A stretch of 49,108 nucleotides of DNA from Planctomycetota bacterium. Its GTDB lineage: Bacteria; Planctomycetota; Planctomycetia; Gemmatales; Gemmataceae. A program made the position numbers and the translations under genes. The stretch covers positions 1 to 49,108 of the forward strand of contig JAKBCS010000021.1 of the NCBI GenBank assembly GCA_021807595.1, in the 5' to 3' direction. Positions 1 through 49,108 of the stretch are shown here, piece after piece; position 1 is the stretch's first letter; every line of letters starts with the position of its first letter. Below the pieces are notes generated by a model that did not search any database, was not told the origin of the DNA, and saw nothing but the letters and a program-made list of their open reading frames with translations.

Positions 1-21
1 CTTTCTAAGGATATGATTTAA

Positions 22-42
22 CCTGCCGCCTCACGCGGCAGG
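22..42. repeat. Short GC-rich hairpin
   Basis: An 8-bp perfect stem (CCTGCCGC / GCGGCAGG) with a 5-base loop. No T-run follows, so it is not an obvious terminator by itself. It may be part of the 3' end of a gene lying left of the window. Confidence 0.5.
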
Positions 43-97
43 CAGCCAAGCATGTTTTCACCCTCGCTAAGGCCAACACACCAACTTGACAAACGAT

Positions 98-133
98 ACC
101 CCGCCGAGTCGAAAGACCCGGCGGGGTTTTTTT
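98..133 (+). terminator. Rho-independent terminator
   Basis: A 9-bp GC stem (ACCCCGCCG / CGGCGGGGT), an A-C mismatch and 3 further pairs close on a GAAA tetraloop. Seven T residues follow directly. This is a textbook plus-strand terminator for a gene left of the window, and it separates that gene from queF. Confidence 0.9.
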
Positions 134-233
134 GCGCCCACACCCTTCATCGGCTTGACGAACATTGTCTCGCCGCCTTCAACAAAGAGAGGCAGAGACG
201 TTCCCCCTGAAATACCACCAGCGAGGTCTCATC

Positions 234-596
234 GTGGCCGCACCATCCGCCGATCAACTCGAAACTTTCCCCAATCCCCAACTGGGACGCAACTATAGCA
301 TCGAAATCGTCTGTCCCGAATTCACCAGTCTTTGTCCCAAGACCGGACAGCCCGATTTCGGCACCATCACGTTCACCTACACGCCGGGACCGTTGTGCGT
401 CGAATTGAAATCGCTGAAGTTGTATTTGCAGAATTATCGCAATGAGGGGGCGTTTTACGAAACGGTCGTCAATCGTCTGCTCGACGATTTTGTGACGGCG
501 TGCCGACCGCTGCTCTGTTGCGTCGTCGGTGCCTTCACGCCGCGCGGCGGCATAACCACGACTGTGAAGTGCCGATACGAAGTCCAATCTATTTGA
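234..596 (+). CDS. queF: NADPH-dependent 7-cyano-7-deazaguanine reductase QueF
   Basis: A unimodular (short) QueF of about 120 residues. The family reduces preQ0 to preQ1 in queuosine biosynthesis, a tRNA wobble-base modification, in the cytoplasm. The family signature is clear: TSLCPKTGQPDF holds the thioimide-forming cysteine (C34) and, seven residues on, the conserved aspartate (D41). VELKSLKLY, the substrate-binding stretch, follows at about residues 56-64. I chose the GTG at 234 because GCGAGG lies 7-8 bases upstream and the protein then begins just before the conserved LETFPNP. A TTG at 165 would add 23 unconserved residues. The gene ends 8 bp inside the 3' end of the convergent selD. 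It could be transcribed alone, since a strong terminator lies upstream. Identification is secure; only the start is uncertain. Confidence 0.93.
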   Translation: MAAPSADQLETFPNPQLGRNYSIEIVCPEFTSLCPKTGQPDFGTITFTYTPGPLCVELKSLKLYLQNYRNEGAFYETVVNRLLDDFVTACRPLLCCVVGAFTPRGGITTTVKCRYEVQSI

Positions 597-1644
597 CGAT
601 CAGTGCCGCATCTTGTTGGGCCAACACGTCGCCGATGATGCACGAGTAGGTTGCTCCGCGTTTGCGTAGATTCTCCACCAAGGCATCGGCGTTCGCGGAG
701 GGCGTGCTGATGAGCAATCCGCCGGAGGTCTGGGCGTCGTAAAAGAATTCCAGACGAAGCGGATCGACTTTGCCTTCCAAGCGCAGAAACGGTTGCACAT
801 AGGCCGCGTTGGTGGCACTGGCGCGCGTGAAGTACGGCTTGTGGGCCAGCTTTTCCGCGCCCGGCAGCAGCGGTAGCCGAGCCAGTTCGATCGACAGCGT
901 TACTCGACTTCCCCGTGCCATCTCGTAGCTGTGTCCGGCCAAGCCGAAGCCGGTGATGTCGGTGGCGGAGTGCGCTTCGGCCTCCAACATCCCTTCTTTG
1001 CCGATGTCGTTCAGCTGAATCATGCTGGCGCAGGCCGTCTTCAAGACATCGTCCGGACAATCGCCGGCCTTATGAGCGGTCGTGATGAAACCGGTTCCGA
1101 GTGCCTTGGTCAGCACCAGCTTATCGCCGGGACGCGCCGAGGCATTAGAGAGAATACGCTTCGGGTGGACGATGCCCGTGACGGCGTAGCCGAACTTAAT
1201 CTCGCTGTCGCGGACGGTATGGCCGCCGAGAATGACGGCTCCGGCGGTTCGACAACGCTCCTCGCCGCCGCGAATGATGTCGAACAACCAGGTCATCTCC
1301 GGATCTTTATCGTCCGGATAGCCGACGAGATTGAGAGCCGTCTTCGGCGTGCCGCCCATGGCATAAATGTCGCTCAGCGCGTTGGCGGCGGCGATTTGGC
1401 CGTAGATGAAGGCGTCGTTGACCACCGGCGGAAAGAAGTCGATGGTCTGGACGATGGCCAAGTCCTCCGTCAGCCGATAGACACCGGCATCGTCGTGGGT
1501 GTCCGTGCCGACGAGGAGGTTGGGATCGCTGCTGGGGGGGAGGTTGCGCAGAACCTGCGCGATGCCCTGGGGGGGCAGTTTACCCGCTCAGCCGGCGCAT
1601 GAGGCGTAGTCGATCAGACGTTTTTTGCGTCCGAAGAACAACAT
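589..1644 (-). CDS. selD: Selenide, water dikinase (selenophosphate synthetase), selenocysteine-containing
   Basis: SelD makes selenophosphate from selenide and ATP, the selenium donor for Sec-tRNA and 2-selenouridine. The frame is interrupted by one UGA at 1588-1590. Reading through it gives 351 residues, the normal SelD length, starting MLFFGRKKRL at the ATG at 1642-1644 with GGAGG upstream. The residue before the UGA region is C17, and the local sequence is SCAG-U-AGK, so Sec19 aligns with the catalytic Cys/Sec of the family and the K three residues later with the essential lysine (C17 and K20 in E. coli). Further family motifs follow: GTDTHDDAGVYR, TIDFFPPVV, AAANALSDIYAMGG, LGGHTVRD and TDITGFGLAGH. 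A SECIS-like hairpin follows the UGA. A conventional annotation would start at a TTG at 1461 and lose the active site. It is probably co-transcribed with the selW-like gene 47 bp upstream. Confidence 0.96.
1546..1560 (-). promoter_or_regulatory. Bacterial SECIS-like hairpin in selD
   Basis: In the mRNA the sequence GCGCAG-GUU-CUGCGC forms a perfect 6-bp stem with a GUU loop. The stem begins 27 nt and the loop 33 nt after the UGA. From what I know of bacterial SECIS elements (SelB binding, G among the first loop bases, loop roughly 16-37 nt after UGA), geometry and loop both fit. SelB binding itself is inferred. Confidence 0.8.
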
Positions 1645-1691
1645 CTCGCTCCCTCCTTTGGTTGTCGGCGGAACGGATTCGGCACGCTGAG

Positions 1692-1937
1692 TCACGCTTT
1701 CTTTTTCAGAAGCTCGGCAAGCGTGTCGAGAACCCATTGCTCGTCGGGAAACTGCTTCGTTTTTAGCTTCGAGTACAGCACTTCGCCGTTCGCGGACAAC
1801 TCGAAGCAACCTCCACTGGAGGGAATCAGTCTCAGGTCTTGAATCTTCTGCTTAAACGCGGTCAGTAGTTTGCCCGTCAAACTGAGGGCATGGGGTTCGT
1901 AACTTCACATGGCACAGTAGCGCAACTCCACTTGCAT
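1692..1937 (-). CDS. SelW-like (SelT/SelW/SelH family, Rdx) selenoprotein
   Basis: An 81-residue thioredoxin-like redox protein with an in-frame UGA at 1905-1907. Read as Sec, the N-terminus is MQVELRYCAMUSYEPHA, which carries the family CxxU redox motif (C8, U11) on the first beta strand-loop. The rest has the family hallmarks IPSSGGCFEL, then GEVLYSKLKT and QFPDE, so the frames on both sides of the UGA belong to one protein. The ATG at 1935-1937 has AAAAGGAG seven bases upstream. Without read-through only an ATG-less remnant or a 62-residue product lacking the active site would be annotated. It lies 47 bp upstream of selD on the same strand and is very likely co-transcribed with it. Its exact substrate is unknown. 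The family is generally linked to glutathione or thioredoxin-dependent redox balance. Confidence 0.93.
1872..1889 (-). promoter_or_regulatory. Bacterial SECIS-like hairpin in the selW-like gene
   Basis: In the mRNA GCCCUCA-GUU-UGA(C)GGGC forms a 7-bp stem with one bulged C and a GUU loop. The loop starts 23 nt after the UGA. The loop is the same trinucleotide as in the selD hairpin, which supports recognition of both by one SelB protein. Confidence 0.75.
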
Positions 1938-2064
1938 GTCGATCTCCTTTTCCATGTCCGAAGGCGACTCGCCTCGTGGCGCATTCGCATCTCCTGATAT
2001 AGTAGATGCGGCTGCCCGACTCGTCGAGTTGATGTGCGCAGGGCAGCCCGAGGAAACCAGCCGT

Positions 2065-3057
2065 ATGGGGCGATTGATTCCACCGACGATCATCGTGCGT
2101 CATCCGCGCGAAAATCCGCGGAAATGTTCCGTGCTGCCGCTGCGCGGCCGCGACGAAGTGCGGTTTTGGAGCTATCCCGTGAAGGAACGTCCGCCAATGG
2201 ACGCCTACGTTCGCCTGTCCGCCGATGGTTCGCAACTGTCGGTCGCCGACGCGGACAAGGGGATTCTTCTGCTGGACGGCAGCTGGCGTTGGGCGGCAGC
2301 GATGGCGCGCGATTTTCAGGACGTGCCGCCTCGCTCTCTGCACGGTTGGTCCACCGCCTATCCGCGCGTGTCGAAGCTCGGTACCGATCCCGACAACGGA
2401 CTCGCTTCTATCGAGGCGTTATTCGTGGCCTATCACCTGTTGGGCCGTCCGACGGCGGGGCTGCTCGATTCGTATCGTTGGGCGGAGGAGTTCTTGCGGA
2501 CGAACGGATTATCCGTCGAACCGGTTCGCTTCGCTCCACGGATTGAGCTGCCTCCCTATACGTTCGTGCCGGGGCGGACGCCGCACCCGCTCCGCGATCC
2601 GGCGGGGCATCTCTTCGGCCAAGTGCTGGAACTACCGCCGCCTCTGGACCCATCGCAATGGCGCGACAGCGAAGCGTATCTGCATGGGATCGACCTGTTC
2701 AATCGAGGCTACTATTGGGAAGCCCACGAAGCGTGGGAGGGGCTGTGGCGCGCGGCGGGTCGAACGGGTATCGTCGCCGATTTCCTCAAAGCGCTCATCA
2801 AACTTGCCGCCGCCGGTGTGAAAGTGCGGCAAGGTCAACCGCGCGGGGTTGCCGGCCACGCTGCCGGGGCGTTGGAATTGTTCCGTGCCATCGCCGGACA
2901 ACTCGGCGATGCGCCCGGCTATCTGGGTCTGCACTTGCGCGAACTGCTCGCCTTCGCGGAGCGGATTGAGAAGCAAGCCGAGAACTTGGCTACCGATGAA
3001 GATCGAGGCGTGAAGGTCGTTTTCGCGCACTTTCTCAGTCCCACGGATCGCGCTTGA
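2065..3057 (+). CDS. Tsr3/DTW-like aminocarboxypropyltransferase domain fused to DUF309
   Basis: About 330 residues in two domains. Residues 1-150 resemble the Tsr3 (DUF367)/DTW superfamily, which transfers the 3-amino-3-carboxypropyl group of S-adenosylmethionine to RNA. RHPRENPRKCS near the N-terminus fits the metal/RNA-facing motif, LLLDGSWRWAAAM the SAM-binding segment, and STAYPRVSKLGTDPDN followed by LASIEALFVAYHLLG the late conserved block. Residues about 205-315 are a DUF309 helical domain with the hallmark YLHGIDLFNRGYYWEAHEAW. The start is taken at ATG 2065 just before the conserved region. The longer frame from 1936 would overlap the selW start and carries no recognisable sequence. 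It is transcribed divergently from the Sec operon. Function as a tRNA or rRNA acp-transferase is inferred, and I cannot tell from sequence which of the two subfamilies it belongs to. Confidence 0.75.
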   Translation: MGRLIPPTIIVRHPRENPRKCSVLPLRGRDEVRFWSYPVKERPPMDAYVRLSADGSQLSVADADKGILLLDGSWRWAAAMARDFQDVPPRSLHGWSTAYPRVSKLGTDPDNGLASIEALFVAYHLLGRPTAGLLDSYRWAEEFLRTNGLSVEPVRFAPRIELPPYTFVPGRTPHPLRDPAGHLFGQVLELPPPLDPSQWRDSEAYLHGIDLFNRGYYWEAHEAWEGLWRAAGRTGIVADFLKALIKLAAAGVKVRQGQPRGVAGHAAGALELFRAIAGQLGDAPGYLGLHLRELLAFAERIEKQAENLATDEDRGVKVVFAHFLSPTDRA

Positions 3058-3133
3058 GTAAAGAAGCTAAGATATCCATAAGATGCCGGTCACGGGACGA
3101 TTCTCCGCGTTTCCAAGTGGGAGTGCTATTCGC

Positions 3134-4015
3134 ATGAACAAGATCGCTCTTTTCTTTACCCTCATCGGCTTGGCCGGCTTCTCGATGGCAGGCCGCGCCG
3201 AAGACGTCAAACCCGCCAAGCCGATCGACTTGCCGTTCAACACAAAAGCGGACGAAGACGATCCGTTTTTGTCCAGCGGCGGACTCACCCTCTGGTACTC
3301 GTCCAACGAAAGCGGAAAGTTCGACATTATGGCGTCCCAACGGCGAACGCTTCGGGCCCCGTGGGGCAAAGGAGAGATCCCCGATAGCTATATGCAGTCG
3401 AAAGTGGACGATCGGGGCGTGTGTCTGACGCGAGACGGCGTGTATCCTCAATATCTCTTTTTCTCGACGCTGAAGGACAAGGACACGAAGAATTTCGACC
3501 TTTATGTGGCGGTGAAGCAAGGGCGCGACAAGGTATTTACCGAGCCGACGCCGGTGCAGGCCGCATCGTCCGACGCCGACGAGAGAAATCCCCATCTCGC
3601 GGCGGGAGGCAAACACTTGTACTTCAGCCGCAAGACCAAGGACGGTTGGCGCGTCTATTTGTGCAAACGAACGCAGACCAAAGGCGCGACCGGCTTCGGT
3701 GATCCGCAGTTGGTCGAGGAGTTGCCGCCGAACTACCACCACGTCGCGCTGACGCCGGACGGCAAAACCATGTACCTGCAAGGCCCGCTCGAAAAGAATC
3801 GCACCGGCCTTTTCGTGGCGACGAGTACCGCCAAAGGGTGGAGCAAGCCGGAGCCGTTGACGATGTTGAATCATCCGGAGGCGGCCAAGGGCGATCGGTC
3901 GCCTTCCTTGAGCGCCAACGGCAGCTTTCTGTACTTCTCGTCGGATCGGCCCGGCGGCAAGGGAGGTCTCGATATTTGGGTCGTACCCGTGGAACAGTTG
4001 AAACTCAAAAAATGA
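3134..4015 (+). CDS. Secreted PD40 (WD40-like) beta-propeller protein
   Basis: A 293-residue protein with a clear signal peptide (MNKIALFFTLIGLAGFSMAGRAE), so it acts outside the cytoplasm. Several blade-like repeats follow, each with a pattern like DPFLSSGGLTLWYSSN, NPHLAAGGKHLYFSRK, VALTPDGKTMYL and SPSLSANGSFLYFSSDRPGG. These are the PD40 repeats seen in TolB and in planctomycete periplasmic propellers. The start ATG at 3134 has GGGAG upstream and gives the signal peptide. The upstream in-frame ATG at 3083 adds 17 residues that would spoil it. It lies 76 bp after the DUF309 fusion gene on the same strand. No catalytic residues are visible, so a binding or scaffolding role is only an inference. 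Confidence 0.8.
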   Translation: MNKIALFFTLIGLAGFSMAGRAEDVKPAKPIDLPFNTKADEDDPFLSSGGLTLWYSSNESGKFDIMASQRRTLRAPWGKGEIPDSYMQSKVDDRGVCLTRDGVYPQYLFFSTLKDKDTKNFDLYVAVKQGRDKVFTEPTPVQAASSDADERNPHLAAGGKHLYFSRKTKDGWRVYLCKRTQTKGATGFGDPQLVEELPPNYHHVALTPDGKTMYLQGPLEKNRTGLFVATSTAKGWSKPEPLTMLNHPEAAKGDRSPSLSANGSFLYFSSDRPGGKGGLDIWVVPVEQLKLKK

Positions 4016-4323
4016 GTGTGCGAGGAAAAAGGACTGATGTTCGCCGCTTCGGGGCGCGAGCGAAAACATCAAGGCCGTCGGTCGCGTGGTAAAAGATGCA
4101 GCCTATGCGGAGCGGGGTTAGCTCGGTCGGACGACACGATTCGGGAACGGTTACTCGGGCTGTTTGAAGGGGTGTACGGCATCCGAATGGAGGACATGGG
4201 AGACTGGAATATAACCGGCAGGAAGCAAGAGCATTGGCACCAATTTCTCCCCTAACGTTCGCGCGGGTTCGACCGCAGCCAGTCACCGGGGAGTTTGCAG
4301 CTGAGTCAGGGAGGACCACTGGG
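4016..4323. other. Intergenic stretch without a supported gene
   Basis: A 308-bp gap between the propeller gene and the BBP7 gene. A 79-codon plus-strand frame at 4016-4255 has no ribosome-binding site and no recognisable domain. The only signal I see is AGGGAGGA just before 4324, the ribosome-binding site of the next gene. Confidence 0.5.
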
Positions 4324-6024
4324 ATGAGACATCGATGGATTCGCAGTCTGGCCCTGTCATTAGGCGTTTGGGCGATGGGCCACGCAGGCAATTTGGCGCT
4401 CGTTCGGGGCGCGGAAACCGGACCGAACATTCAACCGTATCCAACGCCGTCACCCGTCGTCGAAGCGGCGCGGGTCGAGGAACCGGCCCCGGCAGCCTTT
4501 TTGAGTCCGCCCATCGCCCCCCCGGATGTACCCACTGAGGAAGATCGCGCGATTCAGCCGGCCGGTTTATTCTCCGGTCGTCTCGGTCGGACCATGCCCA
4601 GTGGATTCGACGATGGCACCGTGATAACGTCGCCCTCGCCGTTGCCCATGCCCAATCCGGCACCGCAACCGGACGTTCCCTACGCCTGGCGGCAGCAGGG
4701 TTCATCCTCCCTCATGGCTTCCAATCCTCCCGCGTCGAACTTCGCGCCCATGCCCAGTCTCGCCTCGCCGCCATCGCCGCAGGCATCCGGCCCGATAACT
4801 AACCCCGGGAGTGTCGCCGCACCTGGAGTCGTCAACGGACCAGTCCACTCGACTTTGCTGGACGGCGTGGGCTGTCTGAACGACGGCAGCTGTGCGCCCG
4901 GCAGTTGCGGCATGGACGGCTGCTGCGGCTGGGGCGACGGGTGCGGCAACGGTTGCAATTTCGGGAATCGCTGGTTTGGCTCCGCCGAGTACCTGCTGTG
5001 GTTCGTCCAAGGACAGAATCTGCCGCCTCTCCTCACGAGCGGCTCCCTCGCCGACAACCCACCCGGAGCCATCGGACAGCCGGGCACCAACGTGCTATTC
5101 GGGGGTAGCAACTACTCCAACAATCCCTATTCCGGCGCGCGGTTGCGCGGCGGCTACTGGTTCAACGACAACCACGGTTTGGGGCTTGAGCTTGGCGGCT
5201 TCTTCCTCGGCGCAGGGGCCAACACCTACACGAACTCCTCGCTCGGCGTGCCGTTCTTGGCTCGCCCGTTCGTCAATGCCTTGACCGGCGGGCAAGACAT
5301 CGAAGCCGTGGCCACGCCCAATGGGTTGACCGGTACCTTCACCGCCGTCAACACGTTTCTCCTCTACGGAGCCGAGGCTAATTTGCGGCGCAATTTGCTG
5401 TGCGGTTGCAATTGGTTCATCGATGGTTTCGCCGGTTGGCGTATGCTCGGTCTGAATGAGTCGCTCGGCATTCGCGAGAACTTGGCGGTCGTTAGTTCGT
5501 CCAACCCGAATCTGCCGACTGGGACGACGTTCATTGTCAACGACCGCTTCGCCACTACCAATATGTTCAATGGTGCCCAAATCGGCGGTATCGGCGAATA
5601 TCGCTTTGGTCGTTGGAGCGTGGATGTGCGCGGCAGCGTGGCCCTGGGCGGCACCGAGCAGTTCGTGGCGATCTCCGGTTCGACGTTCGCCGCCGCTCCC
5701 GGTATCGCCGGTTCGACCGCGCAAGGTGGTTTGTTGGCGCAGTCGTCGAACATCGGCCGCTACACGCGCGGCATGGTGAGCATGGTGGACGAAATCGGCC
5801 TCAATCTCGGCTATCAGTTCACCAACCACATTCGCGGCTTCGTCGGTTACAACTTCTTGTATTGGTCGAGCGTAGTTCGCCCCGGCAATCAGATCGATCC
5901 GGTCGTCAATCCGAACCTGATCCCGCCATCGTCGGGCGGCGGCCCTGCGCGTCCCGCCTTCAACTTCAACGGCACCGATTTCTGGGCGCAAGGTTTGACG
6001 TTCGGACTCGACATTCGTTGGTGA
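4324..6024 (+). CDS. BBP7 family outer-membrane beta-barrel protein
   Basis: A 566-residue secreted protein typical of planctomycetes. The N-terminus MRHRWIRSLALSLGVWAMGH begins a signal peptide ending near RGAE. A Pro/Ser-rich linker follows (residues about 30-175), then a Cys/Gly cluster with GCCGWGDGCGNGC at about 200. The barrel domain starts at WFGSAEYLLWFVQGQNLPP, the BBP7 signature. Alternating aromatic/Gly strands run to the end (GYWFNDNHGLGLELGGFFLG, LNLGYQFTNHIRGFVGYNFL), and the protein closes with a beta strand ending in IRW, as expected for an outer-membrane barrel. Start at ATG 4324 with AGGGAGGA 10 bases upstream. The Cys-rich knob before the barrel could be disulfide-bonded or bind metal. 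It converges on the large cytochrome gene through a shared terminator. Confidence 0.87.
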   Translation: MRHRWIRSLALSLGVWAMGHAGNLALVRGAETGPNIQPYPTPSPVVEAARVEEPAPAAFLSPPIAPPDVPTEEDRAIQPAGLFSGRLGRTMPSGFDDGTVITSPSPLPMPNPAPQPDVPYAWRQQGSSSLMASNPPASNFAPMPSLASPPSPQASGPITNPGSVAAPGVVNGPVHSTLLDGVGCLNDGSCAPGSCGMDGCCGWGDGCGNGCNFGNRWFGSAEYLLWFVQGQNLPPLLTSGSLADNPPGAIGQPGTNVLFGGSNYSNNPYSGARLRGGYWFNDNHGLGLELGGFFLGAGANTYTNSSLGVPFLARPFVNALTGGQDIEAVATPNGLTGTFTAVNTFLLYGAEANLRRNLLCGCNWFIDGFAGWRMLGLNESLGIRENLAVVSSSNPNLPTGTTFIVNDRFATTNMFNGAQIGGIGEYRFGRWSVDVRGSVALGGTEQFVAISGSTFAAAPGIAGSTAQGGLLAQSSNIGRYTRGMVSMVDEIGLNLGYQFTNHIRGFVGYNFLYWSSVVRPGNQIDPVVNPNLIPPSSGGGPARPAFNFNGTDFWAQGLTFGLDIRW

Positions 6025-6070
6025 AAAGAAGAGTAGTTTAAGATTCTTGGGCCTTTTGTTTCTTCAACAA

Positions 6071-6112
6071 GAAGGGATCGCCATCCTCGTAAGCTGGCAT
6101 GGCGATCCCTTC
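6071..6112. terminator. Bidirectional terminator stem
   Basis: A perfect 14-bp inverted repeat (GAAGGGATCGCCAT / ATGGCGATCCCTTC) with a 14-base loop, placed between two convergent genes. T-rich and A-rich flanks lie on the two sides, so it can serve both directions. Confidence 0.8.
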
Positions 6113-6141
6113 TTCCATTTCGATTAACCTCCAAATTCGAT

Positions 6142-9100
6142 CTATTTTGACGCGGAACCGAGAGGCGTCAGCACCTCCAGCTTCAGATCCTTGAAGCGCA
6201 CCTCCATCGGGCCGCCGGCGTGGATTTGTAGGCCGAAGATGCCGCGACGGGCGAGCTTCGCATCGTTCACATCGACGCACAGCTTGCCGTTGAGATACGT
6301 TCGCACCCGGCCGCCCTCGGCCACAATCTCGTACTCGTTCCAATCGTCGGTCTTGACGTGCTTGTCGCCGGACTTGTCCCACAAGATGCCGCGGCCGTTC
6401 TCTTCGTAGAGCTTGCCCCACCAGCCGGCACCGATGTCCGCTTGGGGGCCGCGCATCTCGCCATCGGGCAGCGATGCACTACGGAACTGTATGCCGCTGT
6501 TCTCCTTATTCGGCGTCAGCTTCGCCTTCACGGTCAGACGAAAATCGTCGGCAACCATATGACTGGTGAGGAAGTTATTGCGTTTCAAGCCGGCGCTTTT
6601 GCCGACGATCTCGCCGTTTTCGACCGACCACAATTTGCGGTCGCCGTCCCAGCCGGTCAGATCCTTGCCGTTGAAGAAATCCTTGGCGTTGTCCACCGTC
6701 GCCAACAGCGGCACTTGAGCGGGATGACGCAGATAGGCCACCAGTGCGCGCACGTCGTCGTCGCGCATCTGCTTGAGCAAGTCGTCGGGCATCATCGATG
6801 TAGGGCTGGGGGAACGCTCGTCAATCTCGTTGGCGGGCACGGTCAATGTCTCGTTGGCGGTGACGACGGTGAGAGCGGCGGGCGTCTCGGCGCGGACGAT
6901 GCCGCTGACGACACGGCCACTTTTAAGAGTGAGAACGGTCATTTTGTAATCGTTGGGGATGACGGCGCTGGGATCGAGGACGTTTTCCAGCAGATAATCG
7001 AGGTTGGCCCGATTCGAGCCGGTGATGTCGGGGCCGACCTTGCCGCCGACACCGTACAGCGTGTGGCACTGTTGGCAAGTTTTAGAGAATACAGATCGAC
7101 CGAGCGACAAATCGACTTCCGGAGCGGGAGCGTTCAGCTTCTTCTTCCACGCGGAGATGAGTTGGACGCGCTCGGCGGGCGAAGTGCGGACGATGCCCCA
7201 CACTTGGGCGATACGTTCGTCCAGCGCCTTGTTGCGCAGATTGCGAAGCTGGCGAACGATCTCGGCGGGTACGTCGGATGCCGTCACTTGCTTCGCCGCG
7301 ACGGCTTCCATCAGCGCTTGGCCGTAAGCGGGGCGCGAGGCCAATGTGCTGAGCGCGTCGCGCTTCTCTTGCGGATCGAGGGAAGCGAACGCCTGCAAAA
7401 TCACATGCGGCGTCTTCGCGTCTTCATAGAACGCCAAGCCGCGCAAAGCAATGGCTCGCAGCGGTCTGTCATCCACGAGACGTTGCAAGACGGAGGCCAA
7501 TTCCTTGTCGTGGGCATCGAGGAGAGCGGTCAGGGCGCTCTGCCTTGCCGCAGGCTCCGCAGCGCGATCCTCGGCCACACGGCGCAACTCGGAGAGAGCG
7601 GACGGATCGCCGAACGTCACCGCCAAGGCCATCGAGCGGCGGCGCACTTCCGCATCCGAGCTACGCGACAACTTCACGAAGACGGCAGGCCACCCTTTGG
7701 GTGTGTCCACGCGACGACGGCCTTTCAATGCCTCTTGCACGCTGCTCAGAATCGCTTGCCGTCGTCCGGTTCCGTTTTCGCTGGACAGTAATTTCACTAC
7801 CAGTTCCAACGCTTCCGGAGTGGACGAGGATGCAATGCGTCGGACCGCGAACGGCAGCAGCGACGGCGACGACTTCGCTTCGGATGCCAACTTGAGGGCG
7901 CGCTCCGGCGACGACTCGGCCAACGGCTCCAGAGCGTACCAATACAAAAGGGGCAAATTGGCGTCGCCGACATCCTCTGGATGCGCCAGCAGCCCTTGCA
8001 GAATGTCCCACCGGAGAGCGAGGGGCAATCGTTGCAGGCCCGACGCCAGATACAGACGCACCATCGGCGAGGGGTCGGCGGAAACAAGCTCGGCAAAGCG
8101 TTTCATCAGCGTTTCGGAAGGTTTGCCGTTCTCCGAGGCCAATTGCACCGCCCACGCGCGGACGGAAGGGGATGTGTCCGACAGAGCCTTGAGGAATCGT
8201 TCCTCGGTCAGTCCGCCAATGACGTGTAGCGCCCACAAACCACGCAAACGGCGCGTTTCATCTTTGTTCGTGAAAGCAATCTTCGCCAACCTGTCTGCGA
8301 CATTCGGCAGCGGAGACGCAGCCGGCAGCTTACGCTGCCGGTTCGCCCGTTCTTGCAACAAGCGGCGCGATTGGCGGACGAACCATTCGTTTTTGTGCAA
8401 TTGCAGATCGACTAAGTCGTTATCGCTCCATTGGGACAGATCGACCGTCGCCGGCTTGGTGCCGCGATACTCGATCTTGTAGATGCGCCCGTTCTCGCGG
8501 TCCCAGATTTTGGGATCGCCGTGATGGCAGGCTTGCTTGTCGTACCAATCGAGGAGGTAGACGTTGCCGTCGGGTCCATAGCGGAGGTTGATGAAGCGCG
8601 ACCAGGCGTCGTTGGCGTGTAGGAAATCGGGACCGTGGGAAGCGACGAATCCAGAGCCTTTGGGACGCAAGACATCCATATTCAGGCGATGGCCGTGGAC
8701 GTTGCCCATGAACATGCGTCCGCGATATTCGTCCGGCCACATCCCGCCTTGATAGAGCATCAAGCCACAATGGGCATGCCCGCCGCCGGCGCTGTCGGAA
8801 CTGTTGTTGCCCGCCCACGGATTGGCCCCCTGCCAATGTAAGTGATCGGCGATGGTTGGAATGTCGGCGTAGGTGTGGGGATTAAAATGCGACCCCGCTT
8901 GTCGCTGGTAGCGGCCTCCTTGAATGATGTGGTAGGCATGTGGGATAACGCAGGCCGACACGAACGCTTGCCCATGCGCGTCGAAGTCCAGCCCCCACGG
9001 ATTACTGGTGCCGTGCGCAAACACCTCGAAAACGTGCTTGGTCGGATGATAGCGCCAGACGCCGGCGTTGATGGGGATGCGGTCCCTGTCGGGCGTGCCG

Positions 9101-10191
9101 GGTTTGCCGACGCGCGAATGGGTGAAGACGCCGTGACAGCCGTACAGCCAGCCGTCCGGCCCCCAACAGAAAGCGTTCAGTGTCTCGTGCGTGTCCTCGT
9201 AGTGCCAGCCGTCGAGCAGGATGTGCGGTTTACCTGCCGGCTTGTCCTTGCCCGGCTCGATAGGTACGAACATCAGATAGGGAGCTGCGCCGATCCACAA
9301 GCCGCCGAAGCCGATCTCCAAACCGCTGACGAGGTTCAACCCTTCCATGAAGACCGTGCGTTTGTCGAACTTTCCGTCGCCGTCACTGTCCTCGAAGATG
9401 AGAATGCGATCTTTCGCATCCTTATCGGATCGTCGAATGGGGTAACTGTACGCTTCGGCGACCCACAGCCGGCCGCGCTCGTCGAGGCAGAACGCGATGG
9501 GTTGTCTTACGTCCGGTTCGCCGGCGAACAGCTTAACGTCGAATCCTTCCGGAACGGTCATGGCTGCCGCCGCCTTCTCCGGCGTCAATCCAGCGTTCTT
9601 GTAGGCATCCGGCGTCGGAGGCCCTTTGCGCTGAGGATACTTGGGCTTTTCGGCGTGAAAGCGAAAATCGTCGAAGTTCACATGCCCCCAATGGCCGGTG
9701 TGCTTATCGACCAGACGAATGAAAATCTCTTTGCCGCGATGCGCGCTCAAATCGACAGCCACGCGCTGAAGGTTCTCCTGCTCGATGCCGGAAGTGCGAG
9801 AGATCAATTCCCCCTTGTCGGCGCGGACCAGTTCGACGCAGGTTTCCGGCCACGGTCCCCCGCCGATAAGGAAGGAAGCCCACGGATGCGTCACCTTGAA
9901 CGGCACGGAGCGCAGCGTGCCTTGCGGTTTGTCACCGTGCAATTCGTAGCTGCCGATCCAGTAATCGCCTTGATGTTGACTCTTCATGTCGCCGCGCCGC
10001 TTGGCTACCGTGTCGCCCTTGATGGGTTGACCGCGAAAAGCTTCCCCTTCGGCAGTCCAATCCTTGAGCGTGCCAGTCTCGAAATCGAGGTTGAGCGGCT
10101 TGCCGTCTGCGCCGACCGGACGCATTCCCTCGTCGGTAAAGGCAGATCCAACGGCGAAAGCGAGAACGGCGAACGCGAAGATAGGACGCAT
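6142..10191 (-). CDS. PVC-type heme-binding protein: dehydrogenase propeller, HEAT repeats, cytochrome c and DUF1080
   Basis: A 1349-residue exported multidomain protein. After a signal peptide (MRPIFAFAVLAFAVGSAFTD), residues about 25-180 look like a carbohydrate-binding beta-sandwich (NLDFETGTLKDW). Residues 205-580 are the membrane-bound-dehydrogenase propeller (VPEGFDVKLFAGEPDVRQPI, then RGLWVAEAYSYP-like text). Residues 630-1000 are HEAT-like helices. A c-type heme site C1039-QQ-C1042-H1043 follows with the PVC-type tail VGPDITGSNRANLDYLLENV. The last 190 residues are a DUF1080 (3-keto-disaccharide hydrolase) domain (FFNGKDLTGW, NSGIQFRS). Known members occur in large numbers in planctomycetes and are thought to act in periplasmic carbohydrate oxidation. 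The substrate is unknown. Residues about 616-625 carry the ANRQRKLP insert described under repeats. The start ATG at 10189-10191 gives the signal peptide. Confidence 0.88.
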   Translation of the reverse strand: MRPIFAFAVLAFAVGSAFTDEGMRPVGADGKPLNLDFETGTLKDWTAEGEAFRGQPIKGDTVAKRRGDMKSQHQGDYWIGSYELHGDKPQGTLRSVPFKVTHPWASFLIGGGPWPETCVELVRADKGELISRTSGIEQENLQRVAVDLSAHRGKEIFIRLVDKHTGHWGHVNFDDFRFHAEKPKYPQRKGPPTPDAYKNAGLTPEKAAAAMTVPEGFDVKLFAGEPDVRQPIAFCLDERGRLWVAEAYSYPIRRSDKDAKDRILIFEDSDGDGKFDKRTVFMEGLNLVSGLEIGFGGLWIGAAPYLMFVPIEPGKDKPAGKPHILLDGWHYEDTHETLNAFCWGPDGWLYGCHGVFTHSRVGKPGTPDRDRIPINAGVWRYHPTKHVFEVFAHGTSNPWGLDFDAHGQAFVSACVIPHAYHIIQGGRYQRQAGSHFNPHTYADIPTIADHLHWQGANPWAGNNSSDSAGGGHAHCGLMLYQGGMWPDEYRGRMFMGNVHGHRLNMDVLRPKGSGFVASHGPDFLHANDAWSRFINLRYGPDGNVYLLDWYDKQACHHGDPKIWDRENGRIYKIEYRGTKPATVDLSQWSDNDLVDLQLHKNEWFVRQSRRLLQERANRQRKLPAASPLPNVADRLAKIAFTNKDETRRLRGLWALHVIGGLTEERFLKALSDTSPSVRAWAVQLASENGKPSETLMKRFAELVSADPSPMVRLYLASGLQRLPLALRWDILQGLLAHPEDVGDANLPLLYWYALEPLAESSPERALKLASEAKSSPSLLPFAVRRIASSSTPEALELVVKLLSSENGTGRRQAILSSVQEALKGRRRVDTPKGWPAVFVKLSRSSDAEVRRRSMALAVTFGDPSALSELRRVAEDRAAEPAARQSALTALLDAHDKELASVLQRLVDDRPLRAIALRGLAFYEDAKTPHVILQAFASLDPQEKRDALSTLASRPAYGQALMEAVAAKQVTASDVPAEIVRQLRNLRNKALDERIAQVWGIVRTSPAERVQLISAWKKKLNAPAPEVDLSLGRSVFSKTCQQCHTLYGVGGKVGPDITGSNRANLDYLLENVLDPSAVIPNDYKMTVLTLKSGRVVSGIVRAETPAALTVVTANETLTVPANEIDERSPSPTSMMPDDLLKQMRDDDVRALVAYLRHPAQVPLLATVDNAKDFFNGKDLTGWDGDRKLWSVENGEIVGKSAGLKRNNFLTSHMVADDFRLTVKAKLTPNKENSGIQFRSASLPDGEMRGPQADIGAGWWGKLYEENGRGILWDKSGDKHVKTDDWNEYEIVAEGGRVRTYLNGKLCVDVNDAKLARRGIFGLQIHAGGPMEVRFKDLKLEVLTPLGSASK
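8322..8348 (-). repeat. Palindromic element, copy 1 (inside the 1349-residue gene)
   Basis: Core CCGGCAGC-TTAC-GCTGCCGG followed by GTTCGCC on the plus strand; on the coding (minus) strand it reads GGCGAACCGGCAGCGTAAG and on. It encodes ANRQRKLPA in frame, at a linker between the propeller and the HEAT region. It is nearly identical to the copies at 12224 and 25488. Confidence 0.8.
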
Positions 10192-10574
10192 GACGGCTCT
10201 CCGAGGCGGGAAGGATGGTACAACGATTTGGATATTGTCTACCGATACGCACCGATGTCAACCGTGTTGGAGACATTGGTACGCCCAATCGTCCCGAATA
10301 GGCCGAGCGATGCGGTCTCGACGGTCGGACGAACGATGCGAGTCGATCTTTTTCGGATTGAAACGACAATCGAGCGAATCGTGCTTTGTACGCGGAGGAT
10401 GGCGCGGTCGAGATGCGCCGAGGCGTGTGCGGCGAGGATTCCACATCGGGTAACAAGGGCTAAAGAACCGAAGAGAAGAGAGGCGAGAGGCGGCTGCTCG
10501 CTCGCCGGCGCGCCTCTCTTCCCGGTGCGCGCCATTCCTGCCGCTTTACCACGATCAATAGGAGACTTTGCACC
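10192..10574. other. Divergent intergenic region
   Basis: A 383-bp gap between the start codons of two divergent secreted-protein genes, so it should hold both promoters. I cannot place promoter boxes with confidence. The frames inside it are antisense or rich in Arg/Ser and show no domain. A hairpin lies at 10475-10520. Confidence 0.5.
10475..10520. repeat. Hairpin upstream of the Cys-rich gene
   Basis: A perfect 10-bp inverted repeat (AAGAGAGGCG / CGCCTCTCTT) around a 26-base GC-rich loop, ending 54 bp before the start at 10575. No T-run follows. It would lie in the 5' leader of that gene if transcription starts upstream. Confidence 0.5.
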
Positions 10575-11573
10575 ATGCGCGTCCCCCTCCCCCTTCAGGG
10601 AGTTGCCGTACTGTTTCTGACCGCGACGCTGGCGGTCGGACAGACTCCCGATTTTACCGAAGAGTCGCCGTTGGATGCGGCTATTCTCGGCTCCACGGAT
10701 TTACTCCGACAAGTTGCCTACGAAAGTGGCCAACCCCTTCTCCTTCTCGCGGTGGACGGTCGGTTGACATCGTTGGACGGCGCGACGACCAAAGAACCAA
10801 CGCGCTTAAAGCCAACTCCGCAGACGCCGCCTAGCGAGAAGGCAACGGCGCTGGAAGGAGAAGTCGTCTCGGAAGGGATTGAATGTCCCGATTGTTTGCC
10901 GTTCGCGGCTCCCGCCAAACACCACAAATGGTTCGGGAAGCTCCATGCACGCAAGGGACAATCCGCGTCTGGAATGCCCGATGAGGCGTGGCAAGACGGC
11001 GGAAGCGGCTGTCTGAGTTGGTACGGCTCGCCGCTCACCGCATACAAGTGGAAACCGCGCGGGCATCTCTTCTGGTCGCACAAGCCGCCCCGCAACGACA
11101 ACGGCTGCTCCTCTTCAGTCTTCGCAAGTCGGTGCGATAGTTGCGGTTGGGGAACGCCGTATCTCGCTCCCGCGCCATCGACAAGCTCGCTGTGCAAACG
11201 TTGTCAGCGCAAGAATGCGCGCGGCCATTCGGATGGATTCGGCGATGGCGGCTGGTTGAACGAGGACGGCATTTGCGACGGATGTGCTATCCCGCAAGAG
11301 AGTCCGAAGCATCGGCTTTGCCGCAAATGCCAACGCAAGAGCGGTCGCGGCTATGCAGGATCAGGCTATCCTTGCTGGCCCGCCTACCCCGTGCCCGGAG
11401 CGAATGTCGAGGACGAGGGCGGCTTCGGTTTTGGTGGCTGTCCAGACTGTGGCAGACACCCCTCACTGTGCCGTTCTCTTCTCCAACACTTCCATCGACA
11501 CAAAGCCCCAGCCTCGAACGCCTATCCGACGATGGGCTACGAATCGTTCTGCGATGGTTGCGTGTCCGAATGA
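10575..11573 (+). CDS. Secreted CxxC-rich protein of unknown function
   Basis: A 332-residue protein that I do not recognise. It has a signal peptide (VAVLFLTATLAVGQ), then an acidic/neutral linker, then a Cys-rich region with at least seven CxxC pairs: CPDC, CDSC, CKRC, CDGC, CRKC, CPDC, CDGC. One unit is duplicated: LCKRCQRKNARG and LCRKCQRKSGRG lie about 50 residues apart. None of the pairs is followed by His, so these are not heme sites. Metal binding by zinc-ribbon-like knuckles or a disulfide-rich fold are the two options. The start ATG at 10575 lies 8 bases after AGGAGA. It stands alone between a divergent cytochrome gene and a convergent zinc-ribbon gene. Confidence 0.72.
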   Translation: MRVPLPLQGVAVLFLTATLAVGQTPDFTEESPLDAAILGSTDLLRQVAYESGQPLLLLAVDGRLTSLDGATTKEPTRLKPTPQTPPSEKATALEGEVVSEGIECPDCLPFAAPAKHHKWFGKLHARKGQSASGMPDEAWQDGGSGCLSWYGSPLTAYKWKPRGHLFWSHKPPRNDNGCSSSVFASRCDSCGWGTPYLAPAPSTSSLCKRCQRKNARGHSDGFGDGGWLNEDGICDGCAIPQESPKHRLCRKCQRKSGRGYAGSGYPCWPAYPVPGANVEDEGGFGFGGCPDCGRHPSLCRSLLQHFHRHKAPASNAYPTMGYESFCDGCVSE

Positions 11574-11721
11574 AAAGGTCGGGTACTTGGATCGGTACCG
11601 AGGAACGTGCGGTCAAGGAAGAGCGGCAATGGGGCGTGCGTTTTGCGGACGCCCCTTTTCGTTATCGAGAATGGGCAGTCCGAGGCGGGACTCGGACTGC
11701 CGGGAGGGGTCGGCCAGGGAA

Positions 11722-11979
11722 CTACCAACTGCCAAGCACTTCCATCGTCAATTGCCCCAAACTTTGCTCCGACACGGACACGGCCTCGCCGCATTCGGTG
11801 CAGCGAATGTTGCCGCAGACGAACAGTGTCGAGAAGATCATGTCTTCAAAGGTTTCTCCGTCGCCAAGGGCATACCACGGACCTTCCTCGGCCATGCGGT
11901 CCAGCACTTCGGCGGCCGGGGCGTCGGGGGATGCCGCGAAGGAACACGAACATTGGGGGCAGAAGAGTTCGACTTGCAT
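11722..11979 (-). CDS. Small zinc-ribbon protein
   Basis: An 85-residue protein starting MQVELFCPQCSC at ATG 11977-11979, with AGGAG eight bases upstream. Four cysteines form two CxxC knuckles, CPQC near the N-terminus and CTEC (IRCTECGEAV) near the middle, plus an extra Cys in each half. This is the pattern of a zinc-binding ribbon. A segment DRMAEEGPWYALGDGETFED separates the pairs. No family function is known to me. An upstream ATG at 12015 would add 12 residues with no ribosome-binding site. Confidence 0.68.
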   Translation of the reverse strand: MQVELFCPQCSCSFAASPDAPAAEVLDRMAEEGPWYALGDGETFEDMIFSTLFVCGNIRCTECGEAVSVSEQSLGQLTMEVLGSW

Positions 11980-12322
11980 GGCGGTACTCCTGTACGACGG
12001 GATGAGTTGTTTCAACGGAAGGACTTAATGCAAGTCGGATACCAATTGCACGATTCTGTCAAGACGATTTATGGCAATTGGTGTAACACACTGTCATAGA
12101 AATGGTTAAAGCGAAAAAAATGTGGCGCTGGAAAACGAGCTGAATGACGAATCGGCGGTCGCTCCTCGCTTTTACAACATTCCAGGGAGAAAAGTACAAA
12201 GCGGTACCAGAAGCGGGCCTCCCGGCGAACCGGCTGCGTAAGCTGCCGGGTAATGCAATCCGGCCAAGAACCCGTTATCATGCAGCGTTGGCTCCTTCGA
12301 TCCGATTTTTGGATGCGCAATC
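11980..12322. other. Intergenic region upstream of recG
   Basis: A 343-bp gap with divergent genes on its sides. It contains one copy of the palindromic element (12224-12251) about 70 bp before recG. Nothing else is supported; the small frames here have no domain. Confidence 0.5.
12224..12251 (+). repeat. Palindromic element, copy 2 (intergenic, upstream of recG)
   Basis: GGCGAACCGGCTGCGTAAGC and on, matching the copy at 25488 in 27 of 28 bases. The one change (A to T) breaks one pair of the palindrome. It lies outside any supported gene, in the presumed leader or promoter zone of recG. Confidence 0.8.
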
Positions 12323-14398
12323 GTGGTCTCGCAGTCTCCTTTGCAGATCCCGCTGGATTCGCTTCCCGGCATCTCGGCTCCGAGGCTTGAGATGCTCGAA
12401 CGGCTCGGCCTGCGCACCGTGGGCGACCTTTTCTTTCACTTCCCGCGCGCCTACGAGGATCTCAACGATGTTCGTCCCATCGGCCTGTTGTCGGAAGCCA
12501 GCATTCAAACGGTGCGCGGCGAAGTCGTGGAAATCGACGGCCGGGAGTTGAACGACGGTCGAACCATCGTCAGCGTCGTTCTCTGCGACGACGGCAAGAA
12601 TTGTCTGGAAGGCGTGTGGTTCAATCGTCCGTTTGCATCCAAGCAATTTCGTTACGGCCAGCGGCTCGCATTCAGCGGCAAGCCGAAGTGGTATCGAGAT
12701 CATTGGCAGATGAACAATCCGCGCGTGCAGATCCTCGACGGCAACTCGGCGAGCGATCCGGGCGTCGTGCCGGTTTATCCGCTTACCGAAGATTTACGAT
12801 CCGATCATCTGCGCGCGTTGCTCCGCGCCTCGCTCGACGCGCATGCGCCGCATCTGGTCGAGGTTCTACCCGAAGCGTTGCGGCGGAAGCACGATTGGCC
12901 CACGGCCGACCGGGCGCTGCGCGATATTCACTTCCCCTCCACGCTGGCGGCGGCGACGCGCGGTAGAAGACGATTTGTCTACGAGGAGTTTCTTATTCTT
13001 CAGCTGGCCCTCGCCCTGCGCCGGCGCGAAGTCCGCGAGGAAGGCCGCGCTCCAATTCTGACGACGACTCCGGCCATCGACGCGCGAATTCGCCGACTGT
13101 TTCCCTTCCGCCTCACCGCCGACCAAGATCGAGCCGTGGCCGACCTGTGCCGCGATCTCTCGTGCGAAAAACCGATGCAACGCCTCTTACAAGCCGATGT
13201 GGGCGCGGGCAAAACCGCCGTCGCCGTGTACGCGCTGTTGACGACCGTTGCCAACAAGCATCAAGCCGCGCTCATGGCTCCGACCGAAGTATTGGCCCGC
13301 CAACACGCGCGCACCCTCGACCGCTATCTCGCCCATAGCCGCGTCCGCCGCCTGTTGCTGACCGGAGCGCTGACGGCGGCCCAGCGGCGCGACGCGCTGA
13401 CGGCGTTGGCCGCCGGCGACATCGATCTCGCGGTCGGAACGCAAGCCTTGGTGCAAGACGATGTGCGTTTCGCCAAGTTGGGGCTGGTGGTCATCGACGA
13501 GCAGCACAAGTTCGGCGTTCACCAGCGGGCGCGCTTCCGCCGTCTGGGCGTCGATCCGCATTATCTGGTTCTAACGGCCACGCCGATTCCGCGCACCGTG
13601 GCCCTCACGGTGTTCGGCGATCTGGACGTGTCCGTCGTTCGTCAACCGCCTCCAGGACGACAGCCCGTGGCCACCCGTTGGGAGCCGGAGGGACAGCGCG
13701 AGCGCGTCTACGCTCGGCTCTGCGAGGGGATGAAACAGGGCCGACAAGCGTATCTTGTTTGTCCCTTGGTCGAGGAATCGGCCTCACTCGATGTGAAGTC
13801 GGCCATTCAGACTCATGCCGAGTTAGCCGAAGGACCGTTCCGCGAATTCCGCGTCGGACTGTTGCACGGGAGGCAAGACGAGGAGACGAAGGCAAAGGTG
13901 ATGGACAACTTCCGGAATCGAGAACTCGATCTGTTGGTCTGCACGTCCGTCATCGAAGTCGGCGTCGATGTCCCGAACGCGACGATGATGGCGATCGAAC
14001 ACGCGGAGCGGTTCGGATTGTCGCAGCTGCATCAGCTGCGCGGCCGGATCGGGAGGGGCGAGACGGCGGGACAATGCTTCCTGTTCGCCAAGCCCTCCGG
14101 CGACGAAGGACGGCAGCGCTTGCGCGTCTTTCTCCGTACCACGGACGGATTCGCTCTTGCCGAGGAGGACATGCGCTTGCGAGGCATCGGCGAGTTTTTC
14201 GGCACGCGCCAACATGGAATCGGCGAATTGCGGGTCGGCAATCTGATCGCCGACGCCGACTTACTCCGCGAGGCGCGCAAAGACGCCTTCGCACTCGTCG
14301 CCGAGGATGCCGCCCTTCGCCGTCCCGAACACGCTGCGCTCCGCGCGCTGGTTCTCGAACGCTATGGCAAGAGTTTGGATCTCGCGGCAATCGGATAG
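12323..14398 (+). CDS. recG: ATP-dependent DNA helicase RecG
   Basis: A 691-residue superfamily 2 helicase that remodels stalled replication forks and Holliday junctions. The wedge/OB domain fills the first 240 residues (LPGISAPRLEMLERLGLRTV, then DLFFHFPRAYEDL). The helicase core follows: Walker A ADVGAGKT with K297, DEQH box at 392-395 (VVIDEQHKFGVHQR), LTATPIPRT, then motif V/VI VIEVGVDVPNAT and QLRGRIGRG. The C-terminal TRG motif region LRGIGEFFGTRQHG is intact. The length matches E. coli RecG (693). The start is a GTG at 12323, before the conserved SPLQIPLDSL; an exact ribosome-binding site is not evident. The gene is alone on its strand, 186 bp before the MCE transport pair. Confidence 0.95.
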   Translation: MVSQSPLQIPLDSLPGISAPRLEMLERLGLRTVGDLFFHFPRAYEDLNDVRPIGLLSEASIQTVRGEVVEIDGRELNDGRTIVSVVLCDDGKNCLEGVWFNRPFASKQFRYGQRLAFSGKPKWYRDHWQMNNPRVQILDGNSASDPGVVPVYPLTEDLRSDHLRALLRASLDAHAPHLVEVLPEALRRKHDWPTADRALRDIHFPSTLAAATRGRRRFVYEEFLILQLALALRRREVREEGRAPILTTTPAIDARIRRLFPFRLTADQDRAVADLCRDLSCEKPMQRLLQADVGAGKTAVAVYALLTTVANKHQAALMAPTEVLARQHARTLDRYLAHSRVRRLLLTGALTAAQRRDALTALAAGDIDLAVGTQALVQDDVRFAKLGLVVIDEQHKFGVHQRARFRRLGVDPHYLVLTATPIPRTVALTVFGDLDVSVVRQPPPGRQPVATRWEPEGQRERVYARLCEGMKQGRQAYLVCPLVEESASLDVKSAIQTHAELAEGPFREFRVGLLHGRQDEETKAKVMDNFRNRELDLLVCTSVIEVGVDVPNATMMAIEHAERFGLSQLHQLRGRIGRGETAGQCFLFAKPSGDEGRQRLRVFLRTTDGFALAEEDMRLRGIGEFFGTRQHGIGELRVGNLIADADLLREARKDAFALVAEDAALRRPEHAALRALVLERYGKSLDLAAIG

Positions 14399-14584
14399 TG
14401 CCTATCCACTAAGCCCGTCTCCCCCGATACTCCGGCGCGGAGGAGTTGAAGTTGTGTTGTCGTTGAGTCGGGAAGGTGTGCCCGTCCGCTCTCGACCGAT
14501 CGGTTGAGAAGGTGTATCGTGATCGCTACGGAATGAGGCGGAAGCGAGACGGCATCGATCGTGCGAAGGAAACGGAAACCCAAC

Positions 14585-15403
14585 ATGAGCGACGTAGCCA
14601 ACGCATCCCATTCGTTGATCGCGTTGCAACAGGTGAGCATGCAATTCGGCGCGCAGAGCGTATTGCACGGCATCGACCTCGACATTCAGCGCGGCCAGAC
14701 CTTGGCGGTGATCGGCGAGAGCGGATGCGGCAAGACGGTGTTGCTCAAACTCATCATCGGCCTGCTGCGTCCGACGGTGGGCCGCGTCTTTTTCGACGGT
14801 AAGAATCTCGAACGATTGTCCGAGCGCGAGTTGACGAGGCAGCGGTTGCGCTTTGGATTTCTATTTCAGGGCGCGGCTCTGTTCGACAGTCTGTCGGTCT
14901 ACGATAATGTCGCGTTTGGATTGAGGGCGTCGGGAGGGAAACCGGAAGCGGAGATCGGCGAGATTGTGCGACAGCGGCTGCAAGAAGTCGGTCTGCCGGC
15001 GGGGGTCGTGAGCAAGAAGCCGGCGGAGTTGTCGGGCGGTATGAAAAAACGGGTTGGATTGGCCCGCGCCTTGGCTCTCGATCCCGAAGTCATGCTTTAC
15101 GACGAACCGACCACGGGACTCGATCCGATTATGACCGATGTGATTAACGAGTTGATCCTGCAAACGCGGCGTCAACATCCTGTGACGAGCATCATCGTCA
15201 CGCACGAGATGAAGACGGTCAACAAGGTGGCCGACCGCGTCGTCATGCTTTATCCGTTAAGTCGGTTACAACCGGGCGAACATCAGATTCTTTTCGACGG
15301 CGCGCCGGAACGATTGCGCGATCGCGCCGATGTGCGCGTGCGGCAGTTCATTGAGGGCGAGGCGGGCGAGCGGTTGCGCGAGTTGTCGCGCCAGCCAGAG
15401 TGA
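14585..15403 (+). CDS. ABC transporter ATP-binding protein, MlaF-like
   Basis: A 272-residue ABC ATPase. Walker A GESGCGKT with K50, Q-loop FLFQGAALFDSLSVYDNVAF (the MlaF/Ttg2A-type wording), signature LSGGMKKRVGLARAL, Walker B VMLYDEPTTGLDP, H-loop IVTHEM. This family powers MCE systems that move phospholipids between inner and outer membranes. ATG 14585 is taken as start; a GTG at 14561 in the same frame is possible. The MCE substrate-binding protein follows 78 bp later, which supports the transport role. No MlaE-type permease is found on either side, so the permease must be elsewhere. Confidence 0.88.
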   Translation: MSDVANASHSLIALQQVSMQFGAQSVLHGIDLDIQRGQTLAVIGESGCGKTVLLKLIIGLLRPTVGRVFFDGKNLERLSERELTRQRLRFGFLFQGAALFDSLSVYDNVAFGLRASGGKPEAEIGEIVRQRLQEVGLPAGVVSKKPAELSGGMKKRVGLARALALDPEVMLYDEPTTGLDPIMTDVINELILQTRRQHPVTSIIVTHEMKTVNKVADRVVMLYPLSRLQPGEHQILFDGAPERLRDRADVRVRQFIEGEAGERLRELSRQPE

Positions 15404-15481
15404 GGCGATGTCCCTCCCATTGCGCCGGCGAGGGATGTTCCTACGAACCCCGTGGACCGGAAGATTGCGCGAGGTGCTACC

Positions 15482-16894
15482 ATGAGCGACCGAAGTATGC
15501 GCTGGGGGATTGGCCTTTTCGTACTGATGGCGCTGGTGTTGTTGGGAACGCTCATCGTGATGTTCGGAAGTCTGCCGAACTATTTCAAGCGCACGAACGT
15601 TTATACCCTTCGTTTCGTCGATGCTCCCGGCGTGGGGCCGGGATCGCCGGTGCGCCGATCCGGAGTGCGCATCGGCGAGGTACGCGATGTCATTCTCGAC
15701 GACGAGCGCGGCATCGTGCGGGTGCGCGTAGCCATCGAAGCGCGGTATACGATTCGCCGGAACGAGCAGCCGACTCTGAATGTGGGACTTCTCGGCAGCG
15801 ATGTCAGCATCGACTTTGTGCCGGTTCCAGCGGACGAGGGACAACCGGTCGATCGGAGTGTTCTCGAACCCGGCTCGGAAATCGTGGGGCTGAGGCCGGT
15901 CAACGTCAATACGCTACTCAATCGCGCCTCCGAAGTCGCCCCGACGGCGCAGGATACGCTGAACGAGATTCGGCGTTCGCTGCAAAAGCTAGAGCGCATC
16001 TCGCCGTTGGCCGAGGAAACGCTGCGCGAATATCGCGATTTGGCCAAGGATGTCCGCCGCGCCATTCCCGATCTGCAAAAGACGAATCAGGAATATCAAG
16101 ATCTGGCCAAAGACGCTCGGCGACAGCTACCGGCCTTGCAGGCGACGAATCAGGAGGTTCAGGGTTTGGCCAAGGATATTCGCAAGGCGCTGCCGGAGGT
16201 GCAAAAGGATCTCGACGATTTCGGTTCCGCCGCCCGCAATTGGGGCAAAGTGGGCGAACGGCTCAACGTCTGGGCGCAGACCAACCTCGACGAAGTGACC
16301 AAGGCCATCGACAATCTCAATACCATCCTGACGCGCGTTGGGAATGTGTTCAACGAGGAAAATCAGCGTTACGTCACGGCGATTCTCAAGAACTCCTCGC
16401 AAGCCAGCCAACGATTCAACAATATCTCGCGCAACATAGACGGCATCCTCGAAGACAGTCGGCCCCTGCCCAAACAGATGAACGAAACGCTCGATCGCGC
16501 CAACTCGGCCATGCGCGATCTTCAGAAGACCATCGGCCCCTATGCCGAACACTCCGAAAGCACGGCGCGCAACCTCGACGAGAGCATGGCCAAGGTCAAT
16601 CGCTTACTCTCGGACCTCGGTCAGCTGACGAAAGTGTTGGATAAAGATGGTACCGTGCAGCGTTTGCTCGGCGATCCGTCGCTGTACAACAATCTCAACG
16701 GCGCGGCGTGTTCGATCGTGCGAGCGATGCCGCGCATGGAGCGTATCTTGCGGGATTTTGAAACCTTTGCCGATAAGTTGGCCCGCAATCCAGAATTGCT
16801 CGGAGTGCGTGGAGCGATTCGGCCCAGCGATGGGTTGAAGGAAGCGCCGCCGCCCTTCACTCGACCGATTCTCGTACCGGGTTCTCCTCCTTGA
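15482..16894 (+). CDS. MlaD-like MCE domain protein with long coiled-coil tail
   Basis: A 470-residue protein with one N-terminal membrane anchor (residues 8-27, IGLFVLMALVLLGTLIVMFG). The MCE domain follows (YTLRFVDAPGVGPGSPVRRS, then GVRIGEV, with VSIDFVP near residue 120). The remaining 300 residues are helical. Between about 170 and 260 a 25-30-residue unit recurs: LAKDVRRAIPDLQKTNQEYQ, LAKDARRQLPALQATNQEV, LAKDIRKALPEVQKDLDDF. Such tails form tubes or needles in other MCE proteins. It lies downstream of its MlaF-like partner. ATG 15482 has GAGG about 8 bases upstream; the 30-bp longer frame start is not supported. Its last 38 bp overlap the convergent FHA gene. Confidence 0.86.
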   Translation: MSDRSMRWGIGLFVLMALVLLGTLIVMFGSLPNYFKRTNVYTLRFVDAPGVGPGSPVRRSGVRIGEVRDVILDDERGIVRVRVAIEARYTIRRNEQPTLNVGLLGSDVSIDFVPVPADEGQPVDRSVLEPGSEIVGLRPVNVNTLLNRASEVAPTAQDTLNEIRRSLQKLERISPLAEETLREYRDLAKDVRRAIPDLQKTNQEYQDLAKDARRQLPALQATNQEVQGLAKDIRKALPEVQKDLDDFGSAARNWGKVGERLNVWAQTNLDEVTKAIDNLNTILTRVGNVFNEENQRYVTAILKNSSQASQRFNNISRNIDGILEDSRPLPKQMNETLDRANSAMRDLQKTIGPYAEHSESTARNLDESMAKVNRLLSDLGQLTKVLDKDGTVQRLLGDPSLYNNLNGAACSIVRAMPRMERILRDFETFADKLARNPELLGVRGAIRPSDGLKEAPPPFTRPILVPGSPP

Positions 16895-18356
16895 CATCGG
16901 ACTCTTCGCGTCGGTGATTGCCGGGGGCCGAGGGCGAGGTTCCCGATAAATCTTGGCGGAGCGAGCGCAGATGGGCCAGCCGTTCGCGGATGTCGCCGGC
17001 CCGATGGCCGCGTTCGCGCGCCAGGCGGATTTCGTCGCGCAGCCGAGTCAACTCCGCTCGCTCCCGCGCAAGGACGGCCCGTTCGCGCGACATTTGAAAC
17101 TCGGCCTCACGCGCGACCGATTCGATGTCGCTTTCCCGCGCCTGCAATTGGCACAATTGTTCGCTCAACGCTTGCCGATCGCGCTCCAATTCTTGCCGAT
17201 AAGCATTCAACTCGTCCTCGTATCCGCCGCACTTTTCCAGGTTCGCTATCGCGTCCCGTTGTTCGATTTCTCGTCGTAGCTTTTGAAGCTGATTGTCGCG
17301 CTCCGCGATCTCGCGTTGCAACGAATCCACGATGGCGTGCATTTCCCGCTCCGCGACGATCGACGCCTCGGCCCTGACGCGAGCGCACCCGCATTCGGCC
17401 TTGATGGCTGCTAATTCCCGCTGAAATTGCACTTCGAGTAGCGACCAGTTTGCTTGCAGCTGCTCGCATTCGCGCCGCCAATACTCTGCTTCGCTGGGGG
17501 AGACGACGTAGACCGCTTTCTCTTCCGCTTGGCGTCTAGACCGTTGGAGATAGCGCGCAAAACAGTTCAATTCCCGGCTGCGGCGATCCAACGCCGAGGC
17601 CCGTTCCTCGATCGCGGCGGCAGGGACGGCGTCGGGGGCCACTTGCGCGACGGGAGCGCGCGTGAGTTCGGCCTGTCGCCGGGCGAGATCGTACTCTTCG
17701 CGTTCCAAGCGCACGCGGCGTTCGACGCATTCGCGCTCGAAGGCGGCACGCTCGTCGCACAGCTCGCGCTCGGCGCGTTCGACTTCGTTCAAGCGTTCTT
17801 CGTATTCCCGCATCAATTTCTGATAGTCGCGTTGCAGGCCGCGCAGGGTGTCGGCTTGCTTTTCCAACTCCGCCAGCGTCGGAGGCAGGGACTTTCCCTT
17901 GCGTGCGCGGAGGCGTAGACGCAGCGCCAATCGAACGAGGTTGCGGCGCGAACGCTGCAACTGTTTGAGGCGAGGCGACAAGGAATCCTGGCCGGAAGAC
18001 GCGATGGCCAGCGTTCGCGTGGGATGTCCCGCCGGAAGACGCACCTCGAAGCTGAACGCGCCGATTTGCAGCACGTCCGCATCGTTGAGTGTTTCTTCGG
18101 TGATGGCGCGTCCGTTCAGCCGAGTGGCGTGTCTTCCTCCGGAGCAATCGCGGATGCGCCAGCCGTCGGCGACGCGTTGCAGGATGCAATGTACCGGAGC
18201 AGCCTCCGGCGAGACCAACGCGACATCGCACATCGGAGAACGACCCAAGAGAAACAGATCGCGATCCAGCAGGCGACATTTCCGAGTCGTGTTGCCGTAG
18301 GTAACGATCAGTGCGGCTTGACCGGATTGCAAAGTTGCCTCTCCCTCTCCGCGCAT
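16857..18356 (-). CDS. FHA domain protein with long coiled coil
   Basis: A 499-residue protein. The first about 105 residues form an FHA phosphothreonine-binding domain: LLDRDLFLLGRSPMCDVALV contains the GR-S motif, then VHCILQRVADGWRIRDCSGG and RLNGRAI (the N of the ligand-binding loop). The rest is heptad-rich (ERLNEVERAERELCDERAAF, LQREIAERDNQLQKLRREIE). It has no signal peptide or membrane segment. The start ATG at 18354-18356 has AGGAGG seven bases upstream; the frame runs on 36 bp upstream but without support. It probably reads phosphorylation by a Ser/Thr kinase such as those common in planctomycetes, but no kinase is adjacent. Its 3' end overlaps the MlaD-like gene tail to tail. Confidence 0.84.
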   Translation of the reverse strand: MRGEGEATLQSGQAALIVTYGNTTRKCRLLDRDLFLLGRSPMCDVALVSPEAAPVHCILQRVADGWRIRDCSGGRHATRLNGRAITEETLNDADVLQIGAFSFEVRLPAGHPTRTLAIASSGQDSLSPRLKQLQRSRRNLVRLALRLRLRARKGKSLPPTLAELEKQADTLRGLQRDYQKLMREYEERLNEVERAERELCDERAAFERECVERRVRLEREEYDLARRQAELTRAPVAQVAPDAVPAAAIEERASALDRRSRELNCFARYLQRSRRQAEEKAVYVVSPSEAEYWRRECEQLQANWSLLEVQFQRELAAIKAECGCARVRAEASIVAEREMHAIVDSLQREIAERDNQLQKLRREIEQRDAIANLEKCGGYEDELNAYRQELERDRQALSEQLCQLQARESDIESVAREAEFQMSRERAVLARERAELTRLRDEIRLARERGHRAGDIRERLAHLRSLRQDLSGTSPSAPGNHRREESDVKEENPVRESVE

Positions 18357-18569
18357 GGCATGCCTCCTAAGAAACCAAATGGGCGAGGCCACGGCTGATG
18401 GGGGATCACGGGCGCATGGTGAACCGCGGCATTGCGGTAGAAGCGGTTTTGGTGCCGCTTATAAGAATATCTGAAACGGGGGAGTATGAATCACTAGAAC
18501 CTTAGCTCACAAAAAACCGAAAGGCGAGCGGGAAATTTATTTTTTTGAGGGCGAGGCGATCGAGGTCGA

Positions 18570-19334
18570 TCATCGCGCCAAAAACCCGCCATCGACGACG
18601 AGCGATTGTCCGGTGATGTAGCTGCCGGCATCGCTGGATAGCAGCAGCGCGGGACCGACCAATTCTTTCGGATCGCCCCAACGCCCGAGGGCCGTGCGAT
18701 CCGCGAACGCCTTCTGCTCGGCCTCCGACAAGACCGAGGCGGGAAGGTCGGTAAGGAACGGGCCGGGAGCGATGCAATTGACCGTGATGCCGAACTCGCC
18801 CAGGTCGAGCGCGCTGGCGCGGGCCAGACCCAACAGGGCCGATTTCGTCGCCGAATAGATGTTGCGCTTTTCCTTCGACAGATAACCCATCACCGAGGAG
18901 ATGTGGATGACCCGACCCCAACGCCTCGCTTTCATCTGCGGCACTAGCGCCCGCGTCAGCGCCATGACGGAGCTGAGATTGATTTCCAGCACGTTGTTCC
19001 ACGCCTCGTCGGTTATCTCGTCGATGGCCTGCGGTTTATTGGTACCGGCGTTGTTGATGAGGATGTCCACGCGCTCCATCTTCTCCAAGGCGGTCTTGGC
19101 CAGATGCTCGACTTGCCCGCGATGGCTCATGTCGGCGACGATGTAGCAGCCGCATCGGCCGGTGCCTCGAAGGATTTCCTCCAAAGCAGATCGCAATTCA
19201 TCTTCGTGTCGGCTGGAAACGACAATATCCGCACCCGCCTCGGCCAAGCCGCGCGCCATGGCCTTGCCCAGACCTTTGCTGCCGCCCGTCACCAAAGCCA
19301 CTTTGCCGCTCAGATCGAAAAGTTTTTTCGTCAT
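18570..19334 (-). CDS. Short-chain dehydrogenase/reductase (SDR)
   Basis: A 254-residue classical SDR. NAD(P) motif TGGSKGLG at 16-23, NNAG at 94-97, catalytic Ser at 146-147 (HISSV), Tyr160 and Lys164 (YSATK), then CIAPGPFLTDL and the C-terminal ITGQSLVVDGGF. In wording it is closest to the gluconate 5-dehydrogenase / 2-deoxy-D-gluconate dehydrogenase group, but the substrate cannot be fixed. ATG 19332-19334 follows GAGGGAA by about 8 bases; the longer frame to 19484 lacks conservation. It is divergent from the PVC cytochrome gene with 103 bp between them, so they may share a promoter region. Confidence 0.9.
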   Translation of the reverse strand: MTKKLFDLSGKVALVTGGSKGLGKAMARGLAEAGADIVVSSRHEDELRSALEEILRGTGRCGCYIVADMSHRGQVEHLAKTALEKMERVDILINNAGTNKPQAIDEITDEAWNNVLEINLSSVMALTRALVPQMKARRWGRVIHISSVMGYLSKEKRNIYSATKSALLGLARASALDLGEFGITVNCIAPGPFLTDLPASVLSEAEQKAFADRTALGRWGDPKELVGPALLLSSDAGSYITGQSLVVDGGFLAR

Positions 19335-19437
19335 CGGATGATTCCCTCGATTCGATTGCGTTTGTCCGTCGGTTTCCATTAACATAGAGAATCCGTATTC
19401 GTTGGCTTTTCGCCGTTGGGTCCTTAGGAGTTGTCGT

Positions 19438-22400
19438 ATGTTCCTCTCTCCCGCTCGCTTCTCGCGCCAATCGCTTGCGGGCATTGGCTTGGCAATGACT
19501 CTTCTATTTGGCGCTTCGCGGATCGCTTTCGCTCAAAAAGCCGAACGGCCGCCGCACGGTCAAGACCGCGCTCCGGGGCCGGCTCTTTCTCCCGCGCAAG
19601 CCATCGAGAAAATGACCGTGCCGGAAGGCTTTTCGGTCGAAGTGGTGGCCGCCGAGCCGGACATCGTCAATCCGGTGGCCATGACCTTCGACGAACGAGG
19701 CCGAATCTGGATCACCGAAAGCCTGGAGTATCCCCGCCGCAGCGCCGGACCCGGACGCGATCGCGTGAAGATTCTCGAAGACACCGATGGCGATGGCAAG
19801 ATCGACAAGACGACGATCTTCGCCGAGGGATTGAACATACCCTCTGGCATCGCCGTCGGCCACGGCGGCGTGTGGGTGGCCAACGCACCGGACATTCTCT
19901 TCTACAAAATCGGTCCCGACGGCAAGGCGGCGGGGAAACCGGAAGTCGTCGTCACCGGCTTCGGCCGCTTCGATACCCACGAATTGCCGAACTCGCTGAC
20001 CTGGGGACCGGACGGCTGGCTGTACGGACTCAACGGCGTCTTCAATCCCAGCCATGTTAAACAGAACGGCAAGGATTTTAACTTCACCTGCGCGCTCTTT
20101 CGCATTCATCCCAAGACTCGCGAATTTCAGCTGTTTTGTGAAGGCACCAGCAATCCGTGGGGCGTGGCCTGGGACAGCGAAGGCAGCGCGTTTGTCAGCG
20201 CTTGCGTCATCGATCACCTGTGGCATCTGACCGAAACCGGATACTATCACCGTCAAGGCGGGCCGTATCCGCCGTTCACCTGGCCGCTCGGCTCCATCGT
20301 CAAGCATCGCCATCAAAAGGCGGCCTACTGCGGCATCCATTTCTTCGACAGCGACGCCTATCCGCCTCAATTTCGAGAGAAATTGTACATGGGCAACATT
20401 CACGGCAACTGCATCAACTGCGACGAGTTGACGCGCGACGGCTCGACCTATTTCGCCAAACCTCGGCCCGATTTCCTTAGCGCCAACGACGCCTGGTTCA
20501 TGCCCGTGTCGCAGAAAACCGGACCCGACGGCTGCTTGTACATCCTCGACTGGTACGACCGCTATCATTGCTACCAAGACGCCAACCGCGACCCGGCGGG
20601 GATCGATCGCCTGCGCGGACGTTTGTACCGCGTGCGCTACAAAAACACCCCACGCGCTCCGAAATTCGACTTGGCTCATGAAACCGACGAGCAATTGATC
20701 GAGCGGCTGCACAGTCCCAACGTGTTCTACCGCGATCTCGCCCAGCGGCTCTTGGTCGAAAGGAATCATCCCGCGGCGCGGCAACGATTAGAACAAATAG
20801 TCTTCGACGAGAAAACTCCGCGCAAAACGCGAATGCCTGCCCTGTGGTCGCTGATCGGCACGGGCGATCTCGATCCCGCGTTTCATCGGCGTTTGCTGGC
20901 GCACGCCGACCCCGGCTATCGTGCTTGGGCGGTGCGCGTCGCGGGCAATCGAGGGAAAATCGACGAAGACATCAAGGCGAAGGTATTGACTTTGGCGCGC
21001 GATTCGTCGCCGGATGTGCAATTGCAAGTCGCGGTGGCCGCGGGCAAACTGACCGGAGCCGAGGCGATGCCGGTGCTGTTGGAAGTGCTGACTTCGTGCG
21101 GCGACGACAAGCTCATCCCCGTCATCGTGTGGCAAAACCTGCATCCGCTCCTGGAGGAACGAGCCGATCAATTTCTCACCCTGGCGAAGCAAAAAGAGTG
21201 GAGCAAAGCCTCGGCTGTGCAACGATTGATGCCGCGAATCATGGATCGAATCCTCGGCCGTCGCAAGCTGGAGCCGCGCTTGCTCGCCTCATTGCTCGAT
21301 CTCTTTTCGGAGAAAACATTGGATCGCCAGGCGGAGGCGCGGTGTTTGTCCGTCTTGACCGACAAGGTGCAGACCGGCGAACTCAACGGCGAAGCGATGG
21401 AATCCCTCAAACAAGCCTTCGCACCACGTCTGCGGACACTGCTCGAAGCCGGTTCGTCGAATCCGCTGCGAGGTGAGGCCGCCCTCTTGGCCGTTTCACT
21501 CCGTGAGAATATGGGCCGAGACATCGTTCGCCGGCGATGCCAAGATAAACGACAAACGGACGGCGTGCGCATCCGCGCCCTCGAAGCCTTGATCGCCGCC
21601 AGGGACGACGAGGTTCTACCGACGGCGGCCGCTCTCCTTGCCGAAAAGCGAGCAAACGCGCCGTCGTTCCGCGCTCCGATCCTGGCCGCTTTGGGGAAAC
21701 TGGAGGACGAGAAGGTTTCCTCGATGGTTCTGAACGCTTTCGATCGTCTGGAGCCGGACGTGCAACCCAAGGCCATCGAATTGCTAACGCAGCGACCGCT
21801 CTGGGGCAGACGGCTCGTTCAAGCCGTGGCCGACAAGAAAATCTCCAGCGCCGCCGTCAACGTCAATCAGGTGCGCAAACTTCTTGCCGCCAAGGACGCC
21901 GAACTTGTGAAGCAAGTCAAGTCGATATGGGGCATCGTGCGCGAAGGCCGCAATCCCCAGCGCGAAAAAGTCGTCGCCGACATGCGCGAGTTTCTCCGCA
22001 AGAATCGCGGCGACGCCAAGGCGGGTGTTCTGGTCTTCAAGAATCTATGCGGCCAATGCCACAAGATTCACGGCGACGGCATGGAGGTCGGTCCCGACCT
22101 TACCAACAATGGCCGCGCCTCGTTCGAGCAGTTGATCTCCAATGTTTTCGATCCGAGTCTCGTCATCGGTGCGGCCTATCAGGCCGTCACGGTGCAGACC
22201 GGCAAAGGCCGTACCCTGACCGGACTTGTCGTCGAAGACGGCAAGCAGCGCGTCGTCCTGAAGTTGCAAGGCGGCAAGCTGGAAACCATCCCGCGCGCAG
22301 ACATCGAGGAAATCAGCGTCAGTCCCGCGTCGCTGATGCCGGAAGGCATCGAAAATCAATTAAAGTCAAAAGAGATCGCCGACCTGTTCGCCTTTCTCGC

Positions 22401-22461
22401 CCTCGACAAACCGCCCGACGATCCGACCGCCAAGTATGTGCCCGGAACGCCGTGGAAGTGA
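19438..22461 (+). CDS. PVC-type heme-binding protein: dehydrogenase propeller, HEAT repeats and cytochrome c
   Basis: A 1007-residue exported protein. Signal peptide ends near SRIAFAQ (about residue 33). The propeller begins with MTVPEGFSVEVVAAEPDIVN and includes VKILEDTDGDGKIDKTTIF, SLTWGPDGWLYGLNGVF and LDWYDRYHCYQD. Residues about 415-830 are HEAT-like. The heme site C871-GQ-C874-H875 lies in NLCGQCHKIHGDGMEVGPDL, followed by the family tail (NVFDPSLVIGAAYQAVTVQT). Unlike the 1349-residue relative in this window it has no DUF1080 domain and no N-terminal beta-sandwich. ATG 19438 follows TTAGGAG. A role in periplasmic oxidation of carbohydrates is the usual guess. The substrate is unknown. 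Confidence 0.89.
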   Translation: MFLSPARFSRQSLAGIGLAMTLLFGASRIAFAQKAERPPHGQDRAPGPALSPAQAIEKMTVPEGFSVEVVAAEPDIVNPVAMTFDERGRIWITESLEYPRRSAGPGRDRVKILEDTDGDGKIDKTTIFAEGLNIPSGIAVGHGGVWVANAPDILFYKIGPDGKAAGKPEVVVTGFGRFDTHELPNSLTWGPDGWLYGLNGVFNPSHVKQNGKDFNFTCALFRIHPKTREFQLFCEGTSNPWGVAWDSEGSAFVSACVIDHLWHLTETGYYHRQGGPYPPFTWPLGSIVKHRHQKAAYCGIHFFDSDAYPPQFREKLYMGNIHGNCINCDELTRDGSTYFAKPRPDFLSANDAWFMPVSQKTGPDGCLYILDWYDRYHCYQDANRDPAGIDRLRGRLYRVRYKNTPRAPKFDLAHETDEQLIERLHSPNVFYRDLAQRLLVERNHPAARQRLEQIVFDEKTPRKTRMPALWSLIGTGDLDPAFHRRLLAHADPGYRAWAVRVAGNRGKIDEDIKAKVLTLARDSSPDVQLQVAVAAGKLTGAEAMPVLLEVLTSCGDDKLIPVIVWQNLHPLLEERADQFLTLAKQKEWSKASAVQRLMPRIMDRILGRRKLEPRLLASLLDLFSEKTLDRQAEARCLSVLTDKVQTGELNGEAMESLKQAFAPRLRTLLEAGSSNPLRGEAALLAVSLRENMGRDIVRRRCQDKRQTDGVRIRALEALIAARDDEVLPTAAALLAEKRANAPSFRAPILAALGKLEDEKVSSMVLNAFDRLEPDVQPKAIELLTQRPLWGRRLVQAVADKKISSAAVNVNQVRKLLAAKDAELVKQVKSIWGIVREGRNPQREKVVADMREFLRKNRGDAKAGVLVFKNLCGQCHKIHGDGMEVGPDLTNNGRASFEQLISNVFDPSLVIGAAYQAVTVQTGKGRTLTGLVVEDGKQRVVLKLQGGKLETIPRADIEEISVSPASLMPEGIENQLKSKEIADLFAFLALDKPPDDPTAKYVPGTPWK

Positions 22462-22535
22462 CCGGAAGCTCACGGCGAAACGCAGGGCCAAGGAATACAA
22501 TCAAGGCAGAAGTGCTTTTGGATGAGAGGTGTATC

Positions 22536-23240
22536 GTGACTGCGCTGCCGATGTCCGAACAGGTATCCACCAAGGTGAAAGAGACGAGCATGCCTTCTTT
22601 GGAGAACGGCGATCGACTCGATCAGACGACATTTCACGAACGCTACGAAGCTATGCCTGCTGGAACGCGCGCCGAACTTATAGGAGGAAGAGTCCATATG
22701 CCCTCGCCGCTGAAGCCTTCTCATGGTCGTATGCATGGGCGCATCATGCATTGGTTGTTCGAATATATCGATCGCACGTCTGGGACGGATGGTTTTGATA
22801 ACACCACCATCATTCTGGGTGAAGAAAGCGAACCGCAGCCTGATGCCTATCTCATCGTATCTCCGGAGTGCGGAGGACAGATGCGACTGAATGAGGAAGG
22901 TTATCTGGAAGGAGCCCCGGAACTCATCGCCGAGGTGGCGCTTAGTACGCAAGCCATCGATCTACACGCGAAAAAAAACGATTATGAAAAAGCCGGTGTT
23001 CGCGAATACATCGCGATCGCTCTTCGACAAGAGCGTGATTTTTGGTTCGTCTCGCGCCACGGTCGATTCGAGGAACTGAAACCCGGGGACGACGGTATTT
23101 TTCGCTCCGAGGTATTTCCCGGCCTCTGGCTCGATCCGGCCGCGCTGCTGCGACACGACGCGACGCGCATCCGCGAGGTGTTGCAACAAGGCTTGGCTAC
23201 ACCGGAACACGCCGCCTTCGTCACGCGGTTGGCAAAATAG
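22536..23240 (+). CDS. Uma2 family (DUF820) putative restriction endonuclease-fold protein
   Basis: A 234-residue protein of the PD-(D/E)XK-like Uma2 family. The conserved blocks are present: RAELIGGRVHMPSPLKPSHG (the E and G of the first motif), EPQPDAYLIVSP (the D of the active site), GAPELIAEVALSTQAIDLHA (E and the nearby K region) and KKNDYEKAGVREYIAI. These genes are multicopy in planctomycetes and cyanobacteria, and their biological role is not established. I chose the GTG at 22536, which has GAGAGGTG a few bases upstream; ATG 22551 or 22590 are alternatives. It lies 74 bp after the cytochrome gene and 118 bp before the sigma factor gene. Confidence 0.85.
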   Translation: MTALPMSEQVSTKVKETSMPSLENGDRLDQTTFHERYEAMPAGTRAELIGGRVHMPSPLKPSHGRMHGRIMHWLFEYIDRTSGTDGFDNTTIILGEESEPQPDAYLIVSPECGGQMRLNEEGYLEGAPELIAEVALSTQAIDLHAKKNDYEKAGVREYIAIALRQERDFWFVSRHGRFEELKPGDDGIFRSEVFPGLWLDPAALLRHDATRIREVLQQGLATPEHAAFVTRLAK

Positions 23241-23358
23241 GGTGGATCGAGCGAAGCGAAACCCGCCACTCCGAAAAAATCTCGCCGCGCAAGAAACATT
23301 TCTCGTCCGCATTCGACTCATAGATAGCCCCATCCCGGACGCTCAGGAGAGCGAAACA

Positions 23359-23853
23359 GTGACCGACTGGGATCGTATCGTGCGCGAGTACGGTCCTCTG
23401 GTGTTCGCCACGGCCTGGCGGATTCTTGGCCATGCCGCCGACACCGAGGATGTCGTTCAAGAAGTGTATCTACAGGTCCACCAATTGCTCCGAACGAATG
23501 AGGTGCGACACTGGCCGGCGCTGCTGCGCCGTTTGGCTGCCTGCCGCGCGCTGGATCGACTGCGGCAGCGGAAGAACACCGTGTCGCTCAATGGCTTGTC
23601 CCTTGCCGCGTCCGAAGACGGGCCGGAAGCGGCGGCCGTCGAACGTGAATTGAGCGAACGATTGCGTCACGCCATTTCACAGCTACCCGACCGCGAGGCG
23701 GCGGTCTTTTGTATGCGATACTTCGACGATCTGTCGTATCAGGAAATCGCCGAGACTCTGCAGATCCGGGCCGGCGCGGTGGCGTCGGCTTTGCACAAAG
23801 CTCGTCTCAAGCTGGAAACCTTCCTGTTGGAGACGGTTGAGGAGAATCCCTAA
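23359..23853 (+). CDS. ECF-type RNA polymerase sigma factor
   Basis: A 164-residue sigma-70 family protein of the extracytoplasmic-function type. Region 2 is seen in YGPLVFATAWRILGHAADTE and DVVQEVYLQVHQLL. Region 4 is seen in QLPDREAAVFCMRYFDDLSY, then QEIAETLQIRAGAVASALHK, the helix-turn-helix. The GTG at 23359 begins the conserved part and follows AGGAG by about 9 bases. The upstream 39 codons of the open frame have no support. Its stop overlaps the start of the next gene (TAATG), so the two are translationally coupled. That gene encodes a membrane protein in the position normally held by an anti-sigma factor. Confidence 0.9.
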   Translation: MTDWDRIVREYGPLVFATAWRILGHAADTEDVVQEVYLQVHQLLRTNEVRHWPALLRRLAACRALDRLRQRKNTVSLNGLSLAASEDGPEAAAVERELSERLRHAISQLPDREAAVFCMRYFDDLSYQEIAETLQIRAGAVASALHKARLKLETFLLETVEENP

Positions 23854-26800
23854 TGGACGAGAAAAATCCGCTGAATGAACTGAGCGATACCCTGCGCCCC
23901 GCCGTGGAGCAAGTCCGCGCCTTTGCGCCGCCGACCGAGGCCGTGGAACGCTCGCAAGATCGAGCGCAAAAACTGGGTCCACCCAAGCCGCGTCGTCCCC
24001 GTCGTTGGCTACTCTACGGCGCGGCGGCGAGTCTCGCCGCCGTCCTTCTTTTGGGATACGCTTTGTGGCCAAACCGCTCTCACGACAACACACGAGAGGT
24101 TGCACTGGTCGGTGAAGAGAACGCATACCACGAAGCGCTTCGACGAGCCGAGGCCAATCGCGATTTCCGCAGGCGACAATTAGAGCGGTCGAAGGGACTT
24201 CTTGAGTCACGCGCCATCGATGTTCAACTGCTTGACGAAGCGGAAAAGAGGCTTCAGCAAGCCGAGGAGGAGTTGAGTGTCCTAAAACAAGCCAGAAAAC
24301 CAACCGATCTACCCCTCCCAGAGGCAACGACCGGCAGTCCTTCACAATTCACAGGAACGCCGAATTCTCCCCCGGATTTGCGACCGGCACAGGGAAGCGA
24401 TAAAGCCCCCGCTCCCTCGAATGGAAAAACAACGCCGACTACTTCCCCTCAGCACAACACGGACGCCCCAGGCGGTCCGCTCCCAAAAATCGATCGGATT
24501 ACCGACACGGACGGAGATCGCTCGAACGTGGATCGAAGCTCCGGGAATGGCGAAGGTAGAGCCAGGATGGGCGGCATGGGCATGATGGGAACCAGAGAAA
24601 ATAACCGGAATACCGACACCAAAGGCGGCGCAGCGAGTATGGGCATGGGAGGCGGCGCGGGCGATGTGGGAACCATGATGGGCAGTGGATCGTCCATGAT
24701 GGGCATGGGTGGCATGATGGGCATGGGTGGCGGGATGATGGGAATGCGCGGTGGCATGATGGGTATGGGCGGCGGCTTTCCCAACCAACAATCGACGAAG
24801 CCTACATCTCAGGAAAAACAGCCGCAAGTCTGGCACCACGACCGTAGCCGTCCGAGCTTTGCCCGCGTCTATGTGGGCGACAACAATTCGCTCGATTTGG
24901 TGAGTATCCGCGTCAGTGTCACCATAGAGGGGCCGCGCGCGCGCACCGTCGTCGATCACATCTTCCGCAATCCGCACGATCGGCAATTGGAAGGCACCTT
25001 CGAGTATCCGTTGCCAACCGGGGCAAGCCCTTCTTACTTCGCGATGTTCCTCGGGCAGACGCGCGAGACGATGCCGGCTCCCTTTGCCCGACGCGGCGAC
25101 AATCCTCCCCTGCCAGCCGAGGCGTTGGCAAAAATGACGCCGGCGGAGTTGGTCAAGCACGTCGATACGGCGGATTGGGGACGATTGCAAGAAGGACGTA
25201 TCGTCTCCAAAGAGAAGGCGCTTGAGACCTACGAAGAAGTCGTGCGCGGACGCATCGATCCGGCGCTCTTGGAATACTCCGGCGGCAACACCTTCTCCGG
25301 CCGAGTCTTCCCGATCCCGCCCAAGGGATACAACCGCGTCATTCTGGCGTATGAAGAATTGTTGCCGTTCGCTCAAGAACGGATGATTTATCGTTTTCCG
25401 CTGCCTCATCGCAAACTGCAAGAGATGCGATTCGACCTGGAAGCGAGCGCCGCGGAATGTCTGCACCCTTCGTTCTCTTACTCCGAGGCGAACCGGCAGC
25501 GTAAGCTGCCGGGTGAGACGAGCGCCGGACGCCTCTGGTTCTCGCACGCCTGGAAGAACGACAAACCGGAGGGCGAAGCACTATTCGCCTGCACGCCGGC
25601 CAATCCCGCGGTCCAATCCGTCAGCGGACGGCAGGGCGACAACGGCCCGCGCTACCTCTATGCCCGTTTGCGTCCGTCGCTGAAGTCGCTGCCCCAAAGC
25701 AAGCCGTTCGCCTCTCACGCCGTATTTCTGCTCGATACCTCGCTCAGCGAGCATCCCGAACGCTTCGCGGTTAACATGCGACTGCTGCAAAAAATCCTGG
25801 AGAACGATCCCGACATCAAGCAGTTCAACATCCTGACGTTCAACGTCGGCGCAGCCTGGCTCGACTCCAAAGGCTGGATTGACAATACCGCTGCCGGACG
25901 CGAGAACGCCCTGAAAAAGCTCGACGGCATCGTTCTGGAAGGAGCCACCGACATCGCCGGGGCCTTGGACAAGCTGGCAAACGCCGCTTTCGATTTGCCG
26001 CGCGGAACTCCTCGCAACGTCTTCTTGCTCTCCGACGGCCACGTCACTTGGGGTGAGCCGGATGTGGCGGCGTTGGCGGCTCGTTTCGAGCGCAATTGCC
26101 CCTTTCCGACTCGCTTTTATTGCTATCGCACCGGCCTGGGCGAAGAGAACAGCGAGTTGTTCGAGGCGCTGACGCGCAAGGGCGGCGGCGTCTTCCAATG
26201 CTACGGCGAAGCGGAGGTGGTGTCGGCGGCGAAGGCGCACCGCAGCCAATGCTTGCAAGTCAAGAACATTCGCTTCGTCGGCGGCCCGCAAGCGAGCGAT
26301 GTCCTCGTTTCCGGCCGCCGTGCCGCCGTCTATCCCGACGGCGAATTGATCGTCGCCGCGCGCTTTGATGGCATTGGCCGTACAACCGCCATTTTGGAAG
26401 GCGAATACGCCGGCAAGGAAGTGGTGCAAGAGTTTCCTCTTGAGATCAAGAGCGGCAGCGAGTTGGCACCCCGTGCCTGGGCCGAAGTAGCCGTGGCCTC
26501 GCTGTTGGCCTTGCACGATAGTAATTTCGACGCTCTCGTGACAGCGTATTGTCAACAATTCGGTATCGTCAGCCGAGTGGCCTCGTTCCTGGTTCTGGAA
26601 AACGAGGCGGATTATAAACGCTTCAATCTCGAAGAGGAACGCGGCAAAACGATTACCGGCGATCTCGGAGCATTCATCGCGGAAACGTGGTCGCGCCTAA
26701 GTAAACGGATGCCGGCCGTCAAGGAACTCGAACGCTTTCTGACCCGCGTGAATCGGCGCATTCACCTGCTCGATGGTGCGCAAGGAGCGCACGTCAAACA

Positions 26801-27734
26801 GATGCTAGCCATCCTTACCGAAGAAGATTTCGATCTTCCTTCCGGCTCGATAAACGGCGGCTTGACCTATCGAAAAGACGTGAGCGGGTATCTGGCGGAG
26901 CGCGAGCGCGATCGGCGCAGCGTCGGCGCGTATCTGAAGGAAGCGCGACGGCGTGCGGAGTCCGGCGACGTGGATGGGGCGGTGCGAGCGTTGTCGAGCA
27001 TCGTCGAAGAACATTCCGGACGCGGCGACGCCTTGCGTTTGGTGGGCTATCGACTGCTCGATCTACAACAACCCGGCCAAGCGGCGCGGTTGTTCGCCCA
27101 GGTGCAGAAACAGCGTCCTTTCGAGCCGCACAGCTACCGCGATATGGCCCATGCTCTGGAACAGAGCGGCCTGTATACCCTCTCCGCGCTCAATTACGAA
27201 GCGGTCCTCGCGGGCACCTGGCACAACCGCTTCCGGCAGGAATTAAAGCTCGTCGCCGAAGAAGAATACGCGCACATGATGCAAGAAGCGATTCGCAGCA
27301 AGCGCGTTAACGTCAAAGTGGCCAATCTCTTCGGCGAGCGATTGGAGCAAATGAATCGGCCCCAACCCAAAAGCGATCTGCGCGTGACCATCTCGTGGAA
27401 CACCGACGCCACCGACGTGGATCTCTGGGTGATCGAACCGGACGGAACCAAGTGCTTCTATCAGCACAATAGAACGCAAAGCGGAGGCGAATTGTCGCAA
27501 GATCAAACGCAAGGCTACGGTCCCGAACGCTATCGCATCGCCCAAGCCAAGCCCGGTGCCTACACGGTGATCGTGCATTACTTCGGCGTCAATCGCAACC
27601 TTCTCGGCGGCGAGACGCACGTAAACGTCACCGTGACGCGCTTTGCCGGCACACCGCAAGAACGCAGCGAACGGCATACAGTCATCCTTAAAAAGCACAA
27701 CGAACAAGTCGAAGTGTGTCAGATCAAGTTTTGA
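23853..27734 (+). CDS. Membrane-anchored VIT and vWA domain protein with DUF2135 C-terminus
   Basis: A 1293-residue protein. A basic cytoplasmic N-terminus of about 50 residues leads to one membrane segment (52-72). A helical stretch (85-145) follows, then a Gly/Met-rich low-complexity tract at about 230-310 built of MMGMGG-like units. The VIT domain covers about 330-470 (ARTVVDHIFRNPHDRQLEGT, GRVFPIPPKGYNRVILAYEE). The vWA domain follows with MIDAS DTSLS at 628-632 and LSDGHVTWG. TPR-like helices lie near 1020-1110, and residues about 1175-1290 are DUF2135 (ISWNTDATDVDLWVIEPDG). The palindromic element inserts ANRQRKLPG at about 546-554, between VIT and vWA. It is coupled to the ECF sigma gene by a TAATG overlap, so it may sense surface events and bind the sigma factor. 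That role is inferred. Confidence 0.87.
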   Translation: MDEKNPLNELSDTLRPAVEQVRAFAPPTEAVERSQDRAQKLGPPKPRRPRRWLLYGAAASLAAVLLLGYALWPNRSHDNTREVALVGEENAYHEALRRAEANRDFRRRQLERSKGLLESRAIDVQLLDEAEKRLQQAEEELSVLKQARKPTDLPLPEATTGSPSQFTGTPNSPPDLRPAQGSDKAPAPSNGKTTPTTSPQHNTDAPGGPLPKIDRITDTDGDRSNVDRSSGNGEGRARMGGMGMMGTRENNRNTDTKGGAASMGMGGGAGDVGTMMGSGSSMMGMGGMMGMGGGMMGMRGGMMGMGGGFPNQQSTKPTSQEKQPQVWHHDRSRPSFARVYVGDNNSLDLVSIRVSVTIEGPRARTVVDHIFRNPHDRQLEGTFEYPLPTGASPSYFAMFLGQTRETMPAPFARRGDNPPLPAEALAKMTPAELVKHVDTADWGRLQEGRIVSKEKALETYEEVVRGRIDPALLEYSGGNTFSGRVFPIPPKGYNRVILAYEELLPFAQERMIYRFPLPHRKLQEMRFDLEASAAECLHPSFSYSEANRQRKLPGETSAGRLWFSHAWKNDKPEGEALFACTPANPAVQSVSGRQGDNGPRYLYARLRPSLKSLPQSKPFASHAVFLLDTSLSEHPERFAVNMRLLQKILENDPDIKQFNILTFNVGAAWLDSKGWIDNTAAGRENALKKLDGIVLEGATDIAGALDKLANAAFDLPRGTPRNVFLLSDGHVTWGEPDVAALAARFERNCPFPTRFYCYRTGLGEENSELFEALTRKGGGVFQCYGEAEVVSAAKAHRSQCLQVKNIRFVGGPQASDVLVSGRRAAVYPDGELIVAARFDGIGRTTAILEGEYAGKEVVQEFPLEIKSGSELAPRAWAEVAVASLLALHDSNFDALVTAYCQQFGIVSRVASFLVLENEADYKRFNLEEERGKTITGDLGAFIAETWSRLSKRMPAVKELERFLTRVNRRIHLLDGAQGAHVKQMLAILTEEDFDLPSGSINGGLTYRKDVSGYLAERERDRRSVGAYLKEARRRAESGDVDGAVRALSSIVEEHSGRGDALRLVGYRLLDLQQPGQAARLFAQVQKQRPFEPHSYRDMAHALEQSGLYTLSALNYEAVLAGTWHNRFRQELKLVAEEEYAHMMQEAIRSKRVNVKVANLFGERLEQMNRPQPKSDLRVTISWNTDATDVDLWVIEPDGTKCFYQHNRTQSGGELSQDQTQGYGPERYRIAQAKPGAYTVIVHYFGVNRNLLGGETHVNVTVTRFAGTPQERSERHTVILKKHNEQVEVCQIKF
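24560..24780 (+). repeat. Gly/Met-coding low-complexity tract
   Basis: Degenerate tandem repetition of ATGATGGGCATGGGTGGC-like units inside the VIT/vWA gene, coding for MMGMGG runs. The tract is likely to vary in length by slippage. It forms a flexible linker between the membrane-proximal helix and the VIT domain. Confidence 0.75.
25488..25515 (+). repeat. Palindromic element, copy 3 (inside the VIT/vWA gene)
   Basis: GGCGAACCGGCAGCGTAAGC followed by TGCCGGGT. The core CCGGCAGC-GTAA-GCTGCCGG at 25494-25513 is a perfect 8-bp palindrome. It encodes ANRQRKLPG in the same frame and orientation as copy 1, though the host proteins are unrelated. Confidence 0.85.
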
Positions 27735-27762
27735 TTCTTCCACGCTTCGACGAGAATTCCAT

Positions 27763-27819
27763 TCGGAGCCGGAAGCGTGAGCAGCGGTTTTCATGCCGTC
27801 GCTCACCTTCCGGCTCCGA
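27763..27819 (+). terminator. Long hairpin after the VIT/vWA gene
   Basis: TCGGAGCCGGAAG pairs with CTTCCGGCTCCGA for 13 bp, then a bulged C and 6 more pairs, then a partly paired AGCGG/CCGTC top. It starts 28 bp after the stop at 27734. There is only a weak T-run (ATTTTCTGA). It is probably a terminator or transcript-end stabiliser. Confidence 0.6.
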
Positions 27820-27917
27820 GCATTTTCTGAACGACCGATTGCTCTCCTCGTCTCCCTCGTGCTATTTTGAAGTGAGATATTTGGATGTGACTTCGCAATA
27901 GGAAGAGGTAAAGAACG

Positions 27918-28154
27918 ATGGCATCCTCCTCGACAATTCTTGAAGTCAACCGGGAACTCGCTCGGAAGATCAACGAAGAAACACGGGCCGATCCGCACTC
28001 GCCGTATGCCAACAAATTTGTCGGCATCGTCGACGACAAATTCGTGGTGATTGCCGACGATCTGGATGAACTTGGCCGTCGTCTTCGGGGAATAGAACTT
28101 CGGAGATCCGAGCCGATTCGGCCTGCAAAACGGACAAATCGCTTTCCTCAGTAG
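27918..28154 (+). CDS. Small DUF5678-like protein
   Basis: A 78-residue soluble protein. The central segment YANKFVGIVDDKFVVIADDL followed by DELGRRLRG matches the pattern of DUF5678-type proteins, a short beta-hairpin followed by a helix. The N-terminus is helical (LEVNRELARKINEETRADPH). GAAGAGGTAAAG lies before the ATG at 27918. It is monocistronic by layout, between a terminator hairpin and the GH2 gene. Function is unknown. The family assignment is from memory of the motif. Confidence 0.62.
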   Translation: MASSSTILEVNRELARKINEETRADPHSPYANKFVGIVDDKFVVIADDLDELGRRLRGIELRRSEPIRPAKRTNRFPQ

Positions 28155-28247
28155 TAATCCGTAATCGACGCGGACGGCGCACTTCGATTCCTATAATCTC
28201 ATCACAGAGGGGACGAGACGATACCATCCTTCAGGGGAGAAAACATC

Positions 28248-30518
28248 ATGTTTGGTCGTTGGCAGACACGCTCCGTCGGTTTCGTTTGCACACTGGTATT
28301 CCTTGGGGCAGGGGCTACCATTGAGGCCGCCGAGTGGCAACCGGCCAAGGGACCGCTCATGACTCGCTGGGCCAAGGATGTTAAACCGGATAAACCGCAC
28401 CCCGATTATCCTCGCCCGCAAATGGAGCGCCCGCGCTGGCAGAACCTCAACGGCCTATGGCAGCTGGCGTTCGCCAAAAAGGACGAAGCCGCGCCGGTCG
28501 GTAAGGAGTTGGCCGAACGGATTCTCGTACCCTTTCCTGTCGAGTCGGCATTGTCCGGCGTGATGAAGCATTCCGAGCGTTTATGGTATCGCCGATTGTT
28601 CGCTGTGCCCAAAGAGTGGCAAGGGCAGCGCGTGCTGCTCCATTTCGGTGCGGTGGATTGGGAGACGAAAGTTTGGGTCAACGGCAAGGAGATCGGCAGC
28701 CATCGCGGCGGTTACGATCCTTTCTCTTTCGACATCACCGAGGCGCTGAAAAAGGACGGCGAACAGGAAGCGATCGTCGGCGTCTGGGATCCCACCGATG
28801 CGAGTACCCAGCCGCGCGGCAAACAAGTCCGCAAGCCCGGCGGCATTTTCTACACGCCGACCACAGGCATCTGGCAAACCGTCTGGATCGAGCCGGTTCC
28901 GAAAGCCTATATTCAAGGGCTGAAGATCGTCCCCGACGTGGACCACAAGCAAGTTCGCATCACCGTCCAAGGCACCAACACCTCGCCCGCCGATCGCGTA
29001 ACCTTGAGCGCGCGCGATGGTACGAAGTACCTCTCCTCCGTACACGGTTCCATCGGTGAAGAGTTAACCCTGACCATCGACGATCCGAAATTGTGGTCGC
29101 CGGAATCGCCGTTCCTCTACGATCTGCGCGTCGAACTCGGTAAGGATGGGCAAAAGCCGACAGACGTGGTGTCGAGCTACTTCGGCATGCGCAAGATCTC
29201 CGTTGGACCGGACGAGAAAGGCGTCGTGCGCCTGTTGCTCAACAACAAACCGTACTTCATGGTCGGTCCGCTCGACCAGGGTTTTTGGCCGGACGGCCTG
29301 TACACCGCGCCGACGGAAGAAGCCCTCAAGTACGATATCGAAATCACCAAAAAGCTCGGCTTCAATATGGCACGGAAACACGTCAAGCTGGAGCCGGCCC
29401 GCTGGTACTACTGGTGCGACAAGCTCGGTCTGCTCGTGTGGCAGGACATGCCCTCCGGCGACAAGAGCATCGGTCCGAAGGATCCCGACGTCGAGCGCAC
29501 TCCCGAATCGGTGAAGATCTATGAATCCGAATTGAAACAGATGATCGATGCCCTGCACAACGCACCGTCGATTGTGATGTGGGTCGTCTTTAACGAAGGT
29601 TGGGGGCAGTTTGATACGGGGCGGATCGCGGAATGGACGAAGAAATACGATCCGTCGCGCTTGGTCAATAGCGCCAGCGGATGGGCGGATCGCGGCGTCG
29701 GCGACGTTCACGATTGGCACGTCTATCCTGGTCCTGCCTCACCCAAACCGGAGGCGAAGCGGGCGGCCGTTCTCGGCGAGTTCGGCGGGCTTGGTCTCAA
29801 AGTCGATGGTCATACTTGGGAACAGAAGACGTGGGGCTATCGGGGCGCGAGCAGTAAGGAAGACTTGACCCGCAAGTACGAGAAGTTGCTCGCGGGGGTC
29901 TACAAACTCCGAATCAATCCCGGCCTCAGCGCCGCCGTCTATACACAAACGACCGATGTGGAGACGGAGGCCAACGGACTGTTGACCTACGATCGCGCCG
30001 TAATCAAAGTCGATCTCGACCGCGTGGCCGCAGTGAACAAAGGCGATCTCAAGGCCGTGCCGGAGACGGTCGTTGTGGTGCCGACCTCGAAAGCGAAGGG
30101 GATTTCTTGGCACTACACCTTCGAAAAACCCGCCGACGATTGGTATAAACCGGATTTTGTGGATACCAATTGGAAACAAGGCGTCGGCGGCTTCGGCACG
30201 GACACGACGCCCGGCGCGGTGGTGCGGACGCAATGGAATACCGGCAACATTTGGCTGCGAAGATCCTTCGAGATCGCAGAGAACGCGCCCAAGGAGTTGC
30301 ATCTTCTGATCCACCACGACGAAGATGCAGAGATTTACATCGACGGCATCCTGGCCGCCAAGGTTCCGGGCTACGGAACCGATTATGAAGAGGTTGCCAT
30401 CGACCCCAAGGCGTTGGAAATGCTTCGACCCGGCAAGCACATCTTCGCCGTTCACTGCAAGCAAACGGGCGGCGGACAATACATTGATGTAGGACTTGTC
30501 GGATACAAAAAAAAGTAA
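28248..30518 (+). CDS. Secreted glycoside hydrolase family 2 protein
   Basis: A 756-residue exported enzyme. A signal peptide ends near IEAAE (about residue 27). The GH2 sugar-binding domain follows (WQNLNGLWQLAF, ERLWYRRLFAVPKEWQGQRV, HFGAVDWETKVWVNGKEIGS), then the Ig-like domain and the TIM barrel. The acid/base is E450 in VVFNEGWGQ and the nucleophile is E511 in LGEFGG. Both are present, so the enzyme should be active. Family members cleave beta-galactosides, beta-glucuronides or beta-mannosides; the specificity is not visible. The last about 130 residues form an extra beta-sandwich (WLRRSFEIAENAPKELHLLI, DAEIYIDGILAAKVPGYG), a likely carbohydrate-binding module. ATG 28248 follows GGGGAGAAA. 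It is a single gene followed by two hairpins. Confidence 0.9.
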   Translation: MFGRWQTRSVGFVCTLVFLGAGATIEAAEWQPAKGPLMTRWAKDVKPDKPHPDYPRPQMERPRWQNLNGLWQLAFAKKDEAAPVGKELAERILVPFPVESALSGVMKHSERLWYRRLFAVPKEWQGQRVLLHFGAVDWETKVWVNGKEIGSHRGGYDPFSFDITEALKKDGEQEAIVGVWDPTDASTQPRGKQVRKPGGIFYTPTTGIWQTVWIEPVPKAYIQGLKIVPDVDHKQVRITVQGTNTSPADRVTLSARDGTKYLSSVHGSIGEELTLTIDDPKLWSPESPFLYDLRVELGKDGQKPTDVVSSYFGMRKISVGPDEKGVVRLLLNNKPYFMVGPLDQGFWPDGLYTAPTEEALKYDIEITKKLGFNMARKHVKLEPARWYYWCDKLGLLVWQDMPSGDKSIGPKDPDVERTPESVKIYESELKQMIDALHNAPSIVMWVVFNEGWGQFDTGRIAEWTKKYDPSRLVNSASGWADRGVGDVHDWHVYPGPASPKPEAKRAAVLGEFGGLGLKVDGHTWEQKTWGYRGASSKEDLTRKYEKLLAGVYKLRINPGLSAAVYTQTTDVETEANGLLTYDRAVIKVDLDRVAAVNKGDLKAVPETVVVVPTSKAKGISWHYTFEKPADDWYKPDFVDTNWKQGVGGFGTDTTPGAVVRTQWNTGNIWLRRSFEIAENAPKELHLLIHHDEDAEIYIDGILAAKVPGYGTDYEEVAIDPKALEMLRPGKHIFAVHCKQTGGGQYIDVGLVGYKKK

Positions 30519-30531
30519 ACTAGCTTACCGT

Positions 30532-30553
30532 CCTCATCCGCATCGGGATGAGG
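30532..30553. repeat. Hairpin
   Basis: CCTCATCC / GGATGAGG, 8 bp with a GCATCG loop, 13 bp after the GH2 stop. There is no T-run, so it is weak as a terminator by itself. Confidence 0.5.
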
Positions 30554-30580
30554 AGGCAACTCCAAAAGGAAAACAAGGTG

Positions 30581-30612
30581 GATGAGATGGTTCGCTCTGG
30601 AACCATCTCATC
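30581..30612 (+). terminator. Terminator-like hairpin after the GH2 gene
   Basis: GATGAGATGGTTC / GAACCATCTCATC, a perfect 13-bp stem with a 6-base loop, followed by TTCTTCG. This is the likely end of the GH2 transcript. Confidence 0.65.
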
Positions 30613-30822
30613 TTCTTCGATCGTATAGATACCGAGGCGCTTCTGTCCCAGGGCCAAACGAAGAAGAATCGTTCACCGTTCGATCGTAGCCTGCGGATCT
30701 CTTTTGAATCTAACTTGCGTAACGCCCCGTCGGCCGCCTAGAATAATAGTTCCTACCCATCGTCCGCCTGTGGACGTGAACCGCATCGCCCTAGGGCGAC
30801 AACCACCGAGGGGGTCCGCCTC

Positions 30823-33800
30823 GTGACCGCGACCGTAACGCTCCCTGCCGCGCTGCATTGCCGTCTCACCTCGCTGCGTCGCCGCATTCGCCTGTTCGGC
30901 CTGTCGCGCGGATGCGCTCGGTCGATTGTCGTCCTCGTACTGTCCGCGGCGGCGCTCATCGGCCTCGACGGTTGGCTCGATCTGCCATCGACGGCTCGGC
31001 AGATGCTCTTTTGGCTCTGGCTCGGCGGGAGTGCCATCCTGTCGTTGATGAGCGTTGGCCTGCCGCTATGCCGCCGGATCGACATGAGAGACATCGCGGC
31101 GGCCATTGAAGCCAAATATCCCGATCTCAGCGAGCGATTGACGAGCGCCGTAGAACTGGCCGAAGGGTTCGAGCCGGGACACGGTTCGCCGCTCTTGATT
31201 GGATTACTCCTGGAAGAAGCGGCACAGCGCACTCAACCCCTCGACTTTCAACCGGCCATTCCCCGCCGCCACGCTGCGATGGCCGGTGCGATGGCGGGGA
31301 CGGTCTTGGCTCTATGCGTTGCGGCGGCACTCGTCTGGCCGAATCGCGTCGACGAACGCATTCGGCGCTTCACGCATCCTCACGATCCCGAATCCGTCGT
31401 GGCATCGTATGACATTGAGGTTTCGCCGGGCGATGCGGTCGCCGCGCGGGGGCAAACGCTCGCGTTGTCCGCGCGCCTTACCCCGTCGAACGAGGGATGC
31501 GCGCCGTTCGAGGCCGCGGCATTCATCGTAGTCGAAGCCGAGAACACCCGAACCCGGCTCGCGATGTCCCCCGGCACCGAGGGCGAGTTCGCGTTCGCGC
31601 ACCAAGTCACCGGCGACTTCTCGTATCGCATTGAGGCCGGCAGCGCGGCCAGTCCCTCGTATCGTGTGACGGCCGTTGCTCCGGTGGAGCTTGCCGCCGA
31701 CAGTCCGCGCGTCGCCGTCGTTCCACCGGAGTACGCGCGCTCCGTGGTGGACGAAGAGAAGTTTACCGGACTCGTCGATCTATCTCCCTTGCGACACAGC
31801 ACCGTCCGCTTCGACTTCCGCTTCACCCGTCCCGCCGTATCGGGAGCCATCGAGTGGAGTTCGGAGGCACGGGGCAACGACGCGGACGCCGTCGCCAAGA
31901 GCGAACGGCAATCATTGCTTCTGAGCGAAGACCGCCAGTCGGCCTCCTTGACGTTAACGGCCACAAAGGATGTCAAATATCGCTTGATCTTGGAAGCGGA
32001 ACACGGCGTTCGCTCCGAGTTGGCGGGAGGAACGATTCGCGTTGTTCCGGATCGGCCTCCCTCCGTCGTCCGCTTTAGCGGCAAGGAAGAGTTGCGCAGC
32101 GTCCTGCCGAGCGACCACATCCCTCTGGAAATCGAGGCGGCGGACGATTTCGGTGTCACTCAGATTGAATTGGAGTATCGCGTCAACGATCGAGAGAGCA
32201 AGCGGGAATCGCTAAAAATGGAAGGCGGTACCAAGCAGTCGGCCCTCGCGCGCAGCGTCCTCGCGTTGACGGGAAAACTCCGCGAGGGGGATCGACTCGA
32301 TTATCGTTTCCACCTCCGCGACAATCTACCGAAAGAGTATGGAGGCCCGCATGTCGTCGTTTATCCGGCGGATCGCTGGTTGACGTTGCAGGCGGCACGG
32401 CGTGGCGACCCACTCAAACAACAAGAGATTCTGGCGCAGCGCGATGAAATCAATCGCCGTCTGCAAGCCGTGCGCGAGTCATTGCTGCGCGAGAGACGCG
32501 GCGTTTACAAAGTGCGACAAGAGACGAGAGACGCGGAGACGTTGGCATCGGAGCAGGTGGAGATCCTCGATGTCCTCCAGCGCGACAATCGAGGTGCCGA
32601 GAAAGCCCTCCACGAGATCGCCGAAATCGCCGAAGCCTCGCCCCCCCTCCATCGCGTAGCGGAGACGGCAACGCAAGTGGCCGAGGGGGAGATGCGCCAA
32701 AGCGGCGAGGCGTTGGCGCAAGTGCCACGACAGAAGACTCCCGTGGAACGAACGCACCGGTTCGACAAAGCGGACGAGCAACTGGAAGCGGCGCTCAAAC
32801 GGCTCGACGAGGTGAAGGGGACTAACGACCGACTCGCCCAAGACCGTCTGGATCGCATCAAACTGGAAACGCTGGCCGAGCGCGAGAGTCGGCTGGCCGA
32901 ACGAGCCGCCGAATTGGTCGAGCAGCCGCTCGATCCCAAGGGTAGCGAATCGTTCGAGAAACTGCGGCGCGAACAGGCGGAGACCGCGGCGGAACTGGAG
33001 CGCCTCAGTCAGCAGAGCGAACCGTTGAAGCAAGCGCTCGAACGAGCGCGGCAAGAGAATGCAGAACAGTTGGCCGAGCGAGCGCGTCGATTGGCGCGGG
33101 ATCAACGCGACTTGTCGCGCGCGGAAACGGAAACGGAACGACGGGAGCGAATCGAGAAACTCGCCGAATTGGCGCGGGAGCAACAAGAATTGGCCGAGCG
33201 ACAAGAGGCGTTGGCGCAGCGCTCGCGCGAGGCTTTGAAGGTGGCGCAGACCGCCCCCCTGCAACCCGAAGAGTACCGAAAAGCCGTCGAGGAACTCCAA
33301 CGAGACCGCGCGCCGGAAGCGATGCGGCATCAAGAACAGGCGGCCAACGATCTCGAACGCATGGCGCAAGCGTTCGAGCGCACGCTCGCGGCGGCGTCCG
33401 ACCCCAAGGAAGCGGCGCGACAATTGGCGCAGGCCGAACACGAACTACAGCAACACGCGCGTCGAGAGCCGAGCGACACAAAGCCACTGACCGAGGAGCA
33501 AAATGCGATCCGTCGAACGGCCGAACGACTGTCGATACCTCCCAACGATGCCGAGGCCAACGCGGTGAAGCGACGCATCGCCGAGCGTGCGACCCAGGCG
33601 GAGGAAGCGTTGGGAAATCGGGATGTGCCGGAGGCGCACGCGCGTATGGAGGAGACGAAAAAATTGCTCCAACGCTTATCGGATTCTTTGCCTCCCCTCG
33701 ATAAGCGGCGCAAAGACGCGCTGCAAGAGTTGGAGCGTCAGCGGCGACAACAGGAGCAGATTGCTCGCCGCGTCGAACGGCTCCCAAAGGAGGGTGCGGC

Positions 33801-36183
33801 CGCTCAGGAACAAACTGCCGAGGCCGCGCGCGCTCAGGCGGAGGTTGCGAAGAAGCTGAGCGCGATGGACACGCCCATGCAAGAGAATCGCCGTCAAATC
33901 GCCGAGGAAGCCCTGCGGCGTGCCTTGGCGGACCTGCGCGCGGGAAGACGCGAGGATGTCGAGTCGTCGCAACGAGAAGCACAGCGCCAGCTCGAATGGC
34001 TCGAGCGCGCCCTGCGCGGCGAGAAGCCTGCGGACGAACAGGCCCGCGATCTCGCCCGACGGCAGCGCGAGCTTACGGAAGCGGCGAAACATGCCGAGGA
34101 GGGGGCGAATCCCGCACAGCGAAAAGAAGAGATCAAGAGGAATCAGCAGAAAATTGCCGACGAGACGGCCGGCCTCCCAGGCGATGCGCCCCAACGTCAA
34201 CGCGAGGCAGTCGAAGCGGCCCAACGGGCGGCAACGACGGCGCGGACCAATCCGACCTCCCCGGAATCGCAAAAACAGATGGAGGAAGCGAGCCGCAAAC
34301 TGGACGATCTCGCCCGGCAGTTGGCCGGCGAGGAGAGCGACGCAGCCAAAGCGGAACGATTGGCCCGCGCCCAGGCCGACGCCGCGGCCGAGAACGATCG
34401 GCAACTGGATCGGGCCGCGTCCGAAGAAGGCAAGCGACGCCAGAGAGAGATCGCGCGCGAGGCGAGCGAGATACGCGGAGGAGAAGCGGCCTCGCAAGAG
34501 AAAAAGCGCGCTTTGGAAGCGTTCCATAATCTCGAACGAGCGTCTCCTCGGAATCAGGGACAAGCGAGTCGTCAAGCGGCAGACGCGCTGCGCGATCTCG
34601 CCGACCGCCTCTCTGGCCGCAATGATGCAGCCGACAAGGCGAATCAACTCGCCCTTCAACAGCGTGCCTTGGCCGACGAAATCGCCGCGGATCGCGCGGA
34701 TAAGAAGGCGGCGGGACGACAGGCCGAATTGGCGAGACAGCTGCGCCGTCTGGACGGGCGCAAAGCACTACCACAAATGGTGGACACGCGGGCGCGAATG
34801 GGAGATGCCGTGGTGGCGCTGACGCGAGCCAAGAATCCCAGCGACGCCAAAAGGGCCGTTGCTCGCGCCGCCGAGTCGGCCGACAGACTTGCCGAGAAGC
34901 TCGCCGCCACGAGCAAGCGACTGGCTTCTCCGGTCGAAACGCCGCAGTCCCGTTCGCCCCGCTCGATCGTGTCTCCCATCGACCCACCCACGCCCTCCGG
35001 TTTGCCCAGCCGAGAGTTGAGCGACCTAGCCCGCCGACTGGCCCAACAACAGCGTGCGTTGAGCGACCGCGTGAAGCGCCTGAACCACTCGGCGAGCGAC
35101 GAACGACCTTCGTTGCTCGACAATCCCGTTGAGGATCTCGTCCGACGGCAAGCGGCTGTCGCCAAAGAGACGGAGGAATTGGCGCGGGATGTCGCCGACG
35201 AACAAGGCGACAAGGCCGCCGTGGCGCGCCAGGCGGGACAAGCGCGAGAAACCACGGCGGAGGCGGCGCGGCAACTCGTTGCGGGGTCTTTGCCGACGGC
35301 TCTGCGTGCCGGCGAGCAGAGCGCCGACAGACTGGGACAATTGGCATCTCAATTAGTATCTTTGCCGCGAGGCGTGGAAAATCCGATCAAGGATGTCCTG
35401 CTCCAAACGCGACGATTGAGCCAGCGCCAACAGGAAATCAATCGGTTGTTGCATCCTCTGGCCAACGATGCTCGCGCTCAGGCGGGTCGGCAACGGGCGC
35501 GCCAGCGCGAATTGGAACGCGAGACGTCCGAGTTGATGCGTCAATTCCAAGACTCGGCCCAGAAGCCCGGCGCGTCGGAGGCGATGAAGTCGGCGATGCG
35601 GCAGGCCGGAGGCGACAGCGATCGAGCCAGACGGGACATGCGAGAAGCGAACGAACGAGCGCGGAGCGGCGATTCGTCGTCGGCCAAAGAATCGCAAGAC
35701 AGCGCCGCCGCGTCTCTCGATCGCGCCGCTCAAACGGCGGCTTCAGCCGCGCGCGCGTCGCCCGGCAAATCGGCGAGCGCTTCGTCCAAGGCCGGCGAAG
35801 CGATGACCCAAGCCGCCGGACAGATGGCCGACGCTCAGGGGCAGCTTTCGCAAGGCAAACCCGGACAGGCGCAGGCTGCCATGAAGCAAGCGGCGCAGTC
35901 GCTGGCTCGGGCTGCGGGCCAAATGGCCGCCGGAGAGCAAGCGCAACCCGGAGGCCCCAGACCATCGGCGCAATCTCCCGGAGGAGGCGCGCAACCCGGA
36001 GGATTGCCCAACCTCGAAGCCTATGGACTCGACTCGACTGCCTACGCGGGGAAGAGTTGGGGCGAGTTGCCGGGCGAGTTGCGCACCAAGATCGTCCAAG
36101 ACATACGGGCCAACTACGGTGACGACTACGCGCGCACCATTAAGTATTACTTCGAGCATCTCGCCGATACGAGGAAGAAATGA
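30823..36183 (+). CDS. Giant coiled-coil membrane protein, DUF4175-like
   Basis: A 1786-residue protein. Three membrane segments lie in the N-terminal 175 residues (about 33-50, 60-80 and 151-172). Then comes a beta-rich extracytoplasmic part to about 520. After that about 1200 residues of almost unbroken heptad sequence rich in Arg, Glu, Gln and Ala (for example ERARRLARDQRDLSRAETET). The C-terminus is Gly/Pro/Gln-rich and ends with a conserved-looking LPNLEAYGLDSTAYAGKSWG. The layout matches the DUF4175-type proteins of planctomycetes and alphaproteobacteria. The start is GTG 30823. The stop overlaps the next start (ATGA), so the prenyltransferase-fold gene is translationally coupled. The biased composition makes long antisense frames, which are not genes. 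A structural or envelope-spanning role is inferred. Confidence 0.78.
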   Translation: MTATVTLPAALHCRLTSLRRRIRLFGLSRGCARSIVVLVLSAAALIGLDGWLDLPSTARQMLFWLWLGGSAILSLMSVGLPLCRRIDMRDIAAAIEAKYPDLSERLTSAVELAEGFEPGHGSPLLIGLLLEEAAQRTQPLDFQPAIPRRHAAMAGAMAGTVLALCVAAALVWPNRVDERIRRFTHPHDPESVVASYDIEVSPGDAVAARGQTLALSARLTPSNEGCAPFEAAAFIVVEAENTRTRLAMSPGTEGEFAFAHQVTGDFSYRIEAGSAASPSYRVTAVAPVELAADSPRVAVVPPEYARSVVDEEKFTGLVDLSPLRHSTVRFDFRFTRPAVSGAIEWSSEARGNDADAVAKSERQSLLLSEDRQSASLTLTATKDVKYRLILEAEHGVRSELAGGTIRVVPDRPPSVVRFSGKEELRSVLPSDHIPLEIEAADDFGVTQIELEYRVNDRESKRESLKMEGGTKQSALARSVLALTGKLREGDRLDYRFHLRDNLPKEYGGPHVVVYPADRWLTLQAARRGDPLKQQEILAQRDEINRRLQAVRESLLRERRGVYKVRQETRDAETLASEQVEILDVLQRDNRGAEKALHEIAEIAEASPPLHRVAETATQVAEGEMRQSGEALAQVPRQKTPVERTHRFDKADEQLEAALKRLDEVKGTNDRLAQDRLDRIKLETLAERESRLAERAAELVEQPLDPKGSESFEKLRREQAETAAELERLSQQSEPLKQALERARQENAEQLAERARRLARDQRDLSRAETETERRERIEKLAELAREQQELAERQEALAQRSREALKVAQTAPLQPEEYRKAVEELQRDRAPEAMRHQEQAANDLERMAQAFERTLAAASDPKEAARQLAQAEHELQQHARREPSDTKPLTEEQNAIRRTAERLSIPPNDAEANAVKRRIAERATQAEEALGNRDVPEAHARMEETKKLLQRLSDSLPPLDKRRKDALQELERQRRQQEQIARRVERLPKEGAAAQEQTAEAARAQAEVAKKLSAMDTPMQENRRQIAEEALRRALADLRAGRREDVESSQREAQRQLEWLERALRGEKPADEQARDLARRQRELTEAAKHAEEGANPAQRKEEIKRNQQKIADETAGLPGDAPQRQREAVEAAQRAATTARTNPTSPESQKQMEEASRKLDDLARQLAGEESDAAKAERLARAQADAAAENDRQLDRAASEEGKRRQREIAREASEIRGGEAASQEKKRALEAFHNLERASPRNQGQASRQAADALRDLADRLSGRNDAADKANQLALQQRALADEIAADRADKKAAGRQAELARQLRRLDGRKALPQMVDTRARMGDAVVALTRAKNPSDAKRAVARAAESADRLAEKLAATSKRLASPVETPQSRSPRSIVSPIDPPTPSGLPSRELSDLARRLAQQQRALSDRVKRLNHSASDERPSLLDNPVEDLVRRQAAVAKETEELARDVADEQGDKAAVARQAGQARETTAEAARQLVAGSLPTALRAGEQSADRLGQLASQLVSLPRGVENPIKDVLLQTRRLSQRQQEINRLLHPLANDARAQAGRQRARQRELERETSELMRQFQDSAQKPGASEAMKSAMRQAGGDSDRARRDMREANERARSGDSSSAKESQDSAAASLDRAAQTAASAARASPGKSASASSKAGEAMTQAAGQMADAQGQLSQGKPGQAQAAMKQAAQSLARAAGQMAAGEQAQPGGPRPSAQSPGGGAQPGGLPNLEAYGLDSTAYAGKSWGELPGELRTKIVQDIRANYGDDYARTIKYYFEHLADTRKK

Positions 36184-37250
36184 AATCCATCGCGCGTCCG
36201 GCGATCTTCGTGGCCGTCTCGTTTGCCGCCCTCGCCCCGTTCGCCAGAGCCGCCCAGGTCGATCGCGCCGCCCAGGTCGATCGTGCCGTCGAACGCGGCT
36301 TGGAGACCTTGCAAGTAATGCAGGATAAGACGGAGGGGTGTTGGCGGGATCGACACAATCGCCCCCATCCCGCCGTTACCGGACTGGCCGTCATGGCTTT
36401 CCTCTCGGCCGGCCATGTGCCCGGCGAAGGGCGCTATGGCCCGCTCATCGAGAAGGCCGTTCGGTGGGTTCTGCGCCAGCAGAAAGACAACGGGTTGATC
36501 GCCGCCGACGATGCTCAGGAGATGTATCAACACGGCATCGCCACCCTGATGCTGGCCGAAGTCGCCGGCTCCACCGATGCCGAGTCGGCCCGCGCGATTC
36601 GCAAGGCGATCGTCAAGGCGGTGCGCGTCATTCTCAAGGCCCAACGAAGCAACGGCGGCGACAACGGAGGTTGGCGGTATCATGTGGCCGATGTCGATGG
36701 CGCGGACATCAGCGTCACCGGCTGGCAGGTGATGGCTCTCCGCGCCGCCCGCAATCTCGGCTGCGACGTTCCCTCCTCCGCCATCGACCGCGCCGTCGCC
36801 TATATCAAACGCTGCCACGATAAGGGGAGCGGAGGATTCCGCTATCAGACCGGAGGAGGCGTCACCGTTGCCTGCACCGGTACCAGCGTTCTCGCCCTGG
36901 AAATATGCGGCAAAGCGCACCATCGCAGCGACGAAGCCCTCAGCGGCGGAGCCTATCTCATCGCCAAGCAAAACCTGCCGCGCGCCGGACAAGAATGGTT
37001 CTACTATTCGATCTACTATGGCTCGCAGGCGGCCTTTCAACTTGGCGGCAACTACTGGACCGTGTTTCGACCCACCATGCACGACGTTTTGCTCGACAAG
37101 CGCAGCGGCGGCGGTTTCTGGGACGGTCAGACCGGCGACGCCCAACAGGGCGGTCGCGCGTACTGCACCGCTATGGCTCTCCTCGCCCTTACCGTCGAAT
37201 ACCGTTTCCTCCCCATCTATCAACGCGGGGAAGAACCTACCGAGAAGTGA
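36180..37250 (+). CDS. Secreted prenyltransferase/squalene-cyclase-fold (alpha/alpha toroid) protein
   Basis: A 356-residue protein with a signal peptide (IFVAVSFAALAPFARAA). Toroid repeats follow, each with the Gly-Gly-aromatic pattern: NGGWRYHVADVDGADISVTG, GGFRYQTGGGVTVACTGTSV, and GGFWDGQTGDAQQGGRAYCT. The alternating helices end with ALLALTVEY. These repeats occur in squalene-hopene cyclases and protein prenyltransferases, but here the catalytic DXDD-type motif of cyclases is not evident, so it is likely a binding or scaffold protein. Right after the signal peptide the six residues AQVDRA are tandemly duplicated, an 18-bp DNA duplication (GCCCAGGTCGATCG-type unit). The ATG overlaps the stop of the giant coiled-coil gene. 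Confidence 0.82.
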   Translation: MKSIARPAIFVAVSFAALAPFARAAQVDRAAQVDRAVERGLETLQVMQDKTEGCWRDRHNRPHPAVTGLAVMAFLSAGHVPGEGRYGPLIEKAVRWVLRQQKDNGLIAADDAQEMYQHGIATLMLAEVAGSTDAESARAIRKAIVKAVRVILKAQRSNGGDNGGWRYHVADVDGADISVTGWQVMALRAARNLGCDVPSSAIDRAVAYIKRCHDKGSGGFRYQTGGGVTVACTGTSVLALEICGKAHHRSDEALSGGAYLIAKQNLPRAGQEWFYYSIYYGSQAAFQLGGNYWTVFRPTMHDVLLDKRSGGGFWDGQTGDAQQGGRAYCTAMALLALTVEYRFLPIYQRGEEPTEK

Positions 37251-37274
37251 TGCGATGGAGACGGCGCGCGCGAA

Positions 37275-37317
37275 GGCGGCGTAAGCCGATGGGGATTCCG
37301 CATCGACTTACGCCGCC
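37275..37317. terminator. Bidirectional terminator hairpin
   Basis: GGCGGCGTAAGCCGATG pairs with CATCGACTTACGCCGCC at 16 of 17 positions, loop of 9 bases. It lies between two convergent genes, 25 bp after the plus-strand stop and 15 bp before the end of the minus-strand gene. Confidence 0.75.
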
Positions 37318-37331
37318 GCTCGACTCCGTCG

Positions 37332-38843
37332 TTATTTGTCCGGTTTGGCCGGCGGAACCGGCATGTCCCCGCCGGCCTTCGGCGCGTAGTCGGCGGGCCG
37401 ATCCGAGGTATACGACGACGGGTTCTTCTCTCGTGTCGAATGCGGACGGCGGTAGCCAATCATGTCGAGATAGTTGAGGAGGCTGACGGTGCGCACACCG
37501 AGTTTGCCCGCGTCGGCCTGCATGATTTTACGGCTGTTGCTGGCTTCCTCAACCGCCTTGGAGGGTTTGCCCACGGCCGGCGAATCGGGAAGTTCGCCGA
37601 TAATCAAGAACTCCGTTCGGTAGCTCATCTGCCCCTTCACCTTACCGTCTTTGGGGTCCAAGTAGGCATCGACGATGACGTTCTGTCGTTCGAGGGAGCG
37701 CATGAATTCGGGCAGATCGTCGCGGCCGTCGCCGGTCAGATCGACGATGCCGGAGATGGCGATGTGTTTCTTCAGGTTCGGATCCCAACCCGGATTGTAA
37801 ATCACGTCGCGTTCGATGATCGGGTCGCGGTCTGCGTCTTTCACCGAAGTGACGCGGGTTTGCGACAGGTGCGGGCCGATCACGTTGATGACCTCCAGCG
37901 TCCCCTTGGCCTGGGGATTCGGACGACCATCGACGCCGATGCCGTGGATTGAGAACGTCAGCTGCGCATTGACGTGATCCGCCGAGCCGAGGTTGATGTA
38001 CGGGTTCGTACCGCGCGTATCCATGCGCACGATGCGCCATTCCGTCCTCATACTAAGTGGTGCTTGGAGGCTCTTGAGCTGAAGCGCCTCAAGCAGAGAT
38101 TCTTTCTCCTTAACTCTGCCTTTAAGGGATGCGATTTCTCCCTGAAGTCCCTTGATCTCGGTGGTCGTCTGCGCCCGATTGGCCGCAGCGTCTTCCAGGT
38201 CTTTCCTATTGCGGGCGCTCATGGTTTGCAGGTCGGCCTGGGTCTGCGAGACCAATTGATCTCGTTTGGTAAAGTCTTGTTGGAACTTCGCGGTCAGTGC
38301 CTTGAGTTGGTCGTCGAAATCCTTGCGGGCGGCCAATAGTTCGTCTTCTTTCGTTTGCGCATCCTTCTTAGCTTTGTCGCGCTCCTTGGTCACCTGCTCC
38401 TGTTGTTTGGCGAGATTGTCGTAATCGCCTCGCTGCTTGTTGATGATGCTCTCGGCCGTCTCCACCGGCTGATTGCCATTCCACTTATATTTGGCTTCGA
38501 GCGCCTTGAGGATTTTCGTGATCCCCTCCTCGTCCTTCTGGCCCCTCATCTCGCCGCGGTCGAATTGCCCTTTCTGCGTTCCCAGCAACTCGACGCCGTC
38601 GAGCGTTTGTCCCTGTCCCAGATAGCTTGCGAACATCATGGATTGGAACTTGTACCAATCGCGCTCTTTTTTCGTCGCATCGGCGGTTTTCTTCTCCTCG
38701 GCAGCTTTTTTGACGAGCGTTTCTTGCTCGGCGAAGCCGTAGTAGGTGGACACGCCCAACCCGATCGTCGCCAGGATGAAGAACACCATGGTGATGATCA
38801 GACCTTGTTTCGATTCGCCTTGATGTTTCGTTCGCGGAGGCAT
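37332..38843 (-). CDS. Membrane-anchored coiled-coil protein of unknown function
   Basis: A 503-residue protein. A short cytoplasmic N-terminus leads to one membrane segment (about residues 12-36, IITMVFFILATIGLGVSTYY). Heptad sequence follows (37-60 and about 140-260, with many Lys, Glu and Gln). The C-terminal globular part contains TNPYINLGSADHVNAQLTFS, IIERDVIYNPGWDP and GIVDLTGDGRDDLPEFMRSL, which look like conserved beta-strand/helix units; I do not recognise the family. A Pro-rich tail ends the protein. ATG 38841-38843 is taken as start; the frame extends 60 bp upstream without support. It converges on the toroid gene, and its own upstream region is shared with the divergent kinase gene. 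Confidence 0.7.
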   Translation of the reverse strand: MPPRTKHQGESKQGLIITMVFFILATIGLGVSTYYGFAEQETLVKKAAEEKKTADATKKERDWYKFQSMMFASYLGQGQTLDGVELLGTQKGQFDRGEMRGQKDEEGITKILKALEAKYKWNGNQPVETAESIINKQRGDYDNLAKQQEQVTKERDKAKKDAQTKEDELLAARKDFDDQLKALTAKFQQDFTKRDQLVSQTQADLQTMSARNRKDLEDAAANRAQTTTEIKGLQGEIASLKGRVKEKESLLEALQLKSLQAPLSMRTEWRIVRMDTRGTNPYINLGSADHVNAQLTFSIHGIGVDGRPNPQAKGTLEVINVIGPHLSQTRVTSVKDADRDPIIERDVIYNPGWDPNLKKHIAISGIVDLTGDGRDDLPEFMRSLERQNVIVDAYLDPKDGKVKGQMSYRTEFLIIGELPDSPAVGKPSKAVEEASNSRKIMQADAGKLGVRTVSLLNYLDMIGYRRPHSTREKNPSSYTSDRPADYAPKAGGDMPVPPAKPDK

Positions 38844-39112
38844 CGGTGCAACCTCATGACAGGAATAGCGACGGGTACCGAAGGGACGCGAGGCGAAAGC
38901 CATCGGGCCGCAACTTCAGCAACTCAATCCATTTCCAGTCTAATTGATCCCATTACGCTGTCAATGCGATTGATTGGGTAAGACGGGAAGAGTTCAGATA
39001 AAAGGCGCTCCTTGTCGATTGTAACGAAGAGCGCGGACGCCGAAGCAGCTACAATGAGGCGAGCCGGGTTCGTTAGCTTCCGCCTGCGTTTGGATTTCAT
39101 ATTGAGGACGAG
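38844..39112. other. Divergent promoter region
   Basis: About 270 bp between the start codons of the coiled-coil gene and the kinase gene. It is more AT-rich than its surroundings near 38930-39030, as expected for promoters. No clear operator is seen. Confidence 0.45.
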
Positions 39113-40768
39113 ATGATCGGTGCAAAACTCGGGTCGTGGATCTTGGAGAAAGCGCTTGGTTCCGGCGGCATGGGAACCGTCTACCTGGCGCGGTCGTCGA
39201 GCGCGAACTCCTCAGGCTCGCCGTCCGCCAAACGAGCGGCGATCAAAGTGATGGCTCCCGAATTGGCCGTCGATTCTGGGTTTCTGGCTCGATTTCAGCG
39301 CGAAATCGACATCCTACGGCAACTCGATCATCCCAACATCGTCCGTTTCCACGAATCGGGGCAACAGAATGGGCGGCCCTATTTCGTCATGGAATACGTT
39401 CCCGGTCCCAGCTACGAATCGCTGTTGATCGAGCGGGGCAGACTGCCGTGGCCGGAAGTGCTGGAACTGGCGTGGCAGATCGCGCCTGCCCTCAAGCACG
39501 CGCACGATCGCGGCGTAATTCACCGCGACTTGAAGCCATCGAATCTCTTGCGTGGAGAGCGAGAACAGCCAGGGACCGATCCGGAAGGGGATTCGACCCC
39601 GACGAGGCTTGTGAAATTGACCGATTTCGGGATTGCCAGCCTGTTCGCCAGTCCTCATCTAACGGTGACGGGCGGCATCGTCGGCACGGCGGAGTATCTG
39701 TCGCCCGAACAGGCGGCCGGCAAACCCGTCACCCGCCGCAGCGATCTCTATTCTCTCGGCGTGGTCCTGTACACGCTGGCCGCCGGACGCACGCCGTTTG
39801 AGGGCGAGCCGCTCGATCTGTTGCACAAACATCGCTTCGCTCAATTCGATCGCCCGATACGCCTTCTGCCGGACATGCCGCACGAATTGGATGAGATCAT
39901 CTGCGATCTGATGGAGAAAGATCCTTCCAAGCGTCCGGCAGACGCCGCCGTCTTGTTTCGGCGTCTCGATCGCCTCAAACACAAGTTGGCCTATCAAGCG
40001 ACCCAAGCGGGAGGAACGGGGGAAGGCAACACCTCGGCTCCTTCGGCGGCGGCATCGGCAACGCGCTCGCCCTTAAACGTCGAGGGGCCGGCCACATTGA
40101 TGAGCCGACTGATGCGCCAAGAGTTGGAGCGCGAACGAAGCGGCGGACCCGTGCGCCGTTTCCTCCATCGGCCGTGGGTACTCATCGTGTTGCTCGGACT
40201 CACGTTGGGATTGCTCGTCTGGTCGTTTTGGCCCATGAGCGCCGAAACCATGTATCAACGCGGAGCAGCGCTGATGGAGTCGGACAATCCAGACGATTGG
40301 GATACGGCATGGGACAAATATTTGGCTCCCCTGTTGGATAAGGCTCCAGAAACGGCACGTCGAGCCGAGATCGAACGCTGGCGCGAGAAATACGAAGAGG
40401 CCAGGGCTTCGCGGCAATCTCTGCGCGCGGTGCGCGCGGCGGAACCGATGAGCGAGGCACAGTGGTTTTATCGAGAGGGCCTGCGCCTGCGTCAACGAGG
40501 GGACGAAGCGGGAGCGAAGCGCGTTTGGAAGGCTCTCATTCGTGCGTTCAAGGATGTGCCCTCGGAGTCGGCTTGGGCGAGGCTGGCCGAGCAAGAACTG
40601 GACAAGGAGACGCCAAAACGTCAATGGAGTCCGGTGCGTCGAGCCATGCGGCGAGCGAACGAATTGCGGCAACAGGGCAAAGAGAAAGAAGCGTCGGAGA
40701 TCGTCGAGGCGTTGCACACCCTCTACGACAACGACAAAGAGGCACGGGAGATTCTGAGGGAGAAGTGA
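39113..40768 (+). CDS. Serine/threonine protein kinase with membrane anchor and TPR-like tail
   Basis: A 551-residue Hanks-type kinase. Gly loop LGSGGMGTVYLA at 15-26, Lys45 (AAIKVM), HRDLKPSN with catalytic Asp139, DFGIASL, then GTAEYLSPEQ. All catalytic residues are intact. After the kinase domain (to about 290) a Ser/Ala linker leads to a membrane segment (about 346-366, VLIVLLGLTLGLLVWSFW). The outer 185 residues are helical and repeat-like (MYQRGAALMESDNPDDWDTA, FYREGLRLRQRGDEAGAKRV), probably TPR. The start is ATG 39113 after TTGAGGACGAG. It phosphorylates proteins in the cytoplasm in response to an external signal; the target is unknown. The FHA protein of this window is a possible reader but is 21 kb away. 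Confidence 0.92.
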   Translation: MIGAKLGSWILEKALGSGGMGTVYLARSSSANSSGSPSAKRAAIKVMAPELAVDSGFLARFQREIDILRQLDHPNIVRFHESGQQNGRPYFVMEYVPGPSYESLLIERGRLPWPEVLELAWQIAPALKHAHDRGVIHRDLKPSNLLRGEREQPGTDPEGDSTPTRLVKLTDFGIASLFASPHLTVTGGIVGTAEYLSPEQAAGKPVTRRSDLYSLGVVLYTLAAGRTPFEGEPLDLLHKHRFAQFDRPIRLLPDMPHELDEIICDLMEKDPSKRPADAAVLFRRLDRLKHKLAYQATQAGGTGEGNTSAPSAAASATRSPLNVEGPATLMSRLMRQELERERSGGPVRRFLHRPWVLIVLLGLTLGLLVWSFWPMSAETMYQRGAALMESDNPDDWDTAWDKYLAPLLDKAPETARRAEIERWREKYEEARASRQSLRAVRAAEPMSEAQWFYREGLRLRQRGDEAGAKRVWKALIRAFKDVPSESAWARLAEQELDKETPKRQWSPVRRAMRRANELRQQGKEKEASEIVEALHTLYDNDKEAREILREK

Positions 40769-40771
40769 ATG

Positions 40772-40829
40772 CGGTTAGCCCTGACGCGGAGCGCGCGAGC
40801 AACCCCGCGCTCCGCGTCAGGGCTAACCG
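40772..40829. terminator. Perfect 24-bp stem, bidirectional terminator
   Basis: CGGTTAGCCCTGACGCGGAG continues for 4 bases and pairs perfectly over 24 bp with the right arm at 40806-40829, with a 10-base loop. It begins 3 bases after the kinase stop, and the right arm contains the stop codon of the convergent gene. Its length and perfection suggest a repeat-derived element reused as terminator. Confidence 0.75.
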
Positions 40830-41947
40830 GGTTGCCGATGGAGGCGATTGCGATACTCTTCTTCGAGTTGTCGGGTCAATTCCGGCAAGCGATCCATCAA
40901 CCGCCGAGGAGCGCGGGGAGGACGCGAGGCCAGAGCGTACACGGTCATCAGCGGTAAAGCCACGGTCGAATCGAGATAGCACGTTACGGTATCCGGCAAT
41001 TGTTCGGGATCGACCTTGCCCCAGGTCATGGCCTCTTGCGGCGTGGCACCGCTGAGGCCGCCCGTGTCGGGACGCGCATCGGTGATTTGTAGGAAATAGT
41101 CGTGTCCGCTCTCTTCCAGGCCGAGAACTTCTTGGATTTGCGGTTCGGTTTGCAGAATGAAATTCTTCGGCGAGCCTCCTCCGAGAATCAACACCCCGCT
41201 GCGTCCGCGTTTTTTGGCATCGTAAACGAGGGCCGCGCTTTGGTTGACATCGCGCAGCGGGTCGATGCACAACATCGAGCCTTCCATTTGCAGTGCGGCC
41301 AGGTTCATGCCGATGGAGCTATCGCCCGGCGACGACGTGAAGATCGGTACGCCATGACGATAAGCAGCGGCGAGTAAACTCCGTCCGGTGCGTCCGGTCT
41401 CGTCCTCGCGCGCGGCGAGGTATTTACCGACTAGGTGATGAAACTCCGCCGTGCCCATCGTTCGCTGAAACGCCTCGCCCCGACACAGGGTTCGATAAAA
41501 GCGGTCGGTACCCAACAGATTTTCGTAGTCGAAAACAATGTCGTAGATACGAATGACCTGATGCTCGCGCAGTTGCAGATCGTCGAGTCCCGGTCGCGAT
41601 TGATGCAGATCCATGCCCAAGGCGAAATGCGTATCGTGATAGAGATTCGCCCCGGTGCTAACAATCCAATCGATGAATCCCGCTTCGACGAGCGGAACCA
41701 GACAGGAGATGCCCAATCCCGCCGGTGTCAACGCTCCGCTGAGCGACAGACCGACCACGGCATCGTCGGCCAGCATTTTGGTGGCATAGATGCGGCACGC
41801 CTCGCGCAGTCGACCGGCGTTGTACGACGAAAACACCTCGTCGAGAACGCGCGGCAAGGGCATGTCCGCCGTCAACTTCGGCGGGTCGATGCGTCGATGG
41901 CTGATTTTGTGCAAATACCGCTGATTGTGGCCCGATGATTGTGTCAT
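40823..41947 (-). CDS. Deoxyhypusine synthase family protein
   Basis: A 374-residue protein of the deoxyhypusine/homospermidine synthase fold, which moves the aminobutyl group of spermidine through an imine to an active-site lysine. The NAD-binding and catalytic parts match: LSLSGALTPAGLGISCLVPL, IDWIVSTGANLYHD, GVPIFTSSPGDSSIGMN, and TWGKV with Lys311, the equivalent of the imine-forming lysine. Bacteria of this kind have no eIF5A, so the product is more likely a polyamine such as homospermidine or a modified protein not yet known. The stop lies inside the terminator hairpin. ATG 41945-41947 is taken as start; the ribosome-binding site is weak. It stands alone. Confidence 0.88.
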   Translation of the reverse strand: MTQSSGHNQRYLHKISHRRIDPPKLTADMPLPRVLDEVFSSYNAGRLREACRIYATKMLADDAVVGLSLSGALTPAGLGISCLVPLVEAGFIDWIVSTGANLYHDTHFALGMDLHQSRPGLDDLQLREHQVIRIYDIVFDYENLLGTDRFYRTLCRGEAFQRTMGTAEFHHLVGKYLAAREDETGRTGRSLLAAAYRHGVPIFTSSPGDSSIGMNLAALQMEGSMLCIDPLRDVNQSAALVYDAKKRGRSGVLILGGGSPKNFILQTEPQIQEVLGLEESGHDYFLQITDARPDTGGLSGATPQEAMTWGKVDPEQLPDTVTCYLDSTVALPLMTVYALASRPPRAPRRLMDRLPELTRQLEEEYRNRLHRQPG

Positions 41948-42026
41948 GAGGTCAGGTTAGTCGCGCCGGCGCGGCGCGGCAACCGGCAGCTCGAAAAGAA
42001 ATGCCAGCGCGAGTGTCTGTCCCAGG

Positions 42027-43016
42027 TTAGGGTATTTTGTCCCCCATTCCCTGCTCGAACACATGGGCGATCACGCGATCGAGGGGGGGATCCTGTACGC
42101 TCATGTCCACGACGGTGTAGCTGTCGAGAATCGCGGCCAAGACTTCCGCGACGCGCGCGCGCTCGACCTTTAACTCGGCGACAGGCCCCGATTCAGTGAA
42201 TTCGCCAAAGCGCCCCAAATCGGCCGGTGTCTCTTCGCCTGCGAATTGTAGGCGAACCAGTTTGGAACGGCCGAAACGCTCCGTGATGCCGGCCAAGGGG
42301 CCATCGTAGATGACGCGCCCGTGCGCGATGACCAACACGCGCGGGCACAGCGCCTCTACATCGCGCATGTAATGACTCGTCAGAAGCATGGTGACGCCGC
42401 GCGTCGCATTGTATTCTTTCAGACAGCGCTGAATGGCCACCTGAGCGACCACGTCCAGTCCGATGGTCGGTTCGTCGAGCAAAAGCAATTGAGGTTCGTG
42501 CAGTAGGGCGGCGATCAACTCCATCTTCATGCGCTCGCCCAACGATAGCTCGCGCACCGGCTGGCGCGTCAGCTCTTTGACGCCGAATAATTCGGTCAAT
42601 TCGCCCAAGGTGCGGTTGAATGCGTCGGAGGAGAGCGAGTAGATTTCTCGGTGCAATTGAAAGCTATCGCCGGCGGGCAGATCCCACCACAGCTGATTTT
42701 TTTGGCCCATGACGAGGGAGAATCGGCGACGGAACGCATCGGGACGATCCCAAGGCGTGAAGCCCAGTACCGTGGCCGATCCGGAGCTGGGATAGATGAG
42801 GCCGGACAGCATCTTCAACGTGGTCGTTTTGCCCGCGCCGTTGGGACCGAGGAAAGCGACCATCTCTCCCGGCTCGATCTGGAAACTGACGTCGGCAACG
42901 GCGTGTACTTCCTTGTACTGTCGCCGAAACAATCCGCGTACCGCGCCGCGTAGACCGGGGGTCTTCTGAAAGACTCGATAGGTTTTACTGAGCTTCTTTG
43001 CCTCAATGATCGCCAT
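42027..43016 (-). CDS. ABC transporter ATP-binding protein (ABC-2 type exporter class)
   Basis: A 329-residue ATPase: Walker A GPNGAGKTT with K63, Q-loop VMGQKNQLWWDLPAGDSFQL, signature LSLGERMKMELIAALLH, Walker B LLLLDEPTIGLD, H-loop SHYMRDVE. The wording MGQKNQLWWDLP is typical of the ATPases paired with ABC-2 (DUF990-type) permeases. A C-terminal regulatory domain of about 90 residues follows. No permease gene lies in this window on either side. ATG 43014-43016 is the first residue of the conserved MAIIEAKKLSKTYRVF; an ATG at 43049 is possible. The substrate is unknown. Confidence 0.87.
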   Translation of the reverse strand: MAIIEAKKLSKTYRVFQKTPGLRGAVRGLFRRQYKEVHAVADVSFQIEPGEMVAFLGPNGAGKTTTLKMLSGLIYPSSGSATVLGFTPWDRPDAFRRRFSLVMGQKNQLWWDLPAGDSFQLHREIYSLSSDAFNRTLGELTELFGVKELTRQPVRELSLGERMKMELIAALLHEPQLLLLDEPTIGLDVVAQVAIQRCLKEYNATRGVTMLLTSHYMRDVEALCPRVLVIAHGRVIYDGPLAGITERFGRSKLVRLQFAGEETPADLGRFGEFTESGPVAELKVERARVAEVLAAILDSYTVVDMSVQDPPLDRVIAHVFEQGMGDKIP

Positions 43017-43488
43017 TGCCTCGGTTCGCTCCGCTGAGTTTTCCTTCATTCTACGACTTCGAGACTCGTCCGGCAGAAGCCGTCGGCTCATCCGGCCGCA
43101 GCGTGGACTTCCGTTCGGCTAAGAAAACGTGGAGCCATCGGACGTTCCGTGAGGAGCAGGTTGCGTTGTGAGAAGTTTTCCCTTTCGTCTTCCGCGCTGT
43201 CCGCGTCCGTCAGGTGGGAGATACCAAGCGTGCCGGAATGACGAAGCTGCCTTGCTCGAACGGCTCAACGGTCAACTTGGCGAGTTAGACCAGTGCCGGA
43301 TTCAGCGAACGAAGATCGGCAAAGTCTGGATGGATACTCGGCCTCCTCGTGCGCGATCTGCAAGCCGATGTGCCCGTTCCATGCCCTACCATCGGACGCC
43401 GCAGGTTTGTTCACGATGCGCGTCCGATCGAGCGATTGGATAAGATTCCGAACGGCCATCGACGCGCAGCGTTCGGCCGGCCCGGACC
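43017..43488. other. Region without a supported gene
   Basis: A 472-bp stretch between the ABC gene start and the dapL 3' end. Several overlapping frames occur on both strands (for example 43168-43443 on the plus strand), but none has a good ribosome-binding site, a domain or a convincing composition. It may be decayed sequence. No strong hairpin is seen. Confidence 0.45.
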
Positions 43489-44718
43489 TCAAAACTGCAA
43501 CTGAAGCCGTCCCAGGCGTTCGATCGTCTCCTTCATCAGCGCGTCTTCCTCGGCTTCGCCGTCGGCGAGATACGTTACGGAGAAACGCAGATACGGCCCA
43601 GCTTCGTCCCAGGGTACGCAGCATACCGATTGTTCGGTGATGAGGAACTGCGACGCCTCCTCGGCATTGGCGAAGTTGCGTCCGGCGCAGGCCTTCGGCG
43701 CGGCCACATAGAGGAAATAGGTGCCGTTGGGCATCGTGGCTTGGAAGCCGACCTGCCGGAGCGCGGCAACCAGCTTTTGCAGACGGCGGCGATATTTCTC
43801 GCGCACGGCGTCGGCGATCTCTGGATGTTCGAGCGCCGCCCGCGCCGCCTGTTGAATGGCCATGAATTGGCCCGAATCGCAATTGTCCTTCACGTCGGCG
43901 AACGCTTGCACGATCTTCGGATGGCCGGCCACGAACGCCATGCGCCAGCCGATCATGTTGAAACCCTTCGACATCGAGTGAATCTCGACGCCGACATCCT
44001 TCGCGCCTTCCACTTGCAAGAAGCTCAGCGGCGGGCCGTCGTAGCTGAGCATGATGTGGGCCGCATCCTGCACGACGACGATTTGGTTGGTGCGAGCAAA
44101 GTCGATGACGCGGCGATAAAAATCGCGCGTCGCCGTCGCTCCCGTCGGACTATTCGGATAGTTAATGACCAATAACTTGGCGCGCCGGCGCACGTCGGCG
44201 GGAATGGAGGCGAGATCGGGATAGAAGCCGTTCTCCGGACGCAGCGGCAGATTGTAGACCTCGCCGCCGTAATAGGCGGTGTGCGTACCGGCGACCGGAT
44301 AGCCGGGCACGGTCATCAGCGTCACATCGCCGGGATTGATGAACGCGGCGGGCATCATGGCCAAGGCCGGTTTCGAGCCGATGGCGTGATTGATCTCGGT
44401 CGCCGGATCGAGAGCGACGCCGAAGGCTTTCTTCATGAAGCCGGCCGCCGCTTCCTTGAAAGCGGCGATGCCGTTGTCGGCGTAGCCTCGGTTCTCCAAC
44501 TTGTCCACTTCGGCCTTGAGAACGTCGCGCACCAACGGATCGGCCCTGTCGTCGTTCTCGCCGATGCCGAAGTCGAGCAGTCGGCGTTCGGGATGCGCGG
44601 CCAAGGCGGCGCGCTTGGCGCGTTTGATCTTCTCGAACTTGTAGATTTTGTTGCTCTTGCCGTATTGGACGCCGCCGATGCGTTCGGCGAAGAGGGATTG
44701 AAACCAGGGGTCAGTCAT
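43489..44718 (-). CDS. dapL: LL-diaminopimelate aminotransferase
   Basis: A 409-residue PLP-dependent class I/II aminotransferase. It converts tetrahydrodipicolinate directly to LL-diaminopimelate in lysine and peptidoglycan-precursor synthesis, the pathway variant found in plants, chlamydiae and some other bacteria including planctomycetes. Family wording is strong: FGIGENDDRADPLVRDVLKA, NRGYADNGI, INYPNSPTGATA, and HSMSKGFNMIGWRM with the PLP lysine at K251. The N-terminus MTDPWFQSLFAERIGGVQYG is intact. ATG 44716-44718 is taken as start; no strong Shine-Dalgarno sequence is evident. Its upstream DNA and its 5' coding end are both duplicated elsewhere in the window (45482-45551 and 47553-47669). 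Confidence 0.95.
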   Translation of the reverse strand: MTDPWFQSLFAERIGGVQYGKSNKIYKFEKIKRAKRAALAAHPERRLLDFGIGENDDRADPLVRDVLKAEVDKLENRGYADNGIAAFKEAAAGFMKKAFGVALDPATEINHAIGSKPALAMMPAAFINPGDVTLMTVPGYPVAGTHTAYYGGEVYNLPLRPENGFYPDLASIPADVRRRAKLLVINYPNSPTGATATRDFYRRVIDFARTNQIVVVQDAAHIMLSYDGPPLSFLQVEGAKDVGVEIHSMSKGFNMIGWRMAFVAGHPKIVQAFADVKDNCDSGQFMAIQQAARAALEHPEIADAVREKYRRRLQKLVAALRQVGFQATMPNGTYFLYVAAPKACAGRNFANAEEASQFLITEQSVCCVPWDEAGPYLRFSVTYLADGEAEEDALMKETIERLGRLQLQF

Positions 44719-44728
44719 CGTGGCAAAG

Positions 44729-44798
44729 CCTCTCAGAGACAGATCGAATCAGCGATGGGGATAGTCTATCAGAAGAAGACACGGTTAGCGACGCTCCC
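44729..44798. repeat. 70-bp direct repeat, copy A (upstream of dapL)
   Basis: Begins CCTCTCAGAGACAGATCGAA and matches 45482-45551 at 63 of 70 positions by my alignment. It lies 10 bp upstream of the dapL start and flanks the vapBC-like module on its left. Confidence 0.85.
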
Positions 44799-44812
44799 GC
44801 AACGGGGAGTTT

Positions 44813-45150
44813 TCAAGGGGTTGGAAACAAGATCGTAAATCCTTCTTGAGTGAAATGACGATCGTTCGTCAGCACCTCTGTCAGCCCCAAGCCCTTCATG
44901 GCCAGCATCGACCGGCAATCGGTTAGGCTGTACTCCTTGTCGGGCCGAGCTTGGAACAGTGCCAGAGCGGCGTCGAAATCGGCGCGGGTTTGCGGCAACA
45001 CGTTCACGTCGGGGTCGCCGCGCAGGTCGTGACCACACGGGACGTGCCGAGGTTGCTGTTGAACGCTGTGACACGGCTATGAAAGGCGTCGCGCGGGTTG
45101 AGCAGAGCCACCCAATAGAAGGTATCCGCGAACAGCATCCGCGGCGGCAT
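44813..45150 (-). pseudogene. Broken VapC-type PIN domain toxin
   Basis: Two frames together make a PIN-domain ribonuclease with a gap. The first 48 codons (45150 to 45007) read MLFADTFYWVALLNPRDAFH and hold the first active-site Asp; they end at a TGA at 45004-45006. The second frame (45007 to 44813, 64 codons) reads RPDKEYSLTDCRSMLAMKGL and LTNDRHF, holding the later acidic residues. About 30 codons of a normal-length PIN domain are missing between them, including the conserved central Glu, and the frame shifts at the junction (around 45004-45020). The toxin should be dead. It lies 6 bp after the antitoxin stop, the usual order. Confidence 0.85.
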
Positions 45151-45156
45151 CGCAGG

Positions 45157-45423
45157 TTACTCCGGTCGCTTGGGGTGGCCGTACAGATAATGATCGATCT
45201 GGGCGGCAGCGTCGGTCGGCACTTTGTCGAGTTCTTCCGGGGGTATTTTTGCCGCTCGAGCGGCGATCCGCTCCCAAAAGCGGGGCATGGCCGGCTGCAA
45301 GATGATGCGGCCGTCCTGGACTTCGGCCACCCAGTCCGCCCCCGGTTCGACCCCGGCCGCACGGCACATCTCGGCGGGCAGCGTCACGGCACCGCCAGCG
45401 TCCGCTTTCACGAGCATGGACAT
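45157..45423 (-). CDS. AbrB/MazE-type antitoxin (VapB-like)
   Basis: An 88-residue protein. The N-terminal 45 residues form a swapped-hairpin AbrB DNA-binding domain (VKADAGGAVTLPAEMCRAAG, then VEPGADWVAEVQDGRIIL). The C-terminal 40 residues (RFWERIAARAAKIPPEELDK) would bind the toxin. ATG 45421-45423 lies after GTGGAG. It is intact while its toxin partner is deleted and frameshifted, so it may persist as a regulator or be on its way out. It is bounded on the right by repeat copy B. Confidence 0.82.
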   Translation of the reverse strand: MSMLVKADAGGAVTLPAEMCRAAGVEPGADWVAEVQDGRIILQPAMPRFWERIAARAAKIPPEELDKVPTDAAAQIDHYLYGHPKRPE

Positions 45424-45481
45424 GATGGATAGCTCCACGGGCGAATGGCTCTCCGGGGATTTGTCCGCGTCTCCCTGCTGA

Positions 45482-45551
45482 CCTCTCAGGGACAGATCGA
45501 ATCAACAATGGGGATAGTCTATCAGAAGAAGTCGCAGTCAGCGACGCTCCC
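45482..45551. repeat. 70-bp direct repeat, copy B (right of the vapBC module)
   Basis: Begins CCTCTCAGGGACAGATCGAA; 7 mismatches to copy A in 70 bases. Together with copy A it brackets a 683-bp segment holding the antitoxin and the broken toxin. Confidence 0.85.
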
Positions 45552-45618
45552 ACCGAGCCACGACCGTGAGGAAGCGGTTTCGCGATCGCCTGGTCGCGTT
45601 GCCGTCGAAGCAGTTCGT

Positions 45619-45660
45619 TCCCTGTTGGGGCTGGGGCTCCTGACTCCGCCCCAACAGGGA
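45619..45660. repeat. 13-bp hairpin
   Basis: TCCCTGTTGGGGC / GCCCCAACAGGGA, a perfect 13-bp stem with a 16-base loop, in the 208-bp gap between repeat B and the TPR gene. No T-run follows, so a terminator role is doubtful. Confidence 0.55.
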
Positions 45661-45759
45661 GCGGGGTGACCGGAATTTTCTCTGGGTTTGCCCGAACCTA
45701 TGCAGTCACGGGGCTAACATGCCTTGTCTTTTGGGACGCCATGGCGTTAGAGTTTCTGT

Positions 45760-46434
45760 ATGTCAGATAGGCCCATGGATTTTGGTGTTGTGGACACGCT
45801 ACTTGGTCTCATGGTCGGTGCCATCGTAGGTGGCCTGATCGGTGGGCTGTTGCTTGGGGTCGTCGGCGTACTCGCGTGTGGTGTTATCGGTGCCCCTGTC
45901 GGGGCGTGTATCGGGTTCTTCTTCGGGGATTGCTTCGGTTTATGGTTAGAAAAGTTTCGACGGGCAAAGCTCACTTATTTACAGAAGCGCGCTTTGATTG
46001 AGTTACAGGGGAACAAATGGCACCGGGCCGTTCTCACTCTCACCAAGGTGATCCAGTCAGAGCCTGCGCTTATCGAGGCCTACCATCGGCGAGCCATTGC
46101 CTATCTCGCCCTGAACGAGTTCGACCGAGCCGTCGCGGATTGCAACGTTCTAATCAAGAGCGATCCTACGCCCATTACTCATTCCGAAGCAGTTCCGCCC
46201 TATGTCGCGGACGCATACCTTCACCGCGGCACTGCGTTCGCCCGAATGGGACAACACGACAAGGCAATCGCGGATTTTACTGACACCATCTCGCTCGTAC
46301 CGCGCGGGGCAATACCATACGAGCGACGCGCCCACTCTCGCCGCGCGATCAGGGACTTCGGTGGAGCAGCGGAGGACGAGCGAAGAGCACTCCATTTGAG
46401 TGGGCCGGAAAAGGGGCACCGAAAAGAGAAGTAA
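45760..46434 (+). CDS. Glycine-zipper membrane protein with TPR repeats
   Basis: A 224-residue protein. Residues about 8-60 are Gly/Ala/Val-rich with a glycine-zipper spacing (LMVGAIVGGLIGGLLLGVVG, GVIGAPVGACIGFFFG), so they likely form two membrane helices. The rest is TPR: EAYHRRAIAYLALNEFDRAV and ADAYLHRGTAFARMGQHDKA are two classical units, with further helices on each side. ATG 45760 has no clear ribosome-binding site; the ATG at 45775 is an alternative. The stop codon lies inside repeat copy R1. Function is unknown. Confidence 0.7.
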   Translation: MSDRPMDFGVVDTLLGLMVGAIVGGLIGGLLLGVVGVLACGVIGAPVGACIGFFFGDCFGLWLEKFRRAKLTYLQKRALIELQGNKWHRAVLTLTKVIQSEPALIEAYHRRAIAYLALNEFDRAVADCNVLIKSDPTPITHSEAVPPYVADAYLHRGTAFARMGQHDKAIADFTDTISLVPRGAIPYERRAHSRRAIRDFGGAAEDERRALHLSGPEKGHRKEK

Positions 46435-46461
46435 AAGCGACGGGACTCGTAGATCTTGTCG
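46424..46461. repeat. A/G-rich repeat R1
   Basis: Copy of a repeat whose core is GGGACTCGTAGATCTTG preceded by an A/G-rich arm. It covers the stop codon of the TPR gene. Beyond the core it shares ACTCCGGCAGACG with R5, so the two copies extend to about 60 bp. Confidence 0.75.
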
Positions 46462-46569
46462 CCACACACTCCGGCAGACGCGGCGACTAGCCCGTCCCTC
46501 GGCCCGCGCTTTAACCGCGATTTGCTGGCCGGAGCGGAGACGCCGTCACTTTGCGCCGCCGATCAAAGG

Positions 46570-46619
46570 AATCGTCGCAGTTGAGCTAATGGTGGCGTCA
46601 CGCACCTGTTTGAGCTATT
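46570..46619. repeat. 50-bp repeat also found at 48853-48902
   Basis: Shares CAGTTGAGCTAATGGT and CACGCACCTGTT with the second copy; 42 of 50 positions match by my count. On the minus strand it reads LKQVRDATISST, against LEQVRADTISST in the other copy, so both may be remnants of one small coding unit. Confidence 0.6.
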
Positions 46620-46723
46620 TTAAGCGGTCTGCGAGTGAGGTAGCATTGCTGGGTCCTTCGCGCGGTGTTACGCTGACATTCCGTGGATGAGCGAGAGTTG
46701 GAACAATCGGTCTGGGCATCTGA

Positions 46724-47143
46724 ATGGCCGTTGCAGCCGTTACGCCGCGCGTGCGAACCATCGTTATCTGTGACGATGTCGCCGCCAGCCGGACAGAGGA
46801 CCGCGTCTTCACACTGAAACGAGTCCGCCAACATCTGGAGGCGGCATCGTTACCTTGGCGTGCCACACTGCGTCTGTTCCTGCTCCTCTCCAGCCCTCGC
46901 AAGGGGAAGTACGACGGCAAAGTCCTTATCGTCGACGAGCGAAACGATCGCGTGACCCGCTACGTGAAGTTTGTCGCCGAATTTGAGGACGACAACGAAT
47001 TGTTGCCGATGTATGTTGAGATGAGCGAATGCGTGTTTCCCGAAGCGGGGCACTACAATTTTGCGGTCTTTTTCACCGCGCGTGACGGCGGCGAAGCTCT
47101 CAAAGCGGAACACCCCTTTACCGTACGCTCGCCAGAGGAGTAA
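46724..47143 (+). CDS. Conserved protein resembling DUF6941
   Basis: A 139-residue protein without signal peptide or membrane segment. It begins with RVRTIVICDDVAASRTEDRV and continues with alternating beta strands (TLRLFLLLSSPRKGKYDGKV, YVEMSECVFPEAGHYNFAVF, FFTARDGG). The opening ICDD and the closing GHYNFAVFF recall the DUF6941 beta-sandwich family. This is a motif match from memory. ATG 46724 lacks a strong ribosome-binding site. The next gene starts three bases after its stop, so the pair is an operon. Function is unknown. Confidence 0.62.
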   Translation: MAVAAVTPRVRTIVICDDVAASRTEDRVFTLKRVRQHLEAASLPWRATLRLFLLLSSPRKGKYDGKVLIVDERNDRVTRYVKFVAEFEDDNELLPMYVEMSECVFPEAGHYNFAVFFTARDGGEALKAEHPFTVRSPEE

Positions 47144-47146
47144 CTA

Positions 47147-47353
47147 ATGTCTAAAAAAGCGTTCCGTTCGCCAAGACTTGCGCCGTTGCAGCGCGTGGTT
47201 GCCGAGTCTGTCACCGATCCCGAGGAGATCGCCGCTATGGAAGCGGTCTACAAACGGATAAAGCAAATACAAAAGAGAAACAAACCGCTAGAGATCCGCA
47301 AGAGCATCAAAAAATCGCCGAAATTGAAGAAGAGAAAGGGCCGGGACTCGTAG
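47147..47353 (+). CDS. Small basic protein
   Basis: A 68-residue, strongly basic protein (RIKQIQKRNKPLEIRKSIKK). It starts 3 bases after the previous stop, which suggests translational coupling. Its last about 9 codons, ending RKGRDS, and its stop are supplied by repeat copy R2, so the C-terminus was probably replaced or extended by the repeat. No domain is recognised. It may bind nucleic acid or may be a decaying gene. Confidence 0.5.
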   Translation: MSKKAFRSPRLAPLQRVVAESVTDPEEIAAMEAVYKRIKQIQKRNKPLEIRKSIKKSPKLKKRKGRDS

Positions 47354-47362
47354 ATCTTGCCG
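47326..47362. repeat. A/G-rich repeat R2
   Basis: GAAGAAGAGAAAGGGCCGGG followed by ACTCGTAGATCTTGCCG. It contains the stop codon (47351-47353) of the small basic protein gene. Confidence 0.8.
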
Positions 47363-47382
47363 CCTCAAGAAGAAAAAGGAAC

Positions 47383-47417
47383 GAGAAGAAAAAGGGCCAG
47401 GACTCGTAGATCTCGCC
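47383..47417. repeat. A/G-rich repeat R3
   Basis: GAGAAGAAAAAGGGCCAGGA followed by CTCGTAGATCTCGCC, 20 bp after R2 in the same orientation. Confidence 0.8.
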
Positions 47418-47520
47418 AATCAACGAATTGCTGACACGTCTTGTCTTGTTTCAGCCGAAGTAGACGGCAAGGCGCGCTTCAAGATCCGCACGACCGAGCC
47501 ATAGACCTCGCCAGTTAGAT

Positions 47521-47552
47521 GGAAGAAAAAGGGACGGAACTCGTAGATTTTG
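47521..47552. repeat. A/G-rich repeat R4
   Basis: GGAAGAAAAAGGGACGGAAC followed by TCGTAGATTTTG. It abuts the dapL-like fragment directly at 47553. Confidence 0.75.
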
Positions 47553-47669
47553 CTGTCGTCGTTCTCGCCGATGCCGAAGTCGAGCAATCGGCGTTAGGGA
47601 TGCGCGGCCAAACTTGCCGTACTGGACGCCGCCAATGCGTTCGGCGGAGAGGGATTGAAACCAGGGATC
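47553..47669 (-). pseudogene. Degenerate copy of the dapL 5' end
   Basis: Two blocks match dapL in order and orientation. 47613-47669 matches 44656-44712 (57 bp, 4 differences; codes DPWFQSLSAERIGGVQYGK). 47553-47611 matches 44546-44604 (59 bp, 2 differences). The 51 bp that lie between them in dapL are missing and one base is left, which shifts the frame. The start codon is also changed. The copy therefore holds about 56 codons' worth of dapL minus 17, and cannot be functional. It lies between repeats R4 and R5. Confidence 0.9.
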
Positions 47670-47677
47670 GGCCGTCG

Positions 47678-47715
47678 AAGAGAAGAAAAAGGGACGGGAT
47701 TCGTAGATCTTGCCG
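47678..47715. repeat. A/G-rich repeat R5
   Basis: AAGAGAAGAAAAAGGGACGG followed by GATTCGTAGATCTTGCCG, just upstream (minus-strand sense) of the dapL fragment. It extends to a shared ACTCCGGCAGACG as in R1. Confidence 0.8.
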
Positions 47716-47789
47716 TCGCAGACTCCGGCAGACGTAGCGAGCCACGGCAAGCTCGTCAGCCGCGTTCGAGAGATGGAGACAGGGCTTGC

Positions 47790-48230
47790 TCACGAATGGC
47801 CCAACGTCGCCTCGGGGGCGCGGAGAATCTCAGCGGCGATGAGGAGTAACCGCTCCTCGATCCGATCGGGGTGATTCAGTTGCAGTAAGCGCGCGGTCGC
47901 TCGAGCGCTGGCGGTGAGCGGTTCAATACGGCCGTTGTCAAAGCGAAAGTGTTCCGTCCAACGATCGCGGCGCGGGTTGAAGAGCGGTACAATAGCTCCA
48001 CTCTCGGCGTCTAGGGAAGCCAGGTCACTCCCTTTGAAACCATTGCAGAGCGCGCAGGCGAGGGCGAGATTGTCGGCCTCCGTGGGGCCGCCGTGTTTCT
48101 CGGCGATGACGTGGTCGATTTCGTGCGCCGCCAGGGTCATCAATTCCGGGATCAGACGATACTCGCAGCAGTCCCGCGCGCGCAGCCGCACCGTGCGCCG
48201 CAGTTCCGCCGGGACGTGTGTACGGCTCAT
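47790..48230 (-). CDS. HNH endonuclease family protein with an altered zinc knuckle
   Basis: A 146-residue protein. HNH core: HEIDHVIAEKHGGPTEADNL, then ALACALCNGFKGSDLA, so the catalytic His-His and Asn and the second Cys pair are present. The first zinc pair, normally CEYC in this subfamily, reads CEYR: the second Cys is Arg (CGT instead of TGT/TGC, a single base change). A neighbouring extra Cys (DCCEYR) might replace it. The usual product is a small DNA nuclease. The start ATG at 48228-48230 overlaps the stop of the upstream gene (ATGA), so the two are coupled. Confidence 0.85.
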   Translation of the reverse strand: MSRTHVPAELRRTVRLRARDCCEYRLIPELMTLAAHEIDHVIAEKHGGPTEADNLALACALCNGFKGSDLASLDAESGAIVPLFNPRRDRWTEHFRFDNGRIEPLTASARATARLLQLNHPDRIEERLLLIAAEILRAPEATLGHS

Positions 48231-48586
48231 GGCGTTTCACTGGACTTGAGCTGGAGCGCTGCTTTCGCCTTGGCGATGCGCACGAGGTGTTCGATGTACT
48301 GGTACTTCTGCCAATCACGCTCGTCGTCGGCCGAGAGGCCGCCCTTGCGGAGTTTGTCCAGCAGGGTCGAGATGCGTTCCTGCAAGGCCAGCGAGGGCCG
48401 CAGCGCCAAAACCTCCTGCGGCGGGGGCAAGCTTGCCAAGATTTCCAGCACGTCGCCCAAGCCTTCAAATTGCGGCGGCGCAGCTTGCCATTCCCGAAGA
48501 CCGAGTTCGAGGATTTGAGCTAGGCGGTCTTCCACCGGCCGCAAGCGAGAGGCCAACTCTTCGGATACAGTTAACGTCAATTCCAC
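48227..48586 (-). CDS. Small helical protein paired with the HNH gene
   Basis: A 119-residue protein. It starts with MELTLTVSEELASRLRPVED, which recalls antitoxin-like N-termini, followed by Leu-rich helices (AQILELGLREWQ, LGDVLEILASLPPPQEVLAL) and a charged C-terminal half (DERDWQKYQYIEHLVRIAKA). Its stop overlaps the HNH start by 4 bp. I know such pairs from cyanobacterial and planctomycete genomes, where the upstream small protein precedes an HNH protein. A toxin-antitoxin-like role has been suggested only by layout. ATG 48584-48586 follows GGAGGTGAG. Confidence 0.7.
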   Translation of the reverse strand: MELTLTVSEELASRLRPVEDRLAQILELGLREWQAAPPQFEGLGDVLEILASLPPPQEVLALRPSLALQERISTLLDKLRKGGLSADDERDWQKYQYIEHLVRIAKAKAALQLKSSETP

Positions 48587-48727
48587 GGCGTCTCACCTCC
48601 GAGGGAACACTCAATCAAAATCAATTATACCACGCGGCATCCCCATGCAGAATGGCGACAGCGAGGTCCGCAAGATCGTCAAGAAATCGGCGAATGCAAC
48701 GACCAAGCGGCGCGAAAAAAATTGAAT

Positions 48728-48795
48728 CGCGGATAACACGGCTGTCACGGATAAAGCAAATCGTTTCGTTATCCGTGACAGCCGTGTTATCCGCG
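48728..48795. repeat. Perfect 27-bp inverted repeat
   Basis: Left arm 48728-48754 begins CGCGGATAACACGGCTGTCA; the right arm 48769-48795 is its exact complement; loop of 14 bases. It lies in locally AT-rich DNA. The internal motifs CGGATAACACGG and TCACGGATAA look like a nested short repeat. No gene ends nearby on the left, so a terminator role is not obvious. Confidence 0.85.
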
Positions 48796-48827
48796 GTTAA
48801 TTATTGGTTCATTCTATTTATTTCTTC

Positions 48828-49030
48828 GCCGCCGTGGCCGGTTGCGCAGGCTGAATCGCCTCAGTTGAGCTAATGGTATCGGCACGCACCTGTTCGAGTT
48901 GTTGTGCGCAACGTGCGCGTGGGGCGGCGATGAACGGCGAGAGCGTCGAGAGTTCGCCGAAAAAATAAGGCAAACCGCGCCTTCCGTTCGAGCCGCTACC
49001 GTCGGCGATCGAAAGCGAAACCGCTCCCTA
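48828..49030 (-). pseudogene. Possible 3' remnant of a gene
   Basis: An open minus-strand frame without start codon. It reads SIADGSGSNGRRGLPYFFGE, then LSPFIAAPRARCAQQLEQVR and ends ATAAKK-stop at 48828-48830, the style of a natural C-terminus. The end shares the LEQVRADTISST segment with the copy at 46570. It may be a decayed gene or chance; I do not recognise a family. Confidence 0.3.
48853..48902. repeat. 50-bp repeat, second copy
   Basis: Matches 46570-46619 at 42 of 50 positions, same orientation. Confidence 0.6.
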
Positions 49031-49054
49031 ACGGTCGCGGCTCGGAAAGCATCG

Positions 49055-49089
49055 GAGAAGAAAAAGGGCCAGGACTCGCAAATCTTACG
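49055..49089. repeat. A/G-rich repeat R6
   Basis: GAGAAGAAAAAGGGCCAGGA followed by CTCGCAAATCTTACG, a more diverged copy of the R1-R5 family at the right edge of the window. Confidence 0.7.
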
Positions 49090-49108
49090 AGCATACAAAT
49101 GGGTGACA

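Follow-up and report, generated by a model that had tools for sequence, protein, structure and literature searches.

A predicted SelW-like selenoprotein encoded next to selD in an uncultured planctomycete

The window (the whole 49,108-nucleotide stretch of DNA analysed) was derived from contig JAKBCS010000021.1 of an uncultured planctomycete of the family Gemmataceae, whose genome assembly (G000) is 95.5% complete in 282 contigs. A selW-like gene and selD were located on the same strand, with selD 47 nt downstream of selW (Table 1). The preliminary description had claimed two UGA-coded genes in one operon; the other was identified as selD, with a UGA and a hairpin of its own. Since the two genes share a strand, are separated by a short gap and, by a hand count, remain adjacent in ∼20 of the 61 family genomes, selW and selD are likely to form one operon. 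Convergent with selD is queF (preQ1 synthase, positions 165-596, plus strand; TIGR03139, 155.7 bits). An ORF divergent from selW (2065-3057, plus strand) carries a C-terminal DUF309 domain; a longer frame of this ORF, from 1936, gave a weak match below cut-off to PRK02287 (DUF367 family model) over residues 53-191. Scanning the window for Rfam families and tRNAs gave no matches.

Table 1. Features of the selW-selD locus, in window positions. Sec assignments are predicted.
Feature	Position	Strand	Details
selW-like gene (Rdx family)	1692..1937	-	81 codons + UGA stop; codon 11 = UGA (predicted Sec), C8-A-M-U11
Predicted Sec UGA codon of selW	1905..1907	-	codon 11; UGA in 94/97 planctomycete SelW genes, UAA/UAG never
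Shine-Dalgarno AGGAG of selW	1944..1948	-	6 nt before ATG at 1935-1937
Putative SECIS hairpin of selW	1871..1890	-	8 bp, one bulged C, G-U-U triloop 22 nt past UGA, -9.3 kcal/mol
selD (selenide, water dikinase)	589..1644	-	predicted Sec-coded itself; TIGR00476 358 bits (cut-off 125)
Predicted Sec UGA codon of selD	1588..1590	-	SECIS hairpin 3' of UGA
Putative SECIS hairpin of selD	1546..1560	-	GCGCAG-GUU-CUGCGC, triloop 33 nt past UGA, -9.5 kcal/mol

The read-through product of selW begins MQVELRYCAMU. Coordinates, strand, UGA position, length and motif all agreed with the fused Rdx-family frame of the preliminary description, and the good ribosome-binding site noted there was confirmed. Profile searches with the read-through protein, which had been proposed as a check, gave scores of 63.1 bits for Pfam Rdx (PF10262; cut-off 22.6) and 56.6 bits for TIGR02174 (cut-off 34.2). 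Both Rdx/SelW profiles match on either side of the UGA, Rdx over residues 2-71. An AlphaFold model (pLDDT 85) has a thioredoxin-like fold with the order strand-helix-strand-strand-strand-helix, and the CxxU motif is predicted to lie between strand 1 and helix 1, as expected of the family. TM scores against the solved SelW-family structures 2FA8, 2OBK and 2P0G were mostly 0.82-0.88. The closest solved structures were SelW-family proteins of Agrobacterium, Pseudomonas and Vibrio, with mouse SelW (2NPB) further off. Within the known SelW family the gene is unremarkable: it matches bacterial SELENOW-like selenoproteins (PF10262, TIGR02174) in fold, length, CxxU motif and UGA with a bacterial SECIS, and differs only in sequence detail and in adjoining a selD that is itself apparently Sec-coded. 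Among the selenoproteins of marine bacteria, the SelW-like proteins belong to the most abundant (PMC1088965, PMC2398784).

SelW matches were obtained in 50 of the 61 genomes of the source's own family. A total of 97 planctomycete SelW genes were read. The family contributed 59, covering its main clade and a second paralogue and including the frameshifted L187; the other 38 came from elsewhere in the phylum. At codon 11, 94 have UGA, two TGC and one GGT, and UAA or UAG never occurs; the terminal codons of the same genes were mixed (TGA 64, TAA 18, TAG 15). On the basis of this comparison with relatives, codon 11 of selW was taken to be a genuine Sec codon. Cysteine occupies the Sec position in two UGA-free relatives (L236 and L237), both from genomes outside the family, so that the UGA falls where homologues have Sec or Cys. 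Conservation downstream of the UGA, on which the preliminary description had made its reading depend, was present: the comparison of this region with congener G057 gave dN 0.148 and dS 0.946. Per-site changes there are mainly synonymous, indicating purifying selection. selW of congener G017 differed from the window gene by dN 0.027 and dS 0.168.

Two variants were recorded in the family. L184 (genome G005) has Gly (GGT) in place of Sec and a weakened hairpin stem, and its genome retains selA and tRNA-Sec. L188-L198 represent the second SelW paralogue (CTSUGYR...), with a UGA and the same type of hairpin, in several family genomes.

The strongest evidence for selenocysteine in selW is provided by the SECIS hairpins, which were absent from the preliminary description. 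The bacterial SECIS model places the loop 16-37 nt from the UGA, with G in the first two loop positions and a free energy of -7.5 kcal/mol or lower (PMC13188914). Both window hairpins, with a triloop of G then U, lie within the limits of this bSECISearch consensus; what sets them apart is a specific G-U-N triloop with A-U, G-U or G-C as its closing pair, seen in both genes and widely in the phylum. Stem pairs of selW covary in the family set: 32 double-change cells were counted, and none of 2000 shuffles (uncorrected for relatedness) gave more than 19. At the hairpin loop, 50 of 54 distinct rows have the Ser codon AGT and the other four GGT (Gly); in the remainder of these genes AGT accounts for just 17 of 264 Ser codons. 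A G-U-N triloop with at least 5 bp was counted in 83% of 94 selW genes, as opposed to 3.8% after synonymous resampling, by a rule that passes over some bulged stems, the window's own selW hairpin among them. Across relatives the selW hairpin is kept by compensatory changes, far above synonymous chance; in ∼9 relatives not belonging to the family the hairpin in use appears to be shifted.

A built-in control for the SECIS is available in selD: a G-U-N hairpin, maintained through compensatory changes, is present in the 24 UGA forms and mostly lost from the genes with a Cys codon at that site (n = 5). The whole window was scanned for a UGA in a long read-through frame followed by a G-U-N-triloop hairpin. 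On the minus strand only the selW and selD sites were returned, with three further candidate sites on the plus strand.

The search for Sec machinery, on which the preliminary description had also made its reading depend, was answered in part. In the source genome selB is intact (649 aa, G000:C81:885-2834) and selD is present, and all three congeners, G017, G044 and G057, have tRNA-Sec (anticodon UCA) and selA as well as selB and selD; selA and tRNA-Sec were not found in the source assembly, and the lack of tRNA-Sec had escaped the preliminary description. The search for tRNA-Sec was made by RNA family, DNA and synteny, the best match scoring 44 bits (cut-off 47); G000:C179 carries the gene that precedes tRNA-Sec in the congener, but no tRNA-Sec was found. 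The contig carrying selB stops ∼4 bases before the selA start position in G017, and selA was most likely lost to this contig end. Because the selA gap meets a contig end, and because 8 of 53 selA-bearing family genomes have no strong tRNA-Sec match either, both absences read as assembly gaps. Most family genomes carry selA, selB and tRNA-Sec. Two nearly complete ones, G010 and G012, gave no strong match to tRNA-Sec, selA or selB, and the SelW match was also absent. G. obscuriglobus and I. pallida, both planctomycetes, are reported to carry complete sets of Sec-insertion genes (PMC4807772). At L153:4793-4888 and 4828-6255 (G017), the tRNA-Sec gene is abutted by an ORF judged by eye to be tyrosine-recombinase-like, as if the tRNA were the integration site of a mobile element.

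The missing genes could also mean that Sec decoding was recently lost and that the UGA genes are relics. This was considered very improbable: the contig carrying selB breaks off just short of the selA position, selB, selD, selW and both hairpins are intact, and the low dN relative to dS between the window selW and that of G017 also argues against it. Decoding of the UGA as another amino acid without selenium, by suppression or UGA=Trp recoding, would equally leave a conserved read-through frame, which by itself says nothing on which residue goes in. However, selW itself terminates at UGA, the inner UGA is followed by a SelB-type hairpin, the aligned residue in L236 and L237 is Cys, and the family's selA, selB and tRNA-Sec, with the UCA anticodon in the congeners, point to Sec, making this alternative very remote. 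The fragmented appearance of selW in a plain ORF list, with a 62-aa frame from TTG after the UGA, would suit a pseudogene, in which a Cys codon had been turned into UGA by nonsense mutation or sequencing error. This reading is given a negligible chance, in view of UGA at the same codon in 94 of 97 relatives, selection downstream and only two Cys forms, both from outside the family; the preliminary description had likewise called chance or sequencing error unlikely.

Against selenocysteine in the window selW itself stand the tRNA-Sec and selA missing from the assembly and a hairpin that needs one bulged C. We nevertheless infer with high confidence, from the comparative sequence evidence, that the gene codes for a SelW-like selenoprotein of the Rdx family, with Sec inserted at codon 11 in the cell. 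On these results selenocysteine is very probably in use in this uncultured planctomycete group, as the preliminary description had claimed for the organism.

SelB with Sec-tRNA would bind the hairpin just 3' of the UGA, and the ribosome would insert selenocysteine at codon 11, with selenophosphate supplied by the neighbouring SelD, itself predicted to be Sec-coded. The small product would have a thioredoxin fold and a redox pair of Cys8 and Sec11, and may cycle through a selenenylsulfide. The function of bacterial SelW-like proteins is called unclear in the literature (PMC1088965, PMC13188914). Family and predicted fold favour a role as thiol/selenol oxidoreductase, and glutathione- or thioredoxin-type partners are tentatively suggested.

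The less ordinary result concerns relatives, all outside the window, in which codons 8 and 11 are both UGA (UxxU). These are L033 (G057), L034 (G044), L173/L243 (G013) and L241 (Bacillota MAG JAJZXK010000134.1). The congeners G044 and G057, together with G013 from another genus, have the motif U-A-M-U or U-S-M-U. Sequencing error at codon 8 is unlikely, because G044 and G057 have diverged (dS 0.5 in selW) yet share the UGA. L241 scored 69.3 bits against Rdx and has the same hairpin, with selA in its genome. G054, a near relative of G013, has C-S-M-U and is identical to G013 downstream of the second UGA. Their loci (L056 and L243) are closely similar apart from one short, strongly differing block that takes in the region upstream of selW and the start of the gene; codon 8 (TGC in G054, TGA in G013) falls within it.

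A fixed-spacing pattern was scanned against a collection of 84,980 species, one genome each, giving a lower bound on UxxU genes. It returned 15 matches, namely G044, G057, G013, L241 and 11 others, which were rejected as chance by translation. Flags for two TGA codons in other phylum members, among those read, were also rejected, the second TGA being the terminal stop.

The codon-8 UGA lies 31 nt from the loop and the codon-11 UGA 22 nt, the two being 9 nt apart. Since 31 nt falls between the selW and selD distances in these genomes, one hairpin could serve both. Bacterial SelW has probably switched between CxxU and UxxU in this genus and elsewhere, with both UGAs read as Sec via a single SECIS to give a diselenide-capable protein. 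Bacterial SELENOW-like proteins are listed in reviews as CxxU only (PMC13188914, PMC9312934), as were 48 of 48 in PMC1088965. UxxU SELENOW has been reported from amphioxus and Ostreococcus (PMC7539508) with the same U-x-x-U as in G044, G057, G013 and L241; these relatives differ in being bacterial, with the hairpin inside the coding sequence, and the window gene itself is CxxU. No earlier report of a bacterial UxxU SelW was found in the literature searched, which takes in few subscription papers, and one may exist.

Plain ORF calling splits genes such as selW and selD. The close CxxU/UxxU pairs among the relatives constitute a natural experiment on the effect of a second selenium atom, and also bear on how a single SECIS recodes two nearby UGAs.
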